Shown: positions 1 through 32,093 of the stretch, piece by piece
Layout of the letters: every line of letters starts with the position of its first letter
Numbering within the stretch: the first letter of the stretch is position 1
Notes under the pieces: model-generated
Database searches by the model: none
Told to the model about the DNA's origin: nothing
Seen by the model: the letters and a program-made list of their open reading frames with translations, nothing else
Position numbers and translations under genes: made by a program
Origin: a virus
Virus record (IMG/VR): IMGVR_UViG_3300042879_004080
Location: 1 to 32,093 of that record
Direction: 5' to 3' (one strand)
Length of the DNA stretch: 32,093 nt

Positions 1-75
1 CGCGATCGGCGTGACGGTGGCACAGCCGGAAAGGCTAAGAATCAGCAGGAGGACGCTTAGTCCACCAGCTATCAA
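1..75 (-). CDS. Outer-membrane spanin-like lipoprotein (partial, N-terminus)
   Basis: A frame overlapping the 58-aa gene encodes LIAGGLSVLLLILSLSGC followed by ATVTPIA, a lipoprotein signal with lipobox LSGC. This matches Rz1-type outer-membrane spanins, which are often embedded in or overlap the inner-membrane spanin gene. I placed the start at TTG (75); Lys-Arg codons just upstream in the same frame would make a better signal peptide, so the true start may be earlier (a GTG lies upstream). The gene continues past the left edge. Confidence 0.55.
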   Translation of the reverse strand, partial: MIAGGLSVLLLILSLSGCATVTPIA

Positions 76-211
76 TCTTTTGGTCCCGCTTGCGGCGCTC
101 GGCCTCGATGACGGCGTCCCGGTACTCGTGCCGGTTCTTACCCCGGTTTTGCAGCCACCAAAGCACCAGAGCAGCCAGGGTGCCGAGGACGGTAAGGGCA
201 CCGGTGATCAC
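35..211 (-). CDS. Short inner-membrane spanin-like protein, 58 aa
   Basis: GTG start with a strong GGAGG site five bases upstream. An N-terminal membrane helix (ALTVLGTLAALVLWWLQ, about residues 5-21) leads to a very charged helix (NRHEYRDAVIEAERRKRDQK). This is the layout of an inner-membrane spanin (Rz type), and its 3' part overlaps, in another frame, a lipoprotein gene. At 58 aa it is far shorter than lambda Rz, so it may be a reduced spanin or another lysis accessory protein. Confidence 0.5.
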   Translation of the reverse strand: MITGALTVLGTLAALVLWWLQNRGKNRHEYRDAVIEAERRKRDQKIDSWWTKRPPADS

Positions 212-222
212 TTTCCCTCCCC

Positions 223-387
223 TTACTTGCGGGAGAATTGGCTGATGAAATCGACGATTTTCTGGAGAGTCCGCTCCGGCTCGTCTCCGGGGATCAAGGT
301 GGCGACGGCAATGGCCGCACCCAGCACGGTCGCCAAGACGCCGATGTAGCTCTGCCAGTTGTTAAGGATGTGGGTGATGATTTCCAT
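223..387 (-). CDS. Small membrane protein, possible holin, 54 aa
   Basis: Starts MEIITHILNNWQSYIGVLA and has one hydrophobic span (about residues 14-33, YIGVLATVLGAAIAVATLIP), then a charged end (GDEPERTLQKIVDFISQF). One transmembrane segment and its location between two other membrane proteins suggest a lysis role, as holin or antiholin. It would be a small holin of the single-span type. The next start lies 11 bases after its stop with a GGAGG site. Confidence 0.55.
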   Translation of the reverse strand: MEIITHILNNWQSYIGVLATVLGAAIAVATLIPGDEPERTLQKIVDFISQFSRK

Positions 388-419
388 GCCGTGGCCGGCA
401 TGTCAAAAGGGCTTGAGGA

Positions 420-644
420 TCAATGACCCAGCAGGCGGTTTTTAATGATTTCCCAGGCGGCGGCCAGCACCCCGAAGACAATGGTGGAGATCAGCCAGAC
501 CCGGCCCTTGATCGTGCCGGCCTCGTCCTCCAGGGCCTTCATCTTGCCCTTGTGATCCTCGAATAATTCCAGGATATGGATCTGGCGCTGCTCAATCCGC
601 GCCACGGCGATGCGGAGCTCGGTCAAAATATCCGAATCACTCAC
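420..644 (-). CDS. Coiled-coil plus C-terminal membrane protein (XhlA/holin-like), 74 aa
   Basis: GTG start overlapping the previous stop. Residues 5-45 form a charged heptad-like helix (SDILTELRIAVARIEQRQ...), and residues about 50-66 a transmembrane helix (VWLISTIVFGVLAAAW), followed by a short basic tail (EIIKNRLLGH). This order, cytoplasmic coiled coil then one C-terminal membrane span, is that of XhlA-type phage lysis accessory proteins. It lies at the beginning of a run of small membrane proteins, so a role in lysis is likely. Confidence 0.6.
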   Translation of the reverse strand: MSDSDILTELRIAVARIEQRQIHILELFEDHKGKMKALEDEAGTIKGRVWLISTIVFGVLAAAWEIIKNRLLGH

Positions 645-781
645 ACCTCACACTCCTCTGCGCCCTCACAGATGCGGACGCACTCCGAACCGGTCTCGTC
701 AAAGAATCTCTCGATGTAGCCTTCGGCCTCCAGATACTCAAGCGCGGCGATGAAGTCGCCGTAGGTGTAGGCGGTGGCCAT
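641..781 (-). CDS. Small acidic hypothetical protein, 46 aa
   Basis: Starts MATAYTYGDFIAALEYLEAEG and ends CEGAEECEV; acidic, with three cysteines near the end. It begins three bases after the preceding stop and its TGA overlaps the GTG of the next gene as GTGA. The tight fit at both ends supports it as a real gene. Function unknown. Confidence 0.55.
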   Translation of the reverse strand: MATAYTYGDFIAALEYLEAEGYIERFFDETGSECVRICEGAEECEV

Positions 782-784
782 GGG

Positions 785-1063
785 TCACATCCCCTCCGGC
801 ACGGGCGGGGCGAGGAATGGGACGGGGGTGACAGGCAAAGCGGCCTCGTACTGTGCCTGCGTCAGCTCCTCGCCAACTTCAGCCAACCGATCCGCAATGG
901 GCGGGATGGCGGCGATGAGGCAGTTGCCGTCAGCGTCCTTTTGGCAATCGGCGGCAGGAGTGAACCAAGTCTGGGCCTGCTCGTTGGGATAGCCGCTTTC
1001 TGCGTCCATCTGGTTTCGAACGGACTCGTAAGACTGTGGCGCAATTCTAAATAAGCGGTTCAT
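785..1063 (-). CDS. Hypothetical protein following the LamG gene, 92 aa
   Basis: The start MNRLFRIAPQSYESVRNQMD overlaps the LamG stop as ATGA. The protein is acidic, with a Pro-rich end (PVTPVPFLAPPVPEGM). Its placement after receptor-binding genes recalls small tail-fibre assembly chaperones, but no such motif can be identified. It ends three bases before the next small ORF. Confidence 0.55.
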   Translation of the reverse strand: MNRLFRIAPQSYESVRNQMDAESGYPNEQAQTWFTPAADCQKDADGNCLIAAIPPIADRLAEVGEELTQAQYEAALPVTPVPFLAPPVPEGM

Positions 1064-1854
1064 GTAATTGCCCACTTACTATATAAGTAATCCTCCACTT
1101 TGCCTCTGTTTGTTGAAGACAAAACGCTATCATAAACAACGATTTCTGCCAAGTCTCCGTTAAAATAATAATAAGCTGCTACGCTACTCCACAATGATCT
1201 TCCAATTTCTTTTCTATTCTGAGAAAAGGTGTTAGAAGCAAAAGTTGTTAGCTGTGTTTTGTTCAATCTGTTTGTCCAAGCACTTCCAGACGCATCAACA
1301 TTGTATAAGTGAAAATTTGTAAGAGATGGGGTTGGGTTTCCCGCTGTTCTTCTGCTTGTGGTCATTGTGTTATCGTAAATGTTTTCATCAATCCAAGTAT
1401 AATGGGATGCGCTAAAACCAGAATCTGTTCCATATAAAAAATGAATTGGGTGTCCTGTTTTGGACTCTTGTGTTGGTGGGTCTATGCTTATTTTTAAGAC
1501 AACATAATATGAGGCAGATGTTAGTCCGCTAAATGCGGCGTCCATTTCCATGAAATCATTATCGGCATCAAACCTAACAATGTTTTTACTGTTTTGAACT
1601 GATGTTTTAAGAACTGGACGATTGTTATTTGTGGATTGCTTAAAATGTTTTCCATTCCCGCTCTGATCCTCCCACCTTGCCACGGCTGATCCGTCCGTGG
1701 TGACGGCACTGCCCCCTGTGGTGGCATCAAAAAGGCCAGTTGTGGCATCCAGCCAAAGCTGGAGGCCAGAAATATCGGATGGAGAAAATGCCTTGGCCGA
1801 GCCTCCAAAAAATCCCTTGCGATTTAAGATTCCGCCAGACTGAAAAAATCCCAT
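1060..1854 (-). CDS. LamG / concanavalin-like lectin tail protein, 264 aa
   Basis: Begins MGFFQSGGILNRKGFFGG, a short anchor, then ISGLQLWLDATTGLF and VARWEDQSGNGKHFKQ, the pattern of LamG-type (concanavalin-like) carbohydrate-binding domains. The strand-rich rest has YYVVLKISI, FHLYNVDASG, NRKEIGRSLWSSVAAYYYFNGDLAEIVVYD and the typical end RGKVEDYLYSKWAI. The domain covers about residues 28-264. It likely binds host surface glycans. The DNA is markedly AT-rich compared with the high-GC tail genes around it, indicating a recent exchange. The coupled next gene (ATGA) is GC-rich again. Confidence 0.8.
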   Translation of the reverse strand: MGFFQSGGILNRKGFFGGSAKAFSPSDISGLQLWLDATTGLFDATTGGSAVTTDGSAVARWEDQSGNGKHFKQSTNNNRPVLKTSVQNSKNIVRFDADNDFMEMDAAFSGLTSASYYVVLKISIDPPTQESKTGHPIHFLYGTDSGFSASHYTWIDENIYDNTMTTSRRTAGNPTPSLTNFHLYNVDASGSAWTNRLNKTQLTTFASNTFSQNRKEIGRSLWSSVAAYYYFNGDLAEIVVYDSVLSSTNRGKVEDYLYSKWAIT

Positions 1855-1857
1855 AAC

Positions 1858-1893
1858 CTACGCACTCCCGCCGCCGCTACCAAAAAAAGGCAT
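1858..1893 (-). CDS. Possible 11-aa mini-ORF with strong ribosome site
   Basis: The frame reads MPFFGSGGGSA and is preceded by GGAGGG about eight bases before the ATG. It ends three bases before the LamG gene start. The peptide resembles the start of the LamG protein (MGFFQSGG). It may be a remnant of a former tail-protein gene cut off during module exchange, or a leader peptide. Its small size keeps confidence low. Confidence 0.3.
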   Translation of the reverse strand: MPFFGSGGGSA

Positions 1894-1897
1894 GTTA

Positions 1898-1914
1898 GCG
1901 GCCCTCCGGGCCGC
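1898..1914 (-). terminator. Stem-loop followed downstream by a T-run
   Basis: GCGGCCC and GGGCCGC form a 7-bp stem with a 3-nt loop. On the minus strand seven T residues follow about nine bases later (CATGCCTTTTTTT). This is terminator-like, though the spacing is long, and the GGAGGG in the stem could also serve as the ribosome site of the 11-codon ORF. Confidence 0.4.
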
Positions 1915-1915
1915 G

Positions 1916-1994
1916 AAGACAAGATAGGAGATAGGAGATAGAAGATAGGGAAGCTGGCAGTGCCCCTATCTCCCATCTGCTATCTGCTATCTTC
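1916..1994. repeat. Long imperfect inverted repeat with GATAGGA-type tandem units
   Basis: The left arm (to 1950) is made of GATAGGA, GATAGGA, GATAGAA, GATAGGG units; the right arm (from 1964) is their near complement (CCCTATCTCCCATCTGC...). Around 30 bases can pair with six or so mismatches over a 13-nt loop. It lies between fibre and LamG genes. It might be a terminator, an mRNA-stabilising hairpin or a dispersed host-like repeat. Confidence 0.65.
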
Positions 1995-2004
1995 TTTTTC
2001 ACGG

Positions 2005-3222
2005 TCACGCCTCTTTCGCCACCCAGCGGGAACTGGTGGTGGTGCTGATGAGCGAAACCAAGCCCTGCGGGATGGTCGTTTCCCAGGCGTACCCCTGCCC
2101 GGCCGTCAGGTTGATGCCGTTCACCGTGGTGGCGGTGGCTCCCACATTCACGAAAGCCGACCCGGTGGTGACTTGGACGAGCAGATAGGAGCGGGTGGTG
2201 CTGGAGGCAAAGACGGTGATCGCGCTGTTGGCCGTGGTGACGGAGCCGGAGCCGTCAATGAAAGTGACGCGGGGAAGCTGGGGCGCGAGCGTGGGCAACG
2301 AGCCGATAGTGACGGAATTGCCGACCGTGACCGTGCCTGAGATGGGAAAGCTTGGACAAGATTCTCTTGGGATTACTGCCACTCCACCGCCTTCGTAAAT
2401 ATTGGCAGGGTTGTTGCTTGAATCAAGGCCTCCAAGTAATAAGCCTTTGCCAGCCTCGCCCGTTATCATTATGGCATTACCGCCCCAATAAGTATTGTTA
2501 GTTACAACATTCGATAAATTCGCCGTAACCGTGCCAGCAATCGTCTGTGTGCCTGTTGGATTAGCGGTAACTGTCCCCGCAATCGTGACGGAGTTGCCGA
2601 CAGTGACCGTGGCGGTGAATGGGGCAACATCTGAGGGATAAACCCTTGCTTTTACATACCCAGAGCCAGTTTCAACTCCTAGATTTGTCCATGACCCATC
2701 ATCTCGTTTTGCAACATTTGAGTTAAAAGTTACTGAGGATGCTCCAACCGTGACCGTGCCGGAGATGGCTGGAAGAGAGCCGATAGTGACGGAGTTTGTG
2801 ATTGTTGCGCCCAGCGTCACGGATGTCGGAACAGACCCGACATAAAGCTGAACAGGCAGAGGAGCGTTTTGGTTTACAGTTGTTGGGGCATTTCCGGCGT
2901 TTGCGTTTGACCACTGAATTGGCGGGACTGACCCAACCGTGACGGCTCCGTTGATGGTCTGGCTGGCCGGGAAGTTGGAGATGGTGACGGACGAGATCGA
3001 AATAGCCGGCATGGTGGTCACGGCCACGGATACGGCGCTGGCGCGGAGCTCGGCGTTGGTCAGGCCCCCGGCCGCCGTCACATTGATGGCCGGCATGGTC
3101 ACCACGTTTACGCTGACCACGTTGGCCACGGTGACGGTGTTGACCATCACGCTGGCCACCACGGGCTGGCTCAGGGTGACGACGCTGGGCGTTTCAGTTA
3201 AGGACAGATAGATGTCAGACAT
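2005..3222 (-). CDS. Repetitive beta-rich tail fibre, 405 aa
   Basis: A Val/Thr/Ser/Asn-rich protein built from repeats around ISGTVTVGNSVTIGSLP, with variants such as INGAVTVGSVPPI and TIAGTVTANPTG. This composition suits an elongated beta-helical or triple-stranded fibre shaft. The last 80 residues (LPRVTFIDGSGSVTTANSA ... LVSLISTTTSSRWVAKEA) are a different, probably globular, tip. Parts of 2340-2930 are AT-richer and contain non-repeat sequence (WGGNAIMITGEAGKGLLLGG), set between GC-rich repeat units, which looks like segmental replacement. It is predicted to be a receptor-binding or side fibre. No chaperone or enzymatic motif is seen. Confidence 0.7.
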   Translation of the reverse strand: MSDIYLSLTETPSVVTLSQPVVASVMVNTVTVANVVSVNVVTMPAINVTAAGGLTNAELRASAVSVAVTTMPAISISSVTISNFPASQTINGAVTVGSVPPIQWSNANAGNAPTTVNQNAPLPVQLYVGSVPTSVTLGATITNSVTIGSLPAISGTVTVGASSVTFNSNVAKRDDGSWTNLGVETGSGYVKARVYPSDVAPFTATVTVGNSVTIAGTVTANPTGTQTIAGTVTANLSNVVTNNTYWGGNAIMITGEAGKGLLLGGLDSSNNPANIYEGGGVAVIPRESCPSFPISGTVTVGNSVTIGSLPTLAPQLPRVTFIDGSGSVTTANSAITVFASSTTRSYLLVQVTTGSAFVNVGATATTVNGINLTAGQGYAWETTIPQGLVSLISTTTSSRWVAKEA

Positions 3223-3231
3223 GGGATTTTT

Positions 3232-3255
3232 CGTTTAGGTTTACGTTTACGTTTA
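3232..3255. repeat. Four tandem CGTTTA hexamers
   Basis: CGTTTA, GGTTTA, CGTTTA, CGTTTA in a row fill most of the gap between two tail genes and run into the TAA stop of the adapter gene. Read on the minus strand they give A-rich sequence before the fibre ATG, which has no Shine-Dalgarno site. They may act as an A-rich translation enhancer or be a simple-sequence repeat. Confidence 0.6.
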
Positions 3256-3594
3256 CGATGTCACCGTGATCCTGGGGCTGAGAGCCACGGATCCCTGCAG
3301 TAAGCGGGTGCTCACGCCGGCGCTGGTCACCATAAACAGATCCCACTTCGCCCCGGCGGTGGGGACGAGCATGCTGGCCGCGCTGGTCACACTCATCCGC
3401 ACCTGCCCGCCGGCCGCACTCACCACGCTGCAGGCGATGGCCGTCGCAACCGTTCCGCTGGGGTACTGGCGGATCTCGGCCTTAAAGGTCCGGCCGGAGA
3501 CGTTGATCGTCCCCTGGGTGGCGGTGGTGAGGAAAAGGTCTCGGGTCCAGTCCGCCCCCTGCTCGATCGTGATGTTGTAGGTGGGTGCGGGCAT
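3253..3594 (-). CDS. Small tail-adapter protein (QGxD beta-sandwich), 113 aa
   Basis: Starts MPAPTYNITIEQGADWTRD, an opening frequent in small tail proteins, with QGAD at 12-15. The rest is beta-rich (FKAEIRQYPSGTVATAIACSV; GAKWDLFMVTSAGVSTRLLQG). It resembles the adapter modules at the N-terminus of the 785-aa protein and the C-terminus of the propeller protein. In such proteins this domain commonly anchors receptor-binding parts to the baseplate. It begins three bases after the propeller gene stop. Confidence 0.65.
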   Translation of the reverse strand: MPAPTYNITIEQGADWTRDLFLTTATQGTINVSGRTFKAEIRQYPSGTVATAIACSVVSAAGGQVRMSVTSAASMLVPTAGAKWDLFMVTSAGVSTRLLQGSVALSPRITVTS

Positions 3595-3597
3595 GGC

Positions 3598-5901
3598 TTA
3601 AACCTCGCTGATTTCGCGCTCCACTTCGGGCACGATGTTCACGCTAAAGGGCTTGGAGCTGTAGACCTTGTCCTGATACACCCACTCGATCTGGCCCACG
3701 GAGGGGATGGCGGAGCTATTGTCGGCCGCGCCGGCGAAGGCCACGAAGCGCTGCAGGGCGTCATTATCGGCCCGGAAATTGATGAGGTAGTAGAAATCCA
3801 GCTCGGCAAAGTTGGCGGCGGTGTAGGCAATGGTCTCGATGAGCACGGCCTGCCGGTTGGTCTTTTCCCTCAGGGTGAACTTTAGCTGGGTGAGCGGCAG
3901 ATTGAGGGACGCGCCGGAAGCGTCGTTAAAGATGACGGCCAGGGTGTGATCGTCCCCCTGCCGGACGGAAATGACGGCGCCGTTGCCGCGGTAGCTGGTG
4001 ACGGCGCGGGTGCGGGCATCGATCTGCACGTCCGTGAGGTCCCAGCGCTGGTCCAGCCAGGCAAACTGCTTGTCCACCACCACGAGCGTCTGGGTGACGG
4101 CGGAGGCGGCGCTGTAGGCGCTGTTGCCCGCCTGAGTGGCGGTGATCAGGGTGATGCCGGCGGAGACGGGGGTGCAGAGGGATCCGCTGATGGTGGCCAC
4201 GCCGGCCACGCTGCTGGCAAAGCTGACGGGCAGGCCGGAACTGGCGGTGGCCACCAGCTGGAAGGAGCCCTCGGCCTTGGCGGTGTTCTGGGCGATGGTC
4301 AGGGCATCGGCAAAGTAGAAATTGGGCGCCGTGCTGGCCGTGATGAGGGCGGCGGCGCGGTTGTAGATGTCCGTCTGGCCGACGACGCGGCGGGGGGTGA
4401 GCTTATCGAAGGAGATGGTCTGGGCGATGGGGGTGTTGACCACGGTGAGGACGCGGTCCACGGTGACGGCGGCGTCGTAGTTGGTGTTGCCGGCCTGAGT
4501 GGCGGAGATGGTGGTGGAGCCGGCCGTCAGCGGGGTGATGCTGCTGCCCGTCACGGTGGCCACGGCGGTGTTGGAGGAGGAAAGGGCCACGGTGAGGTTG
4601 GAGCTGGCGGTGGGAAACACCTGGAAAGCGCCGGAGCCGGCAAACCGTGTGGGCATGCTGGCAAAGGTGATCGTCTGGCTGGCCTTGGAGATGGTGACCA
4701 CGCCGCTGGTGGTGCCGTAGTAAAAATCGCTGAGCACGCTGGCCGTGACCACGTAGGAACCGGCGGTGACGGGGGCGGAAAGGCTGGCGGCCGTGCCGGT
4801 GTAGACGAGCTGGACGGTCAGGCCGGAGGGGGAGACGGTGGTGGTGGGGATCTTAGCCGTGCCGTCGTAGGTGAAGGTGAGGTTGGAAAGGGTGACCGTG
4901 GCCGGGGCGGAGGCGACGGAGTTGCGGATGGTTTGATTGTATTGATCCGCCACAAAAACCACCCCTGCGGAATCCACAGCAACGCCAGCAGGGAAATAAA
5001 ATCTTGCCGCTGAGCCTAATCCATTGTTTGCCCCTATGCTGCGTGCTTGGCCAGCCACTGTAGTTACTACCCCAGCGCTGGTTACTTTTCGGATCGTGTG
5101 ATTGCCTCTGTCAGCCACAAATACATTTCCTGCGGTATCTACGGCAACGTGATAAGGGCCGCTAAATCTGGCCGCAGAGCCAGTGCCGTCAGTGCTGCCA
5201 GTTTGCCCTGGTGACCCGGCCAAAGTGGTCACCACCCCCGCGCTGGTCACCTTGCGGATCGTGCTTTCATAATCTGTCACAAAAACATTTCCTACGGAAT
5301 CTACAGAAACTCCAAAGGGGAAATAAAATCTAGCGGCCGCGCCAGTTCCATCGGTAGATCCAAAAGATCCAGATGTTCCAGCTAGCGTGGTAACTACGCC
5401 AGCACTAGTTACTTTGCGGATAGAATGATTACCGAAGTCCCCCACAAAAACATTTCCAGCTGTATCAACCGAAATGCCAGCAGGCCGGTAAAACCTAGCT
5501 GCAGAGCCAGTACCGTCTGTGCTACCGTAAGAATTGGCTGCACCAGCTAAAGTGGTAACTACGCCAGCACTGGTTACTTTGCGGATGGTGGCGCTTTGTA
5601 AATCCGCCACAAACACATTGCCGGCGGTATCTACGGTAACACCAAAAGGCAAATTAAACCTAGCAGCCGATCCAGTGCCATCGGTGGTTCCGCTGACACC
5701 AGCAGATCCGGCTAAGGTGGTAACTACGCCAGCACTAGTTATTTTACGGATGGCGTGATTGTATTGATCCGCCACAAAAACGTTTCCGGAGGAATCTACA
5801 GCAACGCCAACAGGGTTGTAAAATCTGGCCGCAGAGCCAGTGCCATCGGTGGAACCTCCTGCGCCAACGCCTCCTGCCAGTGTGCCAAAATACAGGCTCA
5901 T
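3598..5901 (-). CDS. NHL beta-propeller / Ig-like tail adhesin, 767 aa
   Basis: Residues 17-327 contain six NHL-type repeats of about 55 residues, each with STDGTGSAARF, P.GV.VD..GNVFVAD and IRKVTSAGVVTTLAG, predicted to form a six-blade beta-propeller. Residues about 335-405 form an MBG-like domain (LTFTYDGTAK...), followed by two Ig-like domains (QTITFASMP..., NTAVATVTGSSI; then QTISFD... and ATQAGNSAYSA). The C-terminus (about 610-767) has a tail-adapter module with VRQGDDHTLAVIF (QGDD 648-651). The architecture suggests virion attachment through the C-terminus and host binding through the propeller. DNA of the propeller is clearly AT-richer than the rest, with the change near 4920-4930, exactly the propeller end. 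Similar NHL/MBG proteins are, from memory, common in Opitutaceae. Confidence 0.85.
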   Translation of the reverse strand: MSLYFGTLAGGVGAGGSTDGTGSAARFYNPVGVAVDSSGNVFVADQYNHAIRKITSAGVVTTLAGSAGVSGTTDGTGSAARFNLPFGVTVDTAGNVFVADLQSATIRKVTSAGVVTTLAGAANSYGSTDGTGSAARFYRPAGISVDTAGNVFVGDFGNHSIRKVTSAGVVTTLAGTSGSFGSTDGTGAAARFYFPFGVSVDSVGNVFVTDYESTIRKVTSAGVVTTLAGSPGQTGSTDGTGSAARFSGPYHVAVDTAGNVFVADRGNHTIRKVTSAGVVTTVAGQARSIGANNGLGSAARFYFPAGVAVDSAGVVFVADQYNQTIRNSVASAPATVTLSNLTFTYDGTAKIPTTTVSPSGLTVQLVYTGTAASLSAPVTAGSYVVTASVLSDFYYGTTSGVVTISKASQTITFASMPTRFAGSGAFQVFPTASSNLTVALSSSNTAVATVTGSSITPLTAGSTTISATQAGNTNYDAAVTVDRVLTVVNTPIAQTISFDKLTPRRVVGQTDIYNRAAALITASTAPNFYFADALTIAQNTAKAEGSFQLVATASSGLPVSFASSVAGVATISGSLCTPVSAGITLITATQAGNSAYSAASAVTQTLVVVDKQFAWLDQRWDLTDVQIDARTRAVTSYRGNGAVISVRQGDDHTLAVIFNDASGASLNLPLTQLKFTLREKTNRQAVLIETIAYTAANFAELDFYYLINFRADNDALQRFVAFAGAADNSSAIPSVGQIEWVYQDKVYSSKPFSVNIVPEVEREISEV

Positions 5902-8255
5902 GTGAACTTCACCTCGATGTCGCCGCCCACCTGGTTGTCCGTGACGCCCGCTAGGCGGTAGCCCACCCAGCCGCGGACGTCCCCGCCCGCCTCGGCAATG
6001 TCAAAGTTGATCAGCCGCGCCCGCAGCACGAAATCCCCGGTGGCGGGCGCGCCTCCGGTGCCGGTGTAGGTGCCGTAAAGATTCTTGTTGGCGGTGACCT
6101 GCACATTGCCGTCCACCAGCCGGCGCAGGATCTGCACGCCGAAGATGTGGGGCGTGAGCGCCTGAGTGAGCAGGACGCGGTGGTCCAGCATGGCGATCTG
6201 GTTGTAATCCGCCGCGGAAAGGTTCAGCCCTTGGTCGGTTGGGCTGCTCACCTGGGCAAGGTTGGCCGCGTCCACCACGATGCGCCACTGGGCGTCCGTG
6301 TCCGCCAGCATCTGCAGGACGAGGCCGAACTGCACCTCCAGCGTGCGGCCCACGCGCAGCTGCTCGCCGTTGACGGGCACGCGGAACAGCTCCACCTCGT
6401 AGGGCACGGGGAACCAGGTGGTCTTACCGTACTCCTGCCGCACCTGATAGATCCGGCCGCCCTCATAGGCCACGGCGCCGCCTGGGGGCACGCTCTGGCC
6501 GGGGATGTAGCCCATGGGCGCCAGCTCCACGCCACCGCTGTACAGCCACACGCCGGCCGCCGTGGGCGCGGTGGCGATCGGGCTGTTTTGGGCGGTCTCG
6601 TGCCGGGCGCGCAGCAGGCTGGGCCCGCGGCGGGGCAGTTTGGCGGCCTCGATCCCTTTCCCGCCCCAGGCGCCGTCCACGTCGGCAAAGAGCACGGCGG
6701 CCCGCTCGGAGACCTTGATGGTCAGCGGCGTGGTGTTTACGGCCGCCTGATTGATGACGCCCACGTTGTTGGGCAGCACGTTTTCCAGATCTCCTAGGCG
6801 GGTGCCCAGGCTGTTGAGCGTGTCCTGGAGGTCGATAATCTGCGCGATGGTGTGGGTGTGGGCCAAGAAAGCGGAGGTGGGCCCGGCGCTGGAGATCATC
6901 ACGGCCCAGCCGGCGGTGGGCACGGTGCCGGTCACCTTGGTGACGGTAATGCTCTGGCTGGTGGCGGTCTGGATGGTGTAGTCGCTCTCGTTGCCCAGCA
7001 GGTAGCCGTTGGAGATGTTTTCCCGCACGGTGACGTGGATGGCCTCCGTGCCCAGGTTGTGCGCCACCGTCCACGGGCCGGCGCCGGTGACGACGGCGGT
7101 GTAGGACTGGATGCCGGTGATGACCTGATCGGTGGTGAAAGGGATGTAGTTGACCGGCTGGGGCGGGTTGAGCCAGTTAATCCTCTGGGCGGCGGCCAAG
7201 CCGGTCCACGCGCCATCGGCCTGCACGGTCATGTTCTGCTGGAACAGGGTGACGTATTTTACATTCGGCGTGGCAATCGTGCCGTAGTTGATGCCCACCT
7301 CGCACGTCAGCGGGTGGGTCACCTCAAAGCTGTCCCGCAGGCTGGCCAGCATGCCCTGGGTGTTCAGATCCAGGTCAAACGTCAGATCGCCCTGCAGGCT
7401 TTCGGGCACCACCACGGTGAGGAGATTTTGCGCCGTCCCGCCAAGGTCGCCGGCAAACTCGATGTCGGCCGTGTTGTTGCGCGGGTTGGTGACGAGGAAG
7501 GTCTCCGCGCTGCCCTTAGTGGTGACGCCAGCGATCAGCGCGGCCTGAATCTCGGCGGCGCCGTCCTCCCGGTCCAGCAGCTGGGTGCGGGCGGTGCCCT
7601 TGTAGATCTGAAAGGCGCCGTCAAACTGGGGCGGCACGTAGAGGCGCTGCACCTCGTTGACCTTCACGCCGGTGGCGGCATCGGAGTAGCCGGTGACCAC
7701 GCGGGTGATGGTGGGCGCGGGCGGGACGATCAGGGAAAACGCGCTGGTGTAGGCCAGCGGGCTCTGCATGGGCCGAAGCTCCTGCACGAACTGGTCCGCG
7801 CGGGAGTAGCTGGTGACGCGGACAAAGCTCTCCGGCTCCAGCCGGTTTTCCGCAATGGTGATGCCGCTGGTGGCGGTCCACGCGGAGGTGCGGGAGACGA
7901 TGTAGCTGTCCCGGTCCAACGCCACCGTCCAGCCGGTGGCCGGGGTGGCCATGGCGTTGAGCACGGCGGCCACGCTGGCGGCGGAAGATCCGATGGTGAC
8001 GACCCCGCTGGTGACGCCGCCCACCACCAGCTTGAAAGTTCCGCTGGTGGGGGCCACGTCGATCGGGCCGTAGGAGAGCCGGGCGTAGGAAAGGGTGGGC
8101 CGGGTGACGACGGTGACGTTGTCGGCCGTCTCGGTCAGCCGCACGACCAGGGCGAAATCGTCCCCCTGCACCACCTTGGGCAGCTCGATCGATCCGGGCT
8201 CGATGCTGTAGCTGGCGGTCTTGGTGGAAAGGTTGCCGAAAAGGAACGTGGCCAT
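5898..8255 (-). CDS. Large tail fibre / baseplate protein, 785 aa
   Basis: Residues 1-40 contain KVVQGDDFALVVRL (QGDD at 30-33), the opening of a beta-sandwich module that recurs in the next two gene products. The middle is long and beta-rich. A segment near the centre reads AFLAHTHTIAQIIDLQDTL followed by GTRLGDLENVL, the His-containing collar and coiled-coil trimer style typical of phage fibres. The C-terminal third (NVQVTANKNLYGTYTGTGG ... FVLRARLINFD) could be a folded tip. It is probably a trimeric fibre or fibre-anchoring protein. The gene has uniformly high GC, unlike the modular neighbours. The stop overlaps the next start (ATGA). Confidence 0.6.
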   Translation of the reverse strand: MATFLFGNLSTKTASYSIEPGSIELPKVVQGDDFALVVRLTETADNVTVVTRPTLSYARLSYGPIDVAPTSGTFKLVVGGVTSGVVTIGSSAASVAAVLNAMATPATGWTVALDRDSYIVSRTSAWTATSGITIAENRLEPESFVRVTSYSRADQFVQELRPMQSPLAYTSAFSLIVPPAPTITRVVTGYSDAATGVKVNEVQRLYVPPQFDGAFQIYKGTARTQLLDREDGAAEIQAALIAGVTTKGSAETFLVTNPRNNTADIEFAGDLGGTAQNLLTVVVPESLQGDLTFDLDLNTQGMLASLRDSFEVTHPLTCEVGINYGTIATPNVKYVTLFQQNMTVQADGAWTGLAAAQRINWLNPPQPVNYIPFTTDQVITGIQSYTAVVTGAGPWTVAHNLGTEAIHVTVRENISNGYLLGNESDYTIQTATSQSITVTKVTGTVPTAGWAVMISSAGPTSAFLAHTHTIAQIIDLQDTLNSLGTRLGDLENVLPNNVGVINQAAVNTTPLTIKVSERAAVLFADVDGAWGGKGIEAAKLPRRGPSLLRARHETAQNSPIATAPTAAGVWLYSGGVELAPMGYIPGQSVPPGGAVAYEGGRIYQVRQEYGKTTWFPVPYEVELFRVPVNGEQLRVGRTLEVQFGLVLQMLADTDAQWRIVVDAANLAQVSSPTDQGLNLSAADYNQIAMLDHRVLLTQALTPHIFGVQILRRLVDGNVQVTANKNLYGTYTGTGGAPATGDFVLRARLINFDIAEAGGDVRGWVGYRLAGVTDNQVGGDIEVKFT

Positions 8256-8281
8256 GGGTTCTCGCCTAAAGGGATGTCAAA

Positions 8282-8497
8282 TCAGCTTTTCGGCTGGGCC
8301 ACGTCGCCGATGAAGTTTTTATCCTGGGGCGGATCGGAGGCCAGCAGGCCGGGAAAAAAGGAGGGCTGAAACTGGAACGGCAGGGTGATGGAAAACCACG
8401 GGCCGGGCTCACCCAGAAACACCAGCCCCTGCGAGCGCAGGCGGCGGTTAATCTCCCTCACCTTTTCCTTGCGGCGGGCGGATTTGTCCAGGCTCAT
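8282..8497 (-). CDS. Small hypothetical protein, 71 aa
   Basis: ATG overlaps the preceding stop (ATGA). A basic N-terminus (MSLDKSARRKEKVREINRRL) is followed by a Phe/Pro-rich segment (FLGEPGPWFSITLPFQFQP). It ends 26 bases before the start of the 785-aa tail protein. Function unknown; it may be a small accessory to the neighbouring tail-tip proteins. Confidence 0.5.
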   Translation of the reverse strand: MSLDKSARRKEKVREINRRLRSQGLVFLGEPGPWFSITLPFQFQPSFFPGLLASDPPQDKNFIGDVAQPKS

Positions 8498-9522
8498 ACG
8501 GCGTAGAAGATCCCGCCCAGCTTGGTCTGCTGGAACAGGTCCAGCATGGCCTGCGAAAAATCGTTGTTTTGGGACAGGATCTCCCCGATCTGCAGGTTGA
8601 GCAGGCCAGCCGCCAAGGGCGTCACAAACGTGATCCGGGGCAGCTCCTGCCGGGGCCGGATCCGCTGGCCGGCGTGCGCCAGGTTCCAGTGGGTGTAGTA
8701 ACGCACAAAGATGTTCCAGCCACCGCGCACCAGCGTGTCGTCCGGAAAGGCCGGGGACAGGGCGTAGACGGTGGCCAAGAGCACCTGGTCAAACGGCAGA
8801 TCCGCAAAGCGCTGGGAAAGGAAGCTCTCCAGCGTGGGCGGCAGCGGGGCCACAAACTTGGCCTGCGCCGTCACCATGGGCTGCTCGTCCTCCGGCACCA
8901 GAAAGGTGGGGTTGGCGGAAAGAATCGATCCGTCCACCACCGCGCCTACGGTGACCTCGTTGGCCAAGGCCACGCGTGGCTGGGTGAGCACGATGTCGCA
9001 AGCGCGCAGGTAGCGCTCCGTCTCCGCCTGCGGTCCCAGCAGGTCAGGGTTGGCATCGGCCACGCCGCGGATCCGGAAAAACTCCGGCACGGGCTCAAAG
9101 CTGGCCCTTACCTCCCCCGTGTCCGCGTTGCCGGCGGCCGATCCCTCCGGGGCCGCATCCGCGCCGATCGCCCGCCAGCGCAGCTCCACGGATGCCTGCT
9201 CGTCCAGAAACACCTTCACCCGCTGCTCCGCGGAAGGCTGCGGCTTTTTGGCCGCCCTGGCCTCGGCCTTCAGCCGCTCCTGCACTGCGGGCGGGGTGCT
9301 GGAAAAGGGCATGGTGATGGCCGCCGGCTGGCCGTTGACCAGCCCGGGATTGACCGTGGCGGTCCAGTACCCGCCGGCGGGGTGAGTTTTCAGTTCCACC
9401 CACTGTGGGCGGATCTGCCAGGGGTGGGCCCGGCCGGGCGCCTGCTCCTCCGCCACGCGGATGGGATACATGGCGGCCGCGCGGGCAGCCAGCTCGTTGT
9501 GGCGGCGGGCGGGAAAAAACAT
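8494..9522 (-). CDS. Tail-tip / baseplate protein, 342 aa
   Basis: The start MFFPARRHNELAARAAA at 9522 is chosen because it overlaps the upstream stop; an in-frame extension to 10038 would be out-of-frame reading of the 195-aa gene. It has a proline- and tryptophan-containing start (HPWQIRPQWVELKTHP), a basic coiled segment (RLKAEARAAKKPQPSAEQR), a beta-rich middle and a C-terminal helix-rich part (LNLQIGEILSQNNDFSQAMLDL). No family is recognised. Its place suggests a structural role in the baseplate. Confidence 0.55.
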   Translation of the reverse strand: MFFPARRHNELAARAAAMYPIRVAEEQAPGRAHPWQIRPQWVELKTHPAGGYWTATVNPGLVNGQPAAITMPFSSTPPAVQERLKAEARAAKKPQPSAEQRVKVFLDEQASVELRWRAIGADAAPEGSAAGNADTGEVRASFEPVPEFFRIRGVADANPDLLGPQAETERYLRACDIVLTQPRVALANEVTVGAVVDGSILSANPTFLVPEDEQPMVTAQAKFVAPLPPTLESFLSQRFADLPFDQVLLATVYALSPAFPDDTLVRGGWNIFVRYYTHWNLAHAGQRIRPRQELPRITFVTPLAAGLLNLQIGEILSQNNDFSQAMLDLFQQTKLGGIFYAV

Positions 9523-10109
9523 CAGCCGGGCCAGTAGATGACGCGCGGGCGGCCGTTGTCTGTAAACGCGCGCGCCTGCAGGTTGTGCAGGGTAAACTGG
9601 ATGAACTGCCCGCCCCGGGTGAACGCCAGCGGGATGTGGCCCCTGATGCCTCCCTCCCCGCTGACGTCGGCCGTGCCGGTGCGCAACAGCTCGTTGGGCC
9701 GCTTGGTGGTGATAAGCACCTTTTCCAGGTTCTGCGCGCTGGTAAAGGTGACCTCCGCCACCACCAAGATCGGCCGGTCCGTTGGAAGGCGGGCGGCCGG
9801 GTGGGGCACGCCGTCCCCGTCCACCAGCGGCTTTTCGCCTTGCTGCGTCTGAATCAGCGGCAAGCGGCCGTTCACGTAGCCCTCCCGCACACTGTAAAAA
9901 TTGGCGCCGGCCTGGTTGACCTGCAGCGGCGTGACGATGCTGGGCGGCCGCTGCACCAGCGTGACGTGCTGGCCGTTGCCAGTCTGATGGATGTGGACGC
10001 GGTCGTCCTGAGAAAGCAGCTTTTGCGCGTCCAGCCACTCCGTCAGCCGGCTGTAGCGGGTGCGAATCTCGTCCCCCGGCTGGGCCATCAGCTCCTTGGG
10101 GACGGCCAT
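9522..10109 (-). CDS. Tail-tip protein, 195 aa
   Basis: Begins MAVPKELMAQPGDEIRTRYSRLTEW, a helical lead, followed by a beta-rich region (LPTDRPILVVAEVTFTSAQ; GGQFIQFTLHNLQARAF). It ends in a TGATG overlap with the next gene, sharing the A of its stop. The gene lies between two other tail-tip candidates and probably encodes a small baseplate component. No family was recognised. Confidence 0.5.
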   Translation of the reverse strand: MAVPKELMAQPGDEIRTRYSRLTEWLDAQKLLSQDDRVHIHQTGNGQHVTLVQRPPSIVTPLQVNQAGANFYSVREGYVNGRLPLIQTQQGEKPLVDGDGVPHPAARLPTDRPILVVAEVTFTSAQNLEKVLITTKRPNELLRTGTADVSGEGGIRGHIPLAFTRGGQFIQFTLHNLQARAFTDNGRPRVIYWPG

Positions 10110-10112
10110 GGC

Positions 10113-10904
10113 TTACACCTGTCCGGGCGTGCTGGTCACCTCGTACAGGCCCTCGGCCACGCCGGAGGTGTCCAACAGCACATACTCCTGCACCACGCGG
10201 TAGGCGTTGCCCTCGCGGCTGGTGGCGGGCATCTGCATCATCCAGCGGCGGGGAATTTGCCTACCGTCCGAGCCGATGGGCCCCGAAGGCGTGGGATAGC
10301 CGGCGGGCAGCCTGGCCACGATTTTGCCGGCCTTTTCATAGATGCTTTGACTTAGCCCGTTCACAAAATAGGTGTGGCGCAGGGTCATGTTCACCTCCTT
10401 GTAGCGGGTGACGCCGAACATGGGGTTGCGCACCTGCGTGCCGGAGCCCAGCCCGCCGCCGCTGGTGGGCGTGTAGAACGGCGGCCACTTGGCAAAGCCG
10501 TCCGGGGTGAAGTATCCGCCGAAATCCACGGACAGCTTGTCGATGCGGGGATGCAGCTCAATCGGGTGACTTTCGTAGCTGGTAAACATCTCAAACGTGC
10601 CCGAGACGCCCTGCAGGGTCTCCACCAGGCCGGGGGCCTGTTGCGCATCCACCTGCGCCTGATAGTCCACGGACTGCTCGTACATCCCATCGGCCAGCTT
10701 CTGGTTGCTGACGCTGGTGGGGCGATAGCCGGCGATTTCCTCCGGCTTTTCCAGATCCGCGGCGGAGGTCGTCTGCAGGAAATATTTTTTGCGCAGGGTC
10801 TTTTTGCCGGTGTTTTCAATGCCCAGCGCCTCGCCGGCCATGCCGATGCGCGTGCCGGAAATTTCAGTGGAGCCGGAGCCGGACGAAGAGGAGCCGCGGG
10901 CCAT
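10113..10904 (-). CDS. Tail-tip structural protein, 263 aa
   Basis: First gene after the tape measure. It begins with a Ser/Gly-rich stretch (MARGSSSSGSGSTE) and continues with LRKKYFLQTTSAADLEKPEEI, a helical segment and a beta-rich core (YKEVNMTLRHTYFVNG; NAYRVVQEYVLLDTSGVAEGLYEVTS). The position corresponds to distal-tail or hub proteins in other siphoviruses, but I see no definite Dit or Tal motif. It is probably a virion protein at the tail tip. Confidence 0.5.
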   Translation of the reverse strand: MARGSSSSGSGSTEISGTRIGMAGEALGIENTGKKTLRKKYFLQTTSAADLEKPEEIAGYRPTSVSNQKLADGMYEQSVDYQAQVDAQQAPGLVETLQGVSGTFEMFTSYESHPIELHPRIDKLSVDFGGYFTPDGFAKWPPFYTPTSGGGLGSGTQVRNPMFGVTRYKEVNMTLRHTYFVNGLSQSIYEKAGKIVARLPAGYPTPSGPIGSDGRQIPRRWMMQMPATSREGNAYRVVQEYVLLDTSGVAEGLYEVTSTPGQV

Positions 10905-10906
10905 GG

Positions 10907-12184
10907 CTAGCTGAACCTCCCGGCGGCATTGATCAGCGCGTCCAGCTTGCCGATCACGGTGGCAATCTTCCCGTCAATGCCCTGCACTGTGGTGTTTTTC
11001 ACGGTGTCCTGCAAGGCGGCCGGTGTCAGACCGCCACCGGCGCCTTGGAAGCGGTTAATCAGGGCCTCCCGGGGGTCGAAGTCGGGCGCGTTGCCGCGCA
11101 GCCGGTTCATCTCCTGCAGGCGCTCGCGGCGGGCCTCCTCAAAGGCTTTGGATCCCGGCGTGGCGTCGCGGATGCGCTCGGCCTCGCGGATCAGTTTTCT
11201 GTTTTCGGAGCGGGCGTCGTTGATTTCCTCCTGCTGGTCCAGCTCCTGCATTTTTTCCATGGCGGCGGCCCAGCGCTTGGCGCTGTCCTCCTTGGCCTTG
11301 GCTTCCCGGTCGTACTGTTCCATCCGGGCCTCGGTGTTTCGCACGGTTTGTGCCGTCACGGCTTTCTCAATATCGCTCCGGCCCAGCAGGGCATCGGCAA
11401 TCTTGCGGCTGGATTCCTCCATCAAGTCGGCGCGACCGGCGGAGTCTAGGTTGGGGTTAAAACGGGCCTGTGCGGCCAGCAAGGCCGCCTGCACAAAATC
11501 CTGGTATCTTTCAATCGCCTTGGAAAGCAGGGGCACCACCGCGCCCAATCCAAGGGTGATCTGATTCTGGAAGGTTTTGATCGCATCGGACGCCCGGCTG
11601 AGGGCCGCGATCGTCTCATCACTCCAAACCCCCATCGCCTGGCCGTTGGCCTGAATGGCTTCCGGCCCCATGCGGAGTGTCTCCATTAGCGTGGAGGCCC
11701 CCCGTCCGGCCAGGGCAGAAGCCACGGCAAAATCTTCCATGCCGAGCGATCCCGAGGAAACAGCCCGGGACAGCGCAAAAAACAGATCCTGCGGACTCAT
11801 CCCCATCAGCTCCTGCGTGGAAAGGCCGATTTTTGCAAACGAGTCCTGCAGCTTTTCATTTCCACCGATGGCTTCCCCGGCGTTGCGTGCCAGCTTGTTC
11901 ATCGCAGCCGCCACATCCTCCACCGATCCACCGGACAAACTGGCGGCGTTGCCGATCTCCTGGATGGCGCTGGCGGCCACGCCGAAGCGGTTGGCCAGGT
12001 CCTGCAGCTGGTCGCCTTGGTCAATGGCCTTGGAAATGCCGGCTCCGATGGCCGCAAAGCTAAAAGATCCGGCCAGCACCCCGGTCAGGCGATTGCCAAA
12101 CTTCCCGACGGCATTTTCCATTGCCGCCAGGCCGGTCTGAAAACCGGACCGGTCCAGCCCCACTTTGACGTTTAAATCGGCCAT
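10907..12184 (-). CDS. Tape-measure protein (short)
   Basis: A 425-aa protein starting MADLNVKVGLDRSGFQTGL, the standard opening of small tape measures. Residues about 30-70 contain the Gly/Ala-rich helix GNRLTGVLAGSFSFAAIGAG, then LANRFGVAASAIQEIGNAASLSGGS typical of the family. A hydrophobic part (TLGLGAVVPLLSKAIERY, near 210-230) and a long charged coiled-coil region (about 265-375) follow. Tape measures set tail length; by the usual rule of about 0.15 nm per residue, a tail of roughly 60 nm follows. It is unusually short compared with many siphoviral tape measures. The next gene starts two bases after its stop. Confidence 0.85.
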   Translation of the reverse strand: MADLNVKVGLDRSGFQTGLAAMENAVGKFGNRLTGVLAGSFSFAAIGAGISKAIDQGDQLQDLANRFGVAASAIQEIGNAASLSGGSVEDVAAAMNKLARNAGEAIGGNEKLQDSFAKIGLSTQELMGMSPQDLFFALSRAVSSGSLGMEDFAVASALAGRGASTLMETLRMGPEAIQANGQAMGVWSDETIAALSRASDAIKTFQNQITLGLGAVVPLLSKAIERYQDFVQAALLAAQARFNPNLDSAGRADLMEESSRKIADALLGRSDIEKAVTAQTVRNTEARMEQYDREAKAKEDSAKRWAAAMEKMQELDQQEEINDARSENRKLIREAERIRDATPGSKAFEEARRERLQEMNRLRGNAPDFDPREALINRFQGAGGGLTPAALQDTVKNTTVQGIDGKIATVIGKLDALINAAGRFS

Positions 12185-12190
12185 AATTCC

Positions 12191-13003
12191 TTACCTCGCC
12201 TTGCTGAGCGCGATCCGGATCGCGTTCGTCATCTTGCCCCTCTGGATGTCAAGGGCGCGCTGGATCTGGCCGGGGTTAAGGCACTTGTCGATCCACGGCA
12301 CGTTGTTCGTCATCCGCACATACTGGCTGGAGCCGCTCCCACCGGTGGCGTCATAGACGTTGCCCAAGTTCCCCTTGCGGGCGTGGCGCGTGACCCACCC
12401 GGGAATCCCGCGCCATCCGCCCAGCTGCTGGGCACAGCTGGCCCAGCCGGCCTTAGCCGTGCCCACGCGCTGGCTGATTTGCTTCACATAACTCCGCGCC
12501 GCCTGCGGATTGGTGACGGCCAGCTTGGTGAAGGTGTTGCTGGGCACCTTGCGGCGCGCGCCATGTCTCGACCTTGCGTGCTCCTGTCCTCCGTCAAAAC
12601 GTCCAACGTCCGTGGTGAAGTAGGGCTCAATCCGCAGGCCGTGCAGCAGCTCCCGCGCCTTGTCGTGTTGGCCCGTCCGCACCAGTCGCACAAAGGCCGC
12701 CTCCGCCTGCGGCGCGCTTTTCACGCGTGGCAGATCAAAACTTCCGTCACTGTTTTTTACCCTGCCTGCCACTTGGGGCACATCGTCATAGACGCGTCCG
12801 ATTTCCGTGGTCACCGCTCCCTCGCCCTGTTTGCGCGCCTCTGCGCCGGACCCAAACGGCTGGGTCTGGTGCGCCAAGTTCACGGCCACCAGACGCGCTT
12901 GCCGCAAGATGGCTTCCGCAAAACTCATTTTCATGGCCAGCGCGTAGCGCCGCAGGGATGCGGAAAAAGCCCGGTCATCCACGGTCACCTTGATGTCGTT
13001 CAT
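12191..13003 (-). CDS. Minor tail / tail morphogenesis protein, 270 aa
   Basis: The start MNDIKVTVDDRAFSASLRRY is chosen for its ATGA overlap; an in-frame upstream extension would be out-of-frame reading of the preceding gene. The first 60 residues (helix with AILRQARLVAVNLAHQTQP) resemble the beginning of gp10/gpZ-like minor tail proteins. The rest is basic, with many Arg, Lys, Gln and Ser (GARRKVPSNTFTK; GTAKAGWASCAQQLGGWRG; TRHARKGNLGNVYD). It lies next to the tape measure, so a role in tail assembly or connector maturation is likely. No catalytic motif is seen. Confidence 0.5.
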   Translation of the reverse strand: MNDIKVTVDDRAFSASLRRYALAMKMSFAEAILRQARLVAVNLAHQTQPFGSGAEARKQGEGAVTTEIGRVYDDVPQVAGRVKNSDGSFDLPRVKSAPQAEAAFVRLVRTGQHDKARELLHGLRIEPYFTTDVGRFDGGQEHARSRHGARRKVPSNTFTKLAVTNPQAARSYVKQISQRVGTAKAGWASCAQQLGGWRGIPGWVTRHARKGNLGNVYDATGGSGSSQYVRMTNNVPWIDKCLNPGQIQRALDIQRGKMTNAIRIALSKAR

Positions 13004-13569
13004 TTTCCAGCCGCCCTTCTGGCTTTCACTTTCTCGATCGCCAGCATCTCCCCCTCGCTCAGCAGATCCACGCTGCATCCCTTCTGCATCGCAAACGCCA
13101 CATGGTACCAGTACGCCTGGCCGACGGGCAGGTTCCAGGCCGTCTCCGCACTCCAGCCGGTGGATCCGCAGATGCCGCTGACGATCGCCAGCGCCCATGG
13201 CAGGCCCACCGCTTCCCTAGCCCCTGGCGTGCGCTTCTCCTCCTGCCGCCACAACTGAGGCAGGGCATTAAAATCCTCTAGGTAGGCGCGGAACTTGGCC
13301 GTCTCGATTAGGAATTTACAGTTCCAGGTCCGCATCCAGTCCAAAATTAAACTTCTTCCGGAAAGGTCCGGCAGGCGCGGAAACGGCGTGGTGCACACCG
13401 CCACGGCCAGCCGCAAATCCTTGGCCGTGGGAAAACTGCCGCCCAGAAAATACGGGCTGCCGGCGATTTCCAGATTGAGCAGGTGCCAGAGGGACAGAGG
13501 CAACAGCCGGCGACGCAGTACGACGTGGTCGTCCCGGTTGAGGAAACTTTCGGCGAAGGGGCGGTTCAC
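13000..13569 (-). CDS. Protein at the tail assembly chaperone position, 189 aa
   Basis: A GTG-started protein (VNRPFAESFLNRDD) without an obvious ribosome site. It is helical and hydrophobic, with FRAYLEDFNALPQLWRQEE and a C-terminal segment LPVGQAYWYHVAFAMQKG followed by LLSEGEMLAIEKVKARRAA. Its place before the tape-measure gene corresponds to the tail assembly chaperone (lambda gpG/GT). I searched the upstream gene end for a canonical slippery heptamer in frame and did not find a convincing one, so a lambda-style frameshift product is not supported. The stop overlaps the next ATG (ATGA). Confidence 0.45.
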   Translation of the reverse strand: MNRPFAESFLNRDDHVVLRRRLLPLSLWHLLNLEIAGSPYFLGGSFPTAKDLRLAVAVCTTPFPRLPDLSGRSLILDWMRTWNCKFLIETAKFRAYLEDFNALPQLWRQEEKRTPGAREAVGLPWALAIVSGICGSTGWSAETAWNLPVGQAYWYHVAFAMQKGCSVDLLSEGEMLAIEKVKARRAAGK

Positions 13570-13589
13570 GCCGGCGGTACGCCGCCGGC
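13570..13589 (-). other. Stem-loop exactly filling the gap between two tail genes
   Basis: An 8-bp stem (GCCGGCGG/CCGCCGGC) with a 4-nt loop occupies all 20 bases between the TAG at 13590 and the GTG at 13569. The downstream gene has no Shine-Dalgarno site because the hairpin takes its place, so the structure may regulate initiation or allow reinitiation after the upstream stop. No T-run follows, so it is not a classical terminator. Confidence 0.5.
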
Positions 13590-13910
13590 CTAGCCCAGCG
13601 AGCTGTCGGGGTTGTAGACGCCGGTGACGGAAACCTTCACCACGTCACCCACCGTTTTGGTCAGGTTCTCGGAGGTCTTGGTGAAAGTCTGCCCGGCCAC
13701 CTCAAACGTGGCTGACACGCTTACCCCGCTGCTGATCCCCTCGAGGGAGACATTGTAGCGCGGGTTGTAGTAAGTGGTGACGGTGGGAGCGGTGTTGGCC
13801 GTGCCCGGATCAATGATGATCTCATCCTGCTCTCCCGTGATCGTCAGGCTGACGAGCTCCTCAATTCCGGTGATGCTGGGCGGGGTGTTTCCAAATCCTT
13901 TAAATGGCAT
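13590..13910 (-). CDS. Small beta-rich protein, possible tail tube protein, 106 aa
   Basis: Starts MPFKGFGNTPPSITGIEELV and consists mainly of predicted strands (SLTITGEQDEIIID, YYNPRYNVSLEGISSGVSVSATFEVAG, GDVVKVSVTGVYNPDSSLG). Tail tube proteins of siphoviruses are beta-rich and lie before the chaperone and tape measure, which fits this position, though 106 aa is short. A 20-nt hairpin separates its TAG from the next start. No family is recognised with confidence. Confidence 0.5.
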   Translation of the reverse strand: MPFKGFGNTPPSITGIEELVSLTITGEQDEIIIDPGTANTAPTVTTYYNPRYNVSLEGISSGVSVSATFEVAGQTFTKTSENLTKTVGDVVKVSVTGVYNPDSSLG

Positions 13911-13920
13911 GGCGGCTCCT

Positions 13921-14187
13921 TTAGGCGATGGTGCTGAAGGTGACGGCCGTGGTGGTCAGGCGGGCAAAATCCGTGTTGGAGCAGCGCAGCTCTTTGCGGA
14001 ACGCGGTGGCCCCGGAAACGGTGGGCAGGGTCAGGGTGTCGGGAAGGGTTTCGGTGACGGTCTCGATGCGGCGGTATTTCTTGAAATGTTTGACGACCGT
14101 GCCGTCCTCGCCGGTCACAAATACGTAGTCGTCCGTGTTATTGACGTTCTGGCTGATGCCAGCCGTCACTCCGTAGGTCATCGCCAT
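13921..14187 (-). CDS. Small structural protein of the tail, 88 aa
   Basis: Starts MAMTYGVTAGISQNVNNTDDYVF and is rich in Thr, Val and Ser with alternating strand-like segments (TGEDGTVVKHFKKYRRIETVTET, LPTVSGATAFRKELRCSN). The composition and place suggest a virion component near the tail tube or connector. It is too short for a classical lambda gpV-type tube protein. No family is recognised. It and the next gene may together fill the tube role. Confidence 0.55.
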   Translation of the reverse strand: MAMTYGVTAGISQNVNNTDDYVFVTGEDGTVVKHFKKYRRIETVTETLPDTLTLPTVSGATAFRKELRCSNTDFARLTTTAVTFSTIA

Positions 14188-14212
14188 ATAGTCGCTCTCC
14201 CGCTGTCAACCC

Positions 14213-14611
14213 CTACGGGCGCACGAAGGCGGTGAAGGTCACACCGTCCTGCATCACTTTCTCGTTGGTGCCGGTCTGCTCGGCCCCGGGATACCCGCCC
14301 ATGAACGTCACGGCGGAAAGCACCGTGGTGGCCGCCAGGGCGGTGTTCAGCCAATCAAACGCGCTGCGGTGAGAGGTGGCCACGCTGGCGGTTTCCAGCG
14401 GCGTCATGATGGAAAAGTTCAGCGTCACCTTGCGCTCGCCGGACACGCTGCCCTCCACCACCGGCTCGCTCTGCTCCGCGTGGACGACCACGGCCGGCAG
14501 CTCCAGATCCGCGATCCGATGCCCGGCCTGCACGACGTAGCCGGCCGGCTTGGCCGTGGAGGCGGAAAGATAGGTGGAAAACGCGTCCTCGGTCTTGAGG
14601 CGCAGGCTCAT
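14213..14611 (-). CDS. Probable tail completion / tail terminator protein, 132 aa
   Basis: ATG overlaps the upstream stop (ATGA). The protein begins MSLRLKTEDAFSTYLSAS and has alternating helix and strand segments (LPAVVVHAEQSEPV, GERKVTLNFSIMTPLE, FDWLNTALAA, GVTFTAFVRP), like small tail-terminator or completion proteins (lambda gpU / HK97 gp10-gp11 region) that stop tail-tube growth. The gene lies between the FII-like gene and small tail genes. No decisive motif is visible, so the assignment depends on order and fold pattern. Confidence 0.5.
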   Translation of the reverse strand: MSLRLKTEDAFSTYLSASTAKPAGYVVQAGHRIADLELPAVVVHAEQSEPVVEGSVSGERKVTLNFSIMTPLETASVATSHRSAFDWLNTALAATTVLSAVTFMGGYPGAEQTGTNEKVMQDGVTFTAFVRP

Positions 14612-14916
14612 CGCACGTCCTCCGGATCGCCCAGGCTCAGCGTGACCATTCCGGAATCCTCCTGGATGGACATCACGCGGCGGTTGATGCCGCCCACGCT
14701 GATGACGGTCAAAAGGGAGGGAGCCGAAACGGCGCTGGCGGGATAGGTAAAGTCGCCGCTTTGCGGCTGCACCAGCCCGCCCATGCCCAGCTCCCCTGCA
14801 CGGTCGCCCGGGTTGTACAGGCCGCTGACGGCCGTGCCGCCGATTGTGGCGGTGGTGGGCGCGGCCGCGATGACCTCGGACAGGGCCGAGGAGACAAGGG
14901 ATTCCAGCTCGGTCAC
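14608..14916 (-). CDS. Head-tail joining protein, lambda gpFII-like
   Basis: A 102-aa protein with GTG start overlapping the epimerase fusion stop (GTGA). It has an N-terminal helix (TELESLVSSALSEVIAAA) followed by a mostly beta region (TATIGGTAVSGLYNPGDRA ... LLTVISVGGINRRVMSIQEDSGMVTLSLG), the general architecture of lambda FII-type attachment proteins, which cap the connector and give the tail its docking surface. The position after the head genes and before tail genes fits. The sequence match is structural style rather than strict similarity. Confidence 0.6.
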   Translation of the reverse strand: MTELESLVSSALSEVIAAAPTTATIGGTAVSGLYNPGDRAGELGMGGLVQPQSGDFTYPASAVSAPSLLTVISVGGINRRVMSIQEDSGMVTLSLGDPEDVR

Positions 14917-16454
14917 GCCGTGGGTGCCTGTGTCAAAGATACTTCCGGCAGCACGTCCCGGATCCCGTCCGCCAGGTTCACCTTGGCCTCCCAGCCTAGA
15001 ATCAGCCGGGCATCCTCAGGGTTTTGCACGATGTGCTTCACGTCCCCGGGACGCTCGTCCGTGTAGCGGATCTCGCCGCCAAACCACTGGGCCACCTGGT
15101 TCAGGCTCCAGTTTTTTCCGGTGCAAAGATCGACCACGCCGCAATGGCGGGACCGTATGGCTTGCAGGTTTCCCTGCACGATGTCAGACACGTGGGTGAA
15201 ATCCCGCGTCTGCTCGCCGTCCCCGGTGATGACCAACCGGCCCTCATCCCGCCGGCTTTTGCGCAGCGCGGCAAAAACGTTCGGGCTGGGGCCGGTCTCG
15301 CTCTGGCGCGGGCCGTAGACATTGCTGTACCGCAGGCTAATGACGCTCTGCCCGTACATGTCTGCGTAGGTGGTGCCGATCCCCTCGCCCGCCTCCTTGC
15401 CGGTGCGGTAGGGCGTCATAAAGGCATACACCACGTTGGAGCTGGAAAGGACGACGCGCGGCACCTTGGCCTGCCGGGCCGCCTCGCACACGTGCAGCGT
15501 GCCCATCACGTTCGTCTGGTAGCAAAGGATGGGATCCTCGATGCACCAGGGCGTGCGGGCGATGGCCGCCAGATGAAAGACGCCATCTTTGCCCTCAAAC
15601 AGCTGGCGGATGGAGTCGTAGTTGCGGATGTCCCGATCAATAAAACTGGCCCGGGAGCTCACTTGCTCCCGGAATCCGGAGCGCAGGTTGTCGATGACCT
15701 CCACGTGGTTCCACGTCCGGCACAGCTCGTCCACCAGATGGCTGCCGATAAAGCCAGCCCCGCCGGTGACCAGAAAATGTTTGGGCTGCTGGAAACTGCG
15801 CCAGCGCACGTCCCCATGCAGGCCCGGGCTGGAGGACCGGCTGATCCAGTAGGCCGCCGTGTTGGTGCCATTCTGCATCATGCTGGCCGTCGTCACGTCC
15901 AGTGCCTTGGCGATGTTCTCGGCGTTGTTGCTTTCGTCGCGGACGTGCTCTTTGCCTTCCGCAATCCAGCGGTTGTAGAGGTGCCCTGGACGATCCACCT
16001 TGAGGCCGGCCAGCTCGATCCGCTTCCAGATCGCCCAGTCGTCCCCGCCCCAGCCCCACAGGTCGTTTGGAAATCCGTTGCAGGCGCGGTACGCCTTGGC
16101 CGAAAACGCGCAAAACGCGCCCAAGGCCAGCGGGTATCCATGCAGATCCAGAAAGCCTTCCGGCATCTCCTCTAGCTCGCCGGGAAGCTCGGCCACGGGC
16201 AGCTGGTAATCCGTGTTTACGTGGATAAAGCAGGCGTTTTCGTCCTCCCTCGCGGCCTCGTTGAAAATGGCGTTGAGCAGCCAGCCGCGGTTGAACTTCT
16301 GGTCGTCGTCCTGTTCGCCGACCCAGATCTTGTAGGTGTGGCGCGGGTTCTTGGCCATGACCGCCCGGATGTTTTCGATCAGCGCCTCCAGCTCCTGTTT
16401 GCGGAACTCTTGGGGCGGCCGGGCCCGGTAGGCGATGAGGAATGCGTAGTTCAT
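14913..16454 (-). CDS. Fusion of beta-1,4-galactosyltransferase-like domain and NAD-dependent sugar epimerase
   Basis: A 513-aa bifunctional protein whose ATG (MNYAFLIAYRAR) overlaps the previous stop as ATGA. Residues 1-200 carry the beta4GalT (GT7) signatures: FNRGWLLN (54-61), a FIHVNTDYQLP acidic motif (76-86) and GFPNDLWGWGGDDW (127-140). Residues about 225-513 form an extended SDR epimerase/dehydratase with Rossmann GGAGFIGSH (231-239), HLAAIARTP (294-302), a catalytic YRTGK (Y349, K353), LRYSNVYGP (374-382) and DFTHVSDIV. The Ser-to-Tyr spacing (S338/S339 to Y349) is about 15 residues shorter than in GalE. GalE-like enzymes make UDP-galactose, the donor for beta4GalT, so the fusion may couple donor supply to transfer. 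Confidence 0.87.
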   Translation of the reverse strand: MNYAFLIAYRARPPQEFRKQELEALIENIRAVMAKNPRHTYKIWVGEQDDDQKFNRGWLLNAIFNEAAREDENACFIHVNTDYQLPVAELPGELEEMPEGFLDLHGYPLALGAFCAFSAKAYRACNGFPNDLWGWGGDDWAIWKRIELAGLKVDRPGHLYNRWIAEGKEHVRDESNNAENIAKALDVTTASMMQNGTNTAAYWISRSSSPGLHGDVRWRSFQQPKHFLVTGGAGFIGSHLVDELCRTWNHVEVIDNLRSGFREQVSSRASFIDRDIRNYDSIRQLFEGKDGVFHLAAIARTPWCIEDPILCYQTNVMGTLHVCEAARQAKVPRVVLSSSNVVYAFMTPYRTGKEAGEGIGTTYADMYGQSVISLRYSNVYGPRQSETGPSPNVFAALRKSRRDEGRLVITGDGEQTRDFTHVSDIVQGNLQAIRSRHCGVVDLCTGKNWSLNQVAQWFGGEIRYTDERPGDVKHIVQNPEDARLILGWEAKVNLADGIRDVLPEVSLTQAPTA

Positions 16455-17125
16455 GCGAGGATCCACCTTTCCGTTTTGTCCTCCGGGCCGGCCACGCGGG
16501 TGGCGTGGTGGTTTTCCCGGTGAAAATCTTCCGATGGGCAAAACGCACCGCGGGTGGCGCCGATGTTTTGGATCCGGCTGACGCGGGGAAACATCTCCCC
16601 CATGCCCAGGTTGTCGCGGATCCGCTGCACCCCACCGTCCCAGAAGGAGGTGTCCCAGCTAGGCAAAAGATATTTTTCCCAGTGCTCCCGCCATGTGGCC
16701 CAGCCCCACGGCGTGAACCAGTTTCTGAAGTAGGCCATGTTGGGCTCGGCCTCGCCGCCGTGCTGGTTGTAGCCGGAGACGGTCAGCGTCATCGGGCTGG
16801 CGTGCCGGCCGGCCCACTCAAACCAGCGCAGCGCGTCCGGGCTGGGGACGGTGTCGTCCTCTAGATGGATGTGGTAGTCGGACGCCTCAAAGCCCAGCGC
16901 CAGGCAGTGCCGGATGGTCGCCCCGCAGCCCAGATGGTGCGCCGGAATGTGCACGGTGATGCCGTGCCCGCGGGCGATCTCTGCCAGCTGATCCGTCCAT
17001 TCGCTGGGATCCAGCACGGCCGTGACGGCGTACTCGCTGACGCCCTCGCAAAACGAGAGCGAGGAAAGCACCCGCTGAAAATAATCGGGGCGGCGATGGC
17101 CGCTGATCGTCAGGGTTTTTTTCAC
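16451..17125 (-). CDS. Glycosyltransferase, GNT-I-like / GT-A fold, 224 aa
   Basis: The GTG start at 17125 overlaps the stop of the upstream transferase (GTGA). A longer in-frame extension exists but its residues are out-of-frame reading of the upstream gene, so it is rejected. The protein opens with KKTLTISGHRRPDYFQRVLSSL, a GT-A start, and has a metal-binding HLEDDTVPSPDALRWFEWA (EDD at 89-91), which resembles the LEDD signature of N-acetylglucosaminyltransferase-I-like enzymes. The later NWFTPWGWATWREHWEKYL and the EDFHREN region probably shape the acceptor site. Donor and acceptor cannot be read from sequence. It is the middle gene of the three-gene cassette. Confidence 0.8.
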   Translation of the reverse strand: MKKTLTISGHRRPDYFQRVLSSLSFCEGVSEYAVTAVLDPSEWTDQLAEIARGHGITVHIPAHHLGCGATIRHCLALGFEASDYHIHLEDDTVPSPDALRWFEWAGRHASPMTLTVSGYNQHGGEAEPNMAYFRNWFTPWGWATWREHWEKYLLPSWDTSFWDGGVQRIRDNLGMGEMFPRVSRIQNIGATRGAFCPSEDFHRENHHATRVAGPEDKTERWILA

Positions 17126-19275
17126 GATTTCAGCAGACTGTAGGCCGCCAGGTTTCCGCCGGTCCCCTTGTTGTTTTGCAGGGCGTCCTCGCCCAGCCCT
17201 TCCGGTCGGATCCGGATGCCGTTGGATCGGTTGAAGTCCGGCGTGGCGCAGACCAGGGTTTTTGTGCCTAGCTCCCGCAGGCGGTAGGACATCACAAAAT
17301 CGTCCGCCATGAAACGTGCCCGGCCCTTGTCGTCCAGCTGGGCAAACTCCTTGGGCGTGCAGCTGGGAAACTCGCCTCCCTCGATCAGCGGCCACATATC
17401 CTTCAGCCGGCAGGCGATCGCGCCGAAGCCCTCGATGATCTCGGCGTGGCCGAGGTGGTCGGGCGCGATGGCGTAGCCTTTCGGCCCGGTCATAAAAAAC
17501 CCGCACAGGCCCAGCGCCGCCTTGTCCGGACAATTTTCCACCAGCGTCTGCACCATCCGCGGGCTGTAGAGGATGTCGTCGTCGCACCAGATGACGAAAT
17601 CGTCCTGGGCCCCGGCCTCGTCCGCCGCCCAGGCCGCTCCGACAAACTTGGTCGCCGGGCCGTGGTCGCGGCTGCGGTAGATGGTGATCCTGCCTTCATC
17701 TGCCAGCTTTTGCAGCTCGGCCGGGATCTCCGGGAACCGCTCGCCCGTCCGGGCCAGCTTTTCGGGCACGGAGAGGATGATCTCGTCCGCCGGCATGGAC
17801 TGGGCCAGCAGGCTCTCGATCGTGGGCAGAATAGTGTGGATCCGCTTTGGGGTGGTGGTCAGGCCGATCACGACCCGGCTTTTTTTGTCCACGGGATCGG
17901 GCAGGCGCTGGGCCGTGCCGGGCAGCGTGCCGTCATGGATCAGGGCCGCATCCCACATCAGCGGCGGGATGAGCGTCTCCGCCTCCGCCTTCACGGTCAG
18001 CAGAATATGGCCCAGTGCCTTTTCGATTGCCTCGGTGGCATCCTTGACGATGTTGAACCGCTTGGCTCCCGGATCTTCCGAAGGAGGCGTGATGAACAGA
18101 TGCTGGATCCCCGCCGGATTGTCCGAGGTGTCCATGAACAGCTTGTGGGCCCGGACGCAGTGAGCCAGCTCTCCGGCGTAAATGACGGTGATCTTGCCCC
18201 ACGCGGCACGGAACGCCTCCCTCTCGCAGCGATCCGCGTCCTCTTTTTGTCCGGCCGCCCGGAGGCATTGCGACAAAAGCATCTTGGGCAGGTGGCCGTA
18301 CCACTTGGCGTCCAGGTTCCAGATGACGCCGGCGGGCCGCGGCAGGCTGTCCACCACTTGCAGCAGGCGGCTGGCTTCATGCAGGTTCCCCTCATCCATC
18401 AGCTGGCAGGCCAGATGGCCGTGCGCTTCCTTGCGGGTGGGATGCAGGGTGATGGCTTGGCCAAAGTATTTGCGCTTCTTGTCCGGGGCGGCACACATCA
18501 CGCCCGCCATGCACAGCAGCTGGTATCGCTCTGTGGCGCCCACGTCCGGGTGTTCCAGCGCCAGTAGGCACGGGCCGATGGCTTTCTGGTACTGGCCGCG
18601 CAGGAAATCCTCCATGGCGATGTAGTACCAGTTCATCCCGGCCCCTTCGGTCTCGCTGGCCAAAATTCGTTTGTTGCGATCCCCGCTGCCCGTCTTGTTC
18701 GTCTTGGGCACATGGGTGATGCACAGGCCGTCAGCCAAGCCCACGGCCGCTTTCTCGTCCGGCTTCACCCTTTCGTGAATGGCCCGTTCCCAGTGGGCCG
18801 GCAGGGTGCCGTCCGCCTTACGGCGGAACACACGCTCGCGGCGATTGTCCCGCATGCCGCTGTTCTGCACGTCGTACCGGGTCACCAGCACGTCCCAGCC
18901 CTCGGCCTGCTTGTCCCGCTCCTCAATCACGCCGCGGTGCAGTGCTGCTTGGTTGCCTAGGAACAGATCGTCGCAGTCCGCCCAGATGACGTACTTGCCC
19001 TGGGCTAGGCTGAACGCCTGGTTGCGGGCGGCGGCAAAGTTGTCGATGTGCGGCCAGCCGGAATTTTCCGGGGCGTTGTGATAGACGGCAAACGTGCCGG
19101 CCTCGCCGGCGGCGTCCTGCAGGGCTTTCTTGAGATCGTCATGCTGCTGGGATCCGGTGGCGGCCACCACGATGACCTCGTCCCACAGCCCTTTCGCAGA
19201 TTGGATGAGCCGAAAAAGAATCTCGCCCTCCGCCGGGCCGGCGATAAGGGCGAGAGACACTAGGGGGGTATTCAT
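17122..19275 (-). CDS. Two-domain glycosyltransferase with central TPR-like region
   Basis: A 717-aa protein. Residues 1-200 are a GT-A/GT2-type glycosyltransferase: VSLALIAGPAEGEILFRL, a conserved FAAARNQAFSLAQGKYVIWAD segment ending in the metal-binding D100-C-D-D, and a downstream HWERAIHERV. Residues about 210-380 are helical with TPR-like spacing (FLRGQYQKAIGPCLLALEHP; AITLHPTRKEAHGHLA). The C-terminal third (about 465-717) is a second transferase, with VIGLTTTPKRIHTILPTIES, the DHGPATKFVG motif (537-546) and a metal-binding CDDD (564-567). It would transfer sugars from nucleotide donors, with two activities on one chain; acceptors are unknown. It lies between capsid and connector genes and its stop overlaps the next start (GTGA). 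Confidence 0.85.
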   Translation of the reverse strand: MNTPLVSLALIAGPAEGEILFRLIQSAKGLWDEVIVVAATGSQQHDDLKKALQDAAGEAGTFAVYHNAPENSGWPHIDNFAAARNQAFSLAQGKYVIWADCDDLFLGNQAALHRGVIEERDKQAEGWDVLVTRYDVQNSGMRDNRRERVFRRKADGTLPAHWERAIHERVKPDEKAAVGLADGLCITHVPKTNKTGSGDRNKRILASETEGAGMNWYYIAMEDFLRGQYQKAIGPCLLALEHPDVGATERYQLLCMAGVMCAAPDKKRKYFGQAITLHPTRKEAHGHLACQLMDEGNLHEASRLLQVVDSLPRPAGVIWNLDAKWYGHLPKMLLSQCLRAAGQKEDADRCEREAFRAAWGKITVIYAGELAHCVRAHKLFMDTSDNPAGIQHLFITPPSEDPGAKRFNIVKDATEAIEKALGHILLTVKAEAETLIPPLMWDAALIHDGTLPGTAQRLPDPVDKKSRVVIGLTTTPKRIHTILPTIESLLAQSMPADEIILSVPEKLARTGERFPEIPAELQKLADEGRITIYRSRDHGPATKFVGAAWAADEAGAQDDFVIWCDDDILYSPRMVQTLVENCPDKAALGLCGFFMTGPKGYAIAPDHLGHAEIIEGFGAIACRLKDMWPLIEGGEFPSCTPKEFAQLDDKGRARFMADDFVMSYRLRELGTKTLVCATPDFNRSNGIRIRPEGLGEDALQNNKGTGGNLAAYSLLKS

Positions 19276-19291
19276 CTTTTTTAGAGAGGAA

Positions 19292-19321
19292 GGCCGGCCG
19301 CACCCCCCGATGCGGCCGGCC
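19292..19321 (-). terminator. GC-rich stem-loop between capsid and glycosyltransferase genes
   Basis: A perfect 11-bp stem (GGCCGGCCGCA and its complement) encloses an 8-nt loop in the 65-nt gap after the major capsid gene. On the minus strand no T-run follows directly (TTCCTCTCTAAAAAAG precedes the next ATG), so termination would be incomplete. It could reduce transcription into the glycosylation genes relative to capsid, or protect the capsid mRNA 3' end. Confidence 0.6.
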
Positions 19322-19340
19322 CACCAGTTGGAGTAACTAC

Positions 19341-20219
19341 TTAGACGATACGAACCAGTGAGCTGGTCGACCCACGGGCACAGCCGTAGATCAGCGACAG
19401 CGTGCGCTGGTGAGCCCCGAGCCCAATGTCATAGAACTCTCTGAGTTGAAGAGAAATTCCAGTTTTCGGCTCGGAGACGTTAGTGATGTCGCCGGGGATC
19501 GCCACGTTGGCGGGAACTTCCGGAAGCCGTGTGGCCACCAGGAGCGCCTCGCGCTGACCCACGAAGCCCTTCGACACGGCCGAAGGCAGCGACGGATAGC
19601 CGTTGATGGCGATTCCGTGCACCAGGCCGAGATCGGCGGAGCCGACCAGGTCGGTGTTACGCTGGCCGTTGGCCACCACGACGGTGTCCTTGGACAGGCT
19701 GGCGTAGTTGCCCGGGGACAGGACCGCGAAGCGGCCGCCCATGGGCACCTTGTTGGTGTTGAGGGTGGAGGCGATGTCCACGATGGAACCGAACGTCACG
19801 GCACCGGCGCTGATGCTCAGCGTGCTGGTGAAGTGCGTGGTGACCAGGGCGAGGACGTCGTCCACCATCGCCTTGCCGATCGCGTGCGCGGCCTGTTCGG
19901 CGAAGCGCTCGATCAGGTTGACGGAGGAGCTGGTGCGCTCGTCGTCATTGATGGAGTAGCTGACGTGCTTGAATTTGTTCAGGGTGATCGCCACGTCCGT
20001 CTGCGTCACATCGCTGGCGAGGTAGCCTTGCGTTGTGCTGTAGTCCGAGGCGGACTGCACGGTGATGACGTGCGTGGTGATGCTGTCGCCTTTGCGGGCG
20101 GTTGCGTCGGAGTAGTCGCCAACGATCTGGCTGACGAATCCGTACTGTTCGACCAAAAGCTCAAGGGCGCGCTGGGCGACCACTTTGCCATTGGACGTAG
20201 TTCCGAGTGTGTTTCCCAT
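19341..20219 (-). CDS. Major capsid protein (HK97 fold)
   Basis: A 292-aa protein following the protease-scaffold gene, with an AAAGGA ribosome site about nine bases before ATG. It begins MGNTLGTTSNGKVVAQRALE and has features of P22-like coat proteins: an early helix (VVAQRALELLVEQYGFVSQIV), a beta-rich domain (ATARKGDSITTHV...), a central long helix (NLIERFAEQAAHAIGKAMVDDVLALV, near 103-128) and an A-domain segment with VLSPGNYASLSKD. The C-terminal part has LREFYDIGLGAHQRTLSLIYG. It should form the capsid shell. The family call rests on features and synteny; no cross-linking residues were assessed. Confidence 0.85.
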   Translation of the reverse strand: MGNTLGTTSNGKVVAQRALELLVEQYGFVSQIVGDYSDATARKGDSITTHVITVQSASDYSTTQGYLASDVTQTDVAITLNKFKHVSYSINDDERTSSSVNLIERFAEQAAHAIGKAMVDDVLALVTTHFTSTLSISAGAVTFGSIVDIASTLNTNKVPMGGRFAVLSPGNYASLSKDTVVVANGQRNTDLVGSADLGLVHGIAINGYPSLPSAVSKGFVGQREALLVATRLPEVPANVAIPGDITNVSEPKTGISLQLREFYDIGLGAHQRTLSLIYGCARGSTSSLVRIV

Positions 20220-20240
20220 GGTGTTTTTGTCCTTTGTGGT

Positions 20241-21167
20241 TTATCGCGCCAGCTTGATTTGTTTGAAGACCTCCGCGGCGCGGCGGGGATCTTTTTCCGC
20301 GTTGAACTGAGCGATCAGCTCGGCACGCGAGAAACTTTTCGGAGCGGCGGTCTCCAGCGGCTTGGTGCCGCGGGATGCCTCCAGCTCGATTTTGAGGGTG
20401 GCCAGCTCCGCCTTGAGGGCGGCGGCCGTGTTGTCGGCGGGCGCTTCGGCCTTGGTCTGCTCGACCTTGGCTTCCGCGGCCACCGGCTCTGGGGCGGGCT
20501 CGGCCACGGGGGCCTCGTCCGCGGGAGCGGCTTCGACGACGGCGGCTTCCAGCTTGGCGGTCACCAGGTCGGCGAATTGTTTAGAAAGGGTTTCGATCTT
20601 GGCGGCGAGGGCGGCGATGGCCTCCTCGGCGTTGAAGACTGCCACCGGGGCCGCCGGGGCTGCGGGCGCCGCCTCGGCAGCTGCCTCAATCTTGGTCTCT
20701 ACGACCGAAGGTTCTTTGACCATGGCCACTTTGGCAGTGTCAACCGGTTTGGCTGAATAGATGGACTTGTTTGCGGCGGCGCGCGTTACCAAGTCCACAG
20801 ACCATAGGTCCCGCACGTCGGCCAGCACGGTGCCGTCCTCGGCCATCCGGGGGATGCCGGAGAAGCTGATGGAGAAGCCAAGTTGGTCGGGCAGCTTGCC
20901 CAAGAGCTCGGCGTAGTATTCGGCCTGGGGGTGATTTTCTAGAAGCTCTAGGTCCGCGCGGACGCGGGGTCCGTCGATCCGAAAGTTTTCCAACATGCCC
21001 AGGATGGCTCCGACGTCGTTGCTGTGATTGGCCAGCACCTTGACGGGTGAGTTGGCGTTGCCCAGTTCGACCACCTGCTCCAGCGTGGTTTCGTCGATCA
21101 CCATATCATGGCCCAAGGCTGGACCGGCGGTGATTACAGAGATGCCCTTAAATTTCTTTTCGGCCAT
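20241..21167 (-). CDS. Prohead protease with fused C-terminal scaffold
   Basis: The first 140 or so residues resemble a phage capsid maturation protease: catalytic-type His-48 in KVLANHSNDVG and Ser-99 in LGFSISFSG, followed by DLWSVDLVTRAAAN, which matches the end of the protease domain. From about residue 145 to 270 the protein is extremely rich in Ala, Glu and Pro with helical and coiled-coil character (AAKIETLSKQFADLV and LKAELATLKIELEASRG). This is the expected signature of a scaffolding domain, and fusion of protease and scaffold is known in lambda (gpC/Nu3). It would direct capsid assembly and then cleave itself or the scaffold out. Position between portal and major capsid supports the call. 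Confidence 0.85.
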   Translation of the reverse strand: MAEKKFKGISVITAGPALGHDMVIDETTLEQVVELGNANSPVKVLANHSNDVGAILGMLENFRIDGPRVRADLELLENHPQAEYYAELLGKLPDQLGFSISFSGIPRMAEDGTVLADVRDLWSVDLVTRAAANKSIYSAKPVDTAKVAMVKEPSVVETKIEAAAEAAPAAPAAPVAVFNAEEAIAALAAKIETLSKQFADLVTAKLEAAVVEAAPADEAPVAEPAPEPVAAEAKVEQTKAEAPADNTAAALKAELATLKIELEASRGTKPLETAAPKSFSRAELIAQFNAEKDPRRAAEVFKQIKLAR

Positions 21168-21191
21168 GCGCTGGCCGCGCGTGTCAAAACC

Positions 21192-22820
21192 CTAGCTTTT
21201 CTTTTTGCGGGCGGCCTTGTTTTTTAGGCCAATGGCCTTAGCCACCATGTCCAGTTCCTTGTCGGACAGCTCCAGATCCGGGTCGTCCTTCATGGTAAAC
21301 GCCTCGGTTTTCGTGGCGGGCTCGGGATCCAAAACAGCCACGGGCTCAGAGATCTCCACCGGGGCGGACATGTTGATCGTGACGGTTGCGGCAGACATTT
21401 CCGGGGCCTCGGTCTGGTCGGCCGGAGCCTGAGCGGACGGAGGGGTCACGGGCGCGGGAGAAGCTGGCTTCTGCCCGGTGTTCTGGATTTCCGCCATATC
21501 CACGCCGGCCTCGGTGGCCCGGGCGCGGATGAAAACCTGCTCGGCGATTCGTTGCTCAACGATCTCCTGCCAGTCGTCGCCCCGTTCGGCGGCGATGTCG
21601 GCCAAGGTCCGGATGCCCAGCTTCAGGTCCTCGCGGTCCGCGGCACTGTCGCGCCCAGCGTCGATCGTGGTGCGTTTCGGCGTGTGATAGACGGCGCCCC
21701 ACCAGCGGTCCATCCCCCGGGGCGGGGTAAGGTCGCCGCGCTTGATGCCCTTGGCCAAGGCCCAGAGGCGGACGCGGGAGACGAGCTGGGTGATAATGGC
21801 CTGGCTGACCTCGTCGAACCGGCGCTGGGCTTGGGCAAGGACGAACCGCTGGGACGGACCGGAAAGGTCTGCTTTCCACATATACTCATAAGGCAGCCCC
21901 AGCCCGGCCGCTGCGGCCCGAAGGAACTGGTCCATAAACTCCTGCAGGTTAGGCCCGGGGCGGTCGTTTTTGATTTCCTTGAGAGTCTTGCCGGCGGGCA
22001 AGTTCCAGATGGCGCCGCCGCCAAGGATCTTGTCGGTGGTGATTCCCTCGTCGCTGGTGCTGTCGGGCCCGAAGAATCCGGTGCTTCCCTGCCCCTCCAG
22101 CGCGAGGCCGATGGCTCCGGCGCGTTTGGCTCCGGCGGTTTCAAATTCCAAGATCTCCTGGCGGTCCTGCAAAAGGTTGAGGCAGGAGACGAGGCGGGAG
22201 ATGCTGCGCAGCTCGTCCGGGCGGTCGCGCTCGGCCAGCACAATCACGTCGGCGGCCTGCACCTCGGTGTACTTGTCGCCGTCGCCGGTGCGGATGTAGT
22301 AGGAAAGCGGACGGCCTTGGGCGTTGATGCGGACGCCGTCGGAAATGCGCTTGTCGCTACCTAGGTAAGCGGGCGTCTCGCACCGGTGGGCTTCGACAAG
22401 CTGGAGCTGCGGCCAGCCGTCGCCGTTGTCGGTTAAAATAATAAAAAGCTCGTTGTCGCGTAGCATAGTCCGGCAAGCCACTTGCTGGAGCGTGTTGAAA
22501 TCGAGCAGCCCGCGCACGTCGCAGGCCAGGCTCCAATTATGAAACCACTCCTCGGTGGCGGCGTTCCAGCCCTCGTCGGAGGTGCGGGCCTGGCATTTGA
22601 TGCCCGGGCCGATGGAGTTTCGGGTGATGCAGTCGATTGCGCCTCGAACGACGGGGTCGTTGTAGTACATGTAGCGCGCTAGGCCCAGCACCTGCCGGCG
22701 GCTGGCCGTGGTCACGTCCAGCTTGGTGTCCTGCGGCGCGGCGTAAATGTAACGGCGCTGCGATTGCTGGGGCTGACCCGCCCGCGCGATCCGCCCAAAC
22801 CAGCTGCCCCAGCTTGCCAT
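21192..22820 (-). CDS. Portal protein, lambda gpB family
   Basis: A 542-aa portal. The N-terminal half has the family pattern: ARYMYYNDPVVRGAIDCITRNSIGPGIK near residues 48-75 (positions only approximate), then QLQLVEAHRCETP, a YYIRTGDGD segment, and AGAKRAGAIGLALEG. The later part has LPYEYMWKADLSGPSQRFVLAQAQRRF, typical of lambda-like portals. It forms the dodecameric ring at the capsid vertex through which DNA enters and leaves and to which connectors bind. From about residue 440 the sequence becomes low-complexity and rich in Pro, Ala and Glu, ending in a basic tail (KNKAARKKKS); this extension goes beyond the core family and may be disordered or contact scaffold. Confidence 0.92.
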   Translation of the reverse strand: MASWGSWFGRIARAGQPQQSQRRYIYAAPQDTKLDVTTASRRQVLGLARYMYYNDPVVRGAIDCITRNSIGPGIKCQARTSDEGWNAATEEWFHNWSLACDVRGLLDFNTLQQVACRTMLRDNELFIILTDNGDGWPQLQLVEAHRCETPAYLGSDKRISDGVRINAQGRPLSYYIRTGDGDKYTEVQAADVIVLAERDRPDELRSISRLVSCLNLLQDRQEILEFETAGAKRAGAIGLALEGQGSTGFFGPDSTSDEGITTDKILGGGAIWNLPAGKTLKEIKNDRPGPNLQEFMDQFLRAAAAGLGLPYEYMWKADLSGPSQRFVLAQAQRRFDEVSQAIITQLVSRVRLWALAKGIKRGDLTPPRGMDRWWGAVYHTPKRTTIDAGRDSAADREDLKLGIRTLADIAAERGDDWQEIVEQRIAEQVFIRARATEAGVDMAEIQNTGQKPASPAPVTPPSAQAPADQTEAPEMSAATVTINMSAPVEISEPVAVLDPEPATKTEAFTMKDDPDLELSDKELDMVAKAIGLKNKAARKKKS

Positions 22821-22821
22821 A

Positions 22822-23142
22822 TCAGTAAACCTCGGCGGTGAACTGCGGGTAGCTGACGGAACCGGTGGACTTGGTCAGAAAGTCCTCAACTTGAGCTGAT
22901 GTGGTAAAATCTTTTACGGCCTTCCAGCAGTTGAGCGCAACCTGGGTGACGCCTGCGGGATTAAAGCCCGGCTGCAGCTGATAGCTGAATGATTTGCCGG
23001 CCACGGATGCGCTGACCATCACCTTGCCCCCGTTGGTGAACGTGTTGGCCTGCCCAGCCGCAAGGGCTTCCAGAGCCAAGCGAAGGGCAACCGGATCCTT
23101 CGAAGCCTGTATCCAAAGGGAAAAAATGAGCCCACGCTCCAC
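22822..23142 (-). CDS. gpW-like head-tail connector protein
   Basis: A 106-aa protein between the terminase and the portal, exactly where lambda gpW lies. A helix (ALRLALEALAAGQA) leads into a beta hairpin (GGKVMVSASVAGKSFSYQL) and another helix, the order seen in gpW, which completes the head so that the tail can join. It is longer than lambda gpW (68 aa), with an additional C-terminal segment (QVEDFLTKSTGSVSYPQ). The start is taken as GTG at 23142; no strong ribosome site is obvious, so the exact start is uncertain. The portal gene begins one base after its stop. Confidence 0.6.
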   Translation of the reverse strand: MERGLIFSLWIQASKDPVALRLALEALAAGQANTFTNGGKVMVSASVAGKSFSYQLQPGFNPAGVTQVALNCWKAVKDFTTSAQVEDFLTKSTGSVSYPQFTAEVY

Positions 23143-23157
23143 GCGCCTCTAGTCGTG

Positions 23158-24891
23158 TCAAGCATCGGACTTCTCCATGGCGGCCTCGGCGGCAATCACC
23201 TTCCCAAAAACGGCAAAGCCGGCCAGATAGGTCTCGCAGTCGTAAAGATGGTCGGGGCGGTGTTTGACCCGGATCCATTCATACAGATCCTTGCCGGTCT
23301 TTCGGTTCACCCGGTGCACCTTTTTATGGCTGGCCATATGCTCGCGGTACTCCGGGCTGACGTCGTGCGCCACCTCCCACATCGGCCCCTGTCCTCGGCG
23401 TAGCCAGGCGAGCAGATCCTGGCATCCTGGGCTGGATAGGAGCAGCAGCTGGCAGCCAGCGTCGGTGGGCTGGATGGAGCTGTGCACGGATTTGATCCGC
23501 GTCCCTCGGTCCTCAATTAAGAAGTGCGGCCGCTCCTCGCCCTTGATGGCGGTCCAGCCGTACCTGGCGGCGATGCGGTAGGTGTCTTGGGTTTCGTAGC
23601 CGGAATCAATCGCCACGTGTCGGGCCTGGATTCGGTGCTCGGCCATCAGCTGGGCCACGTCCTCAATCGTCCGCCTTCGCCCCTCGTCAAACAGCCGGCT
23701 CGTCCCATCCCGGGCAAAGGCTCGGATCACGTACCAGTATTCGTCGATCTGCCGGTCAATCGCCGCCAGCAAAATGTGATCCTTGTCCCATGGCTGTTTC
23801 TTGGCAAAGGCTCCGGGCGGGATGGCGGCCGCCTCGTCGTCGTCAAATTGATCCTCCCAAGGCAGGGCGCACCAGCCGTTCACCCATCCCTGCAAGCCGT
23901 GCAAGTAGTGCTTTTCGGTTAGGAACTTTTTGGCCGTCTCGCCGAATCCGATGTTGCTGTACCAGCTGGGCAGGCGGAAGGACCGGTGGCCGGGATCCGC
24001 GTGCGGATTGCCGGCCGTCCACCTGCCCTGCTCGATCGCTTTGCGCCGGTGCCCCTCACCCCAGGGCTCGCCGCACTTGGTGCAATGGTAGACGGCGGAG
24101 TCCGTCACCCGTTTTAGATCCCACTTTCCGTCCTCGGATCTCGCTCCTTCGTCCCATTTGATCTGCCCAAACTCCATGGCCTGCCGTTCGCCGCAAGCGT
24201 GGCAAGGAACGTGGAAAGTCTCCTGCGTTCCGGCCTGATAGTTTTGCCAGATGTCGCCGGTGTTCAGCGTCGGCGTGCTGGTCAGGACGTGCTTGCGCCC
24301 GGGAAACGCCTTGGTCCGCTCCAGCGCCAGGTTGTAGGCGGCGGCCTCCTTCTCTGTTGGCGGCGCAAACTTGTCCAGCTCGTCCAGCACGGCGATGCAG
24401 ATGGGCCGGCTGGAGATGTTGGCCGGACTGTTACTGCCGACCAGCGACAGAGTCATCGTGGCAAACTGCATCTCCAAAATTTTGAAGTCGTCCATGTCAT
24501 GCGGGAACAGGGACCGCACCGGCCGGCACTTTTGGAAGATGGGGGTCAGTCGCGTCTCGCTGTAGCTGCGGGCCAAGTCGGCGTTGGGCATGACAAGCAG
24601 CGCCGGAGCCGGGTCGTTGGCGATGCGGTAGGCGAGCCAGATCGCCAGCGTCAGGGTCTTTCCCGTCTGACTTCCCCAGCAAAGCGTGACGGTATGGACG
24701 CCCGGATCCGCCAGCGCGTCCAGCACGCCCCGGACGTAAGGCGTCCAGCTGGTGCTGTAGAGTCCTGGCCGTGCGGTCAGCCGGCTGTCCAGCTGGATGT
24801 TGCGCTCCGCCCATTCAATGACGCTGGGCGGCTTTTCGTAGTGCCACCGTGCCCTCGCCCTCCGGCGCAGCTCCTCCTGCGCCCCGGTCAC
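23158..24891 (-). CDS. Terminase large subunit, lambda gpA family
   Basis: A 577-aa packaging motor with GTG start overlapping the previous stop (GTGA). The ATPase has Walker A GSQTGKT (73-79), Walker B VLDELDKF (168-175) and a coupling motif TSTPTL (204-209). A zinc-ribbon-like insertion follows (Cys-230/233 and Cys-270/273), as in GpA-type terminases. The C-terminal nuclease has Asp-379 (AAIDRQ), Asp-429 (VAIDSGYET) and Asp-551 (HLYDCETY), matching the RNase H-like fold that cuts concatemers. It would translocate DNA into the prohead and cleave genome ends. Membership of the gpA family suggests a cos-type strategy, but the end site is not visible here. Confidence 0.95.
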   Translation of the reverse strand: MTGAQEELRRRARARWHYEKPPSVIEWAERNIQLDSRLTARPGLYSTSWTPYVRGVLDALADPGVHTVTLCWGSQTGKTLTLAIWLAYRIANDPAPALLVMPNADLARSYSETRLTPIFQKCRPVRSLFPHDMDDFKILEMQFATMTLSLVGSNSPANISSRPICIAVLDELDKFAPPTEKEAAAYNLALERTKAFPGRKHVLTSTPTLNTGDIWQNYQAGTQETFHVPCHACGERQAMEFGQIKWDEGARSEDGKWDLKRVTDSAVYHCTKCGEPWGEGHRRKAIEQGRWTAGNPHADPGHRSFRLPSWYSNIGFGETAKKFLTEKHYLHGLQGWVNGWCALPWEDQFDDDEAAAIPPGAFAKKQPWDKDHILLAAIDRQIDEYWYVIRAFARDGTSRLFDEGRRRTIEDVAQLMAEHRIQARHVAIDSGYETQDTYRIAARYGWTAIKGEERPHFLIEDRGTRIKSVHSSIQPTDAGCQLLLLSSPGCQDLLAWLRRGQGPMWEVAHDVSPEYREHMASHKKVHRVNRKTGKDLYEWIRVKHRPDHLYDCETYLAGFAVFGKVIAAEAAMEKSDA

Positions 24892-25367
24892 AGCGCCGCC
24901 TCGACCTGACGCATTATCTGCCCGACCTCGCCCTCCACCTCGGCCTCCACCTCGGCGGCCGGACGGTTGGCACAGATGGGCGCCAGTCTCTTGGCCATGC
25001 CTTTAAGAAGCGGGATAAGGGCGTTGTCCCTAGCTGCCGCCAGCTTGTCGGCCTCGTCCACAGGCACCATCGTTCCCTCCGCCTGATCGATCTCGGGGCG
25101 GTCGCCCTTCATGCGGCGCAATGCCTCTACCACCTTGGTGTAGTTGGCAATCAGTTCCGACCGGTCCGCCCTTGTGTCGTCCTTGGCACTCTCGCCCAAG
25201 CTGGCCGCTAGGTCCTCAAGCCGCTTGATTTCCAGATCCAACCCACCGCCCTTGGCTTTGACCAGCGGCTGAGCCGGCGCGGCCGCCCGCTTTCTGTAAG
25301 CGGTTGCCCTGGACTGGCCGGTGGCCGCCATAGCCCTAGCAATGTCGTGGTTCTTGGATCTGCCCAT
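24888..25367 (-). CDS. Terminase small subunit (putative)
   Basis: A 159-aa protein directly upstream of the terminase large subunit, with an N-terminal helix-turn-helix-like segment (HDIARAMAATGQSRATAYRKR, described here by positions 8-28). This is typical of small terminase subunits, which recognise the packaging site and load phage DNA onto the motor. The middle is helical (DLEIKRLEDLAASLG..., then a Tyr/Lys-rich helix near residue 75-90) and the C-terminus is Glu/Val-rich, consistent with oligomerisation and contact with the large subunit. The stop overlaps the large-subunit GTG start. The call rests on order and the HTH rather than on strong sequence recognition. Confidence 0.7.
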   Translation of the reverse strand: MGRSKNHDIARAMAATGQSRATAYRKRAAAPAQPLVKAKGGGLDLEIKRLEDLAASLGESAKDDTRADRSELIANYTKVVEALRRMKGDRPEIDQAEGTMVPVDEADKLAAARDNALIPLLKGMAKRLAPICANRPAAEVEAEVEGEVGQIMRQVEAAL

Positions 25368-25373
25368 GAGACT

Positions 25374-25472
25374 TTAAGGTTTGGGGGTCACACTCAAGAA
25401 ATTGACGGGAGTCGTCGCCACCGCAGGCTGTAGCCAGTTAAAAGATTCCTTACGCATCGCCGTTGTGATCAT
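25374..25472 (-). CDS. Possible 32-aa ORF coupled to the ParB-like gene
   Basis: An ATG overlaps the stop of the ParB-like gene as ATGA and opens a frame starting MITTAMRKESFNWLQP that stops six bases before the terminase small-subunit start. It exactly fills an otherwise empty 101-nt gap, and the ATGA link matches the coupling style of real genes here. It is very short and has no recognisable motif, so it could be chance. Confidence 0.35.
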   Translation of the reverse strand: MITTAMRKESFNWLQPAVATTPVNFLSVTPKP

Positions 25473-26125
25473 GCGCTTATCCTTGCGACAAGCCTCTTGA
25501 TGATGTCGCCAACAGGCTGAAGCTTTGCCAAGCATAGCTTTGCCTTTTCCGCATCCCAGTTCTCTATTGGATCCACCCTAGTAATGCGTTGGTTCCAACG
25601 CTCAATAAGAACGATAAATGCCTCTATGGTGGGCAGGCTTTCGTTGTCGAGCTGCTTCGCCCTAACAATTCCGCCATGGGCTATTGAAAGGCTGAGATCG
25701 TTAGGTGTTAGGTTTTCCGCAATGGCTCGCTTGAGCCAATAATCAGCCTCTTTCTTTGTTATCTTTCCGTTCGCCACCCATTTGTTCACGGCCTCGTGAT
25801 GGGCAAACTCCAGCTCATGCTTCCTTGAGCCATAATAAGCCTCGGCAACGTCCGCAAGCTTCTTTGTTTTGGCGAAATCAAACCAGGTCTGGGTGTCGAA
25901 ATACTCATCGACCTCTTCCTTGAAATGCTTTCTTCCGTAGGCCACCCAGTCGCCGACGCACCATTCCCAGCCGGCCTTAATTCTGCCGAGGTAATTTCCA
26001 ATTTCACACCATTCTGATCGGGTAGTCCCTTCTGGAATCTTTAAGCCAATTTCAGAAAATTGGCATTTTGAGATGATTGCGGGCTGATTGTTTTTGTTTT
26101 GTGGCTGCTGGGTTACGATTTGCAT
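25469..26125 (-). CDS. ParB-like / phage hypothetical DNA-binding protein, 218 aa
   Basis: The central region follows a pattern I recall from phage and bacterial proteins with a ParB-like helical domain: SEWCEIGNYLGRIKAGWEW, then CVGDWVAYGRKHF, a helix with FDFAKTKKLADVAEAY, the hallmark FAHHEAVNKW near residue 110, and a closing unit with LKRAIAENLTPNDLSLSI. Such proteins are thought to bind DNA. The start ATG lies inside the end of the upstream 184-aa gene (13-nt overlap). The gene is AT-richer than its surroundings and probably came with the 184-aa gene as a unit. It could act in regulation or partition; no CTPase motif of classical ParB is visible. Confidence 0.6.
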   Translation of the reverse strand: MQIVTQQPQNKNNQPAIISKCQFSEIGLKIPEGTTRSEWCEIGNYLGRIKAGWEWCVGDWVAYGRKHFKEEVDEYFDTQTWFDFAKTKKLADVAEAYYGSRKHELEFAHHEAVNKWVANGKITKKEADYWLKRAIAENLTPNDLSLSIAHGGIVRAKQLDNESLPTIEAFIVLIERWNQRITRVDPIENWDAEKAKLCLAKLQPVGDIIKRLVARISA

Positions 26126-26667
26126 GTTAGCTCCTTTTTCTTTTTTATTTTTTCACGCCGCCAATGCCGCTCCTCCTGCACTTTTTGATAGGAGGCAACG
26201 GCTGAAGCTGACTTAAAGTTTGCGTTTGTTCTTAAATCCAAAAGGTTTCGAAGGGTTATGGTTTCTTTCGACATGGCGGCAACAGTAAGCTTTATCCCAT
26301 ATTCTTTTATGATTTCCTTAACGGCCTGACGCATGCTCGGTAGTCCGTTAAGCGCCGCAAGGTTGCATGCGTAGGCTAGGCAATAGACCTTAAACTTCAT
26401 CCGCCCCCTCCCGTTTCGGCCTGACAGAATTATGCTGACCACCTTGGAAATGGTTTCTGCATGCGTGTTTTTTATATCTTCATCAATGGCCTCCTTATGC
26501 CATTGAAAGGCCACCTCGGCCGCTTGCCGTGCCTGACCTGTGCTTAATGTCTTAATTTTATGCGATATTCTTTCAGACAAAATATCTACGGGGCCATCAA
26601 GCTCGCTGGCTATGTCGAGCCAATACGACGATTCGTTTGATTCCGCTGGGTCTAGTGTTGTTTTCAT
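26113..26667 (-). CDS. Hypothetical 184-aa protein (possible DNA-binding regulator)
   Basis: The gene starts at ATG 26667 immediately downstream of the repeat array; TGCGGATAG supplies a GGA-type ribosome site eight or so bases upstream. The protein is mainly helical and strongly basic at its C-terminus (HWRREKIKKKKE). A segment near residues 117-140 (MRQAVKEIIKEYGIKLTVAAMSKE) has helix-turn-helix character. The DNA is AT-richer than the packaging and tail genes. I do not recognise the family. Its placement directly behind the repeats makes it a candidate ligand of those sites, as an autoregulator or initiator, but this is inference from position. Confidence 0.6.
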   Translation of the reverse strand: MKTTLDPAESNESSYWLDIASELDGPVDILSERISHKIKTLSTGQARQAAEVAFQWHKEAIDEDIKNTHAETISKVVSIILSGRNGRGRMKFKVYCLAYACNLAALNGLPSMRQAVKEIIKEYGIKLTVAAMSKETITLRNLLDLRTNANFKSASAVASYQKVQEERHWRREKIKKKKELTCKS

Positions 26668-26673
26668 AATTCT

Positions 26674-26798
26674 ATCCGCACTCCACGTTCAATCCGCAGA
26701 AAACATGCAATAATCCGCAAAATCCCCCCATAAAGGGGGGATTTATGCGGATAGAATTGCAGGGTATTTTTGCGGATAGTTTCATAATTTTTGCGGAT
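26674..26798. repeat. Six TGCGGAT repeats arranged symmetrically around a hairpin (possible origin or operator)
   Basis: The gap between the primase-helicase stop and the next start (26668-26801) holds six copies of a 7-mer. Three read ATCCGCA (26674-26680, 26692-26698, 26713-26719) and three read TGCGGAT (26746-26752, 26771-26777, 26792-26798), so the array is inverted around the central hairpin. The extended consensus is TGCGGATWR. Copy 1 and copy 4 match over 13 bases (TGCGGATAGAATT on opposite strands). A 10-bp direct repeat TTTCATAATT occurs at 26662-26671 and 26780-26789. Copy 1 also covers the likely ribosome-binding region of the 184-aa gene, which would suit repression. Iteron-like repeats beside a replication gene also fit a replication origin. 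Confidence 0.75.
26720..26744 (-). terminator. Perfect 10-bp hairpin, terminator-like, at the centre of the repeat array
   Basis: AAATCCCCCC and its exact complement flank a 5-nt loop (ATAAA). With one bulged base the pairing extends through the neighbouring ATCCGCA/TGCGGAT copies to about 17 bp. On the minus strand the stem ends in GGGGGGATTTT, so it could terminate primase-helicase transcription. Its central place in a symmetric repeat array also allows a cruciform or origin role. Confidence 0.6.
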
Positions 26799-26801
26799 AG
26801 G

Positions 26802-28787
26802 TTAAATGTCACTAAAGAGGACATATTTTTTGGCCTTTTCTCGGCCTATATTTTTGATTTTTGGAGGATCGGAAAACTCCCATCCGATTGTGATTTCCGA
26901 CGACTTTCTTTCCCCAATTCCGCACTTGTTTCGTATTAAAGCCTGCAAATCCCCTGCCTTGATGCCCGGGCGTATGGCTTCCCTAAACTGCTCAAAATCG
27001 ACGGCGGAAAGATCCATTCTGGGTCGCCCAGGCTCCCGCTTCTCCGGTTCATCCGACTCAATCCATGCGATCGAATCCGTAGCATGCCTCAAAAACACGC
27101 GAGGAAGGGCCTTGCTGGCCGTGATGCCGGCCTCGGGCTTGCTGGGGACCAATCCGCTGCGCCTGCCCCTTTTAACCACCTCCAAGACGAAATGATCGTT
27201 GTCCTCGCTCTTGACCGCGTTAAGCGTGATGACTGTCCGGGCCCAGTTGGTCAGCTCGCTGGAGCCCAGCCCCCAATACATTTTATCAAATCCTTGATAC
27301 CCGGACGCCGCATCCTTGGGGGGTTTGCCGCTGTGATGGATCAGGCACCAGGCAAACCCATGGCTGTGGCTCACCGGGTTGAGCTCGTTGCGGAGGAACA
27401 CGCTGGCCGTCTCCTGCTTGCTGATGTCCCCTCCTATAAAGGACAGTAGCGGATCCACCCAGAACAGGTCGGGCTTGTGCTTGCTCGCCAAGCGGCGGCA
27501 CAGATCGGCAAACCTTGCACCCGTCGAAAAACTCTCTTGGACGATGATCACGTTCTCAAAAACCAGCTTCCGCTCCTCTTGGCTTAGGGCCATGCGATCG
27601 ATAATGCCCCGGACGGTTTCCGACACGTCCCCGGCGTCATTCTCTGCCTGGACGATGATCGACTTGAGCGGCCGCTTGGGCTTGATTCCAAAAAACTCGC
27701 CCCCATAGGCCCATGTGATGGCGGCCTGCAGGCAAAGGACGGATTTTCCTAGCCCGCTCGATCCGACCCACAAAGCCGATCCTCCCCGGCACAGCCAGCG
27801 GTCTCCTAGGAGGGTCGTCTCATCCTTGGCCTTGTCGAAGGCCAGCATGTCGTCCCACTTGAAGGGCGTGGGCAGGTCTCCGACGATCGTCCACTCCCGC
27901 CAATCCTCAAACGCCTGCACCTCCTCGGCCACCTCGACCAGCTCCTGGCCGTTGCCCGTGCTGCGGCGGATGGCTCCGGGGAGCCGGCTGAACCGAGGGG
28001 CGTCCTTGTTCTGGCCGTCCAGCCCCTTGCAGTTTTCGAGGTGCTTGTAGACAAACTCCGCCCGCTCCTTGAACTCGTCCGCGTTGGCCGCATTGACCAC
28101 CACCCAAGCGTGAAGGCTCTTGCCCCCAGAGCGGATGATGCAGGACGTTGGCAGCTTCGCCTTTTTGATCTGCTCCCACTGCTCCTCGATCGTCCCCTTA
28201 TCAAATTCGACCAGCACGTGGCGAAACTGGTGGATCTCCTCCAGCACGCGCCGGTTGCCCTTGATCGGGTTGATGCAGACGTACACGCCGACCGCGTCCC
28301 CTTGCCACGTGGCCAGCCCGCCGTCCTTGAACAGCTCCAGCCACTCCTCCCGGGTGCGGGTTTCGCCACGGCCGCTGGGCCGCTCCCGCTCGCCGTCCAG
28401 GATGGCGCGGTCGATGTGGATGCGCTCGCTTTGGCGGAAAGCGTGGGCAAGGAAACGGTCGATGGCGTCCTCCTTGGAGGATTGCGGCATGGCCGGAACG
28501 TGCGCCGCTTCCCGGTAGACCGTCATCCCCCGGATCCCGTAGCGGCTGGCCGGCACCCACGGCTCCCGCCCCGGGCGGCTATAGGCGCTTTTCACCGCCG
28601 ACAACGCCTCCCGCTGGGTCAGCCCCACCTTGAGCGCCCAGCTCTCGGCCTCGACCTCCGCGTCCTCGATCGACATGCCTTGGTCGCGGAACTGGCAGGC
28701 GAGTTTGAACAGCTGGTTGTTACGCTCCCCTTCCGGGGCGCCGTTTTCGTAGATTGAGCGGACGGCTGGGGCAAGGGGGATGCTCAT
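26802..28787 (-). CDS. Primase-helicase (AEP-like primase fused to RepA-type AAA ATPase)
   Basis: A 661-aa replication protein. Residues about 20-72 resemble a PriCT-type helical domain (NNQLFKLACQFRDQG...). Residues about 160-300 look like an archaeo-eukaryotic primase core: an acidic motif VLVEFD (E194, D196), the SxH motif in SGGKSLHAW (S224, H226), and RFSRLPGAIR near 265-274. Residues about 330-560 form a RecA/RepA-like ATPase with Walker A GSSGLGKS (342-349) and Walker B LFWVDPL (D445), followed by HHSGKPPKDA. The C-terminus (about 600-661) may be a small winged-helix DNA-binding domain. It should prime and unwind phage DNA. No DNA polymerase is visible, so the phage may use the host polymerase or encode one elsewhere. 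The gene ends three bases before the repeat-rich stretch described separately. Confidence 0.88.
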   Translation of the reverse strand: MSIPLAPAVRSIYENGAPEGERNNQLFKLACQFRDQGMSIEDAEVEAESWALKVGLTQREALSAVKSAYSRPGREPWVPASRYGIRGMTVYREAAHVPAMPQSSKEDAIDRFLAHAFRQSERIHIDRAILDGERERPSGRGETRTREEWLELFKDGGLATWQGDAVGVYVCINPIKGNRRVLEEIHQFRHVLVEFDKGTIEEQWEQIKKAKLPTSCIIRSGGKSLHAWVVVNAANADEFKERAEFVYKHLENCKGLDGQNKDAPRFSRLPGAIRRSTGNGQELVEVAEEVQAFEDWREWTIVGDLPTPFKWDDMLAFDKAKDETTLLGDRWLCRGGSALWVGSSGLGKSVLCLQAAITWAYGGEFFGIKPKRPLKSIIVQAENDAGDVSETVRGIIDRMALSQEERKLVFENVIIVQESFSTGARFADLCRRLASKHKPDLFWVDPLLSFIGGDISKQETASVFLRNELNPVSHSHGFAWCLIHHSGKPPKDAASGYQGFDKMYWGLGSSELTNWARTVITLNAVKSEDNDHFVLEVVKRGRRSGLVPSKPEAGITASKALPRVFLRHATDSIAWIESDEPEKREPGRPRMDLSAVDFEQFREAIRPGIKAGDLQALIRNKCGIGERKSSEITIGWEFSDPPKIKNIGREKAKKYVLFSDI

Positions 28788-28999
28788 TTCGCTCCCCTCG
28801 CCTTCAGATCCCGCTCTTGATACCGCTCCGCCCGCTCGCGCAGGTCCTTGATGACGATCATCGCCAGGTCAAACTTGCCCAGTGCCCGCTTGAGCATGCG
28901 GTAGACGCCGTCGGGCATGTCCAGCTTCATGGTCTCGCGCAGGATGGCGATGCCCTTCTTTTGCACGTCCTCGGTGCAGCGGGTGCGTTTTACGCTCAT
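28784..28999 (-). CDS. Small basic hypothetical protein, 71 aa
   Basis: The start at MSVKRTRCTEDV is chosen because its ATG overlaps the preceding stop (ATGA); a longer upstream extension would be a frame shadow. The protein is rich in Lys and Arg and predicted mainly helical, with a long charged C-terminal helix (IKDLRERAERYQERDLKAR). Its stop overlaps the primase-helicase start as ATGA, suggesting co-production with that enzyme. It could bind DNA or act as a helicase accessory protein, but no motif proves this. Confidence 0.65.
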   Translation of the reverse strand: MSVKRTRCTEDVQKKGIAILRETMKLDMPDGVYRMLKRALGKFDLAMIVIKDLRERAERYQERDLKARGAK

Positions 29000-29139
29000 A
29001 CCCACTGCCCCATTCCGTACCGCCCGCGGTTCTTTTGAATCTGCGCCAGCACGCCGGCCCACTCCTCTGGCGTCCAGGAGGCGATGATGCGGGCGGAGAA
29101 ATCCCGGATGATCATTTCAAGCAGCTCCCTGTCGCTCAT
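28996..29139 (-). CDS. Small hypothetical protein, 47 aa
   Basis: The ORF starts MSDRELLEMIIRDFSARI inside the last codons of the methyltransferase (23-nt overlap), with a GGCGGAAC sequence directly before the ATG. It ends in an ATGA overlap with the following gene, which supports real translation. The sequence is mainly helical with a WTPEEWAGVL segment. No known domain is recognised. It probably belongs to the same early operon. Confidence 0.55.
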   Translation of the reverse strand: MSDRELLEMIIRDFSARIIASWTPEEWAGVLAQIQKNRGRYGMGQWV

Positions 29140-30904
29140 GTTCCGCCTTTGCTATGCGTTTTCCAATCCAAGCCATGCACGGCACGGCCATTGAGTTGCC
29201 TAGAGCCTTGTACCTTGGCCCATCCGGGCATTGATCGGCTGGCTTGCCGCGCCATGGGATCAGCGTGTGGTTGTCGGGAAAGCCTTGGAGTCTTTCACAT
29301 TCCTTCGGGGTCAGCCTGCGGACGGCCATGCGACTGTCTACTGTGGCCACCTGATTATCCCCCATGTCCTTCCGCAACGTGGGGGACATTTCCTCAACAA
29401 ATCTGCTTTCGTTGCCCTCTCTTGAGGCGATGCCAGGCTCAAACGCCACCACCTTCGGCTCCGTATCCCCACCCTTGGTTCCGGCCTTTAGGGTAGGAAC
29501 GACCTTCTGCTCGGTAATTTTTCCAGTTAGGCGAAGCTCGGATTCTTGGAAGGCAATCGTTTCCTGAACCACGGCAGTCCCGCCTTGGTTGCACGCTGGG
29601 TTAAGACCACTAGCAGAATCTAGGGTCTTGCTGGTTTCCTCTCCGACATTTGCATAGAAGCCGCCATTGGGTCTGTCTTTTCTTTTGTTTCCGCCATAAA
29701 TATTTACTGGAACCGCCTCCTGCACCAACGGCACATTGCCACCACCGGTCCCAAACCTTGAAACGCAAGCCGGGGCAACTTCGTGCGGGCCGGTCACGCG
29801 GCTGTCGTTGGGGTGGTTTTCGTAAAGGACGGCGTGCTTGTCGCCCTTGGTAAGAGTCGGGCAAGGATCTCCCGGCTTACCAACGCCAAGGCCGTTTCCC
29901 TTGCCATCCTGCCTGTCTCCACGCTTGCCGGCATTGCGGGTGGCTTGGTCGTGGATGGGGATGGCCTGCACGAGGCCGGATCCACCTTGTGAAAATATCT
30001 CCTGATTGGAAAAACCTATTCCGCCAGATGATTTCAGTGCTTGGCTTAGTGTTGGATGCACGACAGAGCCATCCCAATGTGATTTTTTTTCTGCAACCAA
30101 GTCGGTTGCGTCCTTGTAGTCTCTTGCCTTCATGGCCGATGCTGTTTCGTCATTCATATATTCACCGAATGCCTGCATTCTGAATGCCTGTGACTGCCAT
30201 AATTCTTCCGGTGTAGGCGTCCTGCCCGTTAAGCCCCCCCCCATGTGCGCACCGTCGCTCAAGCAGCCGACTACTTCTCGTTCTGGCAGGCTGACTCCAA
30301 CGCCTTCCTGAGCATCGGCGGCAACTCCTTTCCCCTTTTCTCGGCTCGGCGGAGAATCCCGGCGCACGCTTTCTGACTCAAATAAAACCTTGGCGGCAGC
30401 GGCCCCGTCTCCAAGACATCCGACAACGAACACACGGCGGCGTCGCTGGGCCACTCCGAACCACTGAGCGTCCAAGACCCGGTAGGCCCACCCATACCCC
30501 AGCTCCCCCAGCGCCCCGAGGAAGGAGCCAAAGTCCCTTCCTCCGTTGCTGGACAGAACGCCGGGGACATTTTCCCAGACAATCCATCGAGGTTGAAAAC
30601 GTTGAGCGATTTTAAGGAATGTAAGCATGAGTCCGCCGCGTGGGTCGTCGAGCCCCTTGCGCAGTCCTGCAACACTGAAGGACTGGCAGGGGGTGCCTCC
30701 AACGAGAAGGTCAACTGTTCCGCCTGGTATGTTCCACTGCTCATATTTGTTCATGTCTCCATGGTTGGGAACCTCCGGCCAGTGATGCTTGAGCACCGCG
30801 GCCGGGAATGGTTCGATTTCTGAAAAGGCAACCGGCTCCCAGCCAAGTGGCTCCCAAGCCACGCTGGCGGCCTCGATGCCAGAGCAGACGGAGATGTATT
30901 TCAC
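29117..30904 (-). CDS. DNA (cytosine-5) methyltransferase
   Basis: A 595-aa C5-cytosine methyltransferase with GTG start, overlapping the upstream stop as GTGA. Motif I is SVCSGIEAA (5-13, SAM binding), the catalytic Cys-73 lies in TPCQSFS (motif IV), ENV is at 111-113 (motif VI), QRRRR at 153-157 (motif VIII), and motifs IX-X follow near residues 529-580 ending in GNSMAVP. It would modify cytosines in phage DNA, most likely to evade host restriction. Between motifs VIII and IX lies a variable region of about 350 residues, larger than in standard bacterial enzymes, with degenerate units around PTL...G...AV (for example CPTLTKGDKHAV and VPTLKAGTKGGD). This stretch is AT-richer than the gene ends and should include target recognition. 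No matching restriction endonuclease is seen in the window. Confidence 0.93.
   Translation of the reverse strand: MKYISVCSGIEAASVAWEPLGWEPVAFSEIEPFPAAVLKHHWPEVPNHGDMNKYEQWNIPGGTVDLLVGGTPCQSFSVAGLRKGLDDPRGGLMLTFLKIAQRFQPRWIVWENVPGVLSSNGGRDFGSFLGALGELGYGWAYRVLDAQWFGVAQRRRRVFVVGCLGDGAAAAKVLFESESVRRDSPPSREKGKGVAADAQEGVGVSLPEREVVGCLSDGAHMGGGLTGRTPTPEELWQSQAFRMQAFGEYMNDETASAMKARDYKDATDLVAEKKSHWDGSVVHPTLSQALKSSGGIGFSNQEIFSQGGSGLVQAIPIHDQATRNAGKRGDRQDGKGNGLGVGKPGDPCPTLTKGDKHAVLYENHPNDSRVTGPHEVAPACVSRFGTGGGNVPLVQEAVPVNIYGGNKRKDRPNGGFYANVGEETSKTLDSASGLNPACNQGGTAVVQETIAFQESELRLTGKITEQKVVPTLKAGTKGGDTEPKVVAFEPGIASREGNESRFVEEMSPTLRKDMGDNQVATVDSRMAVRRLTPKECERLQGFPDNHTLIPWRGKPADQCPDGPRYKALGNSMAVPCMAWIGKRIAKAEHERQGAA
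30271..30744 (-). CDS. Overlapping 157-aa reading frame nested in the methyltransferase gene
   Basis: A long ORF read in the +1 frame relative to the methyltransferase codons, beginning MSSGTYQAEQ and ending in LESACQNEK. Its C-terminal half contains CSLSDVLETGPLPPRFYLS followed by KACAGILRRAEKRGKELP. From memory, this FYLS-KACAGILRRAEKRGK-LP pattern is common in small hypothetical phage proteins, some apparently encoded alone rather than inside a methyltransferase. That makes this frame more than an ordinary GC-rich shadow. I see no clear ribosome-binding site, and dual coding is unproven: conservation here could be a by-product of the conserved methyltransferase frame. Function unknown. Confidence 0.35.
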   Translation of the reverse strand: MSSGTYQAEQLTFSLEAPPASPSVLQDCARGSTTHAADSCLHSLKSLNVFNLDGLSGKMSPAFCPATEEGTLAPSSGRWGSWGMGGPTGSWTLSGSEWPSDAAVCSLSDVLETGPLPPRFYLSQKACAGILRRAEKRGKELPPMLRKALESACQNEK

Positions 30905-31074
30905 AGCCCTCCCTCCGTCCGCAGCCGGTCTAGGATCAGCACGTTCTCCCGCTCCTCGGCGGCCTTGAGGGCGTCCCGGGTCTCGGCCAGCTGCCGCTCC
31001 AGCGAGCGGATGCGCTCGACCAGCTGGAGGCTTAAGGGCTCGGTCGGGAGGACGACGTAGTTGGTGTCGTTCAT
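30901..31074 (-). CDS. Small coiled-coil protein, 57 aa
   Basis: The start MNDTNYVVLP overlaps the stop of the nuclease gene as ATGA, so translation is coupled. From about residue 16 to 52 the protein is a charged heptad-like helix rich in Leu, Arg and Glu, typical of a short coiled coil. The stop overlaps the GTG start of the methyltransferase as GTGA. No family is recognised. It may be a dimeric accessory protein of the nuclease or methyltransferase, but only its position supports this. Confidence 0.6.
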   Translation of the reverse strand: MNDTNYVVLPTEPLSLQLVERIRSLERQLAETRDALKAAEERENVLILDRLRTEGGL

Positions 31075-31883
31075 TTGCCCGCCCTCGGATCGTACTTCTT
31101 CACCTTCCTCCACAGCGTGCAGCAGGCCCGGAACGCCTCGAAGGCGTCCCCGACCTCCTCGGCCGTGTAAAGTTTTTCATCCAGCGCCCCGGTCTTGCGG
31201 TCGATAAAGACGTTCCTCGCCGGCAACGCCTCGCCCGCCCAGGCAAACGAATAGGCGGCCAGCTGGAGCAGCTCCTTGTAGTCCGTCCACACTTTATGCT
31301 CCTCGTCGGCCGTGGCGAAGCCGGGCATTTCGGGATGAAACGGCGCGACCTTGGTGAAGTTTTTGGATTTGAAATCAATGATCTCCGTCTGGCCGTCGAT
31401 CTTGGCGATCAGATCGCACCGGCCCGCGTAGCCCTCCCCGTCATGCACCACGACCTCCTCCGACAGCACCACCTCGTCCAGGCACCGAGACCAGTAGGTC
31501 AGGCTTTTGAGGTGGGGCCGGAGCGTGTCGTCCATGTCCTTGGCCAGCGGGGCCTCGCCCCGGATCACCTGCTCGGCCAGCTCGTGGATCCGCGTGCCCG
31601 CGTCCGCCATGCCGGACAGCTCGGCCTTGTTGGTCTCATGCACCCGGCGGGCGTAGTCGTGCAGCTCCTCGCCGTCCTTGCGGGGCAAGGTCAGCGTCTG
31701 CGCGATGGCCGCGTCCACCTTGTGGCGGGTCAGCGCCTCGCTCTCCATGATCTTGAGGATCGTCGTGACGCTGGGGAACGCGCCGGCCTTGCGGGCCTGG
31801 CGCAGATCCCCGTGGCACGGCTCCCCGGTGGACAGGTAGTAGTGCGCCGACTCGGCGTCGTATTTGACGACAAGGTTGGCCAC
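31071..31883 (-). CDS. PD-(D/E)XK (RecB/Cas4-like) nuclease
   Basis: A 270-aa protein with a RecB-type nuclease core: His-100 in TRIHELAE, acidic residues near 142-143, Asp-157 in GRCDLIAKIDG, and the catalytic Asp-170/Lys-172 in IIDFKSK. Such enzymes are metal-dependent DNA exonucleases, which phages use to resect ends for recombination with an annealing or SSB protein. It lies just downstream of the SSB-like gene. I chose GTG at 31883 because a GGAAAG site precedes it and because the upstream 30-aa membrane peptide ends only four bases earlier; a longer ATG form from 31943 would overlap that peptide and add a Cys/Pro-rich stretch with no family likeness. There is no C-terminal cysteine cluster of the Cas4 type. 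It is unclear whether it acts as an exonuclease or as an accessory nuclease. Confidence 0.75.
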   Translation of the reverse strand: MANLVVKYDAESAHYYLSTGEPCHGDLRQARKAGAFPSVTTILKIMESEALTRHKVDAAIAQTLTLPRKDGEELHDYARRVHETNKAELSGMADAGTRIHELAEQVIRGEAPLAKDMDDTLRPHLKSLTYWSRCLDEVVLSEEVVVHDGEGYAGRCDLIAKIDGQTEIIDFKSKNFTKVAPFHPEMPGFATADEEHKVWTDYKELLQLAAYSFAWAGEALPARNVFIDRKTGALDEKLYTAEEVGDAFEAFRACCTLWRKVKKYDPRAGK

Positions 31884-31887
31884 GGTC

Positions 31888-31980
31888 TTAGGCTTTCCAG
31901 CTGCGCAGCACCGGCACGGCCATGGCAAACAGGGCCACGACAAAGACGGGGATGGCGATTCGGATAATGGTTTCAGTCAT
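31888..31980 (-). CDS. 30-aa single-pass membrane peptide
   Basis: This small ORF begins MTETIIRIAIPVFVVALF and is almost entirely one hydrophobic segment (about residues 5-24), followed by a short basic end (RSWKA). A GGAAAG ribosome-binding site sits about six bases before the ATG. The stop is four bases before the GTG of the nuclease gene, so the two are probably translated together. It is predicted to be an inner-membrane protein with one transmembrane helix. I do not recognise a family. Tiny membrane peptides in early phage operons can act in superinfection exclusion or host takeover, but nothing here shows that directly. Confidence 0.55.
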   Translation of the reverse strand: MTETIIRIAIPVFVVALFAMAVPVLRSWKA

Positions 31981-31999
31981 GTTTTTCTTTCCGAGGAAA

Positions 32000-32028
32000 C
32001 CGGCGGCAGTTGGGGGAACTGCCGCCGG
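32000..32028 (-). terminator. GC-rich stem-loop after the SSB-like gene
   Basis: A perfect 12-bp inverted repeat (CCGGCGGCAGTT and its complement) surrounds a 5-nt loop. It lies in the 86-nt gap between the SSB-like stop and the 30-aa membrane peptide. On the transcribed (minus) strand only a short TTTCC follows, so it is a weak intrinsic terminator at best. An attenuator or mRNA 3'-end stabiliser fits equally well. Confidence 0.55.
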
Positions 32029-32066
32029 CCCCTCTTGTTGGTTTGGTTGCTCGGTTCTCCGAAGGG

Positions 32067-32093
32067 TTAGAACGGGATGTTGTTTCCGTCCGC
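32067..32093 (-). CDS. C-terminal end of a probable single-stranded DNA-binding protein (partial)
   Basis: Only the last eight codons and a TAA stop lie inside the window; they read ADGNNIPF. A short tail with an acidic residue ending in I/L-P-F is the hallmark of SSB proteins, where it recruits partner replication and recombination enzymes. The next genes include a PD-(D/E)XK nuclease and a primase-helicase, which fits an SSB in a recombination/replication module. The usual SSB tip is more acidic (several Asp residues), so another ssDNA-binding phage protein is possible. The rest of the gene lies beyond the right edge. Confidence 0.5.
   Translation of the reverse strand, partial: ADGNNIPF

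Follow-up and report, generated by a model that had tools for sequence, protein, structure and literature searches.

The window analyzed here, a 32,093-nucleotide stretch of DNA that forms a 32-kb, metagenome-derived phage record (IMG/VR virus record IMGVR_UViG_3300042879_004080), was found to encode a protein, designated P1, in which a GT7 glycosyltransferase is fused to an SDR epimerase. Judged by profile, fold and core residues, the first half of P1 is a GT7, of the type that produces milk sugar in animals, and the second belongs to the extended SDRs, in their 4-epimerase group, and falls outside the GalE equivalog. With moderate confidence, we propose that P1 is a self-supplying enzyme that caps a phage-made glycan with a terminal Gal or GalNAc, probably on a virion protein. 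The features of the gene are as follows.

14913..16454, minus strand: P1, fused GT7 glycosyltransferase/SDR epimerase gene of 513 aa (single ORF; Pfam; 4 complete homologues in other viral records)
16463..16468, minus strand: Shine-Dalgarno AGGTGG ahead of the P1 ATG (read from the sequence)
15789..16454, minus strand: GT7 half, residues 1-222, with FNR 54-56, the N80-T81-D82 metal motif, WGWGGDD 133-139 and H170 (B4GALT1 match, AF2, Foldseek)
15774..15800, minus strand: junction, residues ~219-227 (RSFQQPKHF), placed by alignment with the lone GT7s of L015/L037/L081/L229 and with lone SDRs
14916..15779, minus strand: epimerase half, residues 226-513, with VTGGAGFIGSH 229-239, Ser339, Tyr349, Lys353, RYSNVYGPRQ 375-384, R417 and RPGD 468-471 (Pfam, Foldseek, motifs)
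15408..15440, minus strand: shortened Ser339-Tyr349 segment, with a spacing of 10 compared to 23-24 in most viral SDR relatives

P1 is read on the minus strand from an ATG at 16454 to a stop at 14913 as a single frame of 513 codons with no internal stops. The initial annotation had described one ORF that joins a GT7 to an SDR, and this was confirmed: the Pfam families of both halves scored above cut-off within the one frame, and the motifs previously listed for it are present at residues 54-61 (FNRGWLLN), 127-139 (GFPNDLWGWGGDD), 231-239 (GGAGFIGSH) and 349-353 (YRTGK). Lone viral GT7 proteins, 45-52% identical to the corresponding half, stop at a residue aligned to ~222 of the fusion, and lone SDR proteins start at a residue aligned to ~224-226. 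By these alignments, the GT7 and SDR frames appear to be joined end to end, without a linker.

Both Pfam GT7 families were recovered in the N-terminal half, Glyco_transf_7N at residues 4-82 (3e-10; 40.4 bits compared to a curated cut-off of 27) and Glyco_transf_7C at residues 108-158 (3e-13; 49.5 bits compared to a curated cut-off of 23). When the first 225 residues were searched against the PDB, bovine and human B4GALT1 were matched at an E-value of 1e-16 and B4GALT7 at 2e-13. The first full-length AlphaFold2 (AF2) alignment misplaced the GT7 C-termini, so that residues 195-223 of the full-length model cannot be relied on; for the GT half by itself, a clean alignment gave a model with a pLDDT of 88. 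By this approach, the predicted structure was found to have the GT7 fold, with the top 30 Foldseek matches in the PDB all to B4GALT1 or B4GALT7 (TM up to 0.80). The core residues of the family are kept, including the metal Asp82, the catalytic Asp139 (WGWGGxD) and His170, the equivalent of His347. The full DVD motif of B4GALT1 is absent, with Asn80-Thr-Asp82 in its place, and the Mn ligand Met344 is replaced by Gly167; both the Asn80 and the Gly167 positions are variable among viral GT7s. Description of this half as 'metazoan-type' was misleading, as phage contigs commonly carry GT7 genes that stand alone and GT7C (PF02709) is present in ordinary bacteria. A metazoan gene or contaminant was ruled out by the phage operon context and the many lone phage GT7s.

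Residues of the GT7 half also bear on its sugar donor. In B4GALT1, the change of R228 to Lys shifts donor use from Gal to Glc, and the change of Tyr289 to Leu opens the enzyme to GalNAc (PMC7185993). P1 keeps the R228 equivalent as Arg56 and has Ala110 at the Tyr289 position, which is Gly in the nearest lone GT7s. The initial annotation, although correct on the joining of the two domains and their motifs, had taken UDP-galactose as the donor; since Tyr289, which excludes GalNAc in B4GALT1, is Ala110 in P1, the donor need not be UDP-Gal. Together, Arg56 and Ala110 suggest that P1 may accept UDP-GalNAc besides UDP-Gal.

The C-terminal half matched the Pfam family Epimerase at residues 228-435 (8e-45, above the curated cut-off), and residues 226-501 correspond to an extended SDR epimerase. 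Its matches in the PDB were archaeal and bacterial UDP-Glc/UDP-GlcNAc 4-epimerases, including 6dnt at 2e-40. AlphaFold2 modeling of the whole chain (mean pLDDT 82, pTM 0.64) gave no reliable relative placement of the halves; the best Foldseek matches of this full-length model were the UDP-glucose 4-epimerase TM0509 and UDP-GlcNAc 4-epimerases (TM 0.84-0.85 on the target), such that both halves fold as had been predicted. The NAD-binding and catalytic motifs are intact (GGAGFIG 231-237 as GxxGxxG, Ser339, Tyr349 and Lys353), and the UDP-binding residues (Asn179, Arg231, Arg292 and Asp295 in GalE) are present by motif (NVYGPR, TRDFTHV and RPGD). With 116.9 bits compared to a threshold of 262, P1 falls below the GalE equivalog TIGR01179. 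In place of the 4,6-dehydratase TDE motif, P1 has SSSNVVY.

The Ser-Tyr spacing is 25 in E. coli GalE, and the segment of P1, at 10, is shorter by 15 residues, in agreement with the estimate in the initial annotation. The short loop is not unique: among the 80 best viral SDR relatives, 7 have a spacing of 12. A unique innovation was ruled out on the ground that other phage SDRs share a short loop. These other phage SDRs (L155, L193, L201, L208, L210, L212 and L214) represent a second short-loop type, e.g., AGSSSVHSGHYSNPYTFSK. At the substrate gate of the epimerase, P1 has Ile475, where 6dnt and TM0509 have Ser and E. coli GalE has Tyr. Based on Arg56, Ala110 and this gate residue, UDP-GalNAc would be at least as likely a donor as UDP-Gal.

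The complete fusion was detected in four other viral records (L002 to L005) at 95-96% amino-acid identity, and two more records are cut within it. L002 and L003 are the same in the fusion gene; between distinct copies, dS was 0.33-0.52, and dN/dS was 0.03-0.10 for the GT half and 0.04-0.08 for the epimerase half. For the full gene, dN/dS was 0.03-0.07, the lowest of the region; when distinct lineages were compared, the capsid protein gave 0.11-0.48, and values for head-tail proteins reached 0.8. Both halves of P1 are under purifying selection. Because the complete fusion recurs in four further records with low dN/dS in both halves, P1 is not the result of a frameshift or artefact. The contig is metagenome-derived, as would suit a sequencing or assembly error that fused two adjacent genes, but this explanation has a negligible probability given that the same full-length frame is found in L002 to L005 at dS values (0.3-0.5) of separate lineages. 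A frameshift between the halves was likewise not seen and is refuted by these independent full-length copies.

To place the fusion among viral GT7s, 2.9 million viral contigs were scanned for WGWGG(D/E)D. Of 98 stretches recovered, ~80 have a GT7 domain, and among these genes an epimerase is attached only in the P1 clade. Other arrangements were also noted. Viral proteins of ~450 aa (L021, L023, L041 and L072) carry GT7 behind an N-terminal domain that resembles a family-2 glycosyltransferase. An operon at L060:881-4230 encodes a GT7, a radical-SAM-like protein, a glycosyltransferase-like protein and a GalE-like SDR, all as separate genes; this arrangement plausibly reflects the condition before the fusion arose. 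No close relative of the fusion was detected in 84,980 cellular genomes (by one scan with degenerate patterns, insensitive to distant relatives) or, with limited sensitivity, in 296 genomes of one phylum. Megablast found no near-identical phage isolate, and tblastn of the GT half against INPHARED isolate phages gave no match.

P1 lies in an operon of head genes. The initial annotation did not extend to this phage setting, the two partner transferases or the variable slot described below. The neighbors of P1 are the following.

16451..17125, minus strand: P2, GT13/GnT-I-like glycosyltransferase with an EDD motif (PDB GnT-I, E 3e-7; Pfam GNT-I 2e-5, just under cut-off); its GTG start overlaps the P3 stop and its stop overlaps the P1 start
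17122..19275, minus strand: P3, 717 aa, GT2 (GmaR-like)-TPR-GT2 (Pfam GT2 1e-12; a weak GmaR match, E 3e-4, plus TPR)
19341..20219, minus strand: major capsid protein (MCP), P22-coat type (PHROG 283, 4e-30; nearest isolate Verrucomicrobia phage P8625)
14608..14916, minus strand: head-tail attachment-like protein, the far border of a variable slot (a weak Pfam Phage_attach match, 1e-3, below cut-off; position in sister phages); its GTG start overlaps the P1 stop

The order on the minus strand is terminase, portal, protease/scaffold, MCP, P3, P2, P1, head-tail genes and tail genes, and the order MCP-P3-P2-P1-head/tail is common to all fusion carriers. Reading frames overlap at P3/P2 (GTGA), P2/P1 (ATGA, shared by the P2 stop and the P1 ATG) and P1/head-tail (GTGA), which suggests coupled translation. 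No membrane helices were found in P1 to P3 by hydropathy. GmaR is a flagellin glycosyltransferase, and GnT-I is a GlcNAc transferase of glycoproteins. The capsid protein is 28.5% identical to that of its nearest isolate, P8625, in which short hypothetical genes, and no large cassette of glycosyltransferase size, lie behind the capsid gene. An analogous cassette, with a P3 homologue, GT7 and further genes, was detected in a second phage lineage (L037, L081 and L015) behind an unrelated capsid protein. P2 relatives were found in at least 130 viral contigs and in one of ~50,000 isolate phage records (Microbacterium phage Magritte). Partner transferases are almost absent from the isolates of this set, and the cassette is largely unexplored because almost no isolate among the 50,000 phage genomes carries them.

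Other genes of the window were noted in the course of this analysis. Positions 2005-3222 encode a 405-aa protein in which Ser+Thr make up 26% of the residues and SVTIGSLPAISGTVTV-type repeats occur; relatives are present in the second GT7-cassette lineage (L081, L015 and L112), and none was found in 18 kb of P8625. This Thr/Ser-rich protein is a possible candidate for the glycan acceptor. Positions 3598-5901 encode a 767-aa tail-region protein with NHL beta-propeller repeats and an MBG domain. At 29117-30904 is a DNA methyltransferase-like gene (595 aa, PHROG 116) whose matched segments are set apart by a long insertion. The scanned proteins included a DNA methyltransferase but no recognisable base hydroxymethylase, and DNA-base glycosylation like that of T4 was for this reason judged unlikely.

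The position between P2 and the head-tail gene was found to be exchangeable. A search with P2 gathered ~45 sister phages that keep the MCP-P3-P2 order, of which 42 loci were readable at this slot: 28 carry Methyltransf_24, 8 a VLDLGC protein, 4 the fusion, 1 FkbM and 1 a lone GT7 (L229). The VLDLGC protein is ~185 aa (L232, L234, L235, L238, L240, L241, L243 and L245), and the one member tested (L234) matched no Pfam or PHROG family. By parsimony, the slot changed at least 9 times on the P2 tree, and the eight members of one well-supported clade show it in four forms. L224 shares P3 (96%), P2 (92%) and the tape-measure-like protein (90%) with the P1-bearing phage, yet has FkbM in the slot. By contrast, in phages that carry the fusion at 94-97% identity, the identity falls to 64-66% for the capsid protein and to ~45-52% for the tape-measure-like protein. 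Since sugar O-methylation and galactosylation are alternative finishes of a sugar chain, the slot has the look of a glycan-capping step, and its exchange suggests that sister viruses trade the way in which a sugar coat is completed.

P1 is placed in a glycosylation line on the basis of the GnT-I-like P2 and the GmaR-like/TPR P3, both kin of protein-glycosylating enzymes. In the line we propose, P3 would transfer the first sugar onto a protein, and P1 would perform the last, 'capping' step. The SDR half would most likely catalyze NAD-dependent 4-epimerisation of UDP-Glc/UDP-Gal and/or UDP-GlcNAc/UDP-GalNAc through Ser339, Tyr349 and Lys353. The GT7 half would then transfer the galacto-sugar to a terminal sugar in an inverting, metal-dependent reaction, with the residue added by P2 as its most likely acceptor. 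That the chain may make and spend its own donor, as suggested in the initial annotation, is the most economical reading, and the fused epimerase would render the phage independent of the host UDP-Gal/GalNAc pool. The target is probably a capsid or tail protein of the same operon, to which the position of the genes points, and virion glycosylation in this phage is putative. Activities, donor, acceptor, order of steps and target are all predictions in this scheme, and against it stand the short active-site loop, which could alter the SDR reaction (dehydratase, decarboxylase or a different sugar), the loss of the B4GALT1 Mn ligand Met344 (Gly167) and the weakness of the GmaR and Phage_attach matches. 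More tentatively, the locus may be one of glycan-type switching, in which two conserved transferases build a short protein-linked glycan and a one-gene slot swaps its cap (methyl, galacto or self-supplied galacto). The fusion would there cap a virion glycan with Gal/GalNAc (LacNAc- or LacdiNAc-like), in the GnT-I-then-B4GalT order of animal glycoproteins.

Instead of a virion protein, the same fused enzyme and its cassette could alter a surface glycan of the host and so serve superinfection exclusion or seroconversion. P1 to P3 are generic GT-A enzymes, and many phages bear glycosyltransferases that alter host polysaccharides, both of which count in favor of a host target. We nevertheless consider it unlikely, as P1 to P3 have no membrane helix, their neighbors include no recognisable flippase or lipid-carrier transferase, the cassette is embedded in the head operon and coupled to the MCP and head-tail genes, and P3 resembles a soluble protein glycosyltransferase.

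Other readings question the chemistry of the fusion. The short loop (spacing of 10 instead of 23-24) may indicate that the SDR half is a 4,6-dehydratase, uronate decarboxylase or reductase, whose unusual sugar the transferase would use; dehydratases and decarboxylases share the fold and motifs of the SDR superfamily and also score. By contrast, the best matches by sequence and fold are UDP-Glc and UDP-GlcNAc 4-epimerases, the TDE motif is missing (SSSNVVY), and the GT7 half retains the Arg that selects galacto donors, which leaves a non-epimerase SDR improbable, to about the same degree as a host target. Still less probable is that one half has lost catalysis and acts as a scaffold or regulator, with the fusion structural rather than self-supplying. 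The change of the first Asp of DVD to Asn80 and of Met344 to Gly167 in the GT half, and the short loop in the SDR half, would fit such a loss, but the core catalytic residues are all kept (Asp82, Asp139 and His170; Ser339, Tyr349 and Lys353), and dN/dS is low in both halves. A self-supplying enzyme that caps a phage-made glycan remains the reading we prefer.

Compared to known enzymes, P1 is similar to B4GALT1 and B4GALT7 in fold, FNR and WGWGG(E/D)D motifs, metal Asp, catalytic Asp and the His347 equivalent. It differs in that it is phage-encoded, soluble and without a transmembrane anchor, has ~20-26% identity to members of solved structure by fold alignment, carries Asn, Gly and Ala where B4GALT1 has the first Asp of DVD, Met344 and Tyr289, and is fused to an SDR. 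With GalE/WbpP-type 4-epimerases it shares the Rossmann glycine motif, Ser-Tyr-Lys, and the UDP-binding Asn, Arg and RPGD (TM ~0.85 to TM0509 and to the Pseudomonas protegens UDP-GlcNAc 4-epimerase), but its Ser-Tyr segment is ~14 residues shorter, Ile475 is at the gate, and it is fused behind a transferase. Lone GT7s of L229 and of L015/L037/L081 (45-52% identity) have a stop codon where the fusion continues and no epimerase; that of L229 occupies the same slot as P1, and that of L037 lies in the analogous post-MCP cassette.

Virion glycosylation is reported for mycobacteriophages (Che8 and Rita, as cited in PMC11256854), in which phage-encoded glycosyltransferases are thought to decorate the capsid. 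Their genes are located close to the end of the genome, and that source mentions no fusion of a GT7 with an epimerase, whereas P1 to P3 are directly behind the capsid gene. The post-capsid cassette with its exchangeable last step occurs in many uncultured phages, such that virion glycosylation, of which few isolates are known examples, may be a widespread and variable trait of phages. Engineered fusions of GalE with LgtB and with alpha-1,3-galactosyltransferase use UDP-Glc as the donor source in one chain (PMC2818619). These are man-made, with the epimerase first and a short linker, whereas P1 is natural, with the transferase first, a GT7 and no linker. P1 may thus represent a natural, selected counterpart of the man-made epimerase-galactosyltransferase fusions for use of cheap UDP-glucose, and its compact linker-free layout and probably relaxed donor pocket make it a lead for a biocatalyst.

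Follow-up and report, generated by a model that had tools for sequence, protein, structure and literature searches.

The 134-bp gap that follows the primase-helicase gene of this phage is very probably its replication origin. The sequence comparisons point to a self-encoded origin of iterons and a hairpin, which would be read by a winged-helix domain at the C-terminus of the adjacent primase-helicase. Four observations support this assignment: the array itself, a layout that is conserved in relatives, the match between iteron type and the C-terminus of the enzyme, and the exchange of cassettes between related phages. The winged-helix fold of the C-terminus is predicted from a model.

The iteron array and hairpin

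The window, by which we mean the whole stretch of 32,093 bases that was analysed (IMG/VR record IMGVR_UViG_3300042879_004080), has no end repeats. Both of its ends (positions 1 and 32093) align inside a 33-kb relative, G001, with the right end at G001 position 6475; as G001 runs about 6.5 kb further, the window may not cover the complete genome. The window also carries a C5 DNA methyltransferase gene (29117-30904, 595 aa, its two matched parts separated by a long internal stretch) that has no counterpart in G001. The features discussed here are listed below by window coordinates and strand.

25469-26125, minus strand: 218-aa gene, product weakly LmbU-like (NF038070, E 4.4e-16, below the family cut-off)
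26113-26667, minus strand: 184-aa gene, no Pfam match; travels with the window's cassette and is dispensable for the array in other types
26668-26801, no strand: proposed replication origin, iterons plus hairpin; six repeats, layout kept in 84 non-redundant relatives, fold z -8.9
26674-26680, minus strand: iteron 1, TGCGGAT, within the 13 nt preceding the ATG of the 184-aa gene
26692-26698, minus strand: iteron 2, TGCGGAT, from the repeat count
26713-26719, minus strand: iteron 3, TGCGGAT; pairing with iteron 4 can extend the stem
26720-26744, no strand: central hairpin, 10-bp perfect stem and 5-nt loop (TTTAT in the gene direction)
26746-26752, plus strand: iteron 4, TGCGGAT, from the repeat count
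26771-26777, plus strand: iteron 5, TGCGGAT, from the repeat count
26792-26798, plus strand: iteron 6, TGCGGAT, with its end 3 bp beyond the stop codon of the primase-helicase
26802-28787, minus strand: primase-helicase, 661 aa, proposed initiator; AEP-type primase, PriCT_1 region and RepA-like AAA_25 helicase
26802-27020, minus strand: C-terminal winged-helix domain, proposed iteron reader (about the last 70 codons), diverging in step with iteron type

The array fills the gap between the stop codon of the primase-helicase gene and the start of the 184-aa gene, both on the minus strand. ATCCGCA occurs at 26674, 26692 and 26713 and TGCGGAT at 26746, 26771 and 26792, three copies on each side of a perfect 10-bp stem formed by AAATCCCCCC (26720-26729) and GGGGGGATTT (26735-26744) around the loop ATAAA (26730-26734). 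Pairing of repeats 3 and 4 lengthens this stem to 17 bp, with one unpaired A. A first-pass annotation of this DNA had described the six mirrored repeats, the extended stem and their place after the primase-helicase gene, and this observation was confirmed. TGCGGAT has 14 further copies scattered through the record, a point against the origin reading, but six non-overlapping copies of a four-letter 7-mer per 134 bp is the genome maximum, and dinucleotide shuffles gave at most four (0 of 400 reached six). The 8-mer TGCGGATA is found four times in the array and once elsewhere in the record; the sole other copy of TGCGGATAG lies at position 5415. A looser repeat statistic, in which words could overlap or be of low complexity, gave no significant result (six copies were reached in 32 of 200 shuffles), and we therefore relied on the non-overlapping count and the comparative evidence instead of on repeat number alone.

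The GC content of the gap is 42.5%, against 61.5% for the record, with no discrete AT-rich block or melting region defined within it; its centre is formed by an AT loop on a CCCCCC/GGGGGG stem, and not by an AT-rich region of the PICI kind. GC skew shows no turn at the array, which counts against an origin there. Folded as single-stranded DNA, the entire gap forms a single nested stem-loop (z -8.9), and arrays of other iteron types also fold better than all of their shuffles. Among the relatives the stem changes in sequence while its pairing is kept (AGGCTC/GAGCCT, TAGGCC/GGCCTA, TGGGCC/GGCCCA, AGGGCC/GGCCCT and AGGCCC/GGGCCT), around loops of TTTA, TATA or CTTA. In L091 the automatic search chose another stem, and ATTGCCC-TTTAT-GGGCAAT was found by eye at the usual place.

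The primase-helicase and its C-terminal domain

Pfam identified AAA_25 (1.3e-19) and PriCT_1 (2.4e-6) in the window protein, and both are present in 29/29 family members tested; RepB_primase scored only about 0.08, in 5/29. The helicase is thus of the RepA-like AAA_25 class in every member tested and not an SF3 helicase. The full-length structural model is of moderate confidence (mean pLDDT 67.5), and its best fold matches are the AEP domain of S-2L PrimPol (Foldseek, 5.6e-6), the RSF1010 RepB' primase (2.8e-4) and the RSF1010 RepA helicase, which suggest an AEP primase domain joined to a helicase; the predicted helicase fold matches the RepA-type entries 1olo, 1nlf and 1g8y with E values of 5e-5 to 3e-4. 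On these models the enzyme resembles the RepB' primase of plasmid RSF1010 fused to the RSF1010 RepA helicase.

Modelled alone, the C-terminal domain has an AlphaFold pLDDT of 84-88 and a predicted helix-helix-wing arrangement. The model matches the winged-helix DNA-binding domains of SarX (Z 8.1 over 67 residues, 2.1 Å), MecI and BlaI, matches that speak for the fold and not the function, since a domain of this size often gives middling Z values. Neither the C-terminal nor the full-length profile found a useful match among PDB sequences. The presumed recognition helix varies with iteron type, being ERKSSEITIGWE in type A, REKAVKTTGLWE in B, ETKSRDTTKEWE in E and HTKSRDLTAAWE in F. Types A, E and F have CTATC in the repeat and K-S in this helix, a suggestive coincidence that may reflect a link between the two.

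Iteron type follows the C-terminus of the enzyme

Relatives of the primase-helicase taken from IMG/VR gave 84 non-redundant phage loci. The region beyond the stop codon in these relatives again holds a central hairpin flanked by repeats, with the loop centre usually 55-85 nt beyond the stop, and the repeats themselves fall into distinct types: CTATCCGCA (type A, that of the window), GTACGAAAA (B), CTTGAAGG (C), CAGACAAA (D), CTATCGAT (E), CTATCACC (F), CTTGAGGG (G), CTTGGGGG (G') and TGCAGTA/TATTGCA (H). CTATC is common to A, E and F, and CTTG to C, G and G'; the others have nothing in common. The arrays of types C, F and G do not consist of six clean copies in strict mirror order.

Across the 84 arrays, 11 clusters of C-terminal sequences map to nine iteron types with no mismatch, a count for which the iteron words were chosen from those same data, so that the unbiased test is the correlation described below. 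Three related clusters correspond to type C, two related clusters to type H, and the related variants E and F fall together in a single cluster. Over 50 non-redundant loci the similarity of the iterons was correlated (Spearman) most strongly with that of the last 68 residues of the enzyme (0.59), followed by the enzyme core (0.47) and the downstream gene (0.21). The partial rank correlation for the C-terminus, given the core and the downstream gene, was 0.50, a value that 0 of 999 permutations reached. Pairs of these loci with less than 30% identity in the C-terminus shared repeats in 0.9% of cases and those with more than 90% identity in 100%. On the enzyme-core tree iteron type changes 18 times, against a minimum of 8.

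Outside this set, a pattern search for a minimal type-C array gave no match, no relatives were found in bacterial and archaeal genomes with the patterns used, and plasmids gave only weak partial matches. Cultured phages with a distant primase-helicase (about 26% identity), for example Paenibacillus phage Hayley, Faecalibacterium phage Lugh and Streptococcus phage Javan377, likewise carry direct and inverted repeats 3' of the gene.

Exchange of the C-terminal domain together with the array

The enzymes of types A and B are near-identical over about 590 residues and diverge in the last ~65. Between the window (A) and L011-L017 (B) the core is 98-100% identical, the last 68 residues are 41-44% identical and no iteron words are common to the two. 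L057 and L068 have 99% identity in the core, 99% in the downstream protein and 34% in the C-terminus; for L022 and L086 the corresponding values are 94%, 99% and 28%, and neither pair has iteron words in common. At the DNA level both flanks of L057/L068, L060/L079 and L022/L086 are mostly at least 90% identical, and identity falls to chance level only in the exchanged piece, which runs from about -240 to +150-170 bp relative to the primase stop. Several pairs have flanks of about 95% identity and differ only in a cassette of ~400 bp, comprising the winged helix and the array; between the window and L017 the exchanged piece is longer and takes in the 184-aa and 218-aa genes.

The putative recognition domain and the array thus behave as one exchangeable cassette of ~400 bp, such that related phages carry mutually distinct, private origins. 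As the C-terminal codons lie next to the array, the two could be associated partly through joint inheritance and not through binding; repeated exchange between conserved flanks without mismatched pairs argues against this explanation.

The same iteron word in unrelated replication initiators

Viral contigs were scanned for two spaced copies of the window iteron, which also returned three contigs of the primase-helicase family. At least six unrelated contigs contain CTATCCGCA arrays inside genes for replication initiators of the HTH_36/DnaD type (L184:1424-1540, L198:4793-4900, L207:4795-4895, L213:1610-1700, L221:9037-9137 and L224:5768-5868). Four representatives were scanned, and all of them match phage 'replication initiation protein' families (E 1e-19 to 1e-22); two of these six contigs have a DnaB helicase nearby. 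Since these initiators are without the C-terminal domain of the window protein, the CTATCCGCA word seems to have been put to use independently, and its presence in unrelated replication-initiator genes lends independent support to an origin function for the window array. The main false positives of the scan were coding low-complexity repeats (L212, L222 and L223). Over viral and cellular genomes together most two-copy matches look like chance or coding repeats, and the clustered ones include replication-initiator genes.

A similar CTATCCGCA array, judged by sequence only, was seen at L180:5008-5060. Small mirrored arrays of GCGGATAGGTTA and TAACCTATCCGC were also seen in Schaalia/Actinomyces chromosomes, some of them outside obvious replication genes (L230:1140-1230, L260:4330-4420, L282:273-360 and L301:7200-7300).

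Neighbouring genes and alternative functions of the array

The first-pass annotation had left the choice between an origin, a partition site and an operator, and had named the 184-aa, the 218-aa and the primase-helicase proteins as candidate binders. The comparative evidence strongly favours the origin, and the primase-helicase, through its C-terminal winged helix, is the likely binder. The other two proteins are not supported as readers, as arrays persist in relatives with different downstream genes, and near-identical downstream genes lie beside unrelated arrays; in the window's own type A the 184-aa and 218-aa genes are inseparable from the array, so that there they might conceivably act as readers, and relatives of the 184-aa protein were found only within that iteron type. 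The 218-aa protein, which had been described as ParB-like, has its best match in the LmbU regulator family. The gene downstream of the array in other relatives (157-168 aa; for example in L011, L020, L052 and L065) occurs as several divergent variants, shuffled independently of the array, and its product typically starts M-[IM]-DQ-[QE].

The array could instead be an operator only, bound by the winged helix or by a downstream regulator to control transcription or translation, with replication starting elsewhere. Copy 1 is indeed within the 13 nt directly before the ATG of the 184-aa gene, where the earlier annotation had placed it, the 161-168-aa downstream gene of relatives has a helix-turn-helix-like stretch, and the 218-aa product resembles LmbU regulators. 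However, one and the same array is found with freely exchanged downstream genes, and near-identical downstream proteins stand beside unrelated arrays, the ground on which we rejected the downstream helix-turn-helix protein as the reader; the promoter scan gave a single weak promoter-like site, at chance level; and a single regulatory site would not need mirrored triple sets and a hairpin maintained by compensating changes. We consider an operator-only role unlikely, and repression through copy 1 possible as a second effect of an origin. The strong stem-loop might also suggest a transcription terminator or RNA element, with the repeats as by-products of a long RNA stem, but this is very improbable: the terminator scan made no call and there is no T-run after the hairpin, an Rfam scan of the array gave no match at a meaningful score, and the iteron words are wholly replaced between types and occur as direct copies on each side, neither of which a stem alone would need.

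The terminase genes are downstream of the array, and the small terminase, encoded about 1.3 kb from it, might read the array as a packaging (pac) site. The 159-aa protein at the small-terminase position is nevertheless identical in L009 (type A) and L013 (type B), whose arrays share nothing, and the array tracks the primase C-terminus instead; the small terminase was therefore rejected as the reader, and we regard a pac site as extremely unlikely. Clustered inverted repeats would be compatible with a centromere-like partition site too, but the repeats follow the primase-helicase domain, the neighbouring proteins tested gave no ParA or ParB match and nothing near the array was recognised as a partition gene, so that we give this reading scarcely any weight. 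It is formally possible that a distal gene encodes the reader. The phages concerned are all uncultured and mostly known from fragments.

Comparison with known origins and a model for initiation

The window has a cluster of short repeats beside the gene for its proposed initiator, as iteron origins do. In SaPIs and SCCmec elements (PMC7581432) and in PICIs (PMC6092414) the origin lies just downstream of the initiator gene and the Rep C-terminus reads the iterons. The window shares with the SaPI/PICI rep-ori modules, in layout only, a proposed origin directly 3' of the initiator gene and two iteron sets around a central region. It differs in that PICI origins flank an AT-rich region, in place of which we find a hairpin, and in its proposed initiator, which joins an AEP primase to a RepA-like helicase, in a tailed phage. 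The Sulfolobus plasmid pRN1 offers a second parallel, as its ORF904 protein combines an AEP primase, a helicase and a C-terminal winged helix, and an essential stem-loop, variable in sequence between relatives, starts 54 bp past the rep gene (PMC4234260); the window has the same succession of C-terminal winged helix, as modelled, and downstream stem-loop. ORF904, in contrast, has an SF3 helicase and pRN1, according to that paper, no iteron structure, whereas the phage has iterons and a RepA-like helicase. A related initiation scheme has been proposed for pRN1 and phage BIP-1 (PMC4234260).

RSF1010 (IncQ) has an AEP primase (RepB'), the RepA helicase, iterons and ssi hairpins (PMC4234260, PMC4538821). 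Its functions are divided among three separate proteins, with RepC as the iteron binder, whereas in the phage a single chain is encoded, the domain that matches the iterons is part of the primase-helicase and not a separate RepC-type binder, and the iterons are mirrored around one hairpin. The helicase of the phage P4 alpha protein belongs to a different class. Alpha is likewise a primase-helicase whose winged-helix domain binds origin repeats, but its primase is of the bacterial (TOPRIM) type (PMC4234260). In the PLE satellites of Vibrio the origin and the DNA-binding domain are exchanged together, an exchange that an origin-directed nuclease may drive, and their cognate pairing has been shown experimentally (PMC8263062); the initiator there is RepA_N and there are two replicon modules, compared with nine iteron types here. 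Lambda-O-like initiators also couple a phage iteron origin to the initiator gene, and CTATCCGCA occurs in some HTH_36 initiator genes, but their iterons lie inside the gene, and helicase and loader are separate proteins. Initiator-iteron pairs that change together are therefore already known (SaPI/PICI, P4, PLE and lambda), as is the stem-loop origin beside the pRN1 rep gene; what appears new is this type of primase-helicase, the arrangement of inverted iterons around a hairpin, and how widely the cassette is exchanged in nature.

In the model that we favour for the window origin, the C-terminal winged helix would bind the six iterons beside its own gene, as the covariation of the two suggests. 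The symmetry of the array suggests that its two inverted sets of three iterons may position two helicase rings facing apart. If it acts like the ssi hairpins of RSF1010 and the stem-loop of pRN1, the central hairpin might aid opening of the duplex or provide the start site for the primase, and forks would then leave the array in both directions.

Implications

These results predict an origin and its initiator for a widespread group of uncultured phages, in which one polypeptide would carry the functions that RSF1010 divides among three. With nine domain/site pairs in one scaffold, several of them within near-identical flanks, the code by which winged helices would read these sites, and the forces behind the exchange, become directly testable. 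It is conceivable, although we advance the idea tentatively and think it rather less than probable, that the cassette of winged helix and array is a module of origin identity, selected to differ between co-infecting phages and parasites. If so, cassette exchange would be an escape from origin competition, decoys, satellites or origin-targeting nucleases, and origin type would act as a determinant of phage-phage compatibility in this uncultured group, much as incompatibility does among plasmids.
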